Positions 1 to 64,000 of a DNA stretch of 64,000 nucleotides are shown here, piece by piece. Source of the DNA: Cellulomonas fimi (GTDB lineage: Bacteria; Actinomycetota; Actinomycetes; Actinomycetales; Cellulomonadaceae); the NCBI RefSeq assembly GCF_028583725.1, contig NZ_CP110680.1:2728001-2792000 (forward strand), read 5' to 3'. The position numbers were made by a program, and so were the translations under genes. A model generated the notes under the pieces. It saw only the letters and a list, made by a program, of their open reading frames with translations. It had not been told where the DNA came from and did not search any database. Position 1 is the first letter of the stretch; every line of letters starts with the position of its first letter.

Positions 1-433
1 ACGGGGCGTCGACCTTGTTCGGGTGGTGCAGCTCGACGACCTCGGCGGACTCGAACCAGCGCGCCGCACGCGCCGCGAACGCCATGGCGAGGACGGCGCC
101 GATCGCGAAGTTGGGCGCCACCAGCACGCCCACACCGGGCCGGTCGGCGAGGTGGTCGCGGACCCGTGCCAGCGCGTCGTCGTCCCAGCCGGTCGTGCCG
201 ACGACGGCGTGCACGCCCGCGTCGACGAGCGCGTGCACGTTGCCCTCGGTCACCGACGGGACCGTGAAGTCGACCGCGACCTGCGCTCCGGCGTCCACGA
301 CGGCCGACAGGTCGCCGCCCGCGTCCAGTGCGACCGCCAGCTGCAGGTCGGGGGCCTCGTCGACGGCCCGCACGACGGTCGAGCCCATGCGTCCAGCCGC
401 GCCGAGGACGGCCACCCTGATCGGTTCGCTCAC
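1..433 (-). CDS. dapB: 4-hydroxy-tetrahydrodipicolinate reductase, 3' end missing
   Basis: Reduces the dihydrodipicolinate intermediate of the lysine/diaminopimelate pathway with NAD(P)H. The visible N-terminal 144 residues start at a GTG (431-433) and open with the dinucleotide-binding motif VAVLGAAGRMG. They continue through VDFTVPS and VVGTTGW to the family signature ELHHPNKVDAPSG near the window edge, where the histidine and lysine belong to the catalytic region. The C-terminal part lies outside the window. It is the last gene of the minus-strand block M16 peptidase, AraC-like regulator, dapB, starting 11 bp after the regulator's stop. Confidence 0.93.
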   Translation of the reverse strand, partial: MSEPIRVAVLGAAGRMGSTVVRAVDEAPDLQLAVALDAGGDLSAVVDAGAQVAVDFTVPSVTEGNVHALVDAGVHAVVGTTGWDDDALARVRDHLADRPGVGVLVAPNFAIGAVLAMAFAARAARWFESAEVVELHHPNKVDAP

Positions 434-444
434 GGGGTGAAACC

Positions 445-1269
445 CTATCCGGCGACCGGCGACCCCAGCGCCGCGGCGATCCCCTGCTCGATCCGCCGCA
501 GCTCCAGCGGTGTGAAGCCGGTGAACCGCTCGACCTCGCGCGGCGGGTAGCCCGCCTGCACGTACCAGCGGATCGCCCCGAGCGCGTCCTCGGGGCGGAC
601 CGGTCCCGGTCCGACGGCATCGCGCACGAACGCGGAGAACCGCACCGCCGCGAGCAGCGCGTCGGGCGCGAGGCCCAGGTGCTCGACGGACCACCGGTGC
701 AACGTGCCGACGGGCAGCTCCGCTGCGCGCGCGAGGTCGGCGACGGTCACGAGCCCGCGGGACGCGAGCAGCTCCTCGACCGCGGGCTCGAGCAGGGTGA
801 GCTCCTCGGGCTCCTCGGCCGCCGCGAGCGCCCCGGCGACCGCGACGCCCAGCAGCTGCGCCGCGCGGTCGTCGTCGCCCGCCTCGAGGGCCGCCTGGCA
901 CGCGGCCACGTCGGCGGTCGCGAACGACCGGTCGAGCGGGACGACGTCGTCCGGGGCGACGGGGACGCGCAGCCGCGCGAGGGCGAGCGGTCCGAGCTGA
1001 GCCCCCAGCCGGACCGACGGGCCCGGCTGCTCACGGACGACGGGGCGGCTCGACGGACCGCGGACACCGGGGCCGTCCGCCGTGCGGCGCCGCGTGAGCG
1101 CGTCGACGCGTCCGCCGCGCGCGCCGAGCGTCACGAGCGCGAGCCCGTGGCCGTCCGGCAGGAGAACCTCACGTGTGACGACGACCGACGGCTGCCGGAC
1201 CACCCACAGGTGCTCGACGAGGCCACGCGCCGCGTCGGGCGGCTCGAACCTGCGGTACTCGACGCTCAT
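445..1269 (-). CDS. AraC-like transcriptional regulator with degenerate C-terminal HTH
   Basis: A 274-residue protein. The N-terminal half (FEPPDAARGLVEHLWVV, then VLLPDGHGLALVTLG) resembles the cupin-like sensor domain placed before AraC-type DNA-binding domains (DUF6597-like). The C-terminal half has a recognisable first helix-turn-helix (TVADLARAAELPVGTLHRW) and a weaker second one (REVERFTGFTPLELRRIEQ). An in-frame extension to 1374 would overlap the upstream peptidase gene, so the ATG at 1269 beginning MSVEYRRF is preferred. The ligand and target genes cannot be told. Its place between the M16 peptidase and dapB suggests a late addition to a conserved operon. Confidence 0.7.
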   Translation of the reverse strand: MSVEYRRFEPPDAARGLVEHLWVVRQPSVVVTREVLLPDGHGLALVTLGARGGRVDALTRRRTADGPGVRGPSSRPVVREQPGPSVRLGAQLGPLALARLRVPVAPDDVVPLDRSFATADVAACQAALEAGDDDRAAQLLGVAVAGALAAAEEPEELTLLEPAVEELLASRGLVTVADLARAAELPVGTLHRWSVEHLGLAPDALLAAVRFSAFVRDAVGPGPVRPEDALGAIRWYVQAGYPPREVERFTGFTPLELRRIEQGIAAALGSPVAG

Positions 1270-1351
1270 ACCCCATGATGACGCGCGGTCGCCGGACCGG
1301 GTGGGCCGATCGGCCCGCCGGTCGGGTGAGGATCGTGCGGGTGCGTCGGGG

Positions 1352-2698
1352 TCAGTCGCCGAACGGGCCGACACGCACCACGGAGCGCGGCCGCGACGCG
1401 AGCTCGGCGGCGAGCTCCTGCACGTCGGCGGCCGTCACCGAGCGGATGCGCTCGAGCGACTCGTCGATGCTGAGCAGCTCGCCGTGCACCAGCTCGGCCT
1501 TGCCGAGTCGGCTCATGCGCGAGCCGGTGTCCTCCATGCCGAGCACGAGGCCGCCCGCGAGCTGCCCGCGCGACCGCTCGAGCTCGGCCGGCGTGATGCC
1601 GTCCTGCGCGAGGCGCTCCCACTCGGCGACCATGAGGGCGACGACCTCGTCGACCTTGCCCGGTGCGCAGCCCGCGTACAGCCCGAAGACCCCCGTGTCG
1701 GCGTGCCCGGAGGCGTACGAGTACGTCGAGTAGGCGAGGCCCCGCCGCTCGCGGATCTCCTGGAAGAGACGCGACGACATGCCGCCGCCCAGCACCGCGT
1801 TGAGGACCGAGAGCGTGAAGCGGCGGTCGTCGGTCGCGGTGAGCGCCGTGCCGCCGACGATGACGTTCGCCTGCTCGGTGTGCCGGCGCACCGTGAGCTC
1901 GACGCCGTCCGCCGGGATGCCCGACGAGCCCGCGGCGAGCGCGAGCGACGTGACGGGACGCCGTCCGGTCGGCGCGGCCTGACCGTCGAGCGACCAGCCA
2001 CCGGTCGCGAGGGCGTCGGCGACCTGGGCGCACAGCACGTCGTGGTCGACGCCGCCCGCCGCGGTGACGACCAGGGTCGACGGCGTGTAGTGCCAGCGGT
2101 AGTGCTCCCACACGGCGTCACGCGGGACCGCGCGGATCGTGTCGGGCGTGCCGCCGATGGGGCGGCCGAGCGGGTGTCCACCCAGCACCGCCGACGCGAA
2201 CTGCTCGTGCACGACGTCGCTCGGGTCGTCGTCGTTCATCGCGAGCTCTTCGAGGATCACGCCGCGCTCGGTCTCGAGCTCGTCGGCGTCGAGCCGCGCC
2301 GAGGTCACCATGTCCGCGATGACGTCGACCGCCATCGGGAGGTCGGTGTCGAGCACGCGCGCGTAGTAGCAGGTGTGCTCCTTGCCGGTCGCGGCGTTGG
2401 CCTCACCGCCGACGGCGTCGAACGCCTCGGCGATGTCCATCGCGGACCGGCGGGCCGTGCCCTTGAACAGCAGGTGCTCGAGGAAGTGCGTCGAGCCGAA
2501 GTGGCCCGACTCCTCGTCGCGCGAGCCGACGCCGACCCACGCCCCGACGGTGGCGGAGCGCAGGCCGGGCATCTGCTCGGTGAGCACGCGGACCCCGCCG
2601 GGCAGGACGGAACGACGCACGATGGCGTCGCCGTCCTGCCCGGCGGTCTGCTCCGCCCCGGGCAGGCCCGGGCCGACGAGCGGGAGGTCCAGCGGCAC
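1352..2698 (-). CDS. M16 family zinc metalloprotease (pitrilysin/MPP-like)
   Basis: A 448-residue single-unit M16 peptidase. The inverted zinc motif HFLEH (HxxEH) is at about residue 72, followed by LLFKGT, and the third zinc ligand is the glutamate of ERGVILEELAMNDDD about 75 residues on. The C-terminal half has the M16_C region with the RRGLAYSTYSY motif that shapes the substrate chamber. It starts at a GTG one base after the pnp stop codon, so the two are co-transcribed and probably coupled. This pnp-M16 pairing is conserved in actinobacteria. The physiological substrate is unknown. Confidence 0.92.
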   Translation of the reverse strand: MPLDLPLVGPGLPGAEQTAGQDGDAIVRRSVLPGGVRVLTEQMPGLRSATVGAWVGVGSRDEESGHFGSTHFLEHLLFKGTARRSAMDIAEAFDAVGGEANAATGKEHTCYYARVLDTDLPMAVDVIADMVTSARLDADELETERGVILEELAMNDDDPSDVVHEQFASAVLGGHPLGRPIGGTPDTIRAVPRDAVWEHYRWHYTPSTLVVTAAGGVDHDVLCAQVADALATGGWSLDGQAAPTGRRPVTSLALAAGSSGIPADGVELTVRRHTEQANVIVGGTALTATDDRRFTLSVLNAVLGGGMSSRLFQEIRERRGLAYSTYSYASGHADTGVFGLYAGCAPGKVDEVVALMVAEWERLAQDGITPAELERSRGQLAGGLVLGMEDTGSRMSRLGKAELVHGELLSIDESLERIRSVTAADVQELAAELASRPRSVVRVGPFGD

Positions 2699-2699
2699 G

Positions 2700-4934
2700 T
2701 CAGGCGTCGGCGGGCGCGGCGGCGGCGGACTCCGCCGGCGCGTCGGCCGCGGCGTCCTCCTCGATGACCGCGTGCAGCGAGAGCTTGCCGCGCGGGTCGA
2801 TCTCGCCGATCTCGACCTGGACCTTCTGCCCGATGGACAGGACGTCCTCGACGTTCTCGACGCGCTTGCCGCCGACGAGCTTGCGGATCTGCGAGATGTG
2901 CAGCAGACCGTCCTTGCCCGGCGAGAGCGACACGAACGCGCCGAACGTCGTCGTCTTCACGACGGTGCCGACGAAGCGCTCGCCCACCTCGGGCATGTGC
3001 GGGTTGGCGATCGCGTTGATCGCCGCCCGCGCGGCCTCCGCCGACGGACCGTCGGTGGCGCCGATGTAGACCGTGCCGTCGTCCTCGATCGAGATGTCGG
3101 CGCCGGTCTCCTCCTGGATCTGGTTGATCATCTTGCCCTTGGGGCCGATGACCTCGCCGATCTTGTCGACGGGGACCTTCACCGTGATGACGCGCGGCGC
3201 GAACGGGCTCATCTCGTCCGGGACGTCGATCGCCTCGGCGATGACGTCGAGGATCGCGAGACGCGCCTCCTTGGCCTGCGTCAGCGCGCCGGCCAGCACC
3301 GACGCGGGGATGCCGTCGAGCTTGGTGTCGAGCTGGATCGCGGTGACGAAGTCGCGCGTGCCGGCGACCTTGAAGTCCATGTCACCGAACGCGTCCTCGG
3401 CGCCGAGGATGTCGGTGAGCGCCGCGTAGCGGGTCTCACCGTCCACCGTGTCGGACACGAGGCCCATCGCGATGCCCGCGACGGGGGCGCGCAGCGGCAC
3501 ACCGGCGTTGAGCAGCGACAGCGTCGAGGCGCAGACCGAGCCCATGGACGTCGAGCCGTTGGAGCCGAGGGCCTCGGACACCTGACGGATCGCGTAGGGG
3601 AACTCCTCGCGGCTCGGCAGCACGGGCATGAGCGCCCGCTCGGCGAGCGCGCCGTGGCCGATCTCGCGGCGCTTCGGCGAGCCGACACGGCCCGTCTCAC
3701 CCGTCGAGTAGGGCGGGAAGTTGTAGTTGTGCATGTACCGCTTGCGCGTCTCCGGGGAGAGCGTGTCGAGCTGCTGCTCCATGCGGAGCATGTTGAGCGT
3801 CGTGACGCCGAGGATCTGCGTCTCGCCGCGCTCGAAGATCGCCGAGCCGTGCACGCGGGGCAGGACCTCGACCTCGGCCGACAGCGTGCGGATGTCCCGC
3901 AGGCCGCGGCCGTCGATGCGGAAGCCGTCCGTGAGGATGCGCTGGCGGATGAGCTTCTTCTGCACCGACCGGTAGGCGGCGGAGAGCTCCTTCTCGCGGC
4001 CCTCGAACTGCTCGGCGAGCTGGCCCACGACCTCGGCCTTGATCTCGTCGAGACGGTTCTCGCGCGTCTGCTTGTCGGCGATGGACAGCGCCTCGCCCAG
4101 CGACGCGGTCGCGGCGGACTCGACGGCGGCGAACGCGTCGTCCTGGTAGTCCGGGAACGTCGGGAAGACCTGGGTCTCCTTGGCGGCCTTCGCGGCGAGC
4201 TCCTGCTGCGCCTCGACGAGGACCTTGATGAACGGCTTCGCGGCCTCGAGGCCCTGCGCGACGATCTCCTCGGTGGGCGCGGTCGCACCCTCCTGGATGA
4301 GGTTCCACGACTTCTCGGGCGCCTCGGCCTCGATCATGGCGATGGCCACGTCGTCACCGACGACACGACCGGCGACGACCATGTCGAACGTCGCGCGCTC
4401 ACGCTCGGAGTAGCGCGGGAACGCGACCCACTGGCCGTCGACGAGCGCGATGCGCACGCCACCGACGGGGCCCGAGAAGGGCAGGCCGGAGAGCTGCGTC
4501 GAGATGGACGCGGCGTTGATCGCGAGCACGTCGTACGCGTCGTCCGGGTGGATCGCGAGGACGGTGATGACGACCTGGACCTCGTTGCGCAGGCCCTTGA
4601 CGAACAGGGGGCGCAGCGGGCGGTCGACGAGACGGCACGCCAGGATCGCCTCGGTCGAGGGACGGCCCTCACGACGGAAGAACGAGCCGGGGATCTTGCC
4701 CGCGGCGTACTGCCGCTCCTCGACGTCGATCGTCAGCGGGAAGAAGTCGAACTGGTCCTTGGGGTGCTTGCCGGCCGTCGTGGCCGACAGGAGCATCGTG
4801 TCGCCGTCCAGGTAGGCGGCGGCCGAGCCGGCGGCCTGCTTGGCCAGGCGGCCCGTCTCGAAGCGGACGGTGCGGGTGCCGAAGCGACCGTTGTCGATCA
4901 CGGCCTCGGCGAACTGGATCTCGGGACCCTCCAC
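2700..4934 (-). CDS. pnp: Polyribonucleotide nucleotidyltransferase (PNPase)
   Basis: 3'-to-5' phosphorolytic exoribonuclease and polymerase that degrades and tails RNA. It has 744 residues, normal for actinobacteria. Order: RNase PH domain 1 (from [16 protein letters not shown]), linker, RNase PH domain 2 (around [19 protein letters not shown] and [15 protein letters not shown]), KH domain with GPKGKMI, S1 domain ([15 protein letters not shown]), and a short Ala/Asp-rich tail. The GTG start is preceded by GAGGAGGG. It lies downstream of rpsO across a 245-bp gap that contains the strong rpsO terminator, so some transcription probably starts within the gap. Confidence 0.97.
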
Positions 4935-4988
4935 GGGTGCCCTCCTCGTTCTCGAAGGCGCCGGCCGGCCGCGGCGGTCTTCGACCGT

Positions 4989-5031
4989 GGTCCTCGGAGC
5001 CGTGGGGCTCCGGGGGCCACTACCGAGGACC
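4989..5031 (-). promoter_or_regulatory. pnp leader inverted repeat
   Basis: A 9-bp perfect inverted repeat (GGTCCTCGG 4989-4997, CCGAGGACC 5023-5031) encloses a second small GAGCC/GGCTC hairpin, about 55-100 nt upstream of the pnp start. A stem-loop in this position would fit the autoregulation by RNase III and PNPase known for pnp leaders in E. coli, but that role is inference. Confidence 0.4.
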
Positions 5032-5134
5032 GGACGAGCGGGCCGACGCGGTGGATGGTGCTGGGTGGTGCTGGTGGTGCTGGTCGTGCGGGAGGCACGC
5101 CGGCCGGACGGTCAGGCCCGGCCGGGGCGAACAT

Positions 5135-5174
5135 CGGACCAGCCCGGACCCTGGTACGGGTCCGGGCTGGTCCG
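5135..5174 (-). terminator. rpsO terminator hairpin
   Basis: A perfect 17-bp stem (5135-5151 paired with 5158-5174) with a 6-nt loop TGGTAC begins 5 bp after the rpsO stop codon. No U-tract follows, as is usual in very GC-rich actinobacteria. It separates rpsO from pnp. Confidence 0.82.
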
Positions 5175-5179
5175 GAGGC

Positions 5180-5449
5180 TCAACGGCGCAGGCCGAGGCG
5201 CTCGATGATCGAGCGGTAGCGGTTGATGTCGACCTTCTGCAGGTAGCCGAGAAGACGACGACGACGACCGACGAGCAGCAGCAGGCCGCGACGGCTGTGG
5301 TGGTCGTGCTTGTGCTCCTTGAGGTGCTCCGTCAGGTCCTTGATCCGCTGGGTCAGGACGGCGATCTGCACCTCCGGCGAACCGGTGTCGCCCTCGTGCG
5401 TCGCGTACTCGGTCATGATGGCCTGCTTGGTGGCGCTGTCCAGGGACAC
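5180..5449 (-). CDS. rpsO: 30S ribosomal protein S15
   Basis: An 89-residue S15 of standard length. It binds the central domain of 16S rRNA early in small-subunit assembly. Family motifs are all present: [36 protein letters not shown] and [23 protein letters not shown] with a two-residue basic end. The start is a GTG (MSLDSATKQ). It lies between ribF upstream and pnp downstream, the conserved order, and is followed by its own strong terminator. Confidence 0.97.
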
Positions 5450-5536
5450 GGTTCTCCAGGTTGTCTCGTTGCGCGGTGCTCCGGGGCATGTCCACCCGGG
5501 CTCTCTCGTTCCGCGGCCGTTCTGACGGCGTCGACC

Positions 5537-5542
5537 ATCGTA
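5537..5542 (-). promoter_or_regulatory. Probable rpsO promoter -10 element
   Basis: On the minus strand TACGAT is preceded by TGG (an extended -10), about 90 nt upstream of the rpsO start. No good -35 hexamer is seen at 17-18 nt. The ribF-rpsO gap of 163 bp has room for an independent promoter for this ribosomal protein gene. Confidence 0.4.
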
Positions 5543-5612
5543 CCAGGCGGTTCGTGGCCGACCTGCCGCCCGCCGCCCGCCGCCGGCCCCCGGCCGGCGC
5601 CGACGCCCCGCG

Positions 5613-6653
5613 TCAGGCGGTGGCCGCGCCCGCCAGGACCTCGCGCACGCGCTCGACGTCCTCGCCCATGCGCTCGAGCAGCGCGTCGACCGAGTCGAAC
5701 CGCAGCGTCGGGCGCAGCCGCTCGACGAGCTCGACGACGACCTGCTCGTCGTAGAGGTCGAGGTCGTCGCGGTCGAGGACGTACGCCTCGATGCGGCGCT
5801 CCTGCCCGTCGAACGTCGGGTTGGTGCCGATCGACACCGCGGCGGGCAGGACGCGGTCCGGGTCCTGCGACGTCACGGCGGTCCCGTCGGCGTGCCGCAC
5901 GCGCCGCAGCCACCCGGCGTACACGCCGTCGGCCGGCACCATGCCCGTGAGCTCACCGCCGAGGTTCGCCGTCGGGTAGCCGAGCTCGCGGCCGCGCGCG
6001 TCGCCGTGCACGACGGTCCCGCGCACGCGGTGCGGGCGGCCGAGCACGCGCGCGGCCTGCACGACGTCGCCCGCCTCCAGGAGCTCGCGCGCCCACGTCG
6101 ACGACCACCGGCGCCGCAGCGGGTCGGCAGCCTGGTCCTCGGCGCTGCCGGGGTCGGCGGCGGGCGCGGGCGTGACGTCCTCGATGACCTCGACGTCGAA
6201 CCCGTACCGCTCGCCGAGCGCGACCATCGTCGAGAGGTCGCCCGAGTTCTGCCAGCCGAACCGCACGTCGCGGCCGACGACGACCGTGCGCGTCCGCAGC
6301 CCGTCGACGAGGTACCGCTCGACGAACTCCTGCGGCGTCTGGCGCGCGAACTCGAGCGTGTACGGCAGCAGGAGGACGGCGTCGAGACCCGTCTCCGCGA
6401 GCAGCTCGAGCCGGTCCTCGTCGCCCGTGATGAGCTCGGGCGCGCTGTCGGGCCGGTGCACCTGGAGCGGGTGCGGCGTGAACGTCACGGCCACGGCGCG
6501 CGCCCCGACCGCGCGCGCGTCGGCGCACATTCGGGTGAGGACGCTGACGTGCCCGCGGTGGACACCGTCGAAGTTGCCGATGGTCACGACCGACGGGCCG
6601 AACCCGGACGGGACGTCCGCGAGGTCGTTCCAGCGCTGCACAGGGAGGATCAT
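5613..6653 (-). CDS. ribF: Bifunctional riboflavin kinase/FAD synthetase
   Basis: Converts riboflavin to FMN and then FAD. It has 346 residues. The N-terminal FAD synthetase (nucleotidyltransferase) domain carries the [12 protein letters not shown] motif (HxGH-like) and the [14 protein letters not shown] region. The C-terminal flavokinase domain includes the [26 protein letters not shown] signature (residues split across the P-loop-like Gly/Thr/Asn), IGTNPTF and the glutamate of RIEAYVLD. It stands between rpsO and cenC. In related genomes truB would lie directly upstream, so its original operon partner has been displaced. The initiating ATG is followed by ILPVQRW, typical of actinobacterial RibF. 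Confidence 0.96.
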
Positions 6654-6734
6654 GCCACCGCCACGACGCGGCCCTGACGGCGGTCCCCGCCGCGGACGGT
6701 CCGGGACGCGCCGCGCGCACGCGCGGACGCGGCA

Positions 6735-6769
6735 CGGCGCGCGGCCGACCCGAGGCCGGCCGCGCGCCG
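6735..6769 (-). terminator. cenC terminator hairpin
   Basis: A 12-bp perfect stem (CGGCGCGCGGCC 6735-6746 with 6758-6769) and an 11-nt loop start about 14 bp after the cenC stop codon and lie upstream of ribF. It would isolate cellulase transcription from the housekeeping genes downstream. Confidence 0.7.
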
Positions 6770-6783
6770 TCGTGGACCGTCCG

Positions 6784-9700
6784 TCAGCTGCGAGGCCGGT
6801 CGATCACGAGCGCCGCGGCGTCGGTCGTGGCCGAGCCCTCGGTGCTGGTGAACACCGCGCGGTACTGCGTGCTCGCGGCGAGCACGGTGACCGGGACCCG
6901 CAGCGTCGTCGACGTCGCGCCCGGGATCGTGTGCCACGACCCGCGCGCCCAGCGGACCTGCCACGCGACGCGCGGCTCGGGGTACCCGTCGGCCGCGGCG
7001 CGGAACGTCGCGACGGTGCCGAGCCGCGCCCTGACGTCGCTCGGCTGCTGGGTGACGACCGGGGGCGTCCGCTGCACCGTGAGCCGGGCGGCGGTCGACT
7101 CGGCGGTCCCCGAGGCGTTCGAGAACACCGCCCGGTACCGGTTGCCGTCGGTCTTCGCGGTCGCCCGGACGGTCAGCGTCAGGCTGGTCGCACCCGCGAC
7201 GTCCTTCCAGCCGCCCCGCGCACCGCGCACCTGCCACTGCACGGCCGGCGCCGGGACGCCGTTCGCGGCCGCGGTGAACGTGGCGTCGGTGCCGACCCCG
7301 GCGGTCGCGTCGGCGGGCTGCTCCGTGATCGTCGGAGCGACCGCGGTCGGCTTCCCGGCGCCCTGGTCGGCGACCCACGACGCGACCCACGACAGCGCCG
7401 AGTTCCAGTTGACCGTGATCTCGTTGGTCGACCACGCCTGGATCTCGTCGACGTAGCACGCCGACGGTGCGCAGCCGTTCGGGAAGGCCGCCTTGGTCGT
7501 CGGGTCCCACGTCGCCGCCTGGGAGTTGGGACCGCCCGCGAGCGAGCCGGGCGGCGGGCCCGGCAGCGACGGGTCGAGCTGGTGCGCGAACCACCGGCTG
7601 TGCTGCTGGTGCGAGGCGACCTCTCCCCAGCCGGTCACGTACGACTGGTTGAGCGCGTTACGGCCCAGCAGGTAGTCGAGCCCCTCGAGCGTCGACGCAC
7701 GGAACCTCGCGTCGCCGGTGAGGTCGTACGCCGTCGCGACGACGACGAGGTTGTTCGCGACCTGCGAGCTCGAGCCCCACACGTACTGGCCGCCGGGCGG
7801 CGAGTACAGCGACCCGAAGCCCTGGTCGGCCTGTGCGGCGAGGTACTCCTCGGCACCCGCGACGACCGACGCGCGGACGTCGTCACGGTCGGGCAGCGCG
7901 CTCGGCACGGTCGCGAGGTCGAGCCGGCCGAGCGCCGCGACGCTCCCCCAGCTGAACCCGTCCGGCGTGAACACGTCCGCCGCGTGGAGCGGCGACGACG
8001 TCACGGCCTGCGCGAACGCGTCCTCCCCTGTCGTGAGGTACAGCTCCGCGGCGGCCCAGTAGAGCTCGTCGGACACCTCGGAGTCGTTGTACGCGCCGCC
8101 GCCGTCCGCACCGGCCTCGCCGGGCGCGTAGAGCGCCGGGTGCGCCTGCGCGGCGGCCCACGTCGAGCGCGCGGCGTCGAGCAGGGTCTCGGCGAACGCC
8201 GGGTCGTACGCCTCGAACAGCCGCGCACCCTGCGCGGCGACCGCGGACAGGTTGAGCGTCGCCGCGGTCGACGGGCGGTGCAGCGAGCGCACCTGCGGGT
8301 CGTCGGCGGGCAGCAGCGGCAGGCCGGTCCAGCCCTCGTCGTGCACCTTGTGGTGCACCATGCCCGCGTACTCGCCCTCGGGCACGATCATCGAGAGCAT
8401 CCACTCGAGCTCCCAGCGCGCCTCGTCGAGCACGTCGGGCACGTCGTTGCCGTGCTCGGGCAGGTCGAGCGTGCCGTCGGCCAGCGCCTCGGCCGTGCCG
8501 GCGTGCAGCGCACGCTCGTACGTCTGGAGCAGCTGGCCGACCGCGATGCCGCCGTTGACGACGTACTTGCCGTGGTCGCCCGCGTCGTACCAGCCGCCGC
8601 TCACGTCGAGCCGGTAGTCGCACGTCCAGCCGTCGTAGTAGTCGCGCGGCCCGAGGCAGGGGACGTCCGTGTCGCCCTGGTTGGGCGCGACGCCGACGTG
8701 CCCGGCCTCGCGGGCGTACTCCTCGCCGACGACGTCGGCCTCGATCTCGGTGCCCGAGCGCGCGAGGTAGAAGTAGTTGAGGGCGTCGTACCGGAGCTGC
8801 TGGTAGAGGTCGGCCTCGATGTCGAACGGCCGGCTCGTCTCACCGTCTGCGACGAGCGTGAAGCCCTCGCCCTCGACCGTCACGTCGGAGAAGTCGATGA
8901 CGTGCACGGCCTGCTCGGCCGACGGCTCGACGCCGCGCGGCTCGCTCGTGCCGTCGGCGACGACCCCGCCGTCGGCGTCGTGCAGCTCCCACGCGACCGG
9001 GTCCGCTGCGTCCGTCACGAGCGTCGCGCGCTTCGGTCCGAACGGCAGGTAGCCGACCTGGTTGACGCGCACGCGCGGCCCGGTGTCGGGCTCGTACCCG
9101 GGCGGTGGGGTCGCGGACGTCGTCAGCGAGACGTCGGAGATGCAGAACTCGTACGCGGCGGCCTTGCCGAGGTGGAACGCGAGCTGCCCCGGCGCGGTGC
9201 CGTCGGGCGGGAACGTGAGGTTCGACGTGAACGCGTAGTCGAGGGTCGTCGGCTCGCCGGTGAGCGGCGCCGAGCCCTGCTCGAACGCAGTCCGGTAGGC
9301 GCCGCCGCCCTCGCCCACGATGACGCGCACCGGCATGTCCGGCGTCGCGCTCGCGGTGAACGACAGGACGTAGTTCTCGCCCTCGTCGACGGGCAGGCCG
9401 TTGTACGCGAGGCCCGCGTCCCAGGGGTTGCTCTGGCCGCCCGGCAGGTCGACGCACATGCGGCCGTCGGCGAACACCGGGTCGCTCGTGCCGTAGAGCG
9501 ACCACGGGCCGAGCGACTCGGCGAACGACGTGTGCGACAGCAGCTCGACGTCGGAGTCGAGGGACACGTCGTCGAGGCAGAACGTCCACGCGTCGGCGCT
9601 GAAGCCGCCGAGCTGGAACGCGATCTGCCCCTCCGGGTCGTCCGGGGCGGGCGTCGCCGGGTACGTGGCGGACGCGGTGAACGTCTCGGTGACGTCGCGC

Positions 9701-10092
9701 GGGTCGGAGGTCAGCGCCGGGCTCGTGTCGAGCACCGTGCCGTACGGCGCGCCGTTCTGGCCGACGAGGGCGCGGATCGTGACGTCGGTCGAGGCCGACG
9801 CGGTGTACGCGAGCGTGTACGTCTCGCCCTGCTCGATCGCGACGCCGTTGAGCACGACGCCGACGCCGTACTGCGCCGACCCGGCCGGCACGTCGACGCA
9901 CAGCGCGCCCGTGCTCGTGTCGATCGGCCCGTCCGTGCCGTAGGCGACCCAGCCCTCGGCGCCGGACTCGAAGGTGCCCTCCCCGATCTGCGACGCGGCG
10001 AGGGCCGCGCCGCTTCCTGCCAGCGCGAGCGCGACCGTCGCGACGACGGCCGTGGCGCCCGTGCGCGCGTGTGCTGAGGTGCGAGAAACCAC
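6784..10092 (-). CDS. cenC: Secreted endoglucanase C, GH9 with two CBM4 and Ig-like domains
   Basis: Hydrolyses internal beta-1,4 bonds of cellulose outside the cell. The 1102 residues contain a signal peptide ending about A32 (LALAGSGAALA, AxA site), two family-4 cellulose-binding modules (about 34-180 and 183-325, each with paired cysteines), an Ig-like CelD_N domain (about 335-430), the GH9 (alpha/alpha)6 barrel, and two Ig-like domains (about 905-1000 and 1003-1098). Catalytic features are D503 and D506 in DAGDHGKY and E891 in STNEITVNW, with HQQHSRWFA before it. Length and domain order match C. fimi CenC. The GTG start at 10092 is chosen because AGGGGAG precedes it; the same frame stays open far upstream without coding. 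A CelR-type operator lies 17 bp upstream and a terminator downstream. Confidence 0.96.
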   Translation of the reverse strand: MVSRTSAHARTGATAVVATVALALAGSGAALAASQIGEGTFESGAEGWVAYGTDGPIDTSTGALCVDVPAGSAQYGVGVVLNGVAIEQGETYTLAYTASASTDVTIRALVGQNGAPYGTVLDTSPALTSDPRDVTETFTASATYPATPAPDDPEGQIAFQLGGFSADAWTFCLDDVSLDSDVELLSHTSFAESLGPWSLYGTSDPVFADGRMCVDLPGGQSNPWDAGLAYNGLPVDEGENYVLSFTASATPDMPVRVIVGEGGGAYRTAFEQGSAPLTGEPTTLDYAFTSNLTFPPDGTAPGQLAFHLGKAAAYEFCISDVSLTTSATPPPGYEPDTGPRVRVNQVGYLPFGPKRATLVTDAADPVAWELHDADGGVVADGTSEPRGVEPSAEQAVHVIDFSDVTVEGEGFTLVADGETSRPFDIEADLYQQLRYDALNYFYLARSGTEIEADVVGEEYAREAGHVGVAPNQGDTDVPCLGPRDYYDGWTCDYRLDVSGGWYDAGDHGKYVVNGGIAVGQLLQTYERALHAGTAEALADGTLDLPEHGNDVPDVLDEARWELEWMLSMIVPEGEYAGMVHHKVHDEGWTGLPLLPADDPQVRSLHRPSTAATLNLSAVAAQGARLFEAYDPAFAETLLDAARSTWAAAQAHPALYAPGEAGADGGGAYNDSEVSDELYWAAAELYLTTGEDAFAQAVTSSPLHAADVFTPDGFSWGSVAALGRLDLATVPSALPDRDDVRASVVAGAEEYLAAQADQGFGSLYSPPGGQYVWGSSSQVANNLVVVATAYDLTGDARFRASTLEGLDYLLGRNALNQSYVTGWGEVASHQQHSRWFAHQLDPSLPGPPPGSLAGGPNSQAATWDPTTKAAFPNGCAPSACYVDEIQAWSTNEITVNWNSALSWVASWVADQGAGKPTAVAPTITEQPADATAGVGTDATFTAAANGVPAPAVQWQVRGARGGWKDVAGATSLTLTVRATAKTDGNRYRAVFSNASGTAESTAARLTVQRTPPVVTQQPSDVRARLGTVATFRAAADGYPEPRVAWQVRWARGSWHTIPGATSTTLRVPVTVLAASTQYRAVFTSTEGSATTDAAALVIDRPRS

Positions 10093-10108
10093 TCTGTCTC
10101 CCCTGTCG

Positions 10109-10122
10109 TAGGAGCGCTCCCA
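10109..10122 (-). promoter_or_regulatory. CelR/CebR-type LacI-family operator upstream of cenC
   Basis: The minus strand reads TGGGAGCGCTCCTA, a one-mismatch copy of the 14-bp palindrome TGGGAGCGCTCCCA bound by Thermobifida CelR and Streptomyces CebR, repressors released by cellobiose. It is 17 bp upstream of the cenC start codon, where bound repressor would block transcription or early elongation. The match is seen directly. The identity of the local repressor, not encoded in this window, is inferred. Confidence 0.85.
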
Positions 10123-10195
10123 TCCGGGACGGGAGCACCGGTGCGGCGCGGGCAGGTTAGGCACGGCGGTGACGGGCGGGGAAGCGGATCGATGC

Positions 10196-10213
10196 GACCG
10201 AAACGATTCGGTC
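10196..10213. promoter_or_regulatory. Second inverted repeat between truB and cenC
   Basis: GACCGAA-ACGA-TTCGGTC is a perfect 7-bp inverted repeat, 104 bp upstream of the cenC start and 35 bp after the truB stop. Its core resembles LacI-family sugar-repressor sites (CGAAA spaced from TTTCG), so it may be a second operator. It could instead be a weak truB terminator. Confidence 0.4.
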
Positions 10214-10247
10214 CTGGATGCGGTCACCGCGGGGGCGATCGGGCCGC

Positions 10248-11195
10248 TCAGGTCGACGCGGGAGCGAACACCAGCACCGGGCGCACGCGCGGCCCTCGCT
10301 CCTCGACGAGCGCGACGAGCGTGCCGTCGGGCGCCATCGCGGCGACCGTCCCGGCCGGCCCGCCCGGCACCGGCGCGAGCGACTGGCCGTACGACAGCGC
10401 CCGGACCTCGTCCTCGTCCAGGGTGCGCACCGGGAACGTCGCGCGCGCCGCGTCGGCCAGCGGCAGCACGGGCAGCGGCGCGTCGTCGGGCTCGGCGGCG
10501 AGCTCGTCCAGCGTGCGTGCCACATCGAGACCGAAGCCGCCGACCCGGGTGCGCCGCAGCGCCGTCAGGTGACCGCCGACGCCGAGCGCCGCGCCGACGT
10601 CCCGCGCGAGCGCGCGGACGTACGTGCCGGACGAGCAGACGACGGTCACGTCGACGTCGAGCACGACCGACCCGTCGACCACGACGCGGCGGCGCTCGTG
10701 CACGTCGAAGCGCTCCACGGTGACGGGGCGCGCGGCGAGCTCGACCTGCTCCCCCGCCCGCACGCGCGCGTACGCCCGCTCGCCGCCGACCTTGATCGCG
10801 GAGACCGAGCTGGGCACCTGCAGGATGGGGCCGGTGAGCGCGGCGACGGCCGCGTCGAGCGCGGCCTCGGTGATCCCGGACGCGTCGCGGACCTCGACGA
10901 CCTCGCCCTCCGCGTCGTCGGTCGTGGTCGCGACACCGAGCCGGACGGTGGCGGTGTACTCCTTGTCGGCGCCGACGACGTAGGTGAGCAGGCGGGTCGC
11001 ACGGCCGATGCCGAGGACGAGCACACCGGTCGCCATCGGGTCCAGCGTCCCGGCGTGCCCGACCTTGCGCGTCGCGGCGAGGCGGCGCGTGCGCGCGACG
11101 ACGTCGTGGCTGGTCCAGCCCTGCGGCTTGTCGACGACGACGAGACCGTCGGCGGCGGTGGGGCGGCGAGGGCCGGTCGGGGTCGGGCGACTCAC
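10248..11195 (-). CDS. truB: tRNA pseudouridine(55) synthase
   Basis: Forms pseudouridine 55 in the T-loop of tRNAs. The 315-residue protein has the TruB core DGLVVVDKPQGWTSHDVV, the catalytic aspartate in HAGTLDPMATGVLVLG, and the tyrosine-containing KEYTATVRLG motif, followed by a C-terminal PUA-like region. The start is taken as the GTG at 11195, whose GTGA overlaps the TGA of the upstream tetR gene; an in-frame extension to 11222 would lie inside tetR. In most relatives truB directly follows rbfA and precedes ribF. Here a TetR/MFS pair and cenC intervene on the two sides. Confidence 0.95.
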   Translation of the reverse strand: MSRPTPTGPRRPTAADGLVVVDKPQGWTSHDVVARTRRLAATRKVGHAGTLDPMATGVLVLGIGRATRLLTYVVGADKEYTATVRLGVATTTDDAEGEVVEVRDASGITEAALDAAVAALTGPILQVPSSVSAIKVGGERAYARVRAGEQVELAARPVTVERFDVHERRRVVVDGSVVLDVDVTVVCSSGTYVRALARDVGAALGVGGHLTALRRTRVGGFGLDVARTLDELAAEPDDAPLPVLPLADAARATFPVRTLDEDEVRALSYGQSLAPVPGGPAGTVAAMAPDGTLVALVEERGPRVRPVLVFAPAST

Positions 11196-11764
11196 GGGAT
11201 CGGGAGGTGCTCGAGCGTGCACAGGACGAGGCCGTCCATGCCGCTGTCCTCGCCCGTGTGCCGGTGGGCGTCCACGGCGAGCAGCACGTTGATGAGCATG
11301 CCCTGCGCGACGAACAGACGGGCGTCGTCGTCCGTGCCGCCGGACCGCTCACGGAACAGCCGGAACGCCTCGCCGAGCGTGTGGCGCGCGACGCGGCCCA
11401 CCTCGGGGTCGCCGCCCGCGATGAAGCCGTGCATGAGCAGACGCAGCAGGTCGCGGTCCTCGAGCAGGCTGACGTACGCGTCGCCCATCCGCTTGGCGGC
11501 CTCGGGGCCGGCCGGGACGCTGCCGAGCGTCGCGAGCACCTGCTCGCTCGCCTGCCGGTACGCCTCCAGGAACAGCTCGCGCTTGGACCCGAAGAGGCGG
11601 ACGACGTAGGGCTGCGACACCCCGGCGGCGCGCGCGACCTCGTCGGTCGACGCGGCGTACCCACCCTCGCCGAAGACGCGCCGCGCGGCGGCGAGGATCT
11701 GCTCGCGCCGCTCGGCCCCGGTCATGCGCTGCGGGGCGCTGCTCTGCTCGATCGTGGACGACAC
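11192..11764 (-). CDS. TetR family transcriptional regulator
   Basis: A 190-residue regulator. The N-terminal helix-turn-helix runs through REQILAAARRVFGEGGY, TDEVARAAGVSQPYVVRLFGSKRELF (residues about 20-65). The C-terminal ligand domain includes LLRLLMHGFIAGGDPEVGRVA and a C-terminal helix typical of repressors of efflux pumps. It starts at a GTG 77 bp from, and divergent to, the likely start of an MFS exporter, the classic repressor/pump arrangement. Its 3' end overlaps truB by GTGA, so truB translation may depend on this mRNA. Confidence 0.9.
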   Translation of the reverse strand: MSSTIEQSSAPQRMTGAERREQILAAARRVFGEGGYAASTDEVARAAGVSQPYVVRLFGSKRELFLEAYRQASEQVLATLGSVPAGPEAAKRMGDAYVSLLEDRDLLRLLMHGFIAGGDPEVGRVARHTLGEAFRLFRERSGGTDDDARLFVAQGMLINVLLAVDAHRHTGEDSGMDGLVLCTLEHLPIP

Positions 11765-11765
11765 C

Positions 11766-11794
11766 TTGACAGGTTATCAGTCGATGCCTACGTT
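11766..11794 (+). promoter_or_regulatory. Promoter for the MFS exporter
   Basis: A consensus -35 TTGACA (11766-11771) is followed after 17 bp by TACGTT (11789-11794), a plausible -10. It drives the plus-strand MFS gene and implies a 5' UTR of roughly 40 nt if translation starts at 11842. Confidence 0.6.
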
Positions 11795-11799
11795 CGTCG

Positions 11800-11828
11800 C
11801 TTGTTAGTAATCACTCAATGCCAACAAG
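11800..11828. promoter_or_regulatory. Candidate TetR operator upstream of MFS gene
   Basis: CTTGTT (11800-11805) and AACAAG (11823-11828) form an inverted repeat with a 17-bp spacer just downstream of the MFS promoter. Position and symmetry suit a TetR site, but the half-sites are short. Confidence 0.35.
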
Positions 11829-11841
11829 CCGAGGAGTCGTC

Positions 11842-13314
11842 GTGACCGCCACCGCCACCGCACCTCCCCCGGGCGCGAGCCCTGCTCCGAGCAGCACGGT
11901 CCGGCCCGCCCAGCGGCGCCCCGGTCGCGCCGTCCCGGTCGGCGTCGCGCTCGTCGCCGCGTCGCTGCCGATGTTCATGGCGACGCTCGACAACCTCGTC
12001 ATGACGACCGCGCTGCCCGTCCTGCAGGTCGAGCTGTCCGCGTCGCTCGAGCAGCTCCAGTGGATGGTCAACGCCTACACGCTGTCCTTCGCGAGCCTCA
12101 TGATCGCCGCCGCCACGCTCGGCGACCGGCTCGGCCGCCGCCGGGTCTTCGTCGCCGGCATCGTCGTCTTCGCGCTCGCGTCGATCGCCTCCGCGCTCGC
12201 GACCGACGCCGGCACGCTCATCGCCGCCCGTGCCGTCCAGGGAGCCGGCGCGGCCGCCGTCATGCCCCTGTCCCTCACGCTGCTCGCCGGGTCCGTCCCC
12301 GCCGCACGGCGCGCCATGGCCATCGGCATCTGGGGCGCCGTCTCCGGCCTGGGCGTCGCGCTCGGGCCGGTCATCGGCGGGGCCGTGGTCGACGGCATCG
12401 CGTGGCAGGCGATCTTCTGGATCAACGTGCCCGTCGCGATCGTCGCGATCCCGCTCGTGCGGTGGGCGTTGCCCGAGTCCTACGGGCGCCGGCAGCCGAT
12501 CGACGTGCCCGGTCTGCTCCTCGCCGGCACCGGCGTCCTCGCGACCGTGTGGGCGATCATCCGTGGCAACGACGACGGCTGGGGCTCTGCGCGCGTCGTC
12601 GGCGGGCTCGTGCTCGGCGCCGTCCTGCTCGCCGCGTTCCTCGTCCGCGAGTCGCGCACCGCCCACCCGCTCGTCCCGCTGCGCCTGTTCCGCGTCCGGT
12701 CGTTCGCCGTCGCCAACGCGACCGCGCTGCTGTTCTCCGTCGGCGTGTTCGGCATCGTCTTCCTGCTGTCGCAGTACCTCCAGGTCGGCATGGGCTACTC
12801 GCCGCTCGAGGCCGGCGTGCGCACCCTGCCGTGGACCGCCGCGCCCATGCTCGTGGCCCCGCTCGCCGGCATGCTCGCCCCGCGCGTCGGCGTCCGTCCG
12901 CTCCTCACGGCCGGGCTCGCGCTCCAGGCGCTCGGCCTCGCGTGGCAGGGGCTGCTCGTCGGCGGCGACGTCGTCTACGCGGACCTCGTGCCGGGCCTCG
13001 CGCTCGCCGGCATCGGCATGGGGCTGACCTTCGCGCCCAGCGCCACCGCGGTCCTCGCCGACATGGTCCCCGACGACCACGGCACCGCCTCGTCGGTCAA
13101 CGCGACCATCCGCGAGCTCGGCGGCGCGCTCGGCGTCGCGGTCCTCGTCGCCGTCTTCCAGGCCGCCGATGGGACGCTCACGCCCGAGGGATACCTGGCC
13201 GGGCTCCAGCCCGCGATGCTCGCGGCCGCCGCGATCGTCGGCGTCGGTGCGCTGCTGGCCCTGCTCATGCCGCGTGGCACGGGCCGCGGCGTCACGGCCG
13301 TCGGGGGCCACTGA
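11842..13314 (+). CDS. MFS drug exporter, DHA2 (14-TM) type
   Basis: A proton-coupled multidrug exporter of the inner membrane, 490 residues. It shows the DHA2 hallmarks: ATLDNLVMTTALPVLQ in TM1, motif A LGDRLGRRRVF, the TM5 motif C region GVALGPVIGGAVVDGIAWQAIFWINVP, and further TM segments to PRGTGRGV. The GTG at 11842 is chosen because GAGGAG lies 5 nt upstream; the in-frame ATG at 11818 has no ribosome-binding site and would place the possible operator inside the gene. It is divergent from a TetR regulator that probably represses it. The substrate is unknown. Confidence 0.9.
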   Translation: MTATATAPPPGASPAPSSTVRPAQRRPGRAVPVGVALVAASLPMFMATLDNLVMTTALPVLQVELSASLEQLQWMVNAYTLSFASLMIAAATLGDRLGRRRVFVAGIVVFALASIASALATDAGTLIAARAVQGAGAAAVMPLSLTLLAGSVPAARRAMAIGIWGAVSGLGVALGPVIGGAVVDGIAWQAIFWINVPVAIVAIPLVRWALPESYGRRQPIDVPGLLLAGTGVLATVWAIIRGNDDGWGSARVVGGLVLGAVLLAAFLVRESRTAHPLVPLRLFRVRSFAVANATALLFSVGVFGIVFLLSQYLQVGMGYSPLEAGVRTLPWTAAPMLVAPLAGMLAPRVGVRPLLTAGLALQALGLAWQGLLVGGDVVYADLVPGLALAGIGMGLTFAPSATAVLADMVPDDHGTASSVNATIRELGGALGVAVLVAVFQAADGTLTPEGYLAGLQPAMLAAAAIVGVGALLALLMPRGTGRGVTAVGGH

Positions 13315-13387
13315 CACCGCGGGCCGGCGCCGAGAGCGCGACGACCGACCATCCGACGTCCCGACGTCCCGGCGTCCCGTCGGACGA

Positions 13388-13428
13388 GACGAGCCCCCGA
13401 CCGGTTCCGCACCGGTCGGGGGCTCGTC
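13388..13428. terminator. Bidirectional terminator between MFS and rbfA
   Basis: A perfect 18-bp stem (13388-13405 with 13411-13428), loop TCCGC, followed by CTTCGTCC on the plus strand. It lies between the convergent ends of the MFS gene (13314) and rbfA (13452). Confidence 0.85.
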
Positions 13429-13451
13429 CTTCGTCCTGGGGACGCCGGCCG

Positions 13452-13895
13452 TCATGCCTCGGTGTCGTCCTCGTCCTCCGCGGGCCGGCGGTAGGGATCC
13501 GCCTCCCCCGCGTACGACGCCTGCGACGCGAGCGCCGCGACCTCCGCGTCCCGTCGCGCGGCCTCGACGAGCGCGGCGTCGAGGTGCGCCGCCGTCTCCG
13601 GCACCGCGTCGAGGTGGAACGCGAGCGTCGGGGTCAGGCGGATGCCGGTCTGCTTGCCGACCTCGGACCGGATGACGCCCTTCGCGCTCTCGAGCGCCTT
13701 CGCGCTGCCGTCGCGCGCCTCGTCGTCGCCGTACACCGTGTAGAACACGTCGGCGTGCTGCAGGTCGCCGGTCACGCGGACGTCCGTCACGGTGACGAAC
13801 CCGAGACGCGGGTCCTTGATCCGCGTGTCGAGCATCTGCGCGACGACCTGCTGGATCCGCTCCGCCAGCTTCCTGGCCCGTGCAGTGTCAGCCAT
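13452..13895 (-). CDS. rbfA: 30S ribosome-binding factor A
   Basis: Assists late maturation of the 16S rRNA 5' end and the 30S subunit. The 147 residues have the KH-like RbfA core: [38 protein letters not shown] (family signature), VFYTVYGDD, and an alpha region [22 protein letters not shown] charged, disordered tail (EDEDDTEA) ends it. It lies downstream of infB, as is conserved, but is separated from it by a large nested hairpin (13952-14047). Confidence 0.96.
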
Positions 13896-13951
13896 GACAC
13901 GTCCTTTCTCTCAGCCCAACCAGCTAGAAGCCTCGCACGAGGGCGCACGGA

Positions 13952-14047
13952 GGGCTCGGTGCCCTGTCCGCGGCCGTGGTGGGGCTGGCAGCCGGTCGCC
14001 CCGTGAGGGGCGACCGGCCGGAAGGCCGCGGACAGGGCACCGAGCCC
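13952..14047. repeat. 96-bp nested inverted repeat between infB and rbfA
   Basis: The outer arms are a perfect 24-bp inverted repeat (13952-13975 and 14024-14047). Inside is a second perfect stem, CCGGTCGCCCC (13992-14002) with 14007-14017, around the tetraloop GTGA. The element fills most of the infB-rbfA gap. In RNA it would be very stable and could act as a terminator/attenuator or an RNase III site that lowers rbfA relative to infB. Confidence 0.85.
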
Positions 14048-14062
14048 GGCCGCTCCAGACGA

Positions 14063-16948
14063 TCAGACGCGCGGCTTCTCGCGCATCTCCCACGTCTCGA
14101 TGACGTCCTCGACCTGCAGGTCGTTGAACGACCCGAGTCCGATACCGCACTCGAAGCCCTCGCGGACCTCGGTGGCGTCGTCCTTGAACCGCTTGAGCGA
14201 CTCGATCGTGAGGTTGTCCCCGACGACCTTGCCGCCGCGCAGCACGCGGGCCTTCGTGTTCCGGCGGATGAGGCCCGAGCGCACGATGGAACCGGCGATG
14301 TTGCCGAACTTCGAGGAGCGGAAGACCTCGCGGATCTCCGCGGAGCCCAGCTGGACCTCCTCGTACTCCGGCTTGAGCATGCCCTTGAGGGCCGCCTCGA
14401 CGTCGTCGATCGCCTGGTAGATGACCGAGTAGAAGCGCACGTCGACGCCCTCGCGGTCGGCCAGGTCCTCGACGCGCTCCGCGAACTTCACGTTGAAGCC
14501 GATGATGATCGCGTTGTCGACCGTCGCCAGGTTGACGTCGTTCTGCGTGATGGCACCCACACCGCGGTGGATGACGCGCAGGTCGACCTCCTCGCCCACG
14601 TCGATCTTGAGCAGCGCGTCCTCGAGCGCCTCGACGGCACCCGACACGTCGCCCTTGAGGACCAGGTTGAGGGTCTCGACCTTGCCCTGCGCGAGCGCCT
14701 GCGTGAAGTCCTCGAGGCTGATGCGCTTGCGGCGCTTGGCCAGGAGGGCGGCGCGCTCGGCGGCCTCACGCTTCTCGGCGATCTGACGTGCCGTGCGCTC
14801 CTCGGGAGCGACGAGCAGCGTGTCACCGGCGCTCGGCACCGACGCGAGGCCGAGGACCTGGACCGGACGGGCCGGACCCGCCTCGACGACGGTGTTGCCG
14901 TGCTCGTCGAACATCGCACGGACGCGGCCGTGGGCCGTGCCCGCGACGATCGCGTCGCCGACGCGCAGCGTGCCCGACTGGACCAGCACCGTCGCGACGG
15001 CACCGCGGCCCTTGTCGAGGTTCGCCTCGATGGCGACGCCACGCGCGTCCTTGTCGGGGTTGGCCCGCAGGTCGAGCGCCGCGTCGGCCGTCAGCAGGAC
15101 GGCCTCGAGCAGCTGGTCGATGCCCATGTTCTGCTTCGCGGAGACGTCGACGAACATGGTGTCGCCGCCGTACTCCTCGGCCACGAGGTTGTACTCGGTG
15201 AGCTGCTGGCGGATCTTGGCGGGGTTGGCCCCCTCCTTGTCCACCTTGTTCACCGCGACCACGATCGGCACGTTGGCGGCCTGCGCGTGGTTGAGCGCCT
15301 CGATCGTCTGGGGCATCACGCCGTCGTCGGCCGCGACCACGAGGATCGCGATGTCCGTGACCTGCGCACCACGGGCACGCATGGCGGTGAACGCCTCGTG
15401 ACCCGGGGTGTCGATGAACGTGATGGCCCGCTCGTTGCCCTCGTGCTCCTTGGTGACCTGGTAGGCACCGATGTGCTGGGTGATCCCACCAGCTTCGCCG
15501 GCCACCACGTCCGTGGACCGGATGGCGTCGAGGAGCTTGGTCTTGCCGTGGTCGACGTGACCCATGACGGTCACGACCGGCGGGCGCGCCTGCAGGTCGT
15601 CGTCGCCCTCGGCCTCGAGCTCGGCGTCGAGGTCGATGTCGAAGGCCCCGAGCAGCTCGCGGTCCTCCTCCTCGGCCGACACCATCTCGATGACGTAGCC
15701 CAGCTCCTGGGCCAGCGCGCCGAACGTGTCCTCGTCGAGCGACTGCGTCGCGGTCGCCATCTCACCGAGGTGGAACAGCACCGTGACGAGCGCCGCCGGG
15801 TTGGCGTCGATCTTGTCGGCGAAGTCGTTCAGGGACGAGCCGTGCCGCAGGCGGATGACGGTCGAGCCGTTCCCGCGGGGGACGCTGACGCCGCCGAGCG
15901 ACGGAGCCTGCATCGCCTCGAACTCCTGGCGCTTCGCCCGCTTCGACTTCCGCCCGCGGACGGGACGACCGCCGGCACGACCGAACGCACCCTGCGTCGA
16001 GCCGCGACCGGCACCACCGGGACGACCGCCGCCGCCACCGGGACGGCCGGCGAAGCCGCCGCCGCCAGCACCGGGCGCACCGCCACCGCCGCCGGGACGA
16101 CCGCCGAAGCCGCCACGACCGCCGCCGCCACCGCCGCCGGGACGACCGGCACCGGCCGGACGCTCACCGGGGCGACCGACGCCGCTCGAGGTGCGGCCCG
16201 GCATCATGCCGGGGTTGGGACGGGGACCGCCCGGACGCGGACCACCCGGACGGGGGCCGCCGGGACGGTCGCCGCCGCCGGCCGCGGCCGCGGGGGCCTC
16301 GGGACGGCGGTCGCCGGGACGCGGCATGCCCTGCGAGGGCGCGAAGGGGTTGTTGCCCGGGCGGGGACCGCCGGGACGGGGACCGCCGCCGCCGGCACCG
16401 GGGCGCTCGCCCTGGCGCGGCATGCCCTGCGAGGGCGCGAACGGGTTGTTGCCGGGACGCGCCGCGGGGCGCGGGGCCGGACGCCCGCCGGGGGTCGGCG
16501 CGGAGCCGCCGGGGCGGCCCTGACCGGGAGCGGCGGGACGCGACGGCGCCGGGGCGGGCGCGGCCGACGCGGCCGGAGCCGGGGCGGCGGGACGCGCGGC
16601 CGGGGCCGGACGTGCGGGTGCCGGGGCCTGCGCCGGCGCGGCGGGGGCCGCAGCGGCGGGCGCCGGGGCGCTCGGGGCGGGTGCTGCCGGCGCGGGAGCC
16701 GCGGCGGCGGGCGCGGGAGCGGCGGGAGCCGGAGCCGCGGGCGCGGCGGGGGCCGGGCGCGCGGCGGCCTTCGGTGCCGAGGCACCGCCACCTGCGGGGT
16801 AGGTGTCGCGCAGCTTGCGCACGACGGGCGGCTCGATGGTCGAGCTCGCCGAGCGGACGAACTCTCCGAGCTCGTTCAGCTTGGTCATGAGGGTCTTGCT
16901 GTCGACTCCGAGCTCCTTGGCGAGCTCGTAGACGCGGACCTTGGCCAC
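14063..16948 (-). CDS. infB: Translation initiation factor IF-2
   Basis: GTPase that brings initiator fMet-tRNA to the 30S subunit. The 961 residues begin with the IF2_N domain ([22 protein letters not shown]), then a roughly 270-residue Pro/Ala and Gly/Arg-rich linker. A second IF2_N-like segment precedes the GTPase (G1 GHVDHGKT, G3 DTPGHEAF, G4 NKVDKEGAN), EF-Tu-like domain II, IF2 domain III, and the C-terminal fMet-binding domain. The long low-complexity linker is usual in actinobacteria. The GTG start is preceded by AGGAGAGAT. A leader with chained mini-ORFs and a hairpin over this ribosome-binding site lies directly upstream. Confidence 0.97.
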
Positions 16949-16954
16949 ATCTCT

Positions 16955-16980
16955 CCTGTCCTGGCCCGCCCCCGGACAGG
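16955..16980 (-). promoter_or_regulatory. Hairpin covering the infB ribosome-binding site
   Basis: CCTGTCC (16974-16980 as read on the minus strand) can pair with GGACAGG (16955-16961), whose last bases are part of the infB Shine-Dalgarno stretch AGGAGAG. The hairpin would hide the ribosome-binding site unless something opened it, for example a ribosome finishing the mini-ORFs just upstream. Confidence 0.5.
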
Positions 16981-16992
16981 GTCGGACCGTCG

Positions 16993-17049
16993 TTAGTGCT
17001 GGGTACTCATCGCTGGGTACTCATCGGTGCGTGCTCATCGGGTAGCCAT
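16993..17049 (-). other. Four chained mini-ORFs in the infB leader
   Basis: Reading the minus strand from 17049: ATG GCT ACC CGA TGA (MATR), ATG AGC ACG CAC CGA TGA (MSTHR, from 17038), ATG AGT ACC CAG CGA TGA (MSTQR, from 17024), ATG AGT ACC CAG CAC TAA (MSTQH, 17010-16993). Each stop overlaps the next start as ATGA, so a terminating ribosome could restart in a shifted frame. The array is built from a 14-bp tandem repeat (units 16998-17011, 17012-17025 and, degenerate, 17026-17039). The last stop is 13 nt before the hairpin over the infB ribosome-binding site. Translation of these peptides is inferred. Confidence 0.5.
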
Positions 17050-17110
17050 CGGCTTCCAACCCGCTTCCTTCTCGACGATCGGCCACGTCACCAGGGGGAC
17101 CCGGTGACGC

Positions 17111-17392
17111 TCACTGCTCGTGCTGCTCGAGGTGCTCGTGGACCGCGCGCGTGCCGGGCGGACCCGGCAGCCGCAGGGCCCGCCCGAACGCCCTGTGGCG
17201 TTCGGCGAGCTCGAGACAGGCACGATCGGGGTGCAGCCACGCTCCCCTGCCCGGCATCCGGCGACCGACGTCCACGACCAGCTCCGGGACTCCGGGACCG
17301 GCGGCGGGGGCGACCACCCTCAGCAGGGCTGACCTCGGGCCGGTCGCTCGGCACCCCACGCACGTCCGCACCGGGCCCACGACTGCCACCAC
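17111..17392 (-). CDS. rnpM: YlxR/RnpM family RNA-binding protein
   Basis: A small protein (about 93 residues) of the YlxR (DUF448) family. Members bind RNA; in Bacillus the protein modulates RNase P and is called RnpM. The signature GPVRTCVGCRATGPRSALLRVV is at the N-terminus, followed by VVDVGRRMPGRGAWLHPDRACLELAERHRAFGRALR. Several in-frame GTG codons (17392, 17389, 17380, 17371) could start it and none has a clear ribosome-binding site, so the start is uncertain. It lies in the conserved order nusA-ylxR-infB. Confidence 0.85.
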   Translation of the reverse strand: MVAVVGPVRTCVGCRATGPRSALLRVVAPAAGPGVPELVVDVGRRMPGRGAWLHPDRACLELAERHRAFGRALRLPGPPGTRAVHEHLEQHEQ

Positions 17393-17472
17393 GGGTGCGG
17401 GGTCGGGGGTCCGCCTGCTCGGCGAGGAGAGCCGGGCATCCGGCCCAGCCGTCGACAGTCTACCCCTCCGCG

Positions 17473-18546
17473 TCACCGGTGCTGACCGGCGCCGCGCCGC
17501 GGGGCCTCGCCGGCGTCGTGCCGGGCAGCGCCGGCGGCGGGCCCGCCGTCGGCCTCGGGGACCTCGGCGTCGGACCGGATGTCGATGCGCCAGCCGGTCA
17601 GCTTCGCGGCCAGGCGGGCGTTCTGGCCCTCCTTGCCGATCGCGAGCGACAGCTGGTAGTCGGGCACGACGACGCGCGCCGCACGGGCCGCCTCGTCGAC
17701 GACCGTGACGGACACCACGCGGGCCGGCGACAGCGCGTGCGCGATCATCTCGGCCGGGTCGTCGGAGTGGTCGACGATGTCGATCTTCTCGCCGTGCAGC
17801 TCGGCCATGACGGCGCGCACGCGGCCGCCCATCGGGCCGATGCACGCACCCTTGGCGTTCACCCCGGGCACGGTCGCGCGGACCGCCATCTTCGTGCGGT
17901 GCCCGGCCTCGCGGGCGATCGCGGTGATCTCGACCGTGCCGTCGGCGACCTCGGGCACCTCGAGCGCGAACAGCCGCCGCACGAGGTTCGGGTGCGTCCG
18001 TGACAGCGTCACCTGCGGGCCGCGCGGGCCGCGCGCGACCTCGATGACGTAGGCGCGCAGCCGGTCGCCGTGCACGTACTCCTCGCCCGGCACCTGCTCG
18101 TGCTGCGGCAGCACCGCCTCGGTCCCGCCCACGTCGACGAGCACCGTGCGCGGGTCTCGGCCCTGCTGGATGACGCCGCCGAGGACCTCGCCCTCCTTGC
18201 CGCGGAACGTGCCGAGCACCTGGTCGTCCTCGGCGTCACGCAGCCGCTGGACGATGACCTGGCGCGCGGTCGCGGTCGCGATGCGACCGAACCCGTCGGG
18301 GGTGTCGTCGAACTCCGGGGTCTCCACCTCGACCGGACGGCCGTCCTCGCCGAGCGGCGCGGGCTCGCGGGCCCACACGGTCACGTGCCCGCTGCGGCGG
18401 TCGACCTCCACGCGTGCCCGCGGGTGCGACCCCGGCGTGCGGTGGTAGGCGGACAGCAGCGCCTGCTCGATCGCCGAGACGAGCACGTCCAGGCTGATCT
18501 CCCGCTCGCGCTCCAGCAGTCGCAGCGCCTGCATGTCGATGTCCAT
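17473..18546 (-). CDS. nusA: Transcription termination/antitermination factor NusA
   Basis: RNA-polymerase-associated factor controlling pausing, termination and rRNA antitermination. The 357 residues comprise the NusA N-terminal domain ([18 protein letters not shown]), an S1 domain (around [17 protein letters not shown]), and two KH domains ([22 protein letters not shown] and [20 protein letters not shown]). It lacks the C-terminal acidic repeats of enterobacterial NusA, as is usual in actinobacteria. The ATG at 18546 is one base after the rimP stop and follows GGGGAGGG, so the genes are tightly coupled. Confidence 0.96.
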
Positions 18547-18547
18547 G

Positions 18548-19126
18548 TCAGCCCTCCCCGGCGGCGTCGGCACCCGGGCCCGCCACGTCGTCGTCGTCCA
18601 CAGGGCCGAGGCCGCTCAGGTCCACCTCGACGCGCGCGTCGCGCACGTCGGTCAGCAGCAGGCGCACGGGATCCCCGGTCTTCGGCCGACGACCCTTGAC
18701 GCCGGGCGTCACGGGGACGACGACGACCGCGTCGTCGGCGTCCGTCGCGCCGCGCTCGACGCCCGTCAGGCGCCCCGAGACCGTCCCGCCGTCCGCGAGA
18801 CGGACCGTCACCGACCGGCCCACCGCCCGCGCGAAGTGACGCCGCTCCGTCAGCGGCCGGGACACGCCGGGGCTGGACACCTCGAGCGTGTACTCCCCCG
18901 CCACGACGTCCTGCGCGTCGAGCGCGTCCGACACGGCGCGGGTCACGTCCGCGACCCGGTCCAGGTCGAGCTCGCCCTCGTCGTCCTCGGCGACGTCCAC
19001 GACCACGCGGACCACCGACCGGGCCCCCGCCCTCGCCACCTCGACGTCCTCCAGCAGGAGGCCGATGCCGGCCACCGCCGGTGCGACGACCTGCCGGACC
19101 CGCTGGGCGGGTGCTGGCGCGACCAT
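18548..19126 (-). CDS. rimP: Ribosome maturation factor RimP
   Basis: Needed for 30S subunit assembly. The 192-residue protein has the two RimP domains: an N-terminal alpha/beta domain ([17 protein letters not shown], then [30 protein letters not shown]) with the motif [14 protein letters not shown], and a C-terminal SH3-like domain (VTVRLADGG to VRLLLTDV). The ATG at 19126 follows GGAGG; the frame remains open to 19276 but that extension is non-coding. It is the first gene of the rimP-nusA-ylxR-infB transcript, diverging from a lipoprotein gene. Confidence 0.95.
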
Positions 19127-19266
19127 GGGAGGGCCTCCTGTCGGTTCCGACGGGTCACCGGCACGCGGCTCGACCCTGTGATGTTGTGGGACCAGCGTAA
19201 CGAGTCCGCGCGCACCCGCCGGTCGCGGCGTCGACTCGCCACGCCGCCGTGGGAGGATCACCGGCG

Positions 19267-20382
19267 ATGAGCGCACCGAACCGCCCGACCGCCGCCCGCC
19301 CCCGGCCCGCGCCGCTCCGGCGGGCGGGTGCCGTCGTCGTGGCCGTCACCGCTGCCGCCCTGCTGGCGGGCTGCGGCCTGCGGATGGAGACGCCGCCACC
19401 CGTCGAGCCGTCCCCCGACGCGGTCGAGCAGGCGCGCGGCCGGACGGCCGAGGACGCGCTGGGGCTCGCGGACGACGCCCGGGAGCTGCTGGCCTCCGCT
19501 CCCGCCGAGCCGGTCGCGGCGGTGCTGGCCGACGTCGCGGCGTTCAGCGAGCTGCACGCCGAGCAGCTCGGCGGTGTGTACGACTCCGGCCTGCCGGACC
19601 CGACCCCGTCGGCGTCGCCCACCGACGCACCGGACGAGCCCGCGCCGACCGCCGAGACGGTGCTGGCCGCGCTCGCAGAGGACGCCGCCACGGCGCTCGC
19701 CGACGCGGACACCGTGCCCGACGGCCCGCTCGCGCGCCTCGTCGGCTCGGTCGCGACCGCACGGACGGACCTCGCCGGGCGGCTCGCGGCGGCGCTGGGC
19801 CTGCCCGCACCCGAGATCACCGTGCCGGCACCGACGACGGAGGACGCCTCGACCGACGACGGCGGCGAGGCACCCTCGACACCGTCCGTGGCTCCGACCC
19901 CCGGCGCCGACGACGCGAGCGCCGGGGCGCCCGCGGGCCTGGACCGGACCGACCTCGACGCCCTCACGCTCGCGCACGACGAGGCCGGCTACGCGCTCGA
20001 GGTCGTCGCGGCCAAGCTCGGCGGCGACCAGCGGACGCTCGCGCAGCAGACCGCGGCCGCGCACCGCGACCACGCGGAGCGGTGGGCGCTCGCCGCCGGT
20101 TCGACGGGGCAGCTCGACGACCCGCGGCGCGCGGCGTACGCGCTCCCGCCGGGGCTCGACGACCCGGCCGTCGCGACCGGCGTGGCACGCGGCGTCGAGT
20201 CCGCGGTCGCCGACACCTACGCGACGCTGCTCGCCTCCGCGGACGCCGGCGGGCGTGGCGACCTCCTCACCGGCCTCGCCGACGCCACGCGCCGTGCGCG
20301 CGTGTGGGGGGCGACGCCGGTCGCCTTCCCGGGCATGCCCGAGCTCGCGGCCGAGCCGCTGCCGACACCGTCCGCCGGCTGA
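19267..20382 (+). CDS. Putative lipoprotein with ferritin-like DUF4439 domain
   Basis: A 371-residue exported protein of unknown function. The N-terminus is a lipoprotein signal: a basic segment (RPAPLRRAG), a hydrophobic stretch and the lipobox LLAGC, giving a lipidated cysteine near residue 38. A Thr/Pro/Asp-rich linker (PAPTTEDASTDDGGEAP and flanks) precedes a C-terminal helical domain (ALTLAHDEAGYALEVVAAKLG to GLADATRRARVWG) that matches DUF4439, a ferritin-like four-helix family. No metal-binding EExxH motif is seen. It is commonly found beside rimP and proS in actinobacteria. Its last codons lie in a tandem repeat that continues past the stop. Confidence 0.82.
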   Translation: MSAPNRPTAARPRPAPLRRAGAVVVAVTAAALLAGCGLRMETPPPVEPSPDAVEQARGRTAEDALGLADDARELLASAPAEPVAAVLADVAAFSELHAEQLGGVYDSGLPDPTPSASPTDAPDEPAPTAETVLAALAEDAATALADADTVPDGPLARLVGSVATARTDLAGRLAAALGLPAPEITVPAPTTEDASTDDGGEAPSTPSVAPTPGADDASAGAPAGLDRTDLDALTLAHDEAGYALEVVAAKLGGDQRTLAQQTAAAHRDHAERWALAAGSTGQLDDPRRAAYALPPGLDDPAVATGVARGVESAVADTYATLLASADAGGRGDLLTGLADATRRARVWGATPVAFPGMPELAAEPLPTPSAG

Positions 20383-20446
20383 CGCGGTCGACACCGTCCG
20401 CCGGCTGACGCGGCGACGACGCCGTCCGCCGGCTGACGCCGCGACA
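20364..20446. repeat. Tandem 25-26 bp repeats across the DUF4439 stop codon
   Basis: Three imperfect copies of GACACCGTCCGCCGGCTGACGCGG occur from 20364, 20390 and about 20415. The first copy includes the stop codon (GGC TGA) of the lipoprotein gene. The array fills the gap between the convergent lipoprotein and proS genes, where a terminator would be expected. Confidence 0.75.
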
Positions 20447-20480
20447 CCGTCGTCGGCGCCGTCGTCCGGCGGCCGGGGGC

Positions 20481-22274
20481 TCAGCCGGCGAGCAGCTCGC
20501 GGACCCGCGCGGCGACGTGCTCGACGACGTCCGCGACGGGCACCTGCGTGGCCTCGCCACCGGCGCGCGGCCGGACCTCGACGACGCCCTCGGCGAGCCC
20601 GCGCCCGACGACGACGACGAGCGGCACGCCGAGCAGCTCGGCGTCGGCGAACTTCACGCCAGGAGACACCTTCGGCCGGTCGTCGTAGAGGACCTCGACC
20701 CCGCGCCCGACGAGCGCGCGGGCGATGTCCTCGGCGGCGTCGAACACGGTCGCGTCCTTGCCGGTCGCGACGACGTGCACGTGCGCGGGCGCGACGTGCG
20801 CGGGCCACGCGAGACCGCGGTCGTCGTGGTTGGCCTCGGCGAGCGCCGCCATCACGCGGGACACGCCGATGCCGTACGAGCCCATCGTCACGACCTGCGA
20901 CTTGCCGTTCTGGTCGAGGACCGTGAGGCCGAGCGCCTGCGCGTACTTGCGACCGAGCTGGAAGATGTGGCCGATCTCGATGCCGCGCGCGAGCTCGAGC
21001 GGGCCGGAGCCGTCGGGTGCGGGGTCGCCCGCGCGGACCTCGGCGGCCTCGATCGTGCCGTCGGCCGTGAAGTCGCGACCGGCGACGAGGTCGTAGACGT
21101 GCCGGCCCGGCTCGTTCGCGCCGGTGATCCAGCGCGTGCCCGCGACGACGCGCGGGTCGAGCAGGTACCGCACGGCGGTCCGCTCGGTGCCCTCCGCGAC
21201 GGGCACGTTCGGGCCGAGCGCGCCGGGGCCGATGTAGCCCTTGACGAGCTCCGGGTGCGCGGCGAAGTCCGCCTCCCCCGCGGCCTCGACCTCCGCCGGC
21301 GCGAGCGCCGCCTCGAGCCGCTTGAGGTCGACCTCGCGGTCGCCGGGCAGCCCGACGACGAGCAGCTCGCGCTCCCCCGACGGGTGCACGAGCGCGAGCA
21401 CGACGTTCTTGAGCGTGTCGGCCGCGGCCCACGGCCGGTCGGCGCGCGGGAAGCGCTCGTTCGACACCGCGACGAGCGTCTCGATCGTCGGGGTGTCGGG
21501 CGTGTCCTCGACGTGCGCGGCGGGCGCGTCGGACCAGTCGAGCGCGGGCGGCGCGACGGTCGTGACGGCCTCGACGTTCGCCGCGTACCCGCCCGCCGAG
21601 CGCACGAACGTGTCCTCGCCGATCGCCGTCGGCGTGAGGAACTCCTCCGACCGCGACCCGCCCATCGCACCTGAGGTCGCGGTGACGATGACGTACTCCA
21701 GGCCCAGCCGCTCGAAGACCCGCTGGTAGGCGGCGCGCTGCGCGGCGTACGACGCGTCGAGCCCGGCGTCGTCGACGTCGAACGAGTACGCGTCCTTCAT
21801 GACGAACTCGCGCCCGCGGATCAGGCCGGCGCGCGGGCGCGCCTCGTCGCGGTACTTCGTCTGGATCTGGAACAGCGTGAGCGGCAGGTCCTTGTACGAG
21901 GAGTACAGGTCCTTCACGAGGAGCGTGAACAGCTCCTCGTGCGTCGGCGCGAGCAGGTAGTCGCCGCCCTTGCGGTCCTTGAGCCGGAAGATGTTGGGGC
22001 CGTACTCGGTCCACCGGCCCGTCGCCTCGTAGGGCTCCTTCGGCAGCAGCGCCGGGAAGTGCACCTCCTGCGCGCCCGCGGCGTGCATCTCCTCGCGCAC
22101 CACGGCCTCGACCTTGCCCAGGACCCGCAGGCCGAGCGGCAGCCACGTGTAGATGCCGGGGGCCGCGCGGCGGATGTAGCCGGCCCGCACGAGCAGCTTG
22201 TGGCTCGCGACCTCGGCGTCGGCGGGGTCCTCCCGCAGCGTGCGGACGAAGAGCGTGGACAGGCGCAGGAGCAT
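20481..22274 (-). CDS. proS: Prolyl-tRNA synthetase
   Basis: Charges tRNA-Pro; class II synthetase of the bacterial type, 597 residues. Motif 1 is around [23 protein letters not shown], motif 2 around [24 protein letters not shown], and motif 3 near [16 protein letters not shown]. Between motifs 2 and 3 lies the YbaK-like editing insertion (with the KNVV and GYIGPG regions), and the C-terminus is an anticodon-binding domain ([35 protein letters not shown]). A TAGGCT hexamer 7-13 nt before the ATG suggests a leaderless mRNA. Confidence 0.97.
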
Positions 22275-22281
22275 GGGGGCG

Positions 22282-22287
22282 AGCCTA
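22282..22287 (-). promoter_or_regulatory. proS -10 element, likely leaderless transcript
   Basis: Minus strand TAGGCT, a good actinobacterial -10, ends 7 nt before the proS ATG. Transcription would therefore start at or within a base or two of the start codon. No convincing -35 was found. Confidence 0.45.
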
Positions 22288-22354
22288 GTGGTCGTGGCGG
22301 GGTCGCCCGTGCGCCCGCTGTCGCGGTGTGGGCGGTCTCGGCCAGGATGGGCGG

Positions 22355-23245
22355 GTGCCCGAGCTGCCCGAGGTCGAGGCGCTCGCGCAGTTCCTGCGCG
22401 GGCGCGCCGTGGACCGTGCCGTGTCCGGCGTCGAGGTCGGCGCGATCAGCGCGCTGAAGACGTTCCGGCCGCCGCCCGACGCGCTCGTCGGCGGCGCGGT
22501 CGTCGACGTCACACGGCACGGCAAGTGGCTCGACCTCATGGTCGCGACGTCGACGGGCGAGCCGCTGCACCTGGTCTGGCACCTGTCGCGTGCCGGATGG
22601 GTGCGCTGGTCCGACGAGCTCTCGCCGCGGCCGGTGCGTCCGGGCAAGTCCCCCATCGCGCTGCGCGTCCGTCTCGACGACGGCTCGGGGTTCGACCTGA
22701 CGGAGGCGGGCACGCGCAAGCGTCTCGCGGTGCACGTCGTGACGGAGCCCAGCGAAGTCCCGCAGGTCGCCACGCTCGGCGTCGAGCCGCTGTCGGACGA
22801 GTTCACCGAGGACCGGCTCGCGGAGCTGCTCGCGGCGCGCAACCAGCAGGTCAAGGGCCTGCTGCGCGACCAGGGCACGATCGCGGGCATCGGGAACGCC
22901 TACTCGGACGAGATCCTGCACGCCGCACGCATGAGCCCGTTCGCGCCGACGCGCTCGTTCGACGCGGACCGCACGGCCACGCTGTGGGTCGCGATCCGCC
23001 AGGTGCTCACCGACGCCGTCGCCGCCGCGTCAGGGCGGCCCGCCGCCGAGCTCAAGGACGCGAAGCGGCGCGGGATGCGTGTGCACGGGCGCACGGGCGA
23101 GCCGTGTCCCGGCTGGGACGGGGTGCCGTGCGGCGACACGGTCCACGAGGTGTCGTTCGCCGACTCCTCGCTGCAGTACTGCCCGACGTGCCAGACGGGC
23201 GGCAAGCCCCTCGCCGACCGGCGGATGTCACGCCTGCTGCGCTGA
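22355..23245 (+). CDS. Fpg/Nei family DNA glycosylase homologue with atypical zinc finger
   Basis: Probable base-excision repair glycosylase/AP lyase, 296 residues. The GTG at 22355 is chosen because it puts the catalytic proline at position 2 (PELPEVE), as the family chemistry requires. The H2TH domain includes [24 protein letters not shown]. The C-terminal zinc finger has four cysteines, but the first pair is spaced C-x7-C (CPGWDGVPC) rather than C-x2-C. The loop before the second pair reads [10 protein letters not shown], where canonical Fpg/Nei have the DNA-intercalating arginine. This marks an actinobacterial subfamily whose substrate is not established. It is divergent from proS. Confidence 0.88.
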
Positions 23246-23255
23246 CCGCGCCCGC

Positions 23256-23280
23256 GTCGCCGCCCCGGCCGGCCGGCGAC
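23256..23280. terminator. Convergent terminator hairpin
   Basis: GTCGCCG (23256-23262) pairs with CGGCGAC (23274-23280) around a GC-rich loop, in the 38-bp gap between the convergent glycosylase and GNAT genes. Confidence 0.5.
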
Positions 23281-23283
23281 ACG

Positions 23284-24192
23284 TCAGAACAGGACGGTCG
23301 CGTACGTGCCCACCTGCCGGAAGCCGACCGCACGGTAGGCCGCGAGGGCACGGTGGTTGTAGGCGTTGACGTAGAGCGACACGACGGGCGTCTCGGCGGA
23401 CCTGGCGAGCCGGACGACGGCGGCCATCCCGGCCTCCGACAGCCCCTCGCCGCGCCGCTCGGGCGTCACCCACACGCCCTGGACCTGCGCGACTCCCCCG
23501 GCGACGGCGCCGAGCTCGGCCTTGAACACGATCGTGTCGCGGGGACCGCGCCGGCCGTCCTCGCGCTCGACGCGGACGAACGAACGACCCGACCCGATGA
23601 GCCCGCGGACGCGCGTCTCGTACGGGCCCCCGGGGCCACCGGCGGGCGAGTAGCCGACCTCCTCGGTGAACATCCGGATGCACGCCGGGAGCACGAGGTC
23701 GTACTCGTCGGCACGGGAGCGGCGGACCGTCGGGTCCTGCGTCAGGAGCGGTTCGTGGTCGATGACCATCGAGGGCTGGTCCGCCCGGATCTCGCGCGCC
23801 GCGGGCCAGGTCCGGCTGAGGCGGTCCCACAGGCCGAGGACCATGTCGGCGGAGCCGACGATCGACGAGCACCGCCGGCCCTGGGCGCGCGCGAGGCCCG
23901 CGAACGCGTCGAGCGCACGCGCGGCGAGCTGCGGGTCGTCGGCGGGGACGACGGGCACGACGTTCGCGCCCGCCCAGCAGACCGCGCGCAGCGCGCCGTC
24001 GAGCTCGTACCCCCAGAGCGTCCCGCCGGCGGAGCGCAGACCGCTCACGGCGGCCTGCTCGAGGCGGGCCGTCGCGAGCACCGCGGCGACCGGGTCGAGC
24101 GCGCAGACGGCGAGCGCGGCGCGCAGGTCCACGTCCCCGAGGACGCGGCCCCCTGCCCGCTCGTCGAGCAGCATCGCGCGGCGAGAACCCAT
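23284..24192 (-). CDS. GNAT family acetyltransferase with DUF4081 N-terminal domain
   Basis: A 302-residue protein with an N-terminal DUF4081 domain (about residues 15-140, including LWGYELDGALRAVCWAGANVVP) and a C-terminal GNAT fold. The acetyl-CoA-binding region is QVQGVWVTPERRGEGLSEAGMAAVVRLA (R/QxxGxG/A-like loop RRGEGL), followed by VSLYVNAYNHRALAAYRAVGFRQVGTY. The position just downstream of ispG matches Mycobacterium tuberculosis Rv2867c after gcpE (Rv2868c). The substrate is unknown. Confidence 0.88.
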   Translation of the reverse strand: MGSRRAMLLDERAGGRVLGDVDLRAALAVCALDPVAAVLATARLEQAAVSGLRSAGGTLWGYELDGALRAVCWAGANVVPVVPADDPQLAARALDAFAGLARAQGRRCSSIVGSADMVLGLWDRLSRTWPAAREIRADQPSMVIDHEPLLTQDPTVRRSRADEYDLVLPACIRMFTEEVGYSPAGGPGGPYETRVRGLIGSGRSFVRVEREDGRRGPRDTIVFKAELGAVAGGVAQVQGVWVTPERRGEGLSEAGMAAVVRLARSAETPVVSLYVNAYNHRALAAYRAVGFRQVGTYATVLF

Positions 24193-24265
24193 GACACGGA
24201 TTGTGCACCACGCAGGGCGGCCGGACCTGTCGTCGGGCGCCCGGCGGACGACGCCGCGCGGTGGG

Positions 24266-25426
24266 TCAGCCGACGGAGACCGTCGGGCCGCCCTGGCCCG
24301 CCTCGACCGGGTCCATGGTCTCCGCGAGGCGCATGGCCTCCTCGATCAGCGTCTCGACGATGAGCGACTCGGGGACGGTCTTGATGACCTCGCCCTTGAC
24401 GAAGATCTGCCCCTTGCCGTTGCCGGACGCGACGCCGAGGTCCGCCTCGCGCGCCTCGCCGGGACCGTTGACGACGCAGCCCATGACGGCGACGCGCAGC
24501 GGCACCTCCATGCCCTCGAGACCCGCGGTGACCTTCTCCGCGAGCGTGTAGACGTCGACCTGCGCCCGACCGCACGACGGGCACGAGACGATCTCGAGCT
24601 TGCGGGGCCGCAGGTTGAGGGCCTGCAGGATCTGGATGCCGACCTTGACCTCCTCGACGGGAGGCGCCGACAGGGAGACGCGGATCGTGTCGCCGATGCC
24701 CTTGCTCAGCAGCGCGCCGAACGCGGTCGCCGACTTGATCGTGCCCTGGAACGCCGGGCCGGCCTCGGTCACGCCGAGGTGCAGCGGCCAGTCGCCGGCC
24801 TCGGCGAGCAGCTCGTAGGCGCGCACCATGACGACGGGGTCGTTGTGCTTCACCGAGATCTTGAAGTCGTGGAAGCCGTGCTCCTCGAACAGCGACGCCT
24901 CCCACACGGCGGACTCGACGAGCGCCTCCGGGGTGGCCTTGCCGTACTTCGCGAGCAGCCGCGGGTCGAGCGACCCGGCGTTGACGCCGATCCGGATCGA
25001 GACGCCGGCGTCGGACGCGGCGCGCGCGATCTCCTTGACCTGGTCGTCGAACTTGCGGATGTTGCCCGGGTTCACGCGGACGGCGGCACAGCCGGCGTCG
25101 ATCGCGGCGAACACGTACTTCGGCTGGAAGTGGATGTCGGCGATCACGGGGATCTGCGACTTGCGGGCGATCGCCGGCAGCGCGTCGGCGTCGTCCTGGC
25201 TGGGCACGGCGACGCGGACGATGTCGCAGCCGGACGCCGTGAGGGCGGCGATCTGCTGGAGCGTCGCGTTGATGTCGGTGGTCGGCGTCGTGGTCATCGA
25301 CTGGACGCTGATCGGGGCGTCGCCGCCGACCTCGACCTTGCCGACGCGGATCTTGCGGGAGGCCCGCCGGGGCGCCAGGACGGGGGCGGGCGCAGCCGGC
25401 ATGCCGAGGCTGATCGGGGTGCTCAC
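24266..25426 (-). CDS. ispG: 4-hydroxy-3-methylbut-2-enyl-diphosphate synthase (flavodoxin/ferredoxin)
   Basis: Penultimate step of the MEP isoprenoid pathway: converts MEcPP to HMBPP with a [4Fe-4S] cluster. The 386 residues start with [22 protein letters not shown] and the TIM-barrel motifs, and include [18 protein letters not shown] and VRVNPGNI. The C-terminal domain carries the cluster cysteines in SCPSCGR and [10 protein letters not shown]. The GTG start abuts a GGGGAGG run, closer than usual for a ribosome-binding site, but the N-terminus aligns with mycobacterial IspG. Together with dxr, on the other side of rip1, this gives two MEP-pathway genes in one cluster. Confidence 0.96.
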
Positions 25427-25535
25427 CTCCCCATCATCGCATCGCTGCGCGCCCGGACCGGACCCGCGAGGCCGACGCCCACGAAACCCGCACGGAACCC
25501 GCCCGGCGCCGCGCGTCGGGCGGCGTCCCCGCAGG

Positions 25536-26846
25536 TCAGATGGTGATGGGGTTCACGATGTCGGCGTACACGAGCAGCAGCCCGACGGCGCCGAGGAGGA
25601 TGAACACGGTGTAGGCGACCGGGACCAGCTTCGCCGCGTCGAACGGCCCAGGCCGCGGCCGGCCGCGCAGGCGCGCGACCTGACGACGCGCGCCCTCCCA
25701 CAGCGCCGCGGCGACGTGCCCGCCGTCCAGCGGCGGCAGCGGGATGAGGTTGAAGACGAACAGTGCGACGTTGAGCATCGCGAGCATCTGGAGCCAGCCG
25801 GCGATCTTCACCGAGAACGGGAGGTCGGACGCACCGATCTCCCCGCCGAACCGGGCGATGCCGACGACGCCGACGATGCTGTTCTGGTCGCGCTCCTCGT
25901 GCGCGAACGTCGACCGCGCGAGGTCCGCGACCTTCGTCGGCAGCGTCGCGACGACGGTGACGGTCTGCCACGTCGCGGACGCGACCTCCGCAGGCGCCTC
26001 GCTCCACGGCTGTCGCTCGATCGACTGCGCCGCCGTCACGCCGAGGAACCCGGCGGGCACGGTCCGCATCTCGCCGTCCGCGTCCAGCACGGGGCCGCCG
26101 TCCTCGCCGATGACGGGCCGCTCGGCCACGACCGGCGTCACGGTCAGGGTCACCTGCGCGCCGTCGCGCTCGACGACGACCGGGACGCTCTCGCCGCCGG
26201 TCGCGCGGATCAGCTCGGTGAGCTGCTCCCAGGACTCGACCGCGGTGCCGTCGTACGACACCACGGTGTCGCCGGGCCGCAGGCCGGCGGCCGCGCCGGG
26301 GGCGAGCTCGTCGTCGTCCTGGCACGCCCGGTCGGCGGGTGCGTCGGCGGGGATGACGCACTGCGAGACCGACTCGAGCGTCGTGCTCTGGCCCGAGGGG
26401 ATGCCGATGCCGACGAGCACCACGACCATGAGGACGACCGCGATGAGCAGGTTCATGACCGGCCCGCCGAGCATCACGACGAGCTTCTTCGGCGTCGACA
26501 GCCGGTAGAACGCGCGGTGGTCCTCGCCGGGACGGATCTCCTCGGCGCTCGCCTGCCGCGCGTCGCGCGCGAGCCGGCCGACCCAGGTCCGGGCCGGCGG
26601 GTTCCCGACGGCCTCGTCCGGCGGGTACATGCCGACGAGCCGCACGAAGCCGCCCAGCGGGATCGCCTTGAGCCCGTACTCGGTCTCGCCCTTCGTGCGG
26701 GACCACAGCGTGGGCCCGAAGCCGACCATGTAGTGGCTCACGCGCACGCCGAAGCGCTTGGCGGGCACCATGTGCCCGACCTCGTGCAGCGCGATCGACA
26801 GCAGCAGCACGACGACGACGATCAGCACGCCGACCAGGAACTCCAT
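25536..26846 (-). CDS. rip1: Site-2 protease, M50 family (Rip1/RseP)
   Basis: Intramembrane zinc metalloprotease that cleaves membrane proteins such as anti-sigma factors. It has 436 residues. TM1 holds the HExxH motif ([15 protein letters not shown], about residue 20). A PDZ domain lies in the middle ([21 protein letters not shown]), and the third zinc ligand is the aspartate of [12 protein letters not shown] in a later TM segment, followed by a last TM helix. The ATG at 26846 ([11 protein letters not shown]) is clear although the frame stays open to 27578. The order dxr-rip1-ispG is the same in mycobacteria. Confidence 0.95.
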
Positions 26847-27055
26847 GCGGTCCCCACACCTCCGGACGAGACGTCCGCGCGCGAGCGGACGGGCCCGTGG
26901 CTTCCCGGGCCGGCGCACATCATCCCGCGTCCGGCTGGGAGTGCGCTGACAAGGTCCGCGGAGCGGCACGCGGACCACCCGACCGGCGCACACCCGGGTC
27001 GGCGGGGGCGTCGTGTCGGCTGTCGGGGTCGCGCCGGCGCCACTACCGTCCGGGC

Positions 27056-28390
27056 ATGGCGACCGCTCGCACGCACCCGCTGTGGCTCGACCAGCTCTCC
27101 GTCGACGACCCCGGCGCGCTGCGGCCCCGGGACCCGCTCGACGGTGACGACCGTGCCGACGTCGTCGTCGTCGGGGCCGGTCTCGCGGGCCTGTGGACCG
27201 CGTACTACCTGCTCGAGGCCGACCCGTCGCTCGACGTGCTCGTCGTCGAGGCCGACGTGACCGCGGCCGGCGCGACCGGGCACGGGTCCGGGTGGTGCTC
27301 GGCGGACCTGGCCGTGGCCGGCGAGGACCTCGTGACGAGGCACGGGCTCGCCGGGGCGCGCGCGCTGCGGGCGGCGCTGCGCGACGCCGTGGTCGAGGTC
27401 GGCGGTGCCGCGGCCGCGGAGCAGGTCGGCTGCGGGTTCGCGTACGGCGGCTCGGTGCTGCTCGCGCGGACGCCCGCCGAGGTCGAGCGCCTCGCGGAGC
27501 ACGTGCAGGTCGCGGCGGACCTCGAGGACGACGTGCACCTGCTCGCGCCCGACGAGGTCGCCGAGCACGTCGGCGCAACGGGCGTGCTCGCCGGGGCGTA
27601 CAGCCCGGACTGCGCCCGCCTGCAGCCCGCCGCCCTCGCCCTCGGCCTGCGGGACGTCGTGCTCGCGCGCGGCGGCCGGGTCGTCGACCGGACCACGGCG
27701 CTGCGCGTCTCGCCGCGCGCCGTCGCGACCGACCGCGGCACCGTCCGGACCCGCTGGACCGTCCTCGCGACCGGAGCGGCCGTGGCGCCGGGCGCGGACC
27801 GGGCTGTCACCGCGCGGCACGGCGTCGCGATCGCCACCGAGCCGTTGGGCGACGCGGCCTGGGCCACCGTCGGGCTGCCGCGCGCGCAGACGTTCGCCGA
27901 CCGCGCCGCGGGCGTGCGCGGCGAGCGGACCGCCGACGGCCGCCTCGTGCTGGTCGACGTCGGCGGCCTGTCCTCCGCATCCCCCGGCGCCGTCGACCGC
28001 GCCGCGGACCGCCTGCACGGCACGCTCGTCGACCTGTTCCCGTCGCTCGCCGACGTGGCGCTCACGCACCGCTGGTCGGCGACCGTCGGCGTCGCGCGCG
28101 ACGGGCACCCGTCCGTGGGGCTCGACGACGACGGCATCGGGTGGGTGCGCGGGCTCGGGTTCGACGGCGTCGCCGCGGCGAACCTCGCGGGTCGGACGCT
28201 CGCGGACCTCGTCACCGGCGCGGAGGGACCGCTCGTGCGGTTGCCGTGGGTCGGCCACCGCTCGCCGGCCTGGCCGCCCGCTCCCCTGCGCCGGCTCGGT
28301 CAGGCGGCCGGGCGGGTCCGGGACGCGGCGCGCGTCAGCGCTGCGCGAGCACCTCGTGCGCGCGCGTCCGCGCCCACCGCTCGGCGCTGA
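27056..28390 (+). CDS. FAD-dependent oxidoreductase, DAO family
   Basis: A 444-residue flavoenzyme related to D-amino-acid oxidase and the gamma-glutamylputrescine oxidase group. The Rossmann FAD motif [21 protein letters not shown] is at about residues 36-56, preceded by a PLWLDQL segment usual in this subgroup. The second glycine motif is [11 protein letters not shown]. The C-terminal region has [18 protein letters not shown] and [19 protein letters not shown], which close the FAD site. Its substrate is not predictable. It runs against the surrounding strand, and its last 56 bp overlap the 3' end of dxr in antisense. Confidence 0.87.
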
Positions 28391-29498
28391 GCACCGCGTC
28401 GAGCGACAGCGCGTCGGGCGCCGTGCCGTCGTGCTCGCCGAGCACGCGCTCGACCGTGGACACGATGTCGAGGAACCCGATCCGGCCCGCCAGGAACGCC
28501 GCGACGCACTCCTCGTTGGCCGCGTTGTAGACCGCCGGGTGGGTGGCGGACGTCGCGACCGCCTCCCGTGCGAGCCGCACGGCGCCGAAGACCTCCTCGT
28601 CGAGCGGTTCGAACGTCCACGCCGTCGCGCTCGTCCAGTCGCACGGCGGGGCGACGAGCGGCACCCGGTCCGGCCACGACAGACCCAGCGCGATCGGCAG
28701 GCGCATGTCCGGCGGCGATGCCTGCGCGATCGTCGAGCCGTCGACGAACTCGACCATCGAGTGCACGACCGACTGCGGGTGCACGACGACCGTGATGTCG
28801 TCGACCGGCACGCCGAACAGCAGGTGCGCCTCGATGAGCTCGAGCCCCTTGTTCATGAGCGTCGCCGAGTTGACCGTGACGACCGGTCCCATCGACCACG
28901 TCGGGTGCGCGAGCGCCTGCGCCGCCGTCACGGTCTTCACGTCGTCGAGCGACCAGCCACGGAACGGCCCGCCCGACGCCGTCAGGACGATCCGCCGCAC
29001 CTCGTCGCGCGCCCCGCCGCGCAGCGCCTGCGCGATCGCCGAGTGCTCCGAGTCGACCGGGACGATCTGGTCCGGTCGCACGCGCGCCGCGTGCACGAGC
29101 GCGCCGCCGACGACGAGCGACTCCTTGTTCGCGAGCGCGAGCGTGCTGCCCGCCCGCAGCGCCGCGAGGGTCGGCCCCAGACCCACCGAACCGGTGATCC
29201 CGTTGAGGACGACGTCCGCCCCGCGGCCCGCCAGGTCCGTCGACGCCTCGGGGCCCGCGACGACCTCCACATCCGTGCCGTCGAGGGCGGCCCGCAGCGG
29301 CTCACCCGCAGCGGGGTCGGCCACCGCGACCGCCTCCACGCGCAGGTCACGAGCCTGCTGCGCGACGGCGTCGACGTCGCGACCGCCCGCGCTCAGCCCG
29401 ACGACGCGGAACCGGCCCGGGTTGCGACGGACCACGTCGATCGCCTGGGTGCCGATGGACCCCGTGGAGCCGAGGATGACGACGCTGCGCTCACTCAC
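28335..29498 (-). CDS. dxr: 1-deoxy-D-xylulose 5-phosphate reductoisomerase
   Basis: First committed step of the MEP pathway (DXP to MEP, NADPH-dependent; target of fosmidomycin). The 387 residues contain the NADPH motif [22 protein letters not shown], the metal ligands in [10 protein letters not shown] and [11 protein letters not shown], and the flexible-loop region HPTWSMGP. The GTG at 29498 follows GGAGGATGG. The 3' end overlaps the convergent FAD oxidoreductase by 56 bp, so the two coding sequences share DNA there. Confidence 0.96.
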
Positions 29499-29576
29499 GC
29501 GCCCATCCTCCCGGACGCGCGGACCGTGCGGTGACAGCCGCCCGGACGGCCCGCCCCGCGGCCGCACGACCCGACG

Positions 29577-30131
29577 TCACTCGACGCCGAGCAGCACCTC
29601 GACCGCGCGCGCCAGGAACGCGTCCACCGTGGGCTCCGCGTACGCGTTGCGGCCGCGCCGGCTGCGGAACGTCGCCGAGCGGACCTCGGCGGCCGACAGC
29701 GGCGTGCCCTTGTCGAAGTACGCGACCAGGCGGTGGCACAACGCGTCGACGTCCGCGGGCTCGTAGCCCTGCTGCCGGCCCTCCGGTGGGGCGAAGCGGT
29801 CGCCGTCCGGACGTGACAGGCGCCCGTAGAGCGTGCGCGCCTGCTCGCTCAGCTTGGCCATCCACGCGTCCTGACCGTTGCGCTGGACGAACTCCGCACG
29901 CTGCCGCGCGACGAACGCCTGCTCCAGCCGGTCGAGCGCCGCGTCGACCGCCGCGGTCACGTAACCGCCGCGGACCATGTCGAACGCGACGCCCCGCACG
30001 TCCTTGCTCGACAGGCCCGACGACGGGCCGGCCTCGTACACCTGCCGCGCGTGCGTGAAGAAGTCGTCGACCTCGTCCGGGTCGTACCCCTGCTTCAGGC
30101 CGGAGACGGTCCGGAACATGCCGTCGCTCAC
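29577..30131 (-). CDS. DivIVA-domain repeat protein
   Basis: A 184-residue protein with two copies of a short DivIVA-type motif: FRTVSGLKQGYDPDEVDDFF near the N-terminus and RQQGYEPADVDALCHRLV near residue 120. Each is followed by a segment beginning SSKDVRGVAF or SAAEVRSATF and then RRGRNAYAEPTVDAFLARA or its analogue. This two-domain DivI1A arrangement is known in actinobacteria and is thought to be linked to cell-wall growth or division sites; the function is not established. The GTG directly follows the rlmN stop (TGAGTG), so the pair is co-translated. Confidence 0.85.
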   Translation of the reverse strand: MSDGMFRTVSGLKQGYDPDEVDDFFTHARQVYEAGPSSGLSSKDVRGVAFDMVRGGYVTAAVDAALDRLEQAFVARQRAEFVQRNGQDAWMAKLSEQARTLYGRLSRPDGDRFAPPEGRQQGYEPADVDALCHRLVAYFDKGTPLSAAEVRSATFRSRRGRNAYAEPTVDAFLARAVEVLLGVE

Positions 30132-31256
30132 TCAGTCCTCCTCCGCGGCGAGCTGTCCGCACGCCCCGTCGATCTCGCTGCCGCGCGTGTCCCGGATGGT
30201 GGTCGGGATCCCGTGCGCTCGCAAGCGTGCCACGAACTCGCGCTCCACCTCGGGATCGCTCGCCGTCCACCGCGAGTTCGGCACCGGGTTGAGCGGGATC
30301 GGGTTGCAGTGCACCCAGCCCTTGCCGCGCGCCGCGAGCTTCTCGCCGAGCAGGTCGGCCCGCCACGCGTGGTCGTTCACGTCGCGGATGAGGGCGTACT
30401 CGATCGAGACGCGGCGGCCCGTCTTCTCGAAGTAGCGGTGCGCCGAGTCGATCGCCTCGTCGACGCTCCACCGCGTGTTGACCGGCACGAGCTCGCTGCG
30501 CAGCTCGTCGTCCGGCGCGTGGAGCGACAGCGCGAGCGTGACCGGGATGCCCTCGTTCGCCAGCCGGTCCATCGCCGGCACCATGCCCACGGTCGACACC
30601 GTGACGTTGCGGGCCGACATGCCCAGGCCGTCGGGCGTGGGGGCGACCAGGCGACGGACCGTCTCCATGACGGCCTTGTAGTTGGCGAGCGGCTCGCCCA
30701 TGCCCATGAACACGACGTTGGTCAGGCGCGTCGGCCCGCCGGGCACCTCACCGTCGGCGAGCGACCGCGCGGCCGCGCGCACCTGCTCGACGATCTCCGC
30801 CGTCGACAGGTTCCGCGTCAGGCCCATCTGGCCCGTGGCGCAGAACGCGCACGCGAGCCCGCAGCCCGCCTGGCTCGAGATGCACAGGGTCGTGCGGTTC
30901 GCGTACCGCATGAGCACCGACTCGACCTTGGCGCCGTCGAACAGGTGCCACAGCGTCTTGACGGTCGTGCCCTGGTCCGCGGTCATCGTGCGGTGCGCCG
31001 TGAGCAGCGTCGGGAACAGACCCTCGACGAGCTTGTCGCGCGTCGCCTTCGGCAGGTCCGTCATCTGCGCCGGGTCGTTGGTCAGGTGCGTGAAGTAGTG
31101 CGTCGCGAGCTGCTTGGCGCGGAACGGCTTCTCCCCCAGCTCCGTCACGGCCTCGACCCGCTGCTCGGGCGTGAGGTCGACGAAGTGCTTGGGCGGCTTG
31201 CCCCGCGGTCCGCGGGTCGGCGAGGACAGGTCGAGGCGCACGGGTGTACCGGTCAT
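30132..31256 (-). CDS. rlmN: 23S rRNA (adenine(2503)-C(2))-methyltransferase
   Basis: Radical-SAM enzyme methylating A2503 in the peptidyl-transferase centre and A37 of some tRNAs. The 374 residues have the cluster-binding CxxxCxxC motif in [39 protein letters not shown] and the catalytic cysteine in GACGQL at the C-terminus. The ATG at 31256 (MTGTPVRL) is preferred to the GTG three codons earlier because GGGGG lies 8 nt upstream. It is followed by the coupled DivIVA-domain gene. Confidence 0.96.
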
Positions 31257-31335
31257 GCGGGGCACCCCCTTCTGGGTGTCGGTGGGACGTGCGGTGCGGC
31301 TCGCGGCCGCCGGCCGCGGACGCGTGGCGTGCCGG

Positions 31336-32184
31336 TCAGCCGGCGGGCTGCAGCACCGCGAGGATGACGTAGGCGGCGGGCGCCGTGAGGAGCAACGAGT
31401 CGAGCCGGTCGAGGATCCCGCCGTGGCCCGGGATCAGCCGGCCCATGTCCTTGAGCTCGAGGTCGCGCTTCAGCATCGACTCGGCGAGGTCCCCCAGCGT
31501 GGCCGTCACGACGGTCGCGAGACCCATGACGACGCCGACGAGCGGCTCCCCGCCGAACGCGGCCTGCACACCGACCACGCCCACGACGCTCGCGAGCACG
31601 ACCGACCCCAGCAGGCCTTCCCACGTCTTGTTCGGGCTCACCGACGGCGCGAGCGGGTGCCGCCCCAGCAGCACCCCGACCGCGTACCCGCCGGTGTCGC
31701 TCGCGACCACCAGGAGGATGAACAGCATGACCCGCCACGGCCCGTCGGGCTCCGCGAGCAGCAGCATCGCGAAGCCCGCGAGGAACGGCAGGTAGGCCGC
31801 GGCGAACGCGCCCGCGGTCGCGTCGCGCAGCGCCGCCTCGCCGCTGCCGTCGAGCACACGCCAGACGACGACGCCCCCCACGGTCAGCATGAACGCGACG
31901 AACAGCGCCTCCGGGCCCGCCAGGTACGCCGACACGAGCGTGCCGACCGCGCCGACGAGCAACGGCAGCAGCGGCAGGTGGATGTTGCGCCGCGCGAACG
32001 CCTGCGCGAGCTCCCACAGGGCCGCGCACACCGCGACGATCGCGACGACGCCGAAGACCTCCTTGCGGATGAACAGCGACGCGACGACGCCGACGAGCAG
32101 CGTGACACCGACCACGACCGCGACCGGGAGGTCACGTCCCGGGCGGAGGGTCTTCGGCGCGGCGATGGTGCTGTTCTCCGTCAT
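31336..32184 (-). CDS. cdsA: Phosphatidate cytidylyltransferase
   Basis: Makes CDP-diacylglycerol, precursor of all phospholipids, in the membrane. The 282-residue protein has about eight TM helices starting with [18 protein letters not shown]. The family signature is intact: [29 protein letters not shown], with the essential aspartates. SPNKTWEG precedes it. The ATG overlaps the frr stop codon (ATGA), so both are translated from the same mRNA. Confidence 0.95.
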
Positions 32185-32741
32185 CAGACCTCGAGCAGCT
32201 CGCTCTCCTTGGAGGCGAGCAGGTGGTCGATCGTCTCCACGTGCTTCTTGGTCAGCGCCTCGAGCTCCTTCTCGGCGCGCACGACCTCGTCCTCGCCCGC
32301 CTCGCCGTCCTTGACGATGCGGTCGAGCTCCTCCTTGGCCTTGCGTCGCACGGAGCGCACCGACACGCGGGCGTCCTCCGCCTTCGACTTCGCGAGCTTG
32401 ACGAAGTCCTTGCGGCGCTCCTCCGTCAGCGCGGGCAGCACGACGCGGATGACGTTGCCGTCGTTGGTCGGGTTCACGCCGAGGTCGGAGTCGCGCAGCG
32501 CCTTCTCGATCGCCGTCGTCGACGACTTGTCGAACGGCGACACCAGGATCGTGCGCGCCTCGGTCACGTTGAACGACGCGAGCTGCTGCAGGGGCGTCGG
32601 GCTGCCGTAGTAGTCGACGAACACCTTGGAGAACATCGCCGCGTTGGCCCGGCCGGTACGGATGGTCGCGAAGTCGTCCTTGGCGACCTCGACCGCCTTG
32701 TCCATCTTCTCCTCGGCCTCGAGGAGGGTCTCGTCGATCAC
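32184..32741 (-). CDS. frr: Ribosome-recycling factor
   Basis: Splits post-termination ribosomes together with EF-G. The 185-residue protein has the usual two domains: a three-helix bundle and a small beta/alpha domain ([19 protein letters not shown]). Other signatures are [33 protein letters not shown] and [16 protein letters not shown]. The start is a GTG ([13 protein letters not shown]). It is coupled to cdsA by ATGA and follows pyrH after 54 bp. Confidence 0.97.
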
Positions 32742-32795
32742 CGCTGCTCCTTCGTGCTGCTGTCGTCTCGGGGTCTGGCGTGCGGGCGTGGTGCG

Positions 32796-33539
32796 TCAGC
32801 TCGCCGTGACCAGCGTGCCGATCTTCTCACCCTGCAGGGCCCGGGTGACGTTGCCCCGCTCCTCGAGCCCGAAGACGCGCATCACCACGTCGTTGTCGCG
32901 GCACAGGCTGAGCGCGGTCGCGTCCATGACGCCCAGGTCGCCGACGAGCGCGTCGGTGTAGGTCAGGTGGTCGAGCTTGACCGCGTCGGGGTCCTTGCGG
33001 GGATCCGCGGTGTAGACGCCGTCGACGCCGTTCTTGCCCATGAGCACCTCCTGGCAGTGCGTCTCCAGGGCGCGCTGCACGCTCACGGTGTCGGTCGAGA
33101 AGTACGGCATGCCCGCGCCCGCGCCGAAGATCACGACGCGGCCCTTCTCCAGGTGCCGGATCGCCCGCAGCGGGATGTAGGGCTCGGCGACCTGGCCCAT
33201 CGCGATCGCCGTCTGCACGCGCGTGCTCACGCCCGCCTGCTCCAGGAAGTCCTGCAGCGCGAGGCAGTTCATGACCGTCCCGAGCATGCCCATGTAGTCG
33301 GCACGTGCCCGGTCGATGCCGCGCTGCGAGAGCTCCGCACCACGGAAGAAGTTGCCGCCGCCCACGACGATCGCGACCTGCACGCCCGACCGCACCGCGA
33401 CCGCGATCTCCGCCGCGACCCGCTGCACCACGTCCGCCGCGAGGCCGACGTCACCGCCGCCGAACGTCTCGCCCGAGAGCTTGAGGAGCACGCGCCGGGC
33501 AGGGGCGGCCGAGCCGGTCGCGGTCGGGTCCTGGGTCAC
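32796..33539 (-). CDS. pyrH: UMP kinase
   Basis: Phosphorylates UMP to UDP, feeding pyrimidine nucleotide supply; a hexamer of the amino-acid-kinase fold. The 247 residues contain [24 protein letters not shown], the UMP-site motif [11 protein letters not shown], and [14 protein letters not shown]. The GTG at 33539 follows GGAGG; the upstream open frame to 33680 overlaps the terminator and is not coding. It is in the conserved order rpsB-tsf-pyrH-frr. Confidence 0.96.
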
Positions 33540-33646
33540 TGCGCCTCCATCGAGGGTGGGGTGGTGCGGGCGGTGCGGGGTGCGGGCCGGGTCGCGTCGG
33601 TCCGCGTGAGCACGCTCCGCGCGGCCGAGCGGCCCGGACCCGGTGC

Positions 33647-33684
33647 GACGGTGGCCCCGACCCTTGCGGGCCGGGGCCACCGTC
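33647..33684 (-). terminator. tsf terminator hairpin
   Basis: A perfect 13-bp stem (GACGGTGGCCCCG 33647-33659 with 33672-33684) begins 12 bp after the tsf stop codon. It separates the rpsB-tsf unit from pyrH-frr-cdsA. Confidence 0.75.
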
Positions 33685-33696
33685 GATCACATGGGG

Positions 33697-34542
33697 TCAG
33701 GCTCCCACGCGGTAGCGCACGAAGCCGGTCAGCGTGCCGCCGGCCTCGGTGAGGACCTGGCCGACCGACTTCTTCGGGTCCTTCGCGAACGCCTGGTCGA
33801 GCAGGACGTTCTCCTTGAAGAACCCGTTGAGGCGGCCCTCGACGATCTTCGGCAGCGCGGCCTCGGGCTTGCCCTCGGTGCGGGCCGTCTCCTCGGCGAT
33901 GCGGCGCTCGTTCTCGACCGTCTCCGCCGGGACCTCGTCGCGCGTCAGGTACGACGGCGAGAAGGCGGCGATGTGGGTCGCGATGTCGCGCGCGACGTCG
34001 GCGCCGGCCTTGTCCGTCGCCACGAGGACGCCGACCTGCGGGGGCAGGTCCTTGTTGACCTTGTGCAGGTAGACCTCGACGTGCTCGCCGGCCACGCGGG
34101 CCAGACGGCGCACGACGACGCGCTCACCGAGCGTCGCCGCCGTCTCGTCGACGATCGACTGGACGCTCGTGCCGTCGACCTCGGTCGCGAGCAGCGCGTC
34201 CGCGTCGCGGGCCGACGAGTCGACCGCGGCCGCGAGGACGCGCTCCGCGAGGTTGACGAAGTTCGGGCTCTTCGCCACGAAGTCCGTCTCCGAGTTGACC
34301 TCGACGAGCACGCCCGTCTGGCCCTCGCCGTCCGCCGTCGGGCCGACGTGCGCCGCGACGAGACCGTCGGAGGCCGAGCGGCCCTCGCGCTTGCCGACGC
34401 CCTTGAGGCCCTTCACGCGGATGATCTCGAGCGCCTTGTCGGCGTCGCCCTCCGCCTCCTCGAGCGCCTTCTTGACGTCGAGCATGCCCGCGCCGGTCTT
34501 CTCGCGCAGCGCCTTGATGTCAGCGAGCGAGTAGTTCGCCAT
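33697..34542 (-). CDS. tsf: Elongation factor Ts
   Basis: Nucleotide exchange factor that recycles EF-Tu. The 281 residues include the N-terminal UBA-like domain (DIKALREKTGAGMLDVKKALEEAEGD), the exchange motif TDFVAKSPNFVNLAERV after LVEVNSETDFV, and the dimerisation core. The ATG follows a short gap after rpsB (43 bp), with which it forms the standard rpsB-tsf unit. A strong terminator follows. Confidence 0.97.
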   Translation of the reverse strand: MANYSLADIKALREKTGAGMLDVKKALEEAEGDADKALEIIRVKGLKGVGKREGRSASDGLVAAHVGPTADGEGQTGVLVEVNSETDFVAKSPNFVNLAERVLAAAVDSSARDADALLATEVDGTSVQSIVDETAATLGERVVVRRLARVAGEHVEVYLHKVNKDLPPQVGVLVATDKAGADVARDIATHIAAFSPSYLTRDEVPAETVENERRIAEETARTEGKPEAALPKIVEGRLNGFFKENVLLDQAFAKDPKKSVGQVLTEAGGTLTGFVRYRVGA

Positions 34543-34585
34543 CAGTGTTCCGTTCTGGTCGAAGGGGTGTGCAGGAGGACGCGCG

Positions 34586-35596
34586 TCAGTTGGACGCGGC
34601 GTCGCCCTCGGCCGGGGCGGCCTCGTCGCCGGCGGCGGCCGGGCTGGCCTCGTCGCCCTCGGCGGGCGCGGCCGCAGCGGCCTCGACGGTCTCCGCAGCC
34701 TCGGCGACCGCGGCGGCCTCCTCGGCCGGGGCGTCCGCCGTCACGACGTCGGCAGCGGTCGGGGCGTCGGCCTGCACGGCGGCCGGGGCAGCGGCGGACG
34801 AGCCCGACTGCAGGTCGGCCTCGGCACCCGCGAGCAGCTCGCGCTCCCACTCGGCGAGCGGCTCAGCGTCGGCCTCGGCACCCTCCGCGGCGGCGGTGCG
34901 GCCCGAGTGGCGCTTGAGCAGACCGTCGGCGGCGGCGTCCGCGATCACGCGGGTCAGCAGCTGGACCGCGCGGATCGCGTCGTCGTTGCCCGGGATCGGG
35001 TAGTCGACGACGTCCGGGTCGCAGTTCGTGTCGAGGATCGCGACGACCGGGATGCCGAGCTTGCGCGCCTCGTCGACCGCGAGGTGCTCCTTGTTCGTGT
35101 CGACGATCCACACGGCCGAGGGGACCTTGGCCATGTCACGGATGCCGCCGAGGGTCTTGCTGAGCTTGTCCTTCTCGCGACGCAGGACGAGCAGCTCCTT
35201 CTTCGTCAGGCCCGAGGCCGCGACGTCGTCGAAGTCGATCTGCTCGAGCTCCTTGAGGCGCTGGAGGCGCTTGTGGACCGTCGAGAAGTTGGTGAGCATG
35301 CCACCCAGCCAGCGCTGGTTGACGTACGGCATGCCGACGCGCGCGGCCTGCTCGGCGACGGGCTCCTGCGCCTGCTTCTTGGTGCCGACGAACAGGATCG
35401 AGCCACCGTGCGCGACGGTCTGGCTGACGAAGTCGTACGCGCGGTCGATGTAGGACAGCGACTGCTGCAGGTCGACGATGTAGATGCCGTTGCGCTCGGT
35501 GAAGATGAAGCGCTTCATCTTGGGGTTCCAGCGGCGGGTCTGGTGCCCGAAGTGGACACCGCTCTCGAGCAGCTGGCGCATGGTCACGACGGCCAT
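34586..35596 (-). CDS. rpsB: 30S ribosomal protein S2 with long acidic C-terminal tail
   Basis: Needed for S1 binding and late 30S assembly. The first ~235 residues are canonical S2: [74 protein letters not shown]. They are followed by about 100 residues that are almost entirely Ala, Glu, Asp and Pro. Total length is 336, against about 255 in E. coli; tails like this are frequent in actinobacterial S2. The ATG at 35596 follows GGAAGGA. A 22-bp palindrome lies directly upstream of that site. Confidence 0.97.
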
Positions 35597-35610
35597 GGCA
35601 CGTCCTTCCG

Positions 35611-35632
35611 GCGCGCACCGGCCGGTGCGCGC
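35611..35632. promoter_or_regulatory. Palindrome next to the rpsB ribosome-binding site
   Basis: A perfect 22-bp palindrome, GCGCGCACCGG followed by its complement, ends about 14 nt before the rpsB ATG, just 5' of the Shine-Dalgarno GGAAGG. In RNA it makes an 8-9 bp stem next to the ribosome-binding site, the kind of element used for S2 autoregulation in other bacteria. Confidence 0.5.
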
Positions 35633-35855
35633 GTCTGGGCGGGGCCGCCTCGGCGGGCCCGCGTCTCGGTTGTCGGCCCCGACGGAGGTCGGTGCCCCTG
35701 GCGCCACGTCGGGGGCTGCGCCGCGACCGTCCCCGACGAGCGGAGGTGGTCTGCGGACCGGTGCAGCGCCCGACCCCGGTCGAGGTCCGCGGGGCGGACG
35801 GTCGAGGCGGGTCGGTGGTGCGCGATGTCGACCGGCACGGACCGGTCGCAGGGGA

Positions 35856-35861
35856 AGTCTA
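35856..35861 (-). promoter_or_regulatory. Probable rpsB -10 element
   Basis: Minus-strand TAGACT, a common actinobacterial -10 hexamer, about 260 nt upstream of the rpsB start. It implies a leader of about 250 nt. The -35 region would fall at about 35879-35884, at the edge of the 16-bp tandem repeats; no good -35 hexamer is visible. Confidence 0.45.
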
Positions 35862-35882
35862 GCCGACGCCGGGCCGTGCCCC

Positions 35883-35978
35883 GTCCGGGCACGTCGAGGT
35901 CCGGTCCCGTCGAGGTCCGGTCACGTCGAGGTCCGGGCACGTCGAGGTCCGGGCACGTCCGGGTCCGGGCACGTCGAG
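35883..35978. repeat. 16-bp minisatellite, six units
   Basis: Six head-to-tail copies of GTCCGGGCACGTCGAG (start positions 35883, 35899, 35915, 35931, 35947, 35963) with 0-3 changes each. The array occupies 96 bp of the 471-bp gap between the divergent rpsB and M23 peptidase genes, next to the likely rpsB promoter. Confidence 0.9.
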
Positions 35979-36067
35979 CCGTCCACAGCCCGCGGACCAC
36001 AGCCGTCGCCCACCACGGGGTCCGGCGTCCGCGCGGCCGGGCACCCGACCGGGAACCCTCGGGTCCC

Positions 36068-36709
36068 ATGCCCCCTCTCGCCCTCGCCCTCGTGCCCACC
36101 CCTCGACGTCGGCGGGCCGCACGCGCGTCGGCACCGCGTCGCGACCCCAGCGCCACGCACGCGCTCGCGGCCGTCGCCGCCCTCGCCCTCGTCGTCCCGC
36201 TCTCGGGCGCGGCCCTCGCGGGCGGCCTCGACGCGTCCGACCGCGCTCTCGGCCTCGGTCTCGACCCACGGTCCGGCGCAGGCTCCTGGCCGGCCGCCGA
36301 GACGTACGCCTGGCCGCTCGACCCGCCGGTGGAGGTCACGGCGCGGGTCGAGGCGCCACCCGTCCCGTGGGCCGCCGGGCACCGGGGCGTGGACCTGCGG
36401 GCAGCGCCGGGAACCCCGGTCCGCGCCCCCGCCGCCGGGACCGTCACGTTCGTCGGCGTCGTCGCCGGCCGTGGTGTCGTGACCGTGACCCACGACGACG
36501 GTCTGCGCTCGTCCGTCGAACCCGTCACCGCCACGGTCGCGGTCGGGGTGCGGGTCGCCGCGGGCGGCCAGGTCGGCACGGTCGCGCCGGACGGCGGTCA
36601 CTGCGCGGCGGCGGGGTGCCTGCACTGGGGCGTCCGTCGTGGCGACGTCTACGTCGACCCGACGGGCCTCCTCGACGGGGGACCGATCGTGCTCCTACCT
36701 CCGCCGTGA
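36068..36709 (+). CDS. Exported M23-family peptidase-like protein
   Basis: A 213-residue protein with a basic N-terminus ([16 protein letters not shown]), one hydrophobic signal/anchor segment (ALAAVAALALVVPLSGAALA) and a LytM-type M23 domain. The zinc ligands H and D are in GHRGVDLRA and the third in CLHWGVRRG. The residue before it in the usual HxH pair is cysteine, so one catalytic histidine is replaced. Another histidine (TVTHDDG) is in the expected place. It may be a peptidoglycan hydrolase of altered activity or a regulatory domain. In Streptomyces a similar gene lies between rpsB and whiG, as here. Confidence 0.85.
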   Translation: MPPLALALVPTPRRRRAARASAPRRDPSATHALAAVAALALVVPLSGAALAGGLDASDRALGLGLDPRSGAGSWPAAETYAWPLDPPVEVTARVEAPPVPWAAGHRGVDLRAAPGTPVRAPAAGTVTFVGVVAGRGVVTVTHDDGLRSSVEPVTATVAVGVRVAAGGQVGTVAPDGGHCAAAGCLHWGVRRGDVYVDPTGLLDGGPIVLLPPP

Positions 36710-36716
36710 CGACGAG

Positions 36717-36747
36717 GGGGCGCCCACCTCGGCGAGGTGGACGCCCC
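36717..36747. terminator. Bidirectional terminator between M23 and whiG
   Basis: GGGGCGCCCACCTC (36717-36730) pairs with 36734-36747 around the loop GGC, with one mismatch. It lies between the two convergent genes. Confidence 0.8.
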
Positions 36748-36789
36748 TGGCGCGCGACGAGCCGTGCTCGCCGACGGGGTGGTTCGGGG

Positions 36790-37689
36790 TCAGGCCTGCT
36801 CGGCGTCGACGAGACGCGTGCGCAGGCGCAGCATCGCGGCGGTGTGCATCTGCGAGATGCGCGACTCGGTGACGCCGAGCACGCGCCCGATCTCGGCGAG
36901 CGTCATGCCCTCGTAGTAGTAGAGGACGACGACCATGCGCTCACGCTCCGTGAGCTGCTCGATCGCCCGGGCCAGGAGGAACTTGGTCTCGGCCGCGTCG
37001 AGCGAGCCCGCGGGGTCCTCGCTGCGCTCGTCGCCGAGCGTGTCACCGAGGCTCACGCCCGCCTGGCGGTCCTCGCCGCCGCCGAGCAGCTCGTCGAGCG
37101 CGGCGATGTTGACGGTGGAGAGCTGGGAGAACGTCTGGCGCAGCTCGGAGACGGCGATCTCCAGGTGCGCCGCGACCTCGGCCTCGGTGGGCGCGCGGTG
37201 CAGCTTCGCCTCGAGCTCGGCGTACGCACGGTCCACGGAGCGCGCCTTGGTCCGCACCGAGCGCGGGACCCAGTCCATCGCACGGAGCTCGTCGATGATC
37301 GCGCCGCGGATCCGCGAGGACGCGTACGACTCGAACTTCACCGCACGGCCGGTCTCGTACTTCTCGATCGCGTCGATGAGACCGAACATCCCGTAGGACA
37401 CGAGGTCGGCCTGCTCGACCGAGCTGGGCAGGCGCATGCCGACCCGACCGGCGACGGCGGACACCAGCGGTGCGTAGTGCAGGATCAGCTGCTCGCGGGC
37501 GGCGCGGCTCCCGGTCGCCTTGTAGTCGTCCCACGCGTCGGCGATCTGCGGCTCGACGACCGGGGCCGACGCGACGTCGACGTCCTCGACAGGAGCGGGC
37601 TCGGCGGTGCGGGGGCGCGGGATCACGCCCGCCGGCGCGGTGCCGACGAACCGCAGGCGGGACGGGGCGGCGTCCAGTGCACTCGTCAT
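36790..37689 (-). CDS. whiG: RNA polymerase sigma factor of the FliA/WhiG family
   Basis: A sigma-28-type factor of 299 residues. Region 2 is in [38 protein letters not shown] and [28 protein letters not shown]. Region 3 is around [22 protein letters not shown], and region 4 has [26 protein letters not shown]. In Streptomyces the orthologue (WhiG) controls sporulation; in motile relatives the family (FliA) drives late flagellar genes. Cellulomonas do not sporulate and several are motile, so a motility role is likely, by inference. The ATG at 37689 has CGGAG 8 nt upstream. It overlaps the stop of a possible upstream ORF as ATGA. Confidence 0.92.
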
Positions 37690-37940
37690 CGAGGTACTCC
37701 GTTCGTGCATGCGCGGCCGGGCGCGCGAAGAGGGGCCAGGCACACCGGCTGGACCATGGAGGGGGTGGTCGCGCGCTGCGTGGCCGCCGTGCGCACGGCG
37801 CCGACGACGCCCCGGGTCGTGCGGCCGACACCCGGGCGGGGGCGGCGCGCAGGAATTCCGGTGACATTCATCGGAAATGCCGAGAACGGGTCGACGACGC
37901 GGGGGCTGCGGTGCCCCGCGGTGGCCGTCGTCTCGTTCAT
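37686..37940 (-). CDS. Possible 84-residue leader ORF overlapping whiG
   Basis: An ORF starting at ATG 37940 ([19 protein letters not shown]) after TAGGGG, with its TGA overlapping the whiG ATG as ATGA. Codon third positions are mostly G or C but with more A/T than in neighbouring genes in the first half ([13 protein letters not shown]). No domain is recognised. It could be a real small gene coupled to whiG or simply an untranslated leader. Confidence 0.3.
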
Positions 37941-38171
37941 GGCCCCTACGGTGACGGGAAACACACGCGCCGAACAAGCCGCTCCTTCACTCCTCCGGCG
38001 CAGTCGCGGGCGATTGTGGACGCATTGTCTGAATCGATGTCCGATTCGACCGACCGGCGTGACGAAATTCACCCGGCCGGTCCCGTCCGGATCCGCCGGG
38101 ACGGGAACTCTCGACGCCGGTCGCTCGTCCAGTTGCCTCACGCATCTGTCTCGCGGCGGGCCATCGCACCC
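37690..38171. other. Long region upstream of whiG
   Basis: A 482-bp gap between dprA and whiG. The part from about 37855 to 38090 is clearly richer in A and T than the rest of the window (for example GACATTCATCGGAAATGCC), as expected for a regulatory region. It contains the inverted repeat GAATCG-ATGTC-CGATTC (38031-38047) and the possible leader ORF. I could not identify a specific promoter. Confidence 0.5.
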
Positions 38172-39461
38172 TCACCGCCGCGCCCGGAGCCAGCCCGCGC
38201 CCTCGCGCCGCACGAGCCCGTCGAGCTCGAGCAGCCCGAGCGCGCCGTGCACCTCCGCGACGCTCACGACCGCGGCCGCCGCGAGCGCGGTCGGCTCGAG
38301 AGCACGACGCCACGACGTCGCGTCCAGGACCCGTCGCACGTGCTCGGGCAGACCGTCCCCCGGCCCCGGGGGCACCGCGCGCGGCTCGGGTGCGGGGCCG
38401 GCGATCCCCGCGAGCTCGAGCACCTCCGCGGCGTCGGTCACGCAGACCGCGACCCCCGACCGCAGCAGGCGGTGGCAGCCGGCCGACGCCACCGACGTCA
38501 CCGGACCGGGCACGACGCCCACCGGCCGCAGCAGTCCCGCCGCGTGGTACGCGGTGCTGATCGCCCCCGAGCGCCACGCGGCCTCCACGACGACGGTCGC
38601 CGTGCCGATCCCGGCGATGAGCCGGTTGCGCTGCAGGAACCGGACCCGCGTCGGCGACGACCCGACAGGGACCTCGGACACGACCGCGCCGCCCTCCGCC
38701 ACGACGGCGTCGAGCAGGCGCGCGTTGCCGCGGGGGTAGGCGCGGTCGACGCCGCCCGCGAGGACGACGACCGTGCAGCCCGCCCGTGCGAGGGCGCCGC
38801 GGTGCGCCGCGGCGTCGATCCCGAAGGCACCGCCCGACACGACGGCGACGCCCCGGTCGGCGAGGCCCGACGCGAGGTCGTGCGCGACGCGCTCCCCGTA
38901 GGTCGTCGCGGCGCGTGCGCCGACCACCGCGACCGAGCGGGAACCCGCCGGCGCGAGGTCCGACGTCCCGCGCACCCACAGCCCGAACGGCGCCGTCGGC
39001 CCGAGCGCGTCGAGCGCGGTCGGCCAGCCGTCGTCGCCGGGCACGAGGAACGTGCCCCCGAGGCCCGCCAGGACGTCGAGCTGTCGCGCGACGTCCAGCG
39101 TCTGCGCGCGTGGCGCCCAGCGTTCGAGCGCGCGCGCGAGCCGGGCCCGCGTCGACGTGCCCGCGCCCTTCCCGCCGTCGATCTCGCCGGCGAGCCCGCC
39201 GGTGGGCTCGCCGCGGTCGACGCCGGCACGTCCTGCCGCACCGGGGACGTCGTCGACGCCCGAGCACAGGTCACCACGCGCACCGAGGACGTCGTCGACC
39301 CCGACGCGAGCGTCCCGGCCCGCGCGGATCGCACGCTCCACGCGATCCCATGCCTCGTGCGGTCCGAGTGCCGCGACGAGTGCGCCGGCGACCGCGTCGC
39401 CCGGCTCGACGAGTGCGCTCCACGCGGCCCGCGCGCGGCGCTCCTCCGGACCGGCGCTCAT
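38172..39461 (-). CDS. dprA: DNA-processing protein DprA
   Basis: Binds incoming single-stranded DNA and loads RecA in natural transformation; present in many non-competent bacteria. The 429 residues have an N-terminal helical region with a low-complexity Gly/Asp insertion (residues about 45-100), then the Rossmann-like DprA core: SVAVVGARAATTYGERVA, VVSGGAFGIDAAAHRGAL, VVVLAGGVDRAYPRGN, FLQRNRLIAGI and AWRSGAISTA. A C-terminal winged helix (AAAAVVSVAEVHGALGLLELDGLV) ends it. It is the last of the yraN-comM-dprA set, overlapping the comM-like gene by ATGA. Confidence 0.93.
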   Translation of the reverse strand: MSAGPEERRARAAWSALVEPGDAVAGALVAALGPHEAWDRVERAIRAGRDARVGVDDVLGARGDLCSGVDDVPGAAGRAGVDRGEPTGGLAGEIDGGKGAGTSTRARLARALERWAPRAQTLDVARQLDVLAGLGGTFLVPGDDGWPTALDALGPTAPFGLWVRGTSDLAPAGSRSVAVVGARAATTYGERVAHDLASGLADRGVAVVSGGAFGIDAAAHRGALARAGCTVVVLAGGVDRAYPRGNARLLDAVVAEGGAVVSEVPVGSSPTRVRFLQRNRLIAGIGTATVVVEAAWRSGAISTAYHAAGLLRPVGVVPGPVTSVASAGCHRLLRSGVAVCVTDAAEVLELAGIAGPAPEPRAVPPGPGDGLPEHVRRVLDATSWRRALEPTALAAAAVVSVAEVHGALGLLELDGLVRREGAGWLRARR

Positions 39462-40981
39462 GCGCCGTGCCCGCGCGTCCGCAGGAGCAGCGCACGCCCG
39501 ACGTCGGCCCGGCCGGGCGCCGGACGGCCGTCGAGGTCGGCGAGCGTCCACGCGACCCTGATCACGCGGTCGACACCGCGCAGGCTCAGCGTGCCGCGCT
39601 CGACCGCACGGTCGAGGTCGGCGACGACCGTGCGGTCGGCGCGGAGCCGTTCGCGCAGCCACGTGCCGGGCACCTCGGCGTTCGTCCGCCACGGCGTGCC
39701 GACGAGGCGCGCCGCCTGGGCGGCGCGCGCCTCGGCCACCCGGCGAGCGACGACCCGGGTCGGGTCGCCCGCGACGCCGCCCGGACGGGTCGGCGGGAGC
39801 TCGACCTGCAGGTCGACGCGGTCCAGGAGCGGGCCTGAGAGGCGCGCGAAGTAGCGGCGGCGCTGCTCGCTGCGGCACGTGCAGTCGAGACCCTTGCCGA
39901 CCGCACGCCCGCACGGGCACGGGTTGGCCGCGAGCACGAGCTGGAACCGCGCCGGGTACCGGGCGGCACCCGCGGCGCGGTGCAGGACGAGCTCGCCGTG
40001 CTCCAAGGGCTGCCGCAGCGTCTGGAGGACCGCGGTCGTGAACTCGGGTGCCTCGTCGAGGAACAGGACGCCACGGTGCGCGCGGGAGGCCGCACCCGGC
40101 CGCGGGAACCCCGACCCTCCACCGACGACGCTCGCGGGCGTCGCCGTGTGGTGCGGGTCCTCGAACGGTGGCCTCGTGAGCAGGCCCGCGCCGGGATCGA
40201 AGGTGCCCGCGATCGAGTGCACGGACGTCACCTCGACGGCGGCGTGCTCGTCGAGGTCGGGCAGCAGCCCGGGCAGGCGCGCCGCGAGCATCGTCTTGCC
40301 GGTGCCGGGCGGGCCGACCATGAGCAGGTGGTGACCGCCGGCCGCGGCGACCTCGAGGCAGTGGCGCGCGTCGTCCTGGCCGAGCACGTCGGCGAGGTCG
40401 AGGCGTCGCTCGGCGCGACCCGCGGGGACCGGGGGGCCGTCCGCGGGCGGCAGGTCCGGCACCTCGACGTCCGCGCCGTACTGCGCCGCCACCTCGGCCA
40501 GTGTCGTCGCGCCCACGACGTCCGCGCCGGGCACGAGTCGCGCCTCGTCGACGTTCCCCACCGGCACGACGACCCGCGGGTGTCCGCCGGCGACGGCGGC
40601 GGCCACCGCGGGGAGCACGCCGCGCACGGGTCGCAGGCGCCCGTCCAGCCCAAGCTCGCCCACGTGGACCACGCCGCGCACGCGGTCGGCGTCGACGGTC
40701 CCCGCGCCCGCGAGCGTCGCGACGGCGATCGCGAGGTCGAACGCGGAGCCGGACTTCGGCAGCGTCGCGGGCGACAGGTTCACGGTGATCCGCCGGTTGG
40801 GCCACGCGAGCCCGCTCGACGTGACCGCCGCCCGGACCCGGTCGCGCGACTCGGCGAGCGACGCGTCGGGCAGGCCGACGAGCGTGAACGCGGGCAGCGA
40901 CGGCGCGAGGTGGGCCTCGACGTCGACGACGTGCGCGGACAGCCCGACGAGCGCGACGGCCAGGGTGCGTCCGAGCGTCAC
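39458..40981 (-). CDS. ComM/YifB family Mg-chelatase-like AAA ATPase
   Basis: A 507-residue ATPase of the ComM family, which in competent bacteria acts as a branch-migration helicase during recombination. An N-terminal Lon-like domain (FTLVGLPDASLAESRDRVRAA) precedes the Mg_chelatase AAA core with Walker A MVGPPGTGKTMLA and Walker B GVLFLDEAPEF. Cysteines in NPCPCGR and CTCR match a small metal-binding loop, and a C-terminal helical domain contains LSLRGVDRVIRVAWTLADLDG. Start GTG and stop overlap both neighbours (GTGA with yraN, ATGA with dprA). Confidence 0.93.
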   Translation of the reverse strand: MTLGRTLAVALVGLSAHVVDVEAHLAPSLPAFTLVGLPDASLAESRDRVRAAVTSSGLAWPNRRITVNLSPATLPKSGSAFDLAIAVATLAGAGTVDADRVRGVVHVGELGLDGRLRPVRGVLPAVAAAVAGGHPRVVVPVGNVDEARLVPGADVVGATTLAEVAAQYGADVEVPDLPPADGPPVPAGRAERRLDLADVLGQDDARHCLEVAAAGGHHLLMVGPPGTGKTMLAARLPGLLPDLDEHAAVEVTSVHSIAGTFDPGAGLLTRPPFEDPHHTATPASVVGGGSGFPRPGAASRAHRGVLFLDEAPEFTTAVLQTLRQPLEHGELVLHRAAGAARYPARFQLVLAANPCPCGRAVGKGLDCTCRSEQRRRYFARLSGPLLDRVDLQVELPPTRPGGVAGDPTRVVARRVAEARAAQAARLVGTPWRTNAEVPGTWLRERLRADRTVVADLDRAVERGTLSLRGVDRVIRVAWTLADLDGRPAPGRADVGRALLLRTRGHGA

Positions 40982-41338
40982 TCAGACCACCCCCACGAGG
41001 TGCTCGACGTGCGCGGCACCACGGGCCGGGACGAGGACGCACACGACGTCCACCCGGACCGACGCGGGTCGCACGTCGTGCGCCGCGAGCCAGCGCGCCG
41101 CGAGCCGGCGGACCCGCGCGAGCTTGCGCGCCGTCACGGCCTCCGCGGGTGACCCGTACGCGGACGAGCGCCGCGTCTTGACCTCGACGACGACGAGCTC
41201 CGTGCCGTCGAGCGCCACGAGGTCGAGCTCGCCGTCACCGCACCGCCAGTTGCGTTCGAGCACCTGCCAGCCGCGCTCGCGCACGTGCGCCGCCGCCACG
41301 TCCTCGCCGTACCGTCCCACCGCGTCCTTCGCCCGCAC
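40982..41338 (-). CDS. YraN family endonuclease-like protein (UPF0102)
   Basis: A 118-residue member of UPF0102 with a predicted PD-(D/E)xK nuclease fold. The core motif runs GRYGEDVAAAHVRERGWQVLERNWRC, GELDLVALDG (Asp) and VVVEVKTRRSSAYGSP (ExK). The GTG at 41338 follows GGAGG by 7-8 nt; the same frame is open further upstream but lies in non-coding sequence. It heads the yraN-comM-dprA operon. The cellular role is not known, though association with DNA processing genes is widespread. Confidence 0.92.
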   Translation of the reverse strand: MRAKDAVGRYGEDVAAAHVRERGWQVLERNWRCGDGELDLVALDGTELVVVEVKTRRSSAYGSPAEAVTARKLARVRRLAARWLAAHDVRPASVRVDVVCVLVPARGAAHVEHLVGVV

Positions 41339-41451
41339 CGGACCACCTCCGCAGGCAGCGTGGCGCCAACGGTGCGTCGTCGGGCGGGCGGCGCGGGAGA
41401 TCGGTGGACGGTCGGCCGCCGGTCCGGGGCTGTGGACGGCTCGGGGTCCGC

Positions 41452-41775
41452 TCAGCGCGAGAAGGGTGTCCCACCGCCGAGGTCGAGCTCGGGCTTCGCG
41501 AGCTCCTCGACGTTCACGTCCTTGAACGTCACGACGCGCACGGACTTCACGAACCGGGCCGACCGGTAGACGTCCCACACCCACGCGTCCGCGAGGCTCA
41601 GCTCGAAGTACACCTCGCCCGCGGCGGACCGCACCTGCAGGTCGACGTGGTTGGCGAGGTAGAACCGCCGCTCGGTCTCGACCACGTACGAGAAGAGCCC
41701 CACGACGTCCCGGTACTCGCGGTACAGCGCGAGCTCCATGTCGGTCTCGTAGTTCTCCAGGTCCTCGGCGCTCAC
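41452..41775 (-). CDS. DUF2469 domain-containing protein
   Basis: A 107-residue protein conserved across actinobacteria. The start is the GTG at 41775 giving SAEDLENYETDMELALYREYRDVV, which matches the family N-terminus; the longer form to 41793 is less likely. Other conserved parts are FSYVVETERRFYLANHVDLQV, and VYFELSLADAWVWDVYR. No function has been assigned. It lies between rnhB and yraN, its usual location. Confidence 0.9.
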   Translation of the reverse strand: MSAEDLENYETDMELALYREYRDVVGLFSYVVETERRFYLANHVDLQVRSAAGEVYFELSLADAWVWDVYRSARFVKSVRVVTFKDVNVEELAKPELDLGGGTPFSR

Positions 41776-41844
41776 GCGTCCATCATCCCCCATGCCCGCC
41801 GGGCGTACGCCACCGCGACCCGCCGCGGGCCCCGGTCGTCCCGG

Positions 41845-42672
41845 TCAGTCCGGATCGCCGAGCGTGTCCACGACCGGGCCGGGCCACCCGGACGCGTCGA
41901 GCGGCACGAGCGGCTCGAGGCCGGCGACGTCGACCGCGAGGAGGCCCTCCGACGCGGCCGGCAGGCGCCACGACCGCCGGTGCAGCACGCACGGCCCGAG
42001 CGTGCGCAGGGCGTCGAGGTGGTCGGGCGAGGAGTACCCCTTGTTCTCGTCCCACCGGTAGTCCGGGTGCTGTGCGGCGAGCTCGACCATCATCGCGTCG
42101 CGCTCGCACTTGGCCAGCACGGACGCGGCCGCGACCGTCGCGCACGACCGGTCCGCCTTGACGCGGGTGAGGACGCGCGGCGCGGGCGTCTCCTCGGGCT
42201 CGACGGCGGCGAACAGGTCCTGCTGGGAGGGCCCGGACAGCCAGTCGTGCGCGCCGTCGAGCAGGACCACGTCCACCGGCCCGACCTGCGTCCGCACCTG
42301 CTCGAGCGCGCGCGTGCCGGCCAGCCGGAGTGCGGCGATGATCCCGACCGCGTCGATCTCGGCGGCGCTGGCGTGGCCGACCGCACGCGCGAGGCCCCAG
42401 CGACGCAGCGCGGGCAGCAGCGCGGTGCGCGCGAGCGGCGTGAGCAGCTTGGAGTCGGCGACACCGCGCGGCGCCGAGCGGGTGGCCGCGTCGACGACGA
42501 CCACCCCGACGCTCACCGGCCCGGCGAGCGACCCGCGGCCCACCTCGTCCATGCCGGCGACCAGGCGGGCGCCCTCGCGGAGCAGCACGCGCTCGTGCCG
42601 CAGGTGCGGACCGCTGCGCGGCTTCGCGGCTCGCGACGGGCGCGGCGTGGCGGTGGCGAGCTCGGCGGTCAC
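41845..42672 (-). CDS. rnhB: Ribonuclease HII
   Basis: Cleaves the RNA strand of RNA/DNA hybrids and single ribonucleotides in DNA. The 275 residues have the catalytic motif [15 protein letters not shown] (Asp-Glu), the aspartate in [10 protein letters not shown], and the later aspartate/lysine segment [21 protein letters not shown] (split). A tail of about 60 residues ([20 protein letters not shown] to the end) follows. The GTG overlaps the lepB stop (GTGA). Confidence 0.95.
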
Positions 42673-43511
42673 GACGGGTCCGGGACGTCCTCGAACGTGG
42701 CCGACGGGTTGCGCAGCAGGCCCGCACGGTCGAGCGGCCACACGGTCACGAACGCGACGCCGACGACGTTCTCGACGGGCACCGAGCCGCCGCCGGGGTC
42801 GCCCATGTTGAAGCGTGAGTCGAGCGAGCGCTGCCGGTTGTCGCCCATGACCCACAGGGAGTCCGGGGGCACCGTCACGTCGAACGGGACGTCGCTGGGG
42901 ATCGCGCCGGGCGCGACGTACGGCTCGTCGATCGCGACGCCGTTGACGGACAGCGGTCCGCCCGCGACGCACGCCTCGTCGCACACGACGTGGTCGCCCG
43001 GCAGCCCGATCACGCGCTTGACCAGGTGCTCCCCCGCGTCCTGCGGGTACAGCCCGATGAACGTGAGGACGTCGCGCACGACCTTGTTGACGCCGGTCGG
43101 CGCGACCTCCTCGGCGCCGTTGAGCCAGCCGCCCGGGTCCTTGAACACGACGATGTCGCCGCGCCGCAGGTCGAACGGGCCGGGGGTCAGCTTGCTCACG
43201 AGGATGCGGTCGTCCTCGACGAGGGTGTCGTGCATCGACGGGCTCGGGATGAAGAACGCCTGGATGAGGAAGGTCTTGACGACGAGCGACAGCGCGAGGG
43301 CGCTCACCAGGATGATGACCGTCTCGCGGAGCATCGACAGCGCGCCGTTGCGCTGACGCTTCGCGACGTGCCGGTTGCGACGGGACCGCCGGTCGTCGTG
43401 GGCACCGTCGCCCGGCGAGGACTCGTCGGTCGGGTGGGGCACGAGGCCCTCCCGCGGCCAGGGGGTGCGCCGGGGCTGCTCGTGGACTCCCTCGGCGGGA
43501 CGGTCGATCAC
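42669..43511 (-). CDS. lepB: Signal peptidase I
   Basis: Membrane-bound Ser/Lys protease that removes signal peptides from secreted proteins. About 280 residues: a charged, disordered cytoplasmic N-terminus of about 60 residues, one TM helix ([24 protein letters not shown]), the serine motif [22 protein letters not shown], the lysine motif [12 protein letters not shown], and [11 protein letters not shown]. The N-terminal start is uncertain: GTG at 43511 is chosen, with another GTG at 43517, and neither has a strong ribosome-binding site. It precedes rnhB with an overlap and follows the rplS terminator. Confidence 0.93.
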
Positions 43512-43609
43512 CCGCACACTCTCGCACGCCGCAGGGCCGTTCGTGTACCTGACCACGACACGGTCACGGGGCTCCTGTGACCCGCCTGTGAGGGGTTCGA
43601 GAAGACGCC

Positions 43610-43644
43610 GACGGGCGGCCACCCGCCAGGGGTGACCGCCCGTC
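43610..43644 (-). terminator. rplS terminator hairpin
   Basis: GACGGGCGG plus CACCC (43610-43618, 43620-43624) pair with GGGTG and CCGCCCGTC (43630-43634, 43636-43644), with one mismatch, loop GCCAG. It lies 18 bp after the rplS stop. Confidence 0.75.
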
Positions 43645-43662
43645 GTGGAGCGTCGGGAGGGC

Positions 43663-44025
43663 TCAGCCCTTCGACGGCGCCGACTCGCGCTTCTCCTTGA
43701 TCTTGGCCTTCTTGCCGCGCAGGCCACGCAGGTAGTACAGCTTCGCGCGACGGACGTCACCGCGGGTGACGACCTCGATCGACTCGAGCGACGGGGAGTG
43801 CACCGGGAAGGTGCGCTCGACGCCGACCTGGAAGCTGATCTTGCGGACCGTGAACGTCTCGCGGACGCCGGCGCCCTGGCGGGCGATGACGACACCCTGG
43901 AACGCCTGGACGCGCGAGCGGTTGCCCTCGACGACCTTGACGTTGACCTTGACGGTGTCACCGGGGCGGAAGTCCGGGACGTCGGTGCGCAGCGAGGCTG
44001 CGTCGAGCTGGTCGAGCGTGTGCAT
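43663..44025 (-). CDS. rplS: 50S ribosomal protein L19
   Basis: Lies at the 30S-50S interface. The 120-residue protein is of normal length: [25 protein letters not shown], the family signature [60 protein letters not shown] and a basic tail. The ATG at 44025 follows GGGGAAG. It has its own long leader with alternative hairpins and its own terminator, so it is probably transcribed separately from trmD upstream and lepB downstream. Confidence 0.97.
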
Positions 44026-44043
44026 GTGTGCTGCTTCCCCGCC

Positions 44044-44219
44044 CTGCCACAGGTCAGGAACGTTCTCGTGGACGCCCCGGCCGCTGTCGGCGGGCGCCTG
44101 CGATGGTCTGGTTCCGGTGCGTCCGGGGCCGAGCGATCGGCGGTTCCCGGCTGGCCGTGGGCCGTCTCCCCTGTGGCAGAGACGCGACCTGCGCGCACCA
44201 GCGGACAAGTCTGCCACAG
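44044..44219 (-). promoter_or_regulatory. rplS leader with mutually exclusive hairpins
   Basis: Three boxes are present on the minus strand: box 1 CTGTGGCAGA (44219-44210), box 2 TCTGCCACAGG (44180-44170) and box 3 CCTGTGGCAG (44053-44044). Box 2 can form a perfect 10-bp helix with box 1 or with box 3, but not both. Box 3 is about 20 nt before the rplS start and ends at the GGGCGGGGAAG ribosome-binding region. The arrangement resembles an antiterminator or SD-exposure switch for L19 autoregulation; the function is inferred. Confidence 0.55.
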
Positions 44220-44243
44220 CGGCCGCCGCCCGCGGTAATCGCG

Positions 44244-45059
44244 TCAGGCCTCGCGCGACCCGCCCCCCGGTCCCGAGGGGTCCTCCGTGGCCTGCGGCTC
44301 CGCGCCGTGCGGCGGCCGGCCGGCGTCGGCCAGCGTCGCCCGGTCGTGCGCGTCGAGCGCCGACGGGTCGAGCGCGTCGAGCAGGTCGGGACGGCGCTGC
44401 GCCGTGCGCACGAGCGCCTGGTCCCGCCGCCACCGCGCGATGCGGCCGTGGTGCCCGGACAGCAGCACGTCGGGCACCGCGAGGTCGGCCCACGTCGGCG
44501 GCTTCGTGTAGACGGGGTACTCCAGCAGGCCGGCCGCGCCGTGCGACTCCTCGACCAGCGACTCCGGGTTGCCGACGACGCCCGGCAGCAGCCGCGCGAC
44601 GGCCTCGACGAGCACGAGCGCCGCGACCTCACCGCCGTTGAGCACGTAGTCGCCGAGGGAGAACTCGCTGACGGTCACGCCGGGACGGGTCGCGTAGTGC
44701 GCGGCGACGCGCGCGTCGATGCCCTCGTACCGGCCGCACGCGACGACCAGATGGGTCTCGGTCGCGAGGCGCTCCGCGGTCCGCTGCGTGAACCGGTCGC
44801 CCGACGGCGTCGGCAGCAGCAGGTGCGAGTCGTCGTCGAGCAGGTCGTCGAGGGCCCTCCCCCACACGTCGGGCCGCATCACCATGCCCGCGCCGCCGCC
44901 GAAGGGCGTGTCGTCGACGGTGCGGTGACGGTCCGTCGTCCAGTCGCGCAGGTCGTGCACGCGCAGGTCGAGCAGCCCGGCGGTCCGGGCCTTGCCGACG
45001 AGCGACAGATCGAGCGGCGCCAGGTAGTCGGGGAAGATCGAGACGACGTCGACGCGCAC
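44244..45059 (-). CDS. trmD: tRNA (guanine(37)-N(1))-methyltransferase
   Basis: Methylates G37 of tRNAs reading CNN codons, preventing +1 frameshifts. The 271 residues have the SPOUT trefoil-knot features: [50 protein letters not shown], and [37 protein letters not shown] (motif 3 region). The GTG at 45059 is one base after the rimM stop, so the two are coupled. A disordered Pro/Gly tail ends it. Confidence 0.96.
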
Positions 45060-45060
45060 G

Positions 45061-45639
45061 TCAGGCCTCGTCGTCCGCGCCGCGGCCCGGCTCGTCGCCG
45101 CCGCGCGTCTCGTCCGACACGACGAGGTTGGCGGCGTCCGACGCGAGCAGGCCGCCCGGCGGGTCGAGCACGACACGTCCACCGGCGACGTCGACGACGG
45201 GCACGATCGCCCGCACGAACGGCACGAGCGTCCGGGCACCGTCGGGCTCGCGCACCACGAGGACGTCGTGCGCGGGCGCGTGCTCGAGGCCGACGACCTC
45301 GCCGAGGAGGCGGCCGTCGACGTGCTCAGCCCGCAGCCCCGCGAGCTCGTGGGGGTACCAGGCGTCGTCCTCGTCCTCGGTGTCGTCCGCATCGACGACG
45401 AGCGTCACGCCGGTCAGGCCCTCGGCGGCCGTGCGGTCCGTGACCTCGGCGAACGTCACGTACCAGCGGCCCTGCTGCACACGTGTGCGCACGACCGTGA
45501 GCGGACCGGCCGACGCCGGTTCCGTGGCGATCACCGCACCGGCGGCGAGCCGCTCCTCGGGCGTGTCGGTGCGCAGGTCGAGCGCGACCTCGCCGCGCAG
45601 GCCGTGCGGCCGTCCGATGCGCGCGACGGTCAGCAGCAT
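45061..45639 (-). CDS. rimM: 16S rRNA processing protein RimM
   Basis: Binds S19 and assists maturation of the 30S head. The 192-residue protein has the N-terminal RimM domain ([23 protein letters not shown]) and the C-terminal PRC-barrel ([33 protein letters not shown] and [27 protein letters not shown]). The ATG at 45639 follows GGAGG by 7 nt. It is upstream of trmD and separated from khpA by a strong hairpin. Confidence 0.96.
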
Positions 45640-45710
45640 GAGGGTTCCTCCGAGGGGGGCGGCGTGGATCGGGTGGTTCGGCTGCACCGGCGCGGGAGGC
45701 CGGGCACGGC

Positions 45711-45746
45711 ACAGGCCCGGTCCCCAGGCTAGGGGACCGGGCCTGT
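45711..45746 (-). terminator. Strong hairpin between khpA and rimM
   Basis: A perfect 15-bp stem (45711-45725 with 45732-45746), loop AGGCTA, in the 149-bp gap after khpA. It would end or attenuate the rpsP-khpA transcript before rimM. Confidence 0.75.
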
Positions 45747-45788
45747 CGAGCCGTCGGGCGCCGCCGTGGCGGCGGGCCCGTGGGCGGG

Positions 45789-46028
45789 TCAGCGGCGGTC
45801 GACGTCCACGACGTCGACGCGCACCGCACCGTCCGGGGACAGCGCCCCGACGACGGTGCGCAGCGCGCGGGCGGTGCGTCCGCCGCGACCGATGACGCGT
45901 CCGAGGTCGTCCGGGTGGACCCGGACCTCGAGGAGCTCGCCGCGCCGCAGGGACGAGGCGTTCACGCGCACGTCGTCCGGGTGGTCGACGATCCCGCGCA
46001 CCAGGTGCTCGAGCGCGTCGGCGAGCAT
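45789..46028 (-). CDS. khpA: KH-domain RNA-binding protein KhpA
   Basis: A 79-residue single-KH protein (YlqC/KhpA family), an RNA chaperone that in Gram-positive bacteria pairs with KhpB and affects cell size and division. The KH core contains LLEVRVHPDDLGRVIGRGGRTARALRTVV with the GxxG loop (GRGG). The ATG overlaps the rpsP stop codon (ATGA). This rpsP-khpA-rimM-trmD order is conserved in actinobacteria. Confidence 0.93.
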   Translation of the reverse strand: MLADALEHLVRGIVDHPDDVRVNASSLRRGELLEVRVHPDDLGRVIGRGGRTARALRTVVGALSPDGAVRVDVVDVDRR

Positions 46029-46459
46029 CAGGCCTGCTCGTCCTCGGCGGCGGGCGCCTCGTCGGCCGGGGCCTCCGCGGCGGCGGCCTTCTTCTCCGAC
46101 GCCGTCGCCTTGACCTTCTCGGCGTCGGCGGCGGCGGCCTCGATCGCGGCCTTCGGGTCGACCTTCTCGCCCTTGGTCTTCAGGGTGCCCTCGGCGCCCG
46201 GCAGGCCCTTGAACTTCTGCCAGTCGCCGGTGACCTTGAGGAGCGCGAGGACCTGCTCGGTCGGCTGCGCGCCGACACCCAGCCAGTACTGCGCACGCTG
46301 GGAGCTGACCTCTATGAACGAGGGCTCCTCGGTCGGGTGGTACTTGCCGATCTCCTCGATGACGCGGCCGTCGCGCTTGGTGCGCGAGTCCGCGACGACG
46401 ATGCGGTAGTACGGCGCCCGGATCTTGCCGAGACGCTTGAGACGGATCTTCGTGGCCAC
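46028..46459 (-). CDS. rpsP: 30S ribosomal protein S16
   Basis: Structural protein of the 30S body. The first ~85 residues are canonical S16 ([37 protein letters not shown], split by family signature APYYRIVV). They are followed by an Ala/Glu/Lys-rich tail of about 45 residues, as in other actinobacteria; total 143. The start is a GTG (46459) with AGGAG a little farther upstream than usual. A promoter with CACAAT as -10 lies about 130 nt upstream. Confidence 0.95.
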
Positions 46460-46585
46460 GGTGTGGTCTTCTCCTGGATCTGCTGGGGTGGCCTCGAGGC
46501 GCTGCCCGTGGGGTGGGCGCGCCGGTCCGGCCGAGGACACGACGGAGGCAGGTAGAGGGGCTGCAGCCGTCGGGTACAGCCGACC

Positions 46586-46615
46586 ATTGTGCCAGACGAC
46601 GCGGGATGCTCCCAA
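46586..46615 (-). promoter_or_regulatory. Probable rpsP promoter
   Basis: Minus strand TTGGGA (46615-46610), 18-bp spacer, CACAAT (46591-46586). It lies in the 194-bp gap between the amidohydrolase gene and rpsP. A small GTCGG/CCGAC hairpin follows near the expected transcription start. Confidence 0.45.
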
Positions 46616-46653
46616 GCCGGTCGGCTTCTCCCGAGCAGCCGTGTCCGCGCGGG

Positions 46654-47754
46654 TCAGCGCACCCGGCGCCCGCGCAGGACGACCGCCGCGGGGTCCGCCA
46701 GCACGCGCACGTCCTCCCGCGGGTCCGCGGTGTAGACGACGAGGTCCGCCGACGCACCCTCGGTCAGGCCGTCGACGCCGAGCCACGCGCGGGTCCGCCA
46801 GCTCGCGGCGGCGACGACGTCGCGGTCGGGGATGCCCGCCCGCGCCATCTCGGCGGCCTCCTCGGCGATGCGGCCGTGGCCGATCGTGCCGCCCGCGTCG
46901 GTGCCGACGAGCACGGGCACGCCGGCGTCGTGCAGGTCGCGCACGTGGGCGTACCGCCGCTCCCCCATGGCCCGCATGCGCGCGGCGAACACCGGGTAGC
47001 GCTCGGCGCCCTGGGCGGCGATCGACGGGAACTGCGCGACCTGCAGGAGCGTCGCGGTCACGGGGACGCCGGCGGCGGCGATGCGCTCGACGTGCTCGGG
47101 GCTCGCGCCCGTGGCGTGCTCGAGGCAGTCGACGCCCGCGTCGAGCAGGTCGTCGAGCGACTCGGTCGCGAACGTGTGCGCCGTGACGCGCGCGCCCGCG
47201 TCGTGCGCGGCGGCGACGGCCTCGATCAGCACGTCGCGGGGCCACAGCGGGCGCAGGTCGCCGTCGGCGCCGAGGTCGCGGTCGATCCAGTCGGCGACGA
47301 GCTTGACCCAGCCGTCGCCGCGCGCGGCCTCCTCGCGGACGGCGGCGGGCAGCTCCTCGACGGACTCGAGCTCGCGGCCGTAGTGCCGCAGGTACCGCTT
47401 GGGGCGCGCGAGGTGGCGGCCGGACCGGACGAGGCGGGGAAGGTCGTCGCGCGCGTGGACCCAGCCGGTGTCGGCGGGCGAGCCCGCGTCGCGGACCAGC
47501 AGCACGCCGGAGTCGCGGTCGTCGAGCGCCTGCTTCTCGGCCGTGGCGTCGTCGACCGGGCCGTCGGCGGCGAGGCCGATGTGGCAGTGCACGTCGACCA
47601 GGCCCGGCAGCACCCAGCCATCGAGCACCGCTGACGGCGACGTGGCAGGACGCGAGAACGTCATGCGCCCGCCGACGACCCACGCCTCGCCGACCTCGCG
47701 GTCGTCGTCGAGCACGACGGTCCCGCGCAGGTGCAGGACGTCGCCGCCGGTCAT
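46654..47754 (-). CDS. Metal-dependent amidohydrolase family protein
   Basis: A 366-residue amidohydrolase-superfamily enzyme of unknown substrate. The metal-binding HxH is in [11 protein letters not shown], later ligands in [10 protein letters not shown] and DCLEHATGA, and the final aspartate in [22 protein letters not shown] segment may supply the bridging lysine. The small beta-sandwich is formed by the N-terminal ~45 residues ([21 protein letters not shown]) and the C-terminal [18 protein letters not shown]. The ATG at 47754 is 4 bp after the ffh stop, so the gene is co-transcribed with ffh. Confidence 0.85.
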
Positions 47755-47758
47755 GGCG

Positions 47759-49360
47759 TCAGCGTCCGAGGAAGCGGTCCAGCCCGGCGGGGAGCTGCAG
47801 GTCCGCCGGGTCGACGTCCTGCTGCGCGGGCTGCTGGCCGAGGCCGAACGCGGAGCCGGACGCCGCCGGCGTCGCGGGACCGCGCTCGAGCGCCGCGCGC
47901 TCCTGGGCGGCGCGCTTCGCGGGGTTGCCCGACTTGCCCTTGACCTTGCGCGCGGGTGCCGCCGTCCGGCCGCGGGACTTCTTGCCACCCATCCCGGGCA
48001 GGTTGCCCATGCCCGGCATGCCCGGCATGCCGCCGCCCTTGGCCATCTGACGCATCATCTTCTGCGCGCCGTCGAACCGCTCGACGAGCTGGTTGATGTC
48101 CGTCGGCGTGGTCCCGGAGCCGCGGGCGATGCGGGCGCGGCGCGAGCCGTTGATGATCTTCGGGTTCTGCCGCTCGGCGGGTGTCATCGAGCGGATGATC
48201 GCCTCGATGCGGTCGACCTCACGCTCGTCGAAGCTGTCGAGCGCCTCCCGCATCTGGCCCATGCCCGGGAGCATCCCGAACATGTTCTTCAGGGGGCCCA
48301 TCTTGCGGAGCTGCTGCATCTGCACGAGGAAGTCCTCGAGCGTGAAGTCCTCGCCGCTGACGAGCTTGCCCGCCATCTTCTCGGCCTGCTCGGCGTCGAA
48401 CGCCTTCTCGGCCTGCTCGATGAGCGTGAGGACGTCGCCCATGTCGAGGATGCGCGACGCCATGCGGTCGGGGTGGAAGACCTCGAAGTCCGTGAGCTTC
48501 TCGCCCGTGGACGCGAAGAGGATCGGGCGGCCCGTGACCGACGCGACCGACAGCGCCGCACCGCCGCGCGCGTCGCCGTCGAGCTTCGAGAGCACGACAC
48601 CGGTGAAGCCGACGCCGTCCGCGAAGGCCTGCGCGGTGGTGACCGCGTCCTGGCCGATCATCGCGTCGATGACGAAGAGGATCTCGTCGGGCTCGACCGC
48701 GTCGCGGATGTCGGAGGCCTGCTGCATGAGGTCGGCGTCGACGCCGAGGCGGCCCGCGGTGTCGACGATGAGGACGTCGTGCTGGCGGTTGCGCGCGGTC
48801 TCGAGACCCTGGCGGGCGACGGAGACCGGGTCGGCGCCGGCGGGCAGGTAGTCGTCGGAGCCCTGGTTGCCGGGGTGCGGCGCGTACACCGGAACACCGG
48901 CCCGCTCCCCCACGACCTGCAGCTGGGTGACGGCGTTGGGGCGCTGGAGGTCGGCGGCGACGAGCAGCGGCGTGTGGCCCTGGTTCTTGAGGTGCAGCGC
49001 GAGCTTGCCCGCGAGCGTCGTCTTGCCCGCACCCTGCAGACCCGCGAGCAGGATGACGGTCGGCGGGCGCTTGGCGAACGTCAGCGGCCGGTTCTGGCCG
49101 CCGAGGATCGAGACGAGCTCGTCGTTGACGATCTTGACGACCTGCTGCGCGGGGTTGAGCGCCTGCGACACCTCGGCGGACAGCGCGCGCTCGCGCACGG
49201 CACCGGTGAACGAGCGCACGACCGGCACGGCGACGTCGGCGTCGAGCAGCGCCCGGCGGATCTCGCGCACGGTCGCGTCGATGTCGGCCTCGGACAGACG
49301 GCCCTTGGTGCGCAGGTTCTTGAAGGTCGACGTCAGTCGGTCGGACAGGGTGGCGAACAC
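47759..49360 (-). CDS. ffh: Signal recognition particle protein Ffh (SRP54)
   Basis: GTPase that delivers signal-sequence nascent chains to FtsY. The 533 residues have the N domain (MFATLSDRLTSTFKNLRTKGRLSEADI), the G domain with G1 LAGLQGAGKTTLAGKLA, VDTAGRLGVD and TKLDGDARGGAALS, and the methionine-rich M domain around GPLKNMFGMLPGMGQM and GMPGMPGMGN. A basic Ala-rich tail ends it. It follows glnD after a 24-bp gap. Confidence 0.97.
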   Translation of the reverse strand: MFATLSDRLTSTFKNLRTKGRLSEADIDATVREIRRALLDADVAVPVVRSFTGAVRERALSAEVSQALNPAQQVVKIVNDELVSILGGQNRPLTFAKRPPTVILLAGLQGAGKTTLAGKLALHLKNQGHTPLLVAADLQRPNAVTQLQVVGERAGVPVYAPHPGNQGSDDYLPAGADPVSVARQGLETARNRQHDVLIVDTAGRLGVDADLMQQASDIRDAVEPDEILFVIDAMIGQDAVTTAQAFADGVGFTGVVLSKLDGDARGGAALSVASVTGRPILFASTGEKLTDFEVFHPDRMASRILDMGDVLTLIEQAEKAFDAEQAEKMAGKLVSGEDFTLEDFLVQMQQLRKMGPLKNMFGMLPGMGQMREALDSFDEREVDRIEAIIRSMTPAERQNPKIINGSRRARIARGSGTTPTDINQLVERFDGAQKMMRQMAKGGGMPGMPGMGNLPGMGGKKSRGRTAAPARKVKGKSGNPAKRAAQERAALERGPATPAASGSAFGLGQQPAQQDVDPADLQLPAGLDRFLGR

Positions 49361-49384
49361 CGGGCGGTCCTCACGCTTCGGGGA

Positions 49385-51181
49385 TCACGGACGTCCCAGG
49401 GTACCTGTCAGGACCCGACCGGCCCGCGCGACGAGGTCGTCGACGAGCGTGCCGCGCCATGCGCTCCACGCCGCCGGTCCGGCCGCCGACGCGTCCGCCT
49501 CGGTCAGCGCGCGGAGCACCGCGAGCAGGTCGGCGCGGTGGTCGACCGCGTCGAGCAGGCGCGCGACCGTGGCGGGGTCGTCCGGGTCCGCGGTGGTCGC
49601 GAGGTCGACGAGCGTGAGGTGCTCGCGGACCAGGCGCGCGACGTCGGTCGCGACCTGGTCGTCGAACCCCATGCGCTGCACGATCGGCGCGGCGAGCCGC
49701 GCCCCCTCGACCGAGTGGTCCCCCGCGCCCGCGCGCTTGCCGATGTCGTGCAGCAGCGCCGCGAGCAGCAGCGTGTCGCCGAGCGCGAGGTCGCGGCGCG
49801 CGTGGCCCGCCCGCGCGACGGTCTCGACGAGGTGCCGGTCGACGGTGTGCCGGTGCACGGGCGAGCGCTGCGGCCGGTTGCGCACGCCGGCCCACTCCGG
49901 GATCCAGGTCGTCACGACGCCGGCCAGGTCGAGCGCCTCCCAGATGGGCACCTGCGCGTGCTCGGACGCGAGCAGCTGGAGGAAGTAGGACCGCGCCGCC
50001 TTGGGCCACGGCGTCGGCAGCGGGGGCGTGGCCGTGAGGCTCGCGACCGTCACGGGCGAGAGCGCGAGGCCCGTGCGGGCGGCGGTCGCCGCGGCGCGCA
50101 GCGAGAGCAGCGGGTCCTCGGCGGGGCGCGCGTCGACCGCGAGGACGATCTCGCCGTCGTGCTCCACGAGGTCCTCGGCGATGGGCCGCAGCCGCGGCGG
50201 GGTCCGGCGGCCGCGCACGAGCACCGGCTTGCGGGCCGGACGCTGCAGGGCCTGCCGGGCGTTGCGGGCGGTCGTGTCGAGCGCGTACGAGATGACGCGA
50301 CCGGCCTCGGCGACGCTCGCGAGGAGGTCGTCGCGGTCGTCGAACCCGACGAGCGCGGCGACCTCGTCCTGGTCGGCGAGCAGCAGCCGGTTGGTGTGGC
50401 GGCGCGTCGCGACCTGGACCGCGTCCCGCACGTCGAGCAGGTGCGCGTAGGCGTGGTCGACGGCGCCGTGCGGGCGGTCGGTCAGCCAGGTCGCGGCGAG
50501 CGCGCTGAGCACGACCGCGTCGCGGATCCCCCCGCGGGCCTCCTTGAGCTCGGGCTCGATGCGGTACGCGAGCTCGCCGTGCTGCTCCGCGCGCTGACGC
50601 GTCGACGACAGGAGCTCGGGCAGCCGGCGGCGTGCGGCGGACCGCCAGTCCTCCAGCAGGGCGGACTTGGCGCGCGCGATCACGACGGCGTCGCCCGCGA
50701 CCGGCTGGAGGTCGAGCAGCCCCACGGCCGCCGGCAGGTCCTTCGACGCCACCTGGCGGCACTGCGCGAGCGAGCGCACCGAGTGGTCGAGGTCGAGCCC
50801 GGCGTCCCAGATCGGGTACCAGAGGCGCTGCGCGAGCTCGGCGAGCTGCTCGGGCGAGTGCCCGCGCCCCTCGTGCACGAGCAGCAGGTCGAGGTCGCTC
50901 ACCGGGCTCGCGTCGCCGCGGCCGATGCTGCCCACCGCGCCGAGCGCGATGCCGTTGACGTCCTGCCCGTCCGTCGCCTGCTGCCAGAGCTCGGCGAGCC
51001 GGTGCCGGACCAGGTCGACGACGGCCGCGCGGCGCGCGACCCCGTCGGCGGTGGGACCCGTGAGGCGGGCGGCGAGGTCGAGCCGCTCGACGCGGAGGTC
51101 CCGCACCCCGACGAGGGGATGCGGGACCTCCGGCGACTCGTGCTCGGCCGCGCCCCCCGCGGGCGGCCGGTTCTGCGTCAT
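49385..51181 (-). CDS. glnD: [Protein-PII] nucleotidyltransferase GlnD, lacking C-terminal ACT domains
   Basis: Modifies PII (GlnB) on its T-loop tyrosine according to nitrogen status; in actinobacteria the modification is adenylylation. The 598 residues have the nucleotidyltransferase motif [22 protein letters not shown], a GlnD linker domain, and the HD domain with [23 protein letters not shown]. The protein stops about 100 residues after the HD motif, so the two ACT domains that sense glutamine in full-length GlnD are absent; ffh begins only 24 bp later. The ATG at 51181 is chosen; a GTG at 51229 inside glnB would add 16 residues. Confidence 0.9.
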
Positions 51182-51203
51182 GTGCTGTGCGGGACCGTCC
51201 TGC

Positions 51204-54261
<3,058 letters not shown>

Positions 54262-54370
54262 AGTCTGGCTGGGCGGCGGGCGTGCGCGCGAGCCGGTCCC
54301 CCGACGCGCCGGTGCGACCTCGCCCACACGAAGCGGACCGGGGTCGGTCCAGGCGATCGGGTCCTGCGGG

Positions 54371-54709
54371 TCAGGCGCCGCGCTGGCGGGGCAGCGCCCG
54401 TGCGGCCTTGCGGCTCGCGCGCTGCAGCGTGTCCGCGAGGTCGTCGACCTGCAGGTACGGGTCGCCCTCGTCGGCGGTCGCGCGGAGGAACTCGTCGAGG
54501 GACACGTCGACGGGGCGGACCGCCGCAGCGGCCGCGGCCGCGGTCTGGTCGGCGTCCGGGTGCTTGCGTGCCGCCCAGCCCGCGCGGAACGCGCGCAAGG
54601 GGCCGTTGCGCTCCTCCCCGGGCGCGCCGGAACCCGCCGCGACGCCGGCGAGGATCAGCACGGCGAAGGCGACGAGGAGCGACACGAGGATCCCGACGAG
54701 CACAGCCAC
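54371..54709 (-). CDS. Small single-pass membrane protein, unknown function
   Basis: A 112-residue protein with one strong N-terminal TM helix (VLVGILVSLLVAFAVLILAGVAAGSG) and a cytoplasmic part rich in Ala and charged residues (DVSLDEFLRATADEGDPYLQVDDLADTL). The GTG at 54709 is preferred because GGAGG lies 8 nt upstream; a longer frame to 54754 has none. No known family is recognised. It lies between smc and ftsY, same strand. Confidence 0.7.
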   Translation of the reverse strand: MAVLVGILVSLLVAFAVLILAGVAAGSGAPGEERNGPLRAFRAGWAARKHPDADQTAAAAAAAVRPVDVSLDEFLRATADEGDPYLQVDDLADTLQRASRKAARALPRQRGA

Positions 54710-54826
54710 GGCACCATCCTCCGCGCCGCACCGTCCCGACGCGCGCGACGTCACCCGCGCGGCGGACAGCCCTCACACGATCTCCACACGCGCCGCCCGC
54801 ATCGTCCCGGTCGCCCGGGTCCGGGC

Positions 54827-57800
54827 TCAGACGGCGACGTCCTCGCGCATGCGCTGGCTCACCACGGTCGTGACGCCGTCGCCGCGCATCGTCACGCCGT
54901 AGAGCGCGTCGGCGATCTCCATCGTGCGCTTCTGGTGCGTCACGACGATGAGCTGGGAGTCCTCCTGCAGCTCGCGGAAGATGTCGAGGAGCCGCCCGAG
55001 GTTGGCGTCGTCGAGGGCCGCCTCGACCTCGTCCATGACGTAGAACGGCGACGGCCGCGCCTTGAAGATCGCGACGAGCAGCGCGACGGCGGTCAGCGAC
55101 CGCTCGCCGCCCGACAGCAGCGACAGCCGCTTGACCTTCTTGCCCGCCGGTCGCGCCTCGACCTCGATCCCGGTCGTGAGCATGTCGTCGGGGTCGGTGA
55201 GGACGAGCCGCCCCTCGCCGCCCGGGAACAGGCGCGGGAAGACGACGTCGAAGGCCGCGGCGGTGTCGCGGTAGGCGTCGGCGAACACCTGCTCGACGCG
55301 CTCGTCGATCTCCTTGACGATCTCCAGCAGGTCCGCGCGCGACTTCTTGAGGTCCGCGAGCTGGTCGGTGAGGAACTTGTGCCGCTCCTCGAGCGCGGCG
55401 AACTCCTCCAGCGCGAGCGGGTTGACGCGACCGAGGAGGGACAGCGCGCGCTCGGCGGCCTTGAGCCGCTTCTCCTGCTGCTCGCGCACGAACGGCACCG
55501 CGGTCGGTGTGTCGGGGTCGGGCTCGGTGCCGGGCGGGAGGACGACGGGCACGTCGCGGTGCGGGCCGAACTCGTCGAGGAGCACCTGGGGGTCGAGACC
55601 GAGCTCCTCGACCGCGCGGTTCTGCAGCTGCTCGATGCGCAGGCGCTGCTGCGTGCGCGCGACCTCGTCGCGGTGCGCGGCGTCGGTGAGCTGCGCGAGC
55701 TCGCGCGCGAGCTCGTCGACCCGGGCGCGCGTCGCGGACAGCTGCTGCTCACGCTCCGTGCGGGCGGCCTCCGCGGCCTCGCGCTCGGTCGACGCCTGGC
55801 GCAGCGAGCCCTCGATCGCGGCGAGCGCGTGCGCCGCGCCCTGCCCGACCGCGACGGCCGCGGCCGCCTGGCGGGCCCGCACGCGCTCGCGCTCGGCGGC
55901 CTTCTGCCGGGCGGCGCGCTCGGCCTCGGCGGCGCGCTCGAGCGACGCGGCACGACCCGACAGGGCTCGCGCGCGCTCCTCGCTCGTCCGGAGGGTCAGG
56001 CGGGCCTCCGTCTCGCGCGAGCGCGCGCCGGTCGCCAGGCCGGCCAGGGTGTCGCGGCGCTCGGTGGCCTCCGCGATGGTCGCCTCCGTGTCGACGGGCT
56101 CGTCCTCGGCGACCGCGAGGCGGGCGGTCAGGTCGGCGAGCTCGGCGGCGTCCGACTCGAGGGTCGCGGAGGCGGCCGTGAGCGACGCCTCGACGCGGTC
56201 CGCCTCGGCGCGCGCGGCCCGGACGGCGGACCCCAGGTGGCCCAGCTGCTCCGCGACGGCGGCCAGCGCGGCGTCGGACTCGTTCAGGCGGGCGAGCGTG
56301 CGGTCGTGCTCGTCGCGGGCGCGCTGCTGCTCGGCGGTGGCGGCGGCGATCTCGAACCGCAGCCGCTCGGCCGTGGCCGTGGCCTCGGCCGCTCCGCTGC
56401 GGGCCTGGTCGAGCGCGGCCTGCAGGTGTAGCGCGCTCGGTGCGGTCGCGGACCCGCCGGACGCCCGGTGGCGGGACAGGACGTCGCCCGCGCGGGTCGC
56501 GACGACGAGGTGCGGGTGCTGGGCGACGAGCGCGCGGGCGGTCGCGAGGTCGTCCACGACGACGACGTCGGCGAGCAGCGCGCGCACGGTCGCCTGGACG
56601 TGCGGTGGCGCCGTGACGAGGTCCACCGCGCGGTCGGCGCCCGGCGGCAGGTCCGGGACCGGGCTCGCGTCGGGCGCACCCGCGACCAGCAGCGTCGCGC
56701 GTCCGGCGTCCTCGGTGCGCAGCCAGCGCAGCGCGTCCACGGCGGCGTCGACCGACTCGACCGCCACGCCGTCGGCGAGGGCACCGAGGGCGGCGACGAC
56801 GGCCTCCTCGTCGCGTGCGTCGACCGCGAGCAGCGCCGCGACCGACCCGACCGTGCCGGTGAGCCCGTCGGCGGCGAGCAGCGCGCCCGCACCGTCCTTG
56901 CGCGTGAGGCTGAGCTCGAGGGTCTCGGCCCGCGCGACGAGGGCCCCGTGCTCGCGCTCGGCCTCGGACAGCCGCTGCTGCAGGTCCGTGAGCCGCTCGG
57001 TCGCGACGTCGAGTGCCTCGGCCGCGGCCTCGTGCGCGGCGTCGAGCCCTTCCTCGCCGGCCTCCACGCCCGCGACCTCGGACTCGAGCGCGACGAACTC
57101 GGTGTGCGCGGTGGCCTCACGCTCCCGGGCCGCGGCGAGCGTCTCGTGCAGGCGCCCGATCTCCGCCTGTGTCGCCTCGACGCGGCTGCGACGGGCCGCG
57201 ACCTGACCGGCGAGCCGGGCGACGCCCTCCCGCCGGTCGGCGGCGCCGCGCAGCGCGGTCGCGAGCTCCTTCTCCGCGGCCGTCGTCGCCTGCTCGGCCT
57301 CCTGGCGGGCCGTCACCGCCGCCTCGAGCGCGACGCGCGCCAGGTCGACCTCGGCGGCGAGCTCGGCCTCCGCGGCCCGGACACGCTCCGCCTGGGCGGC
57401 GAGGTCGTCGGGGTCCTGCCCACCCGTGCGCTCGGACCCGGCGCTGCCTAGCAGCCGGACGCGGTCCGCGGCGAGCGACGCCGTGCCCCGCAGCCGCTCA
57501 CGCAGCGACGACAGGCGGTACCAGACCTCGGTGACCTCCGTGAGGTGCGGGGTGGCCTTGGCGGCCTCGCGCTCCAGGGCGGCGAGCCCGTCACGCGCGG
57601 CGGCCAGCGCCTGCTCGACCTCGGCACGTCGGGCGAGCAGGGCGGACTCGTCGGCGATCTCCTGCTCGAGCGTCGCGCTGAGCTGCGCGAGGTCGTCGGC
57701 GAGCAGGCGGGCGCGCGCGTCGCGCAGGTCGGCCTGCACGACGGCGGCCTTGCGCGCGACCTCGGCCTGCCGGCCGAGCGGGCCAAGCTGGCGGCGGATC

Positions 57801-58390
57801 TCGCCCGTGAGGTCGCCGAGCCGCGTGAGGTTGGCCTGCATCGCGTCGAGCTTGCGGAGCGCCTTCTCCTTGCGCTTGCGGTGCTTGAGGACGCCCGCGG
57901 CCTCCTCGATGAAGCCGCGCCGCTCCTCGGGCGTCGCGCGCAGCACCGCGTCGAGCTGGCCCTGCCCGACGATCACGTGCATCTCGCGGCCCAGGCCGGA
58001 GTCGGACAGCAGCTCCTGGATGTCGAGCAGCCGACAGCCCTGCCCGTTGATCGCGTACTCGGACCCGCCGCTGCGGAACAGCGTCCGCGAGATCGTGACC
58101 TCGGTGTACTCGATCGGCAGCGCGCCGTCGGTGTTGTCGATGGTCAGCGCGACCTCGGCGCGGCCGAGCGGCGGGCGGCCGGCGGTGCCGGCGAAGATGA
58201 CGTCCTCCATCTTGCCGCCGCGCAGCGACTTGGCGCCCTGCTCCCCCATGACCCACGCGAGCGCGTCGACGACGTTCGACTTGCCCGACCCGTTCGGGCC
58301 GACGACGCAGGTGACGCCCGGCTCGAAGCTCAGCGTCGTCGCCGAGGCGAACGACTTGAACCCCCGCAGGGTGAGGGTCTTGAGGTGCAC
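54827..58390 (-). CDS. smc: Chromosome segregation protein SMC
   Basis: Large ATPase that with ScpA/B compacts and segregates the chromosome. The 1187 residues begin with the ABC head (LRGFKSFASATTLSFEPG, Walker A VVGPNGSGKSNVVDAL) and GEQGAKSLRGGKMEDVIF. Two very long Ala/Glu/Arg-rich coiled coils flank a hinge around residues 500-640. The C-terminal head has the ABC signature LLSGGERSLTAVALL and Walker B PFYVMDEVEAALDD. Length is typical. In many relatives rnc and mutM precede it; here ndk is downstream of DUF4233 instead. Confidence 0.97.
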   Translation of the reverse strand: MHLKTLTLRGFKSFASATTLSFEPGVTCVVGPNGSGKSNVVDALAWVMGEQGAKSLRGGKMEDVIFAGTAGRPPLGRAEVALTIDNTDGALPIEYTEVTISRTLFRSGGSEYAINGQGCRLLDIQELLSDSGLGREMHVIVGQGQLDAVLRATPEERRGFIEEAAGVLKHRKRKEKALRKLDAMQANLTRLGDLTGEIRRQLGPLGRQAEVARKAAVVQADLRDARARLLADDLAQLSATLEQEIADESALLARRAEVEQALAAARDGLAALEREAAKATPHLTEVTEVWYRLSSLRERLRGTASLAADRVRLLGSAGSERTGGQDPDDLAAQAERVRAAEAELAAEVDLARVALEAAVTARQEAEQATTAAEKELATALRGAADRREGVARLAGQVAARRSRVEATQAEIGRLHETLAAAREREATAHTEFVALESEVAGVEAGEEGLDAAHEAAAEALDVATERLTDLQQRLSEAEREHGALVARAETLELSLTRKDGAGALLAADGLTGTVGSVAALLAVDARDEEAVVAALGALADGVAVESVDAAVDALRWLRTEDAGRATLLVAGAPDASPVPDLPPGADRAVDLVTAPPHVQATVRALLADVVVVDDLATARALVAQHPHLVVATRAGDVLSRHRASGGSATAPSALHLQAALDQARSGAAEATATAERLRFEIAAATAEQQRARDEHDRTLARLNESDAALAAVAEQLGHLGSAVRAARAEADRVEASLTAASATLESDAAELADLTARLAVAEDEPVDTEATIAEATERRDTLAGLATGARSRETEARLTLRTSEERARALSGRAASLERAAEAERAARQKAAERERVRARQAAAAVAVGQGAAHALAAIEGSLRQASTEREAAEAARTEREQQLSATRARVDELARELAQLTDAAHRDEVARTQQRLRIEQLQNRAVEELGLDPQVLLDEFGPHRDVPVVLPPGTEPDPDTPTAVPFVREQQEKRLKAAERALSLLGRVNPLALEEFAALEERHKFLTDQLADLKKSRADLLEIVKEIDERVEQVFADAYRDTAAAFDVVFPRLFPGGEGRLVLTDPDDMLTTGIEVEARPAGKKVKRLSLLSGGERSLTAVALLVAIFKARPSPFYVMDEVEAALDDANLGRLLDIFRELQEDSQLIVVTHQKRTMEIADALYGVTMRGDGVTTVVSQRMREDVAV

Positions 58391-58480
58391 GCACGAAGCC
58401 TAGGACGTGAACGGCGGGCGGCCGGGGACGCTGGCCGCGTCCGCCGGCCGCCCGCCGTCGGTGTCAGTACCGGGTCGTGC

Positions 58481-58906
58481 TCACAGGGCCGGGAACCACA
58501 GCCCGATCTCGCGCGCCGCCGACTCCTCGCCGTCCGAGCCGTGCACGAGGTTCTGGATGACCTTGAGGCCCCAGTCGCGGGCCAGGTCGCCGCGGATCGT
58601 GCCGGGCGCGGCGACCGTCGGGTCGGTCGCCCCGGCGAGCGAGCGGAAGCCCTCGATCACGCGGTGCCCCTCGACGACCGCGGCCAGCACGGGGCCGGAC
58701 CGCATGAAGTCGACGAGCGGCTGCAGGAACGGCTTGCCGGCGTGCTCGGCGTAGTGCTCCGCGAGCAGGGCCTCGTCGGCCTCGCGGAGCTCGACGGCGA
58801 CGAGCGTGTAGCCCTTCGCCTCGATGCGACGCAGGATCTCCCCCACCAGACCCCGGCGGACTCCGTCGGGCTTGACGAGGACCAGGGTGCGCTGCGTGTC
58901 AGTCAT
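58481..58906 (-). CDS. ndk: Nucleoside diphosphate kinase
   Basis: Transfers phosphate from ATP to other NDPs through a histidine intermediate. The 141-residue protein has the conserved [64 protein letters not shown] and the active-site [16 protein letters not shown]. The ATG at 58906 (MTDTQRTLV) is chosen over one three codons earlier to match family length. It follows the DUF4233 gene. Confidence 0.96.
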
Positions 58907-58960
58907 GGCCGTCACCCTAACGGGGGCGGCTCGGCCGTCCGGTGACGTGTCCGTGAACGG

Positions 58961-59356
58961 TCAGGGGCCGACCATGCCGGGGTGCGCGGCGTCCCACTCG
59001 GCGCGCTCACGGTCGATGCGGCCGCCGACGCGCAGCGAGAACACCCACATCGCGGCGAACACCGCGCCGACCACGAACATCATCGGCACGACGAACCCGC
59101 AGGCCAGGACGACGACCTGCGCGACCGACCCCGCGACGTAGCCACCCGGCCGGCCGACCCACCCGGCGAGCACGAGCAGGACCACCGTGAGAGCGCCGCC
59201 GACCCACCACACGGTGGCGGTGTCGGCCACCCGCAGGCCGTACGCCACGAGCGTCGCGAAGAACACCACGAACGCCTCGAGGACGAGCATCGTCTGGGTG
59301 AACTGCGGCTTCGCGGGGCGCTTGCGGCGCACGGCCTGCGGGTCGGTCGAGCTCAT
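58961..59356 (-). CDS. DUF4233 membrane protein
   Basis: A 131-residue protein with four hydrophobic segments (MLVLEAFVVFFATLVAYGL, VWWVGGALTVVLLVLAG, VAGSVAQVVVLACGFVVPMMFVVGAVF and MWVFSL, some merged). The N-terminus is basic. DUF4233 proteins are found between folC and ndk in actinobacteria; here ndk is in place but folC is not, its position being taken by an MFS/TetR pair. The function is unknown. Confidence 0.88.
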   Translation of the reverse strand: MSSTDPQAVRRKRPAKPQFTQTMLVLEAFVVFFATLVAYGLRVADTATVWWVGGALTVVLLVLAGWVGRPGGYVAGSVAQVVVLACGFVVPMMFVVGAVFAAMWVFSLRVGGRIDRERAEWDAAHPGMVGP

Positions 59357-59365
59357 CGCGTCAGG

Positions 59366-61906
<2,541 letters not shown>

Positions 61907-61944
61907 TCACCCGGACCAGTGCGACGGCGCCCACGCGGCGAGGG

Positions 61945-62658
61945 TCAGACCTCGCCGAAGCCGCCCTCCACGGCGGCGAGCAGCGCGTCCCGCGCCTCGG
62001 CGGCCTGCGGACCCTCGGCCTCGACGACGATCTCTTGGCCCTGCACCGCCCCGAGCTTCATGAGCTGCAGGACGCTCGCCGCGTCCACGCCGTTGACCCG
62101 CACGCGCGCGTCGTAGCCCGCGAGCATCCGCGCGACGATCGCCGCCGGCCGCGCGTGCAGCCCGAGCGGGTTGCGCAGCACCGCCGAACCCCGCGCGACG
62201 TCGTCGCCCGCGGCCGTCGCGGCAGCCGGCTCGGTCGGGGGGACCGCCGCGAACGTCGTCCCCGCGTGCTCAGCCGCCGCGACGACGGCGTCGAGGTCCG
62301 CTCCCCCGTGCGCCGCGACCGCAGCCGCGACGGCCCCCTCCACGAACGGCGCGTCCGCCAGCCGCACGCGCACCGCGACCTCGGGCTCCGCGAGGTCGAG
62401 CACCGACTCCGCGGTGAGCACCGCCGACCCGAGGTCCGTCAGCACCACGGCCGACCGCTCGTCGGCGGTGGCCTCGCCCAGCGCCGCCTCGACCAGGTCG
62501 AAGCTCGTGCCCAGGCCGCCGTCGGGTCCACCGCCCGCCGCGAGCAGCAGCACGCCCGGCGCCATCTGGCCCGCGAGCTCGACCGCACCCTCGGCGAGGC
62601 CGCGCGAGTGCGACACGAGCACGAGCGCGACGCGGGCCGTCGCGCGTCCGGACGTCAC
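61945..62658 (-). CDS. dhaM: Dihydroxyacetone kinase phosphotransfer subunit DhaM fused to HPr
   Basis: Passes phosphate from the PTS to DhaL. The 237 residues have an N-terminal PTS EIIA(Man)-type domain (VALVLVSHSRGLAEGAVELAGQM with the active histidine about residue 17, GTSFDLVEAAL, VVLTDLGSAVL) and a C-terminal HPr domain (LRNPLGLHARPAAIVARM with its active histidine, SVLQLMKLGAVQG). No EI domain is present, unlike E. coli DhaM (IIA-HPr-EI). The GTG overlaps the dhaL stop (GTGA). Confidence 0.93.
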   Translation of the reverse strand: MTSGRATARVALVLVSHSRGLAEGAVELAGQMAPGVLLLAAGGGPDGGLGTSFDLVEAALGEATADERSAVVLTDLGSAVLTAESVLDLAEPEVAVRVRLADAPFVEGAVAAAVAAHGGADLDAVVAAAEHAGTTFAAVPPTEPAAATAAGDDVARGSAVLRNPLGLHARPAAIVARMLAGYDARVRVNGVDAASVLQLMKLGAVQGQEIVVEAEGPQAAEARDALLAAVEGGFGEV

Positions 62659-63287
62659 GCCGCGGCCTGCGCGGCAGCGGCGAGCAGCAGCTCCGTCGAA
62701 CGCGCCCCGGGATCGAGGTGACCCGCCGAACGCTCGCCCAGGTAGCTGGCACGTCCCTTCGTGGCGACCAGCGGGATCGTCGCCTGCGCGCCGTCGGCCG
62801 CGGCCTGCGCCGCCGCCGCGAGCACGGCCGCGGGCCCCGCGCCGGAGTCGGCCGCCGCGACGGCGGCCTCGGTCGCGGGCGTCCACGCGTCGACCATCGT
62901 CTTCTCGCCCGTCGTCGCCTTGCCGCGCACGACGATCCCCTCCAGCGCGGCCTCGAGCAGCGCGACGACGCCGCCGCTGTCGAGCTCGCTCACGGCCGTG
63001 GCCCGGGCGGCCCGCAGGAACGCGGTGCCGTACAGCGGCCCGGCCGCTCCGCCGACGGTCGACATGAGGGTCGTCGCGACGAGCTTGAGGACGTCGCCGA
63101 TCTCGGCGGGCTGCTCGGGCAGCGCGTCCAGCTTGGCGACGACCGCCTTGAAGCCGCGGTTGAGGTTCTCGCCGTGGTCGCCGTCGCCGATCTGACGGTC
63201 GAGCTCGACCAGCTCGTCGCGGTGCTCGGCGACCGTCGCGGCGCTCGCGCGCACCCACGCCACCGCCCACGCCACGTCCAGCGTCAT
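62655..63287 (-). CDS. dhaL: Dihydroxyacetone kinase ADP-binding subunit DhaL
   Basis: Carries the tightly bound ADP that is rephosphorylated by DhaM and phosphorylates dihydroxyacetone held by DhaK. The 210-residue all-helical protein has the metal/nucleotide-binding motif ELDRQIGDGDHGENLNRGF, GGAAGPLYGTAFLRAA, and the later GEKTMVDAWTPA and KGRASYLGERSAGHLDPGA. It starts 34 bp after the dhaK stop. Confidence 0.94.
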   Translation of the reverse strand: MTLDVAWAVAWVRASAATVAEHRDELVELDRQIGDGDHGENLNRGFKAVVAKLDALPEQPAEIGDVLKLVATTLMSTVGGAAGPLYGTAFLRAARATAVSELDSGGVVALLEAALEGIVVRGKATTGEKTMVDAWTPATEAAVAAADSGAGPAAVLAAAAQAAADGAQATIPLVATKGRASYLGERSAGHLDPGARSTELLLAAAAQAAA

Positions 63288-63321
63288 GCCCCGTCCCCTC
63301 GACCGCGGACGTCCCGGAGCG

Positions 63322-64000
<679 letters not shown>

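Follow-up and report, generated by a model that had tools for sequence, protein, structure and literature searches.

We analysed a window of 64,000 nucleotides from Cellulomonas fimi, in which infB, the gene for IF2, lies on the minus strand at 14063..16948 (NCBIfam TIGR00487, 747.8 bits, cut-off 424.4). The gene starts with GTG (16948-16946), preceded by the Shine-Dalgarno sequence AGGAGAG (16951..16957, minus strand). Upstream is nusA (NCBIfam NusA match 350.2, cut-off 253.4), and between nusA and infB there is a gene that matches RnpM with 49 bits, below the cut-off of 80. The RnpM family is also called YlxR, and we refer to this gene as ylxR-like. Its stop codon (17113-17111) is separated from the infB start by a gap of 162 nt, 57 nt of which are spanned by a chain of very short open reading frames that begins 61 nt past the ylxR-like stop.

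Four mini-ORFs with ATGA junctions had been claimed upstream of infB in a preliminary description of this sequence, and they are present on the minus strand. Mini-ORF 1 (17035..17049; ATG GCT ACC CGA TGA) has four codons and encodes MATR. The following three have five codons each: MSTHR (mini-ORF 2, 17021..17038; ATG AGC ACG CAC CGA TGA), MSTQR (mini-ORF 3, 17007..17024; ATG AGT ACC CAG CGA TGA) and MSTQH (mini-ORF 4, 16993..17010; ATG AGT ACC CAG CAC TAA), the last being closed by TAA. Each of the first three TGA stops overlaps the next ATG as ATGA, and the start-to-start steps are 11, 14 and 14 nt. Ahead of mini-ORF 1, a purine-rich box, GGAAGCGGGTTGGAAGC (17052..17068, minus strand), is the presumed ribosome-binding site of this ORF. 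Part of the chain coincides with a 14-nt tandem repeat of 3.1 copies (16998-17040).

The pattern ATGA-N7-13-ATGA-N7-13-ATGA (steps of 11-17 nt) has eight matches in the genome of this organism. Out-of-frame steps (14/14) are found only at infB; in the other seven matches the steps are 12 or 15 and stay in frame. Across 30 genomes of the class the same pattern also hits many in-frame or chance sites away from infB, and ATGA spacing by itself is therefore not specific. Among the first ten genomes listed, the infB copy is matched in nine, eight of them by position and G029 by resemblance; the exception is G025.

Several smaller features flank the chain. Right after the ylxR-like stop codon, at 17086-17110 on the minus strand, there is a strong hairpin (GCGTCACCGG-loop-CTGGTGACG) that has no T run behind it; by eye, other Cellulomonas and Streptomyces leaders have hairpins of different sequence near the same place past the ylxR-like gene. 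At the other end, the infB start reads ATGTG in the window (16946-16950), with an out-of-frame ATG overlapping the GTG, an arrangement that is not conserved because the bases before GTG vary elsewhere (AT in 16 of 106 genera). The Rfam 15 covariance models have no match at E<=5 in 16800-17500.

Conservation of the chain and its frame logic

The preliminary description had proposed a comparison with the infB leaders of relatives, and across the class the chain is kept while the sequence around it drifts. Leaders were taken from the genus, the order, the class and the phylum; those fetched represent part of the genera with an infB match. The class, which holds Cellulomonas, Streptomyces and Arthrobacter, is one we take to be Actinomycetes. 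With one 200-nt leader per genus, 96 of 106 genera reach a chain of three ORFs or more, nine reach two and a single genus has one (L249 and L259 could not be parsed, leaving 106 of 107 genera). Chains of at least three ORFs occur in 338 of 10,600 dinucleotide shuffles of the same leaders (3.2%), on none of the 106 opposite strands, and in none of 19 leaders that represent the phylum's other classes (19 of 20 loci, as L286 could not be parsed).

When chains are traced back more strictly from the last ORF, 92 of 105 genera still have three or more (the set is 105 here and in the helix counts below because no last ORF lay in range in L242). The element is widespread, being found in 44 of the 46 families of Actinomycetes sampled, and it stands before an essential gene; it is easily missed since each ORF has just a few codons. 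By inspection, the 13 genera below three in the back-trace include L202, L203, L213, L252, L257, L263 and L270, where ORFs are joined by TGATG or TAATG. At L250 and L265 the back-trace picked the wrong last ORF and both are three-ORF chains, whereas L221, L240 and L241 apparently have two-ORF chains and L242, outside the 105, has no chain. Compared with the window, the chains of L067 (Actinotalea) and L068 (a Cellulomonas metagenome-assembled genome) have three ORFs, one unit fewer. Locus L083, on a contig labelled as a Spirochaetaceae metagenome-assembled genome, carries an actinobacterial-looking infB with a chain leader and is probably mis-binned.

The steps between successive ATGA junctions are in the phase required for a frame change (2 modulo 3) in 164 of 171 cases. 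In-phase steps are 11 nt (61 cases), 14 nt (92), 17 nt (7), 20 nt (2), 8 nt (1) or 29 nt (1), and the seven off-phase steps are 25 nt (four times), 22 nt (twice) and 3 nt (once). The leaders of families f19 and f91, when read through, show that their 25-nt steps span a GTGA junction, which the step count leaves unscored. Back-traced junctions in the 105 genera are ATGA in 202 cases, GTGA in 9 and TGATG in 2, and these changes keep the overlap: GTGA is found in five families and TGATG in two. As in ORFs coupled by termination and re-initiation, the start overlaps the preceding stop at ATGA, GTGA and TGATG alike.

These data bear on the main alternative offered in the preliminary description, a chance product of a 14-bp minisatellite, which may be widened to a protein-bound RNA or DNA motif (GATGA repeats) whose frames are not translated. 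The tandem repeat in the Cellulomonas fimi genome is what such a reading would predict, and the words GATGAGCAC/GATGAGTAC as such are retained in many leaders. However, frame-true spacing, the GTGA and TGATG substitutions, and the use of all three stop codons at the chain end are not accounted for by a repeat, and the chain is kept where the repeat is gone: L049, L052, L211, L212 and L253-L255 have chains without the MST repeat. A chain absent from close relatives, with only the copy number of the repeat varying, is not what we found. We therefore reject the by-product, consider the wider motif reading highly improbable, and regard the chain as a selected feature, a view supported by its pattern of conservation.

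The lengths of the ORFs are also constrained. Most third-last ORFs have 4 codons (77 of 92 genera), most second-last ones 5 (87 of 101) and most last ones 5-6 (82 of 105). Genera are kin, and these counts are not independent; to give an approximate idea, 8, 11 and 20 combinations of family and length depart from the usual values in the last three ORFs. A stop within 8 codons ends the last ORF in 98 of 105 genera (93%), where composition would predict 18%. Over the 105 genera this stop is TAA (50), TAG (32) or TGA (23), and in 103 of them it lies 33-66 nt ahead of infB. At the head of the chain, the 19 nt before the first start pair with the 16S 3' end at a mean of -8.6 kcal/mol in the 92 genera with at least three linked ORFs, compared with means of -4.3 kcal/mol for random upstream stretches and -9.5 kcal/mol for infB's own site. 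In family f92 the head is a GTG preceded by AAGGAG.

It has to be considered whether the lengths themselves are what matters. IF1 and IF2 reportedly remove short peptidyl-tRNAs (Karimi et al. 1998), and a leader of 4-6 codon ORFs might lose ribosomes by such ejection in proportion to IF2. ORF lengths mostly kept at 4, 5 and 5-6 codons fall in the range of short peptidyl-tRNAs and would suit such a sensor, although applying drop-off to the infB leader would be a transfer from E. coli. The start-stop overlaps, the best-kept feature of the chain, are not required by drop-off itself, and the excerpts of a review on ribosome rescue name RRF, EF-G and RF3 as promoters of drop-off and have no hit for 'initiation factor' (PMC8012679). 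We regard this explanation as improbable.

In contrast to the lengths, the encoded peptides vary by family (MSTR, MKLK, MVAR), and no conserved stalling peptide or set of regulatory codons is found. Streptomyces has MSTR, MSTR and then MSTPMK or similar, and the AT-rich L211 (family f95) has MKLK, MSSFTS and MRSNN. L049 and L052 have a GTGA junction. Three loci of family f7 (L253, L254 and L255) combine ATGA and GTGA junctions; there are five ORFs in L253, and both L253 and L255 include an ORF of two codons (GTG AAA TGA).

In Arthrobacter, the fourth ORF is lengthened to 23 codons. No clear purifying selection on its peptide is seen among 13 sequences (pN/pS 0.72), with 13 variable sites at codon position 2, 8 at position 3 and 4 at position 1. 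A possible hairpin, GCGCAAC-GTTGCGC, surrounds the ATGA junction in L184, L247 and others, and GGGCC/GGCCC in this ORF becomes GGACC/GGTCC in L116 and L125.

The GTG start of infB is invariant in the class: it is found in 106 of 106 genera of Actinomycetes and at 269 of 269 class loci (245 distinct leaders), with a start finder that took ATG, GTG and TTG on equal terms. In the 19 leaders of other classes the starts are GTG (9), ATG (7) and TTG (3), several of which may be internal ATGs. Such a conserved non-AUG start codon is a feature expected under autogenous control of an initiation factor.

Two interleaved hairpins between the last stop and infB

Four short arms follow the last stop on the minus strand of the window. 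Arm A (GGTCCG, 16983..16988) occupies the fifth to tenth nt past the stop and pairs with arm A' (CGGGCC, 16963..16968); arm B (CCTGTCC, 16974..16980) pairs with arm B' (GGACAGG, 16955..16961), which overlaps the infB Shine-Dalgarno. B:B' had been described before and is present in the sequence, with its 3' arm covering the AGG of AGGAGAG; its distance from the last stop, given as 13 nt, is in fact 12 nt. The competing hairpin A:A', absent from that description, interleaves with B:B'. Since the arms run in the order A, B, A', B', the two helices are mutually exclusive, a tight pseudoknot being less likely.

In an unselected set of 105 genera, the best helix within set bounds beats 95% of shuffles in 58 and 99% in 27. 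In 57 of these 58 the 5' arm begins 0-5 nt past the stop, and in 48 there are 12-15 nt between the end of the 3' arm and the infB start. A:A' is found in all the taxonomic orders sampled. The B helix belongs mainly to the order of the window (33 genera there, 5 elsewhere).

The hairpins also covary. Because the sets were trimmed, the following counts lean to clear cases. After length limits and the removal of three named loci, 42 of 52 genera represented the window's order and 44 of 53 the other orders. The former were reduced to 39 by omitting two Bifidobacteria-like genera and one duplicate, and the latter to 31 by omitting near-duplicates and shifted or interrupted stems, mycobacteria-like ones among them. 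For A:A' and B:B' together in the 39 genera of the order, the covariation score is 0.217 against 0.152, and for A:A' alone in the 31 genera of other orders it is 0.286 against 0.217; neither score is reached in any of 500 shuffles. In the alignment of the window's order, six of seven A:A' pairs are changed on both sides, as are four pairs of B:B', but the inner helix of B:B' is paired in only 64.7% of cells, a value that arises partly from aligner shift. Further pair types in the alignment of other orders are no more numerous than in shuffles (384 of 500 reach the number).

Folding energy of the leader is ordinary (z = -0.34 for 191 nt and z = -0.32 for the last 55 nt; the B:B' stretch alone has a weak z-score of -1.84), so the structural case rests on covariation and geometry. 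A long-range pairing of the stretch before the chain with arm A, suggested by the whole-leader fold and by eye in Cellulomonas and Arthrobacter, shows no enrichment and was discarded: it exceeds shuffles at p<0.05 in none of 52 genera of the order and in 3 of 53 elsewhere. Unlike most of the class, L211 and L212 (family f95, small genomes) have an arm A that can pair with the pre-chain stretch GGATGCGA (p 0.03 and 0.02).

The covarying hairpins weigh against a protective role of the leader, in which translation of the chain would keep ribosomes close behind RNA polymerase and guard the operon from premature termination, with control of IF2 not its purpose. The position of the chain, between nusA with the ylxR/RnpM-like gene and infB, and its cover of 57 of 162 nt fit such a role. 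However, a single longer ORF would serve it better than several frame-switching ones of fixed length, most of the gap is uncovered, and neither the covarying hairpins nor the invariant GUG would be explained. We find this role quite improbable, slightly more so than peptidyl-tRNA drop-off.

Predicted effect of a ribosome on the last stop

A ribosome with a stop codon in its A site is expected to hide about 10 nt beyond the stop (the usual +15/+16 toeprint). In folding calculations on the window, the free stretch past the stop has A:A' at 0.81 and B:B' at 0.16; with 10 nt hidden, these become 0 and 1.0. The 33 genera with a B helix in the window's order behave likewise, A:A' changing from 0.57 to 0.04 and B:B' from 0.44 to 0.82 when 10 nt are hidden, means that are slightly blurred by L235 and L256, where the automatic choice of A coincides with B. 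In the same genera, mean B:B' is 0.82-0.89 with 6-10 nt hidden and 0.11 with 16 nt hidden; A ends 7-11 nt past the stop in 25 of them, and B begins at nt 12 or 13 in 21. Since A would be covered and B left free by a ribosome on the last stop, the computed sign of the ribosome's effect is repression of infB, which we offer as a prediction of the folding model.

The direction of this step differs from that in the preliminary description, where a ribosome finishing the last mini-ORF was said to cover or melt B:B'. Arm B begins at the 13th nt past the stop, at or beyond the leading edge of the ribosome, and folding instead favours B:B' once arm A is hidden. The earlier interpretation is right in kind, with the direction of its last step perhaps wrong; A:A' and the invariant GUG were missed.

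A coarse measure does not bear out a general lowering of Shine-Dalgarno accessibility by a ribosome on the last stop. The measure is the accessibility of GGAG, a word only partly inside B', computed over all genera with a GGAG and with some infB sequence included. When the first 10 nt past the stop are hidden, there is no net change: the window's order (52 genera) moves from 0.46 to 0.52, with 9 genera rising and 4 falling by at least 0.3, and 52 other genera move from 0.68 to 0.66, with 4 rising and 11 falling by as much. GGAG opens with 10 nt hidden in L049, L235, L253, L256 and L263.

The 9 of 52 genera in the window's order whose GGAG opens by at least 0.3 are also what a relay of opposite sign would predict. 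In such a relay, ribosomes finishing the last mini-ORF would remain on the mRNA, pass through or melt the hairpin and restart at infB, so that the ladder would supply infB with ribosomes and IF2 would rise with initiation capacity. Termination-reinitiation is documented for overlapping genes in the excerpts of PMC6728339. In addition, A:A' sets the last stop beside the Shine-Dalgarno through the placement of its two arms relative to stop and start, and a relay would fit all orders because it needs no B:B'. It has to contend with a last stop that is far from infB for direct restart, lying 33 nt or more ahead in nearly all genera, with the strong Shine-Dalgarno that infB owns, and with the interleaving of B:B' and A:A', which it leaves unexplained. 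Positive feedback on an essential factor would also be unusual. On balance we consider such a relay doubtful, although it deserves more weight than either drop-off or a guard against premature termination.

A proposed feedback on IF2 through repeated re-initiation

Taken together, the reading that we prefer, at a probability of roughly 0.45, is that the leader is a cis-acting re-initiation ladder that feeds back on IF2. A ribosome would load at the purine-rich box, make a peptide of four residues and stop on the TGA that overlaps the next AUG. It would then restart one nucleotide back in a new frame, and do so two or three times until it reaches the last stop. Each restart would require IF2 and initiator tRNA, and the share of ribosomes reaching the last stop would drop steeply if re-initiation were weak. 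On the last stop, the ribosome would hide arm A of the hairpin that starts right behind it; in the window's order, the release of A' would let B:B' form and mask part of the infB Shine-Dalgarno. Ample IF2 would lead to less infB translation, and with scarce IF2 A:A' would stay and the site remain open. The invariant GUG start may heighten this sensitivity.

A link to the efficiency of initiation or re-initiation is the most natural reading of the conserved chain. Comparison and calculation establish the chain with its frame logic and last stop, the binding site at its head, the A:A' hairpin, the exclusion of A and B in one order and the GUG start, while translation of the chain, the direction of control and IF2 as the signal are inferred. 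In E. coli, re-initiation requires IF2, possibly more than de novo initiation does, and was lowered by overproduction of IF3, according to the excerpts of PMC2268962. By analogy, this dependence would be multiplied by successive restarts. Since B:B' is mostly confined to one order, the output step proposed here would not apply to all orders, and a point against the ladder is that the last stop may be occupied only briefly because termination is quick.

The same idea can be put in a wider form, which we hold more tentatively. The leader would then be a bacterial counterpart of GCN4, in which overlapping minimal ORFs raise an IF2-dependent re-initiation efficiency to the third or fourth power and exert class-wide autogenous control of IF2 via a hairpin at the leading edge of the ribosome. 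GCN4 and ATF4 likewise have several very short upstream ORFs and read out a re-initiation efficiency that depends on the carrier of initiator tRNA. They differ in using a scanning 40S subunit, in having spaced rather than overlapping ORFs and in targeting a stress regulator rather than the factor, and there is no common origin.

Other known systems share parts of this arrangement. With erm-type attenuators it would share the choice between exclusive hairpins, one of them masking the Shine-Dalgarno, by the position of a ribosome on a leader ORF; this combination of leader ORF and hairpins is present in the window, and 33 genera of the same order have it. Unlike those attenuators, the infB leader lacks a conserved stalling peptide or run of amino-acid codons, the ribosome is proposed to act from the last stop, and few genera outside the window's order have the second hairpin. 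Autogenous control of infC (IF3) through its AUU start offers another parallel, as both have an invariant non-AUG start in a region perhaps built to sense the factor, but infB has GUG and an upstream ladder, and the response to IF2 is a proposal. Coupled overlapping genes have the same ATGA and TGATG start-stop junctions, with two real genes in the cases described in the excerpts of PMC6728339, whereas the infB leader has 3-4 ORFs of 4-6 codons with no evident protein product. The ladder would be a form of upstream-ORF control set apart from these known families.

Outside E. coli, to our knowledge, it is not settled how the level of IF2 is controlled. In that species infB is likewise in a nusA-infB operon, and the abstract of PMC6511841 describes promoters, mRNA stability and cold-shock bias, with leader ORFs unmentioned in it. 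Mini-ORFs before infB are not described among the matches listed in the open-licence literature. By word counts, infB is not mentioned in the excerpts of two mycobacterial ribosome-profiling papers (PMC4633059, PMC9094748), and a word search finds it absent from the main text of the S. lividans re-annotation paper (PMC8079986).

If the proposal is true, the leader would report naturally on re-initiation capacity and offer a clear example of an initiation factor that gauges its own activity. The ladder could be tested in ordinary Streptomyces or Cellulomonas. In Sinomonas (L088 and L106), mini-ORFs 2 and 3 are fused in frame (a step of 15 nt) and closed by TAG, a possible natural variant that bears on the number of restarts needed.
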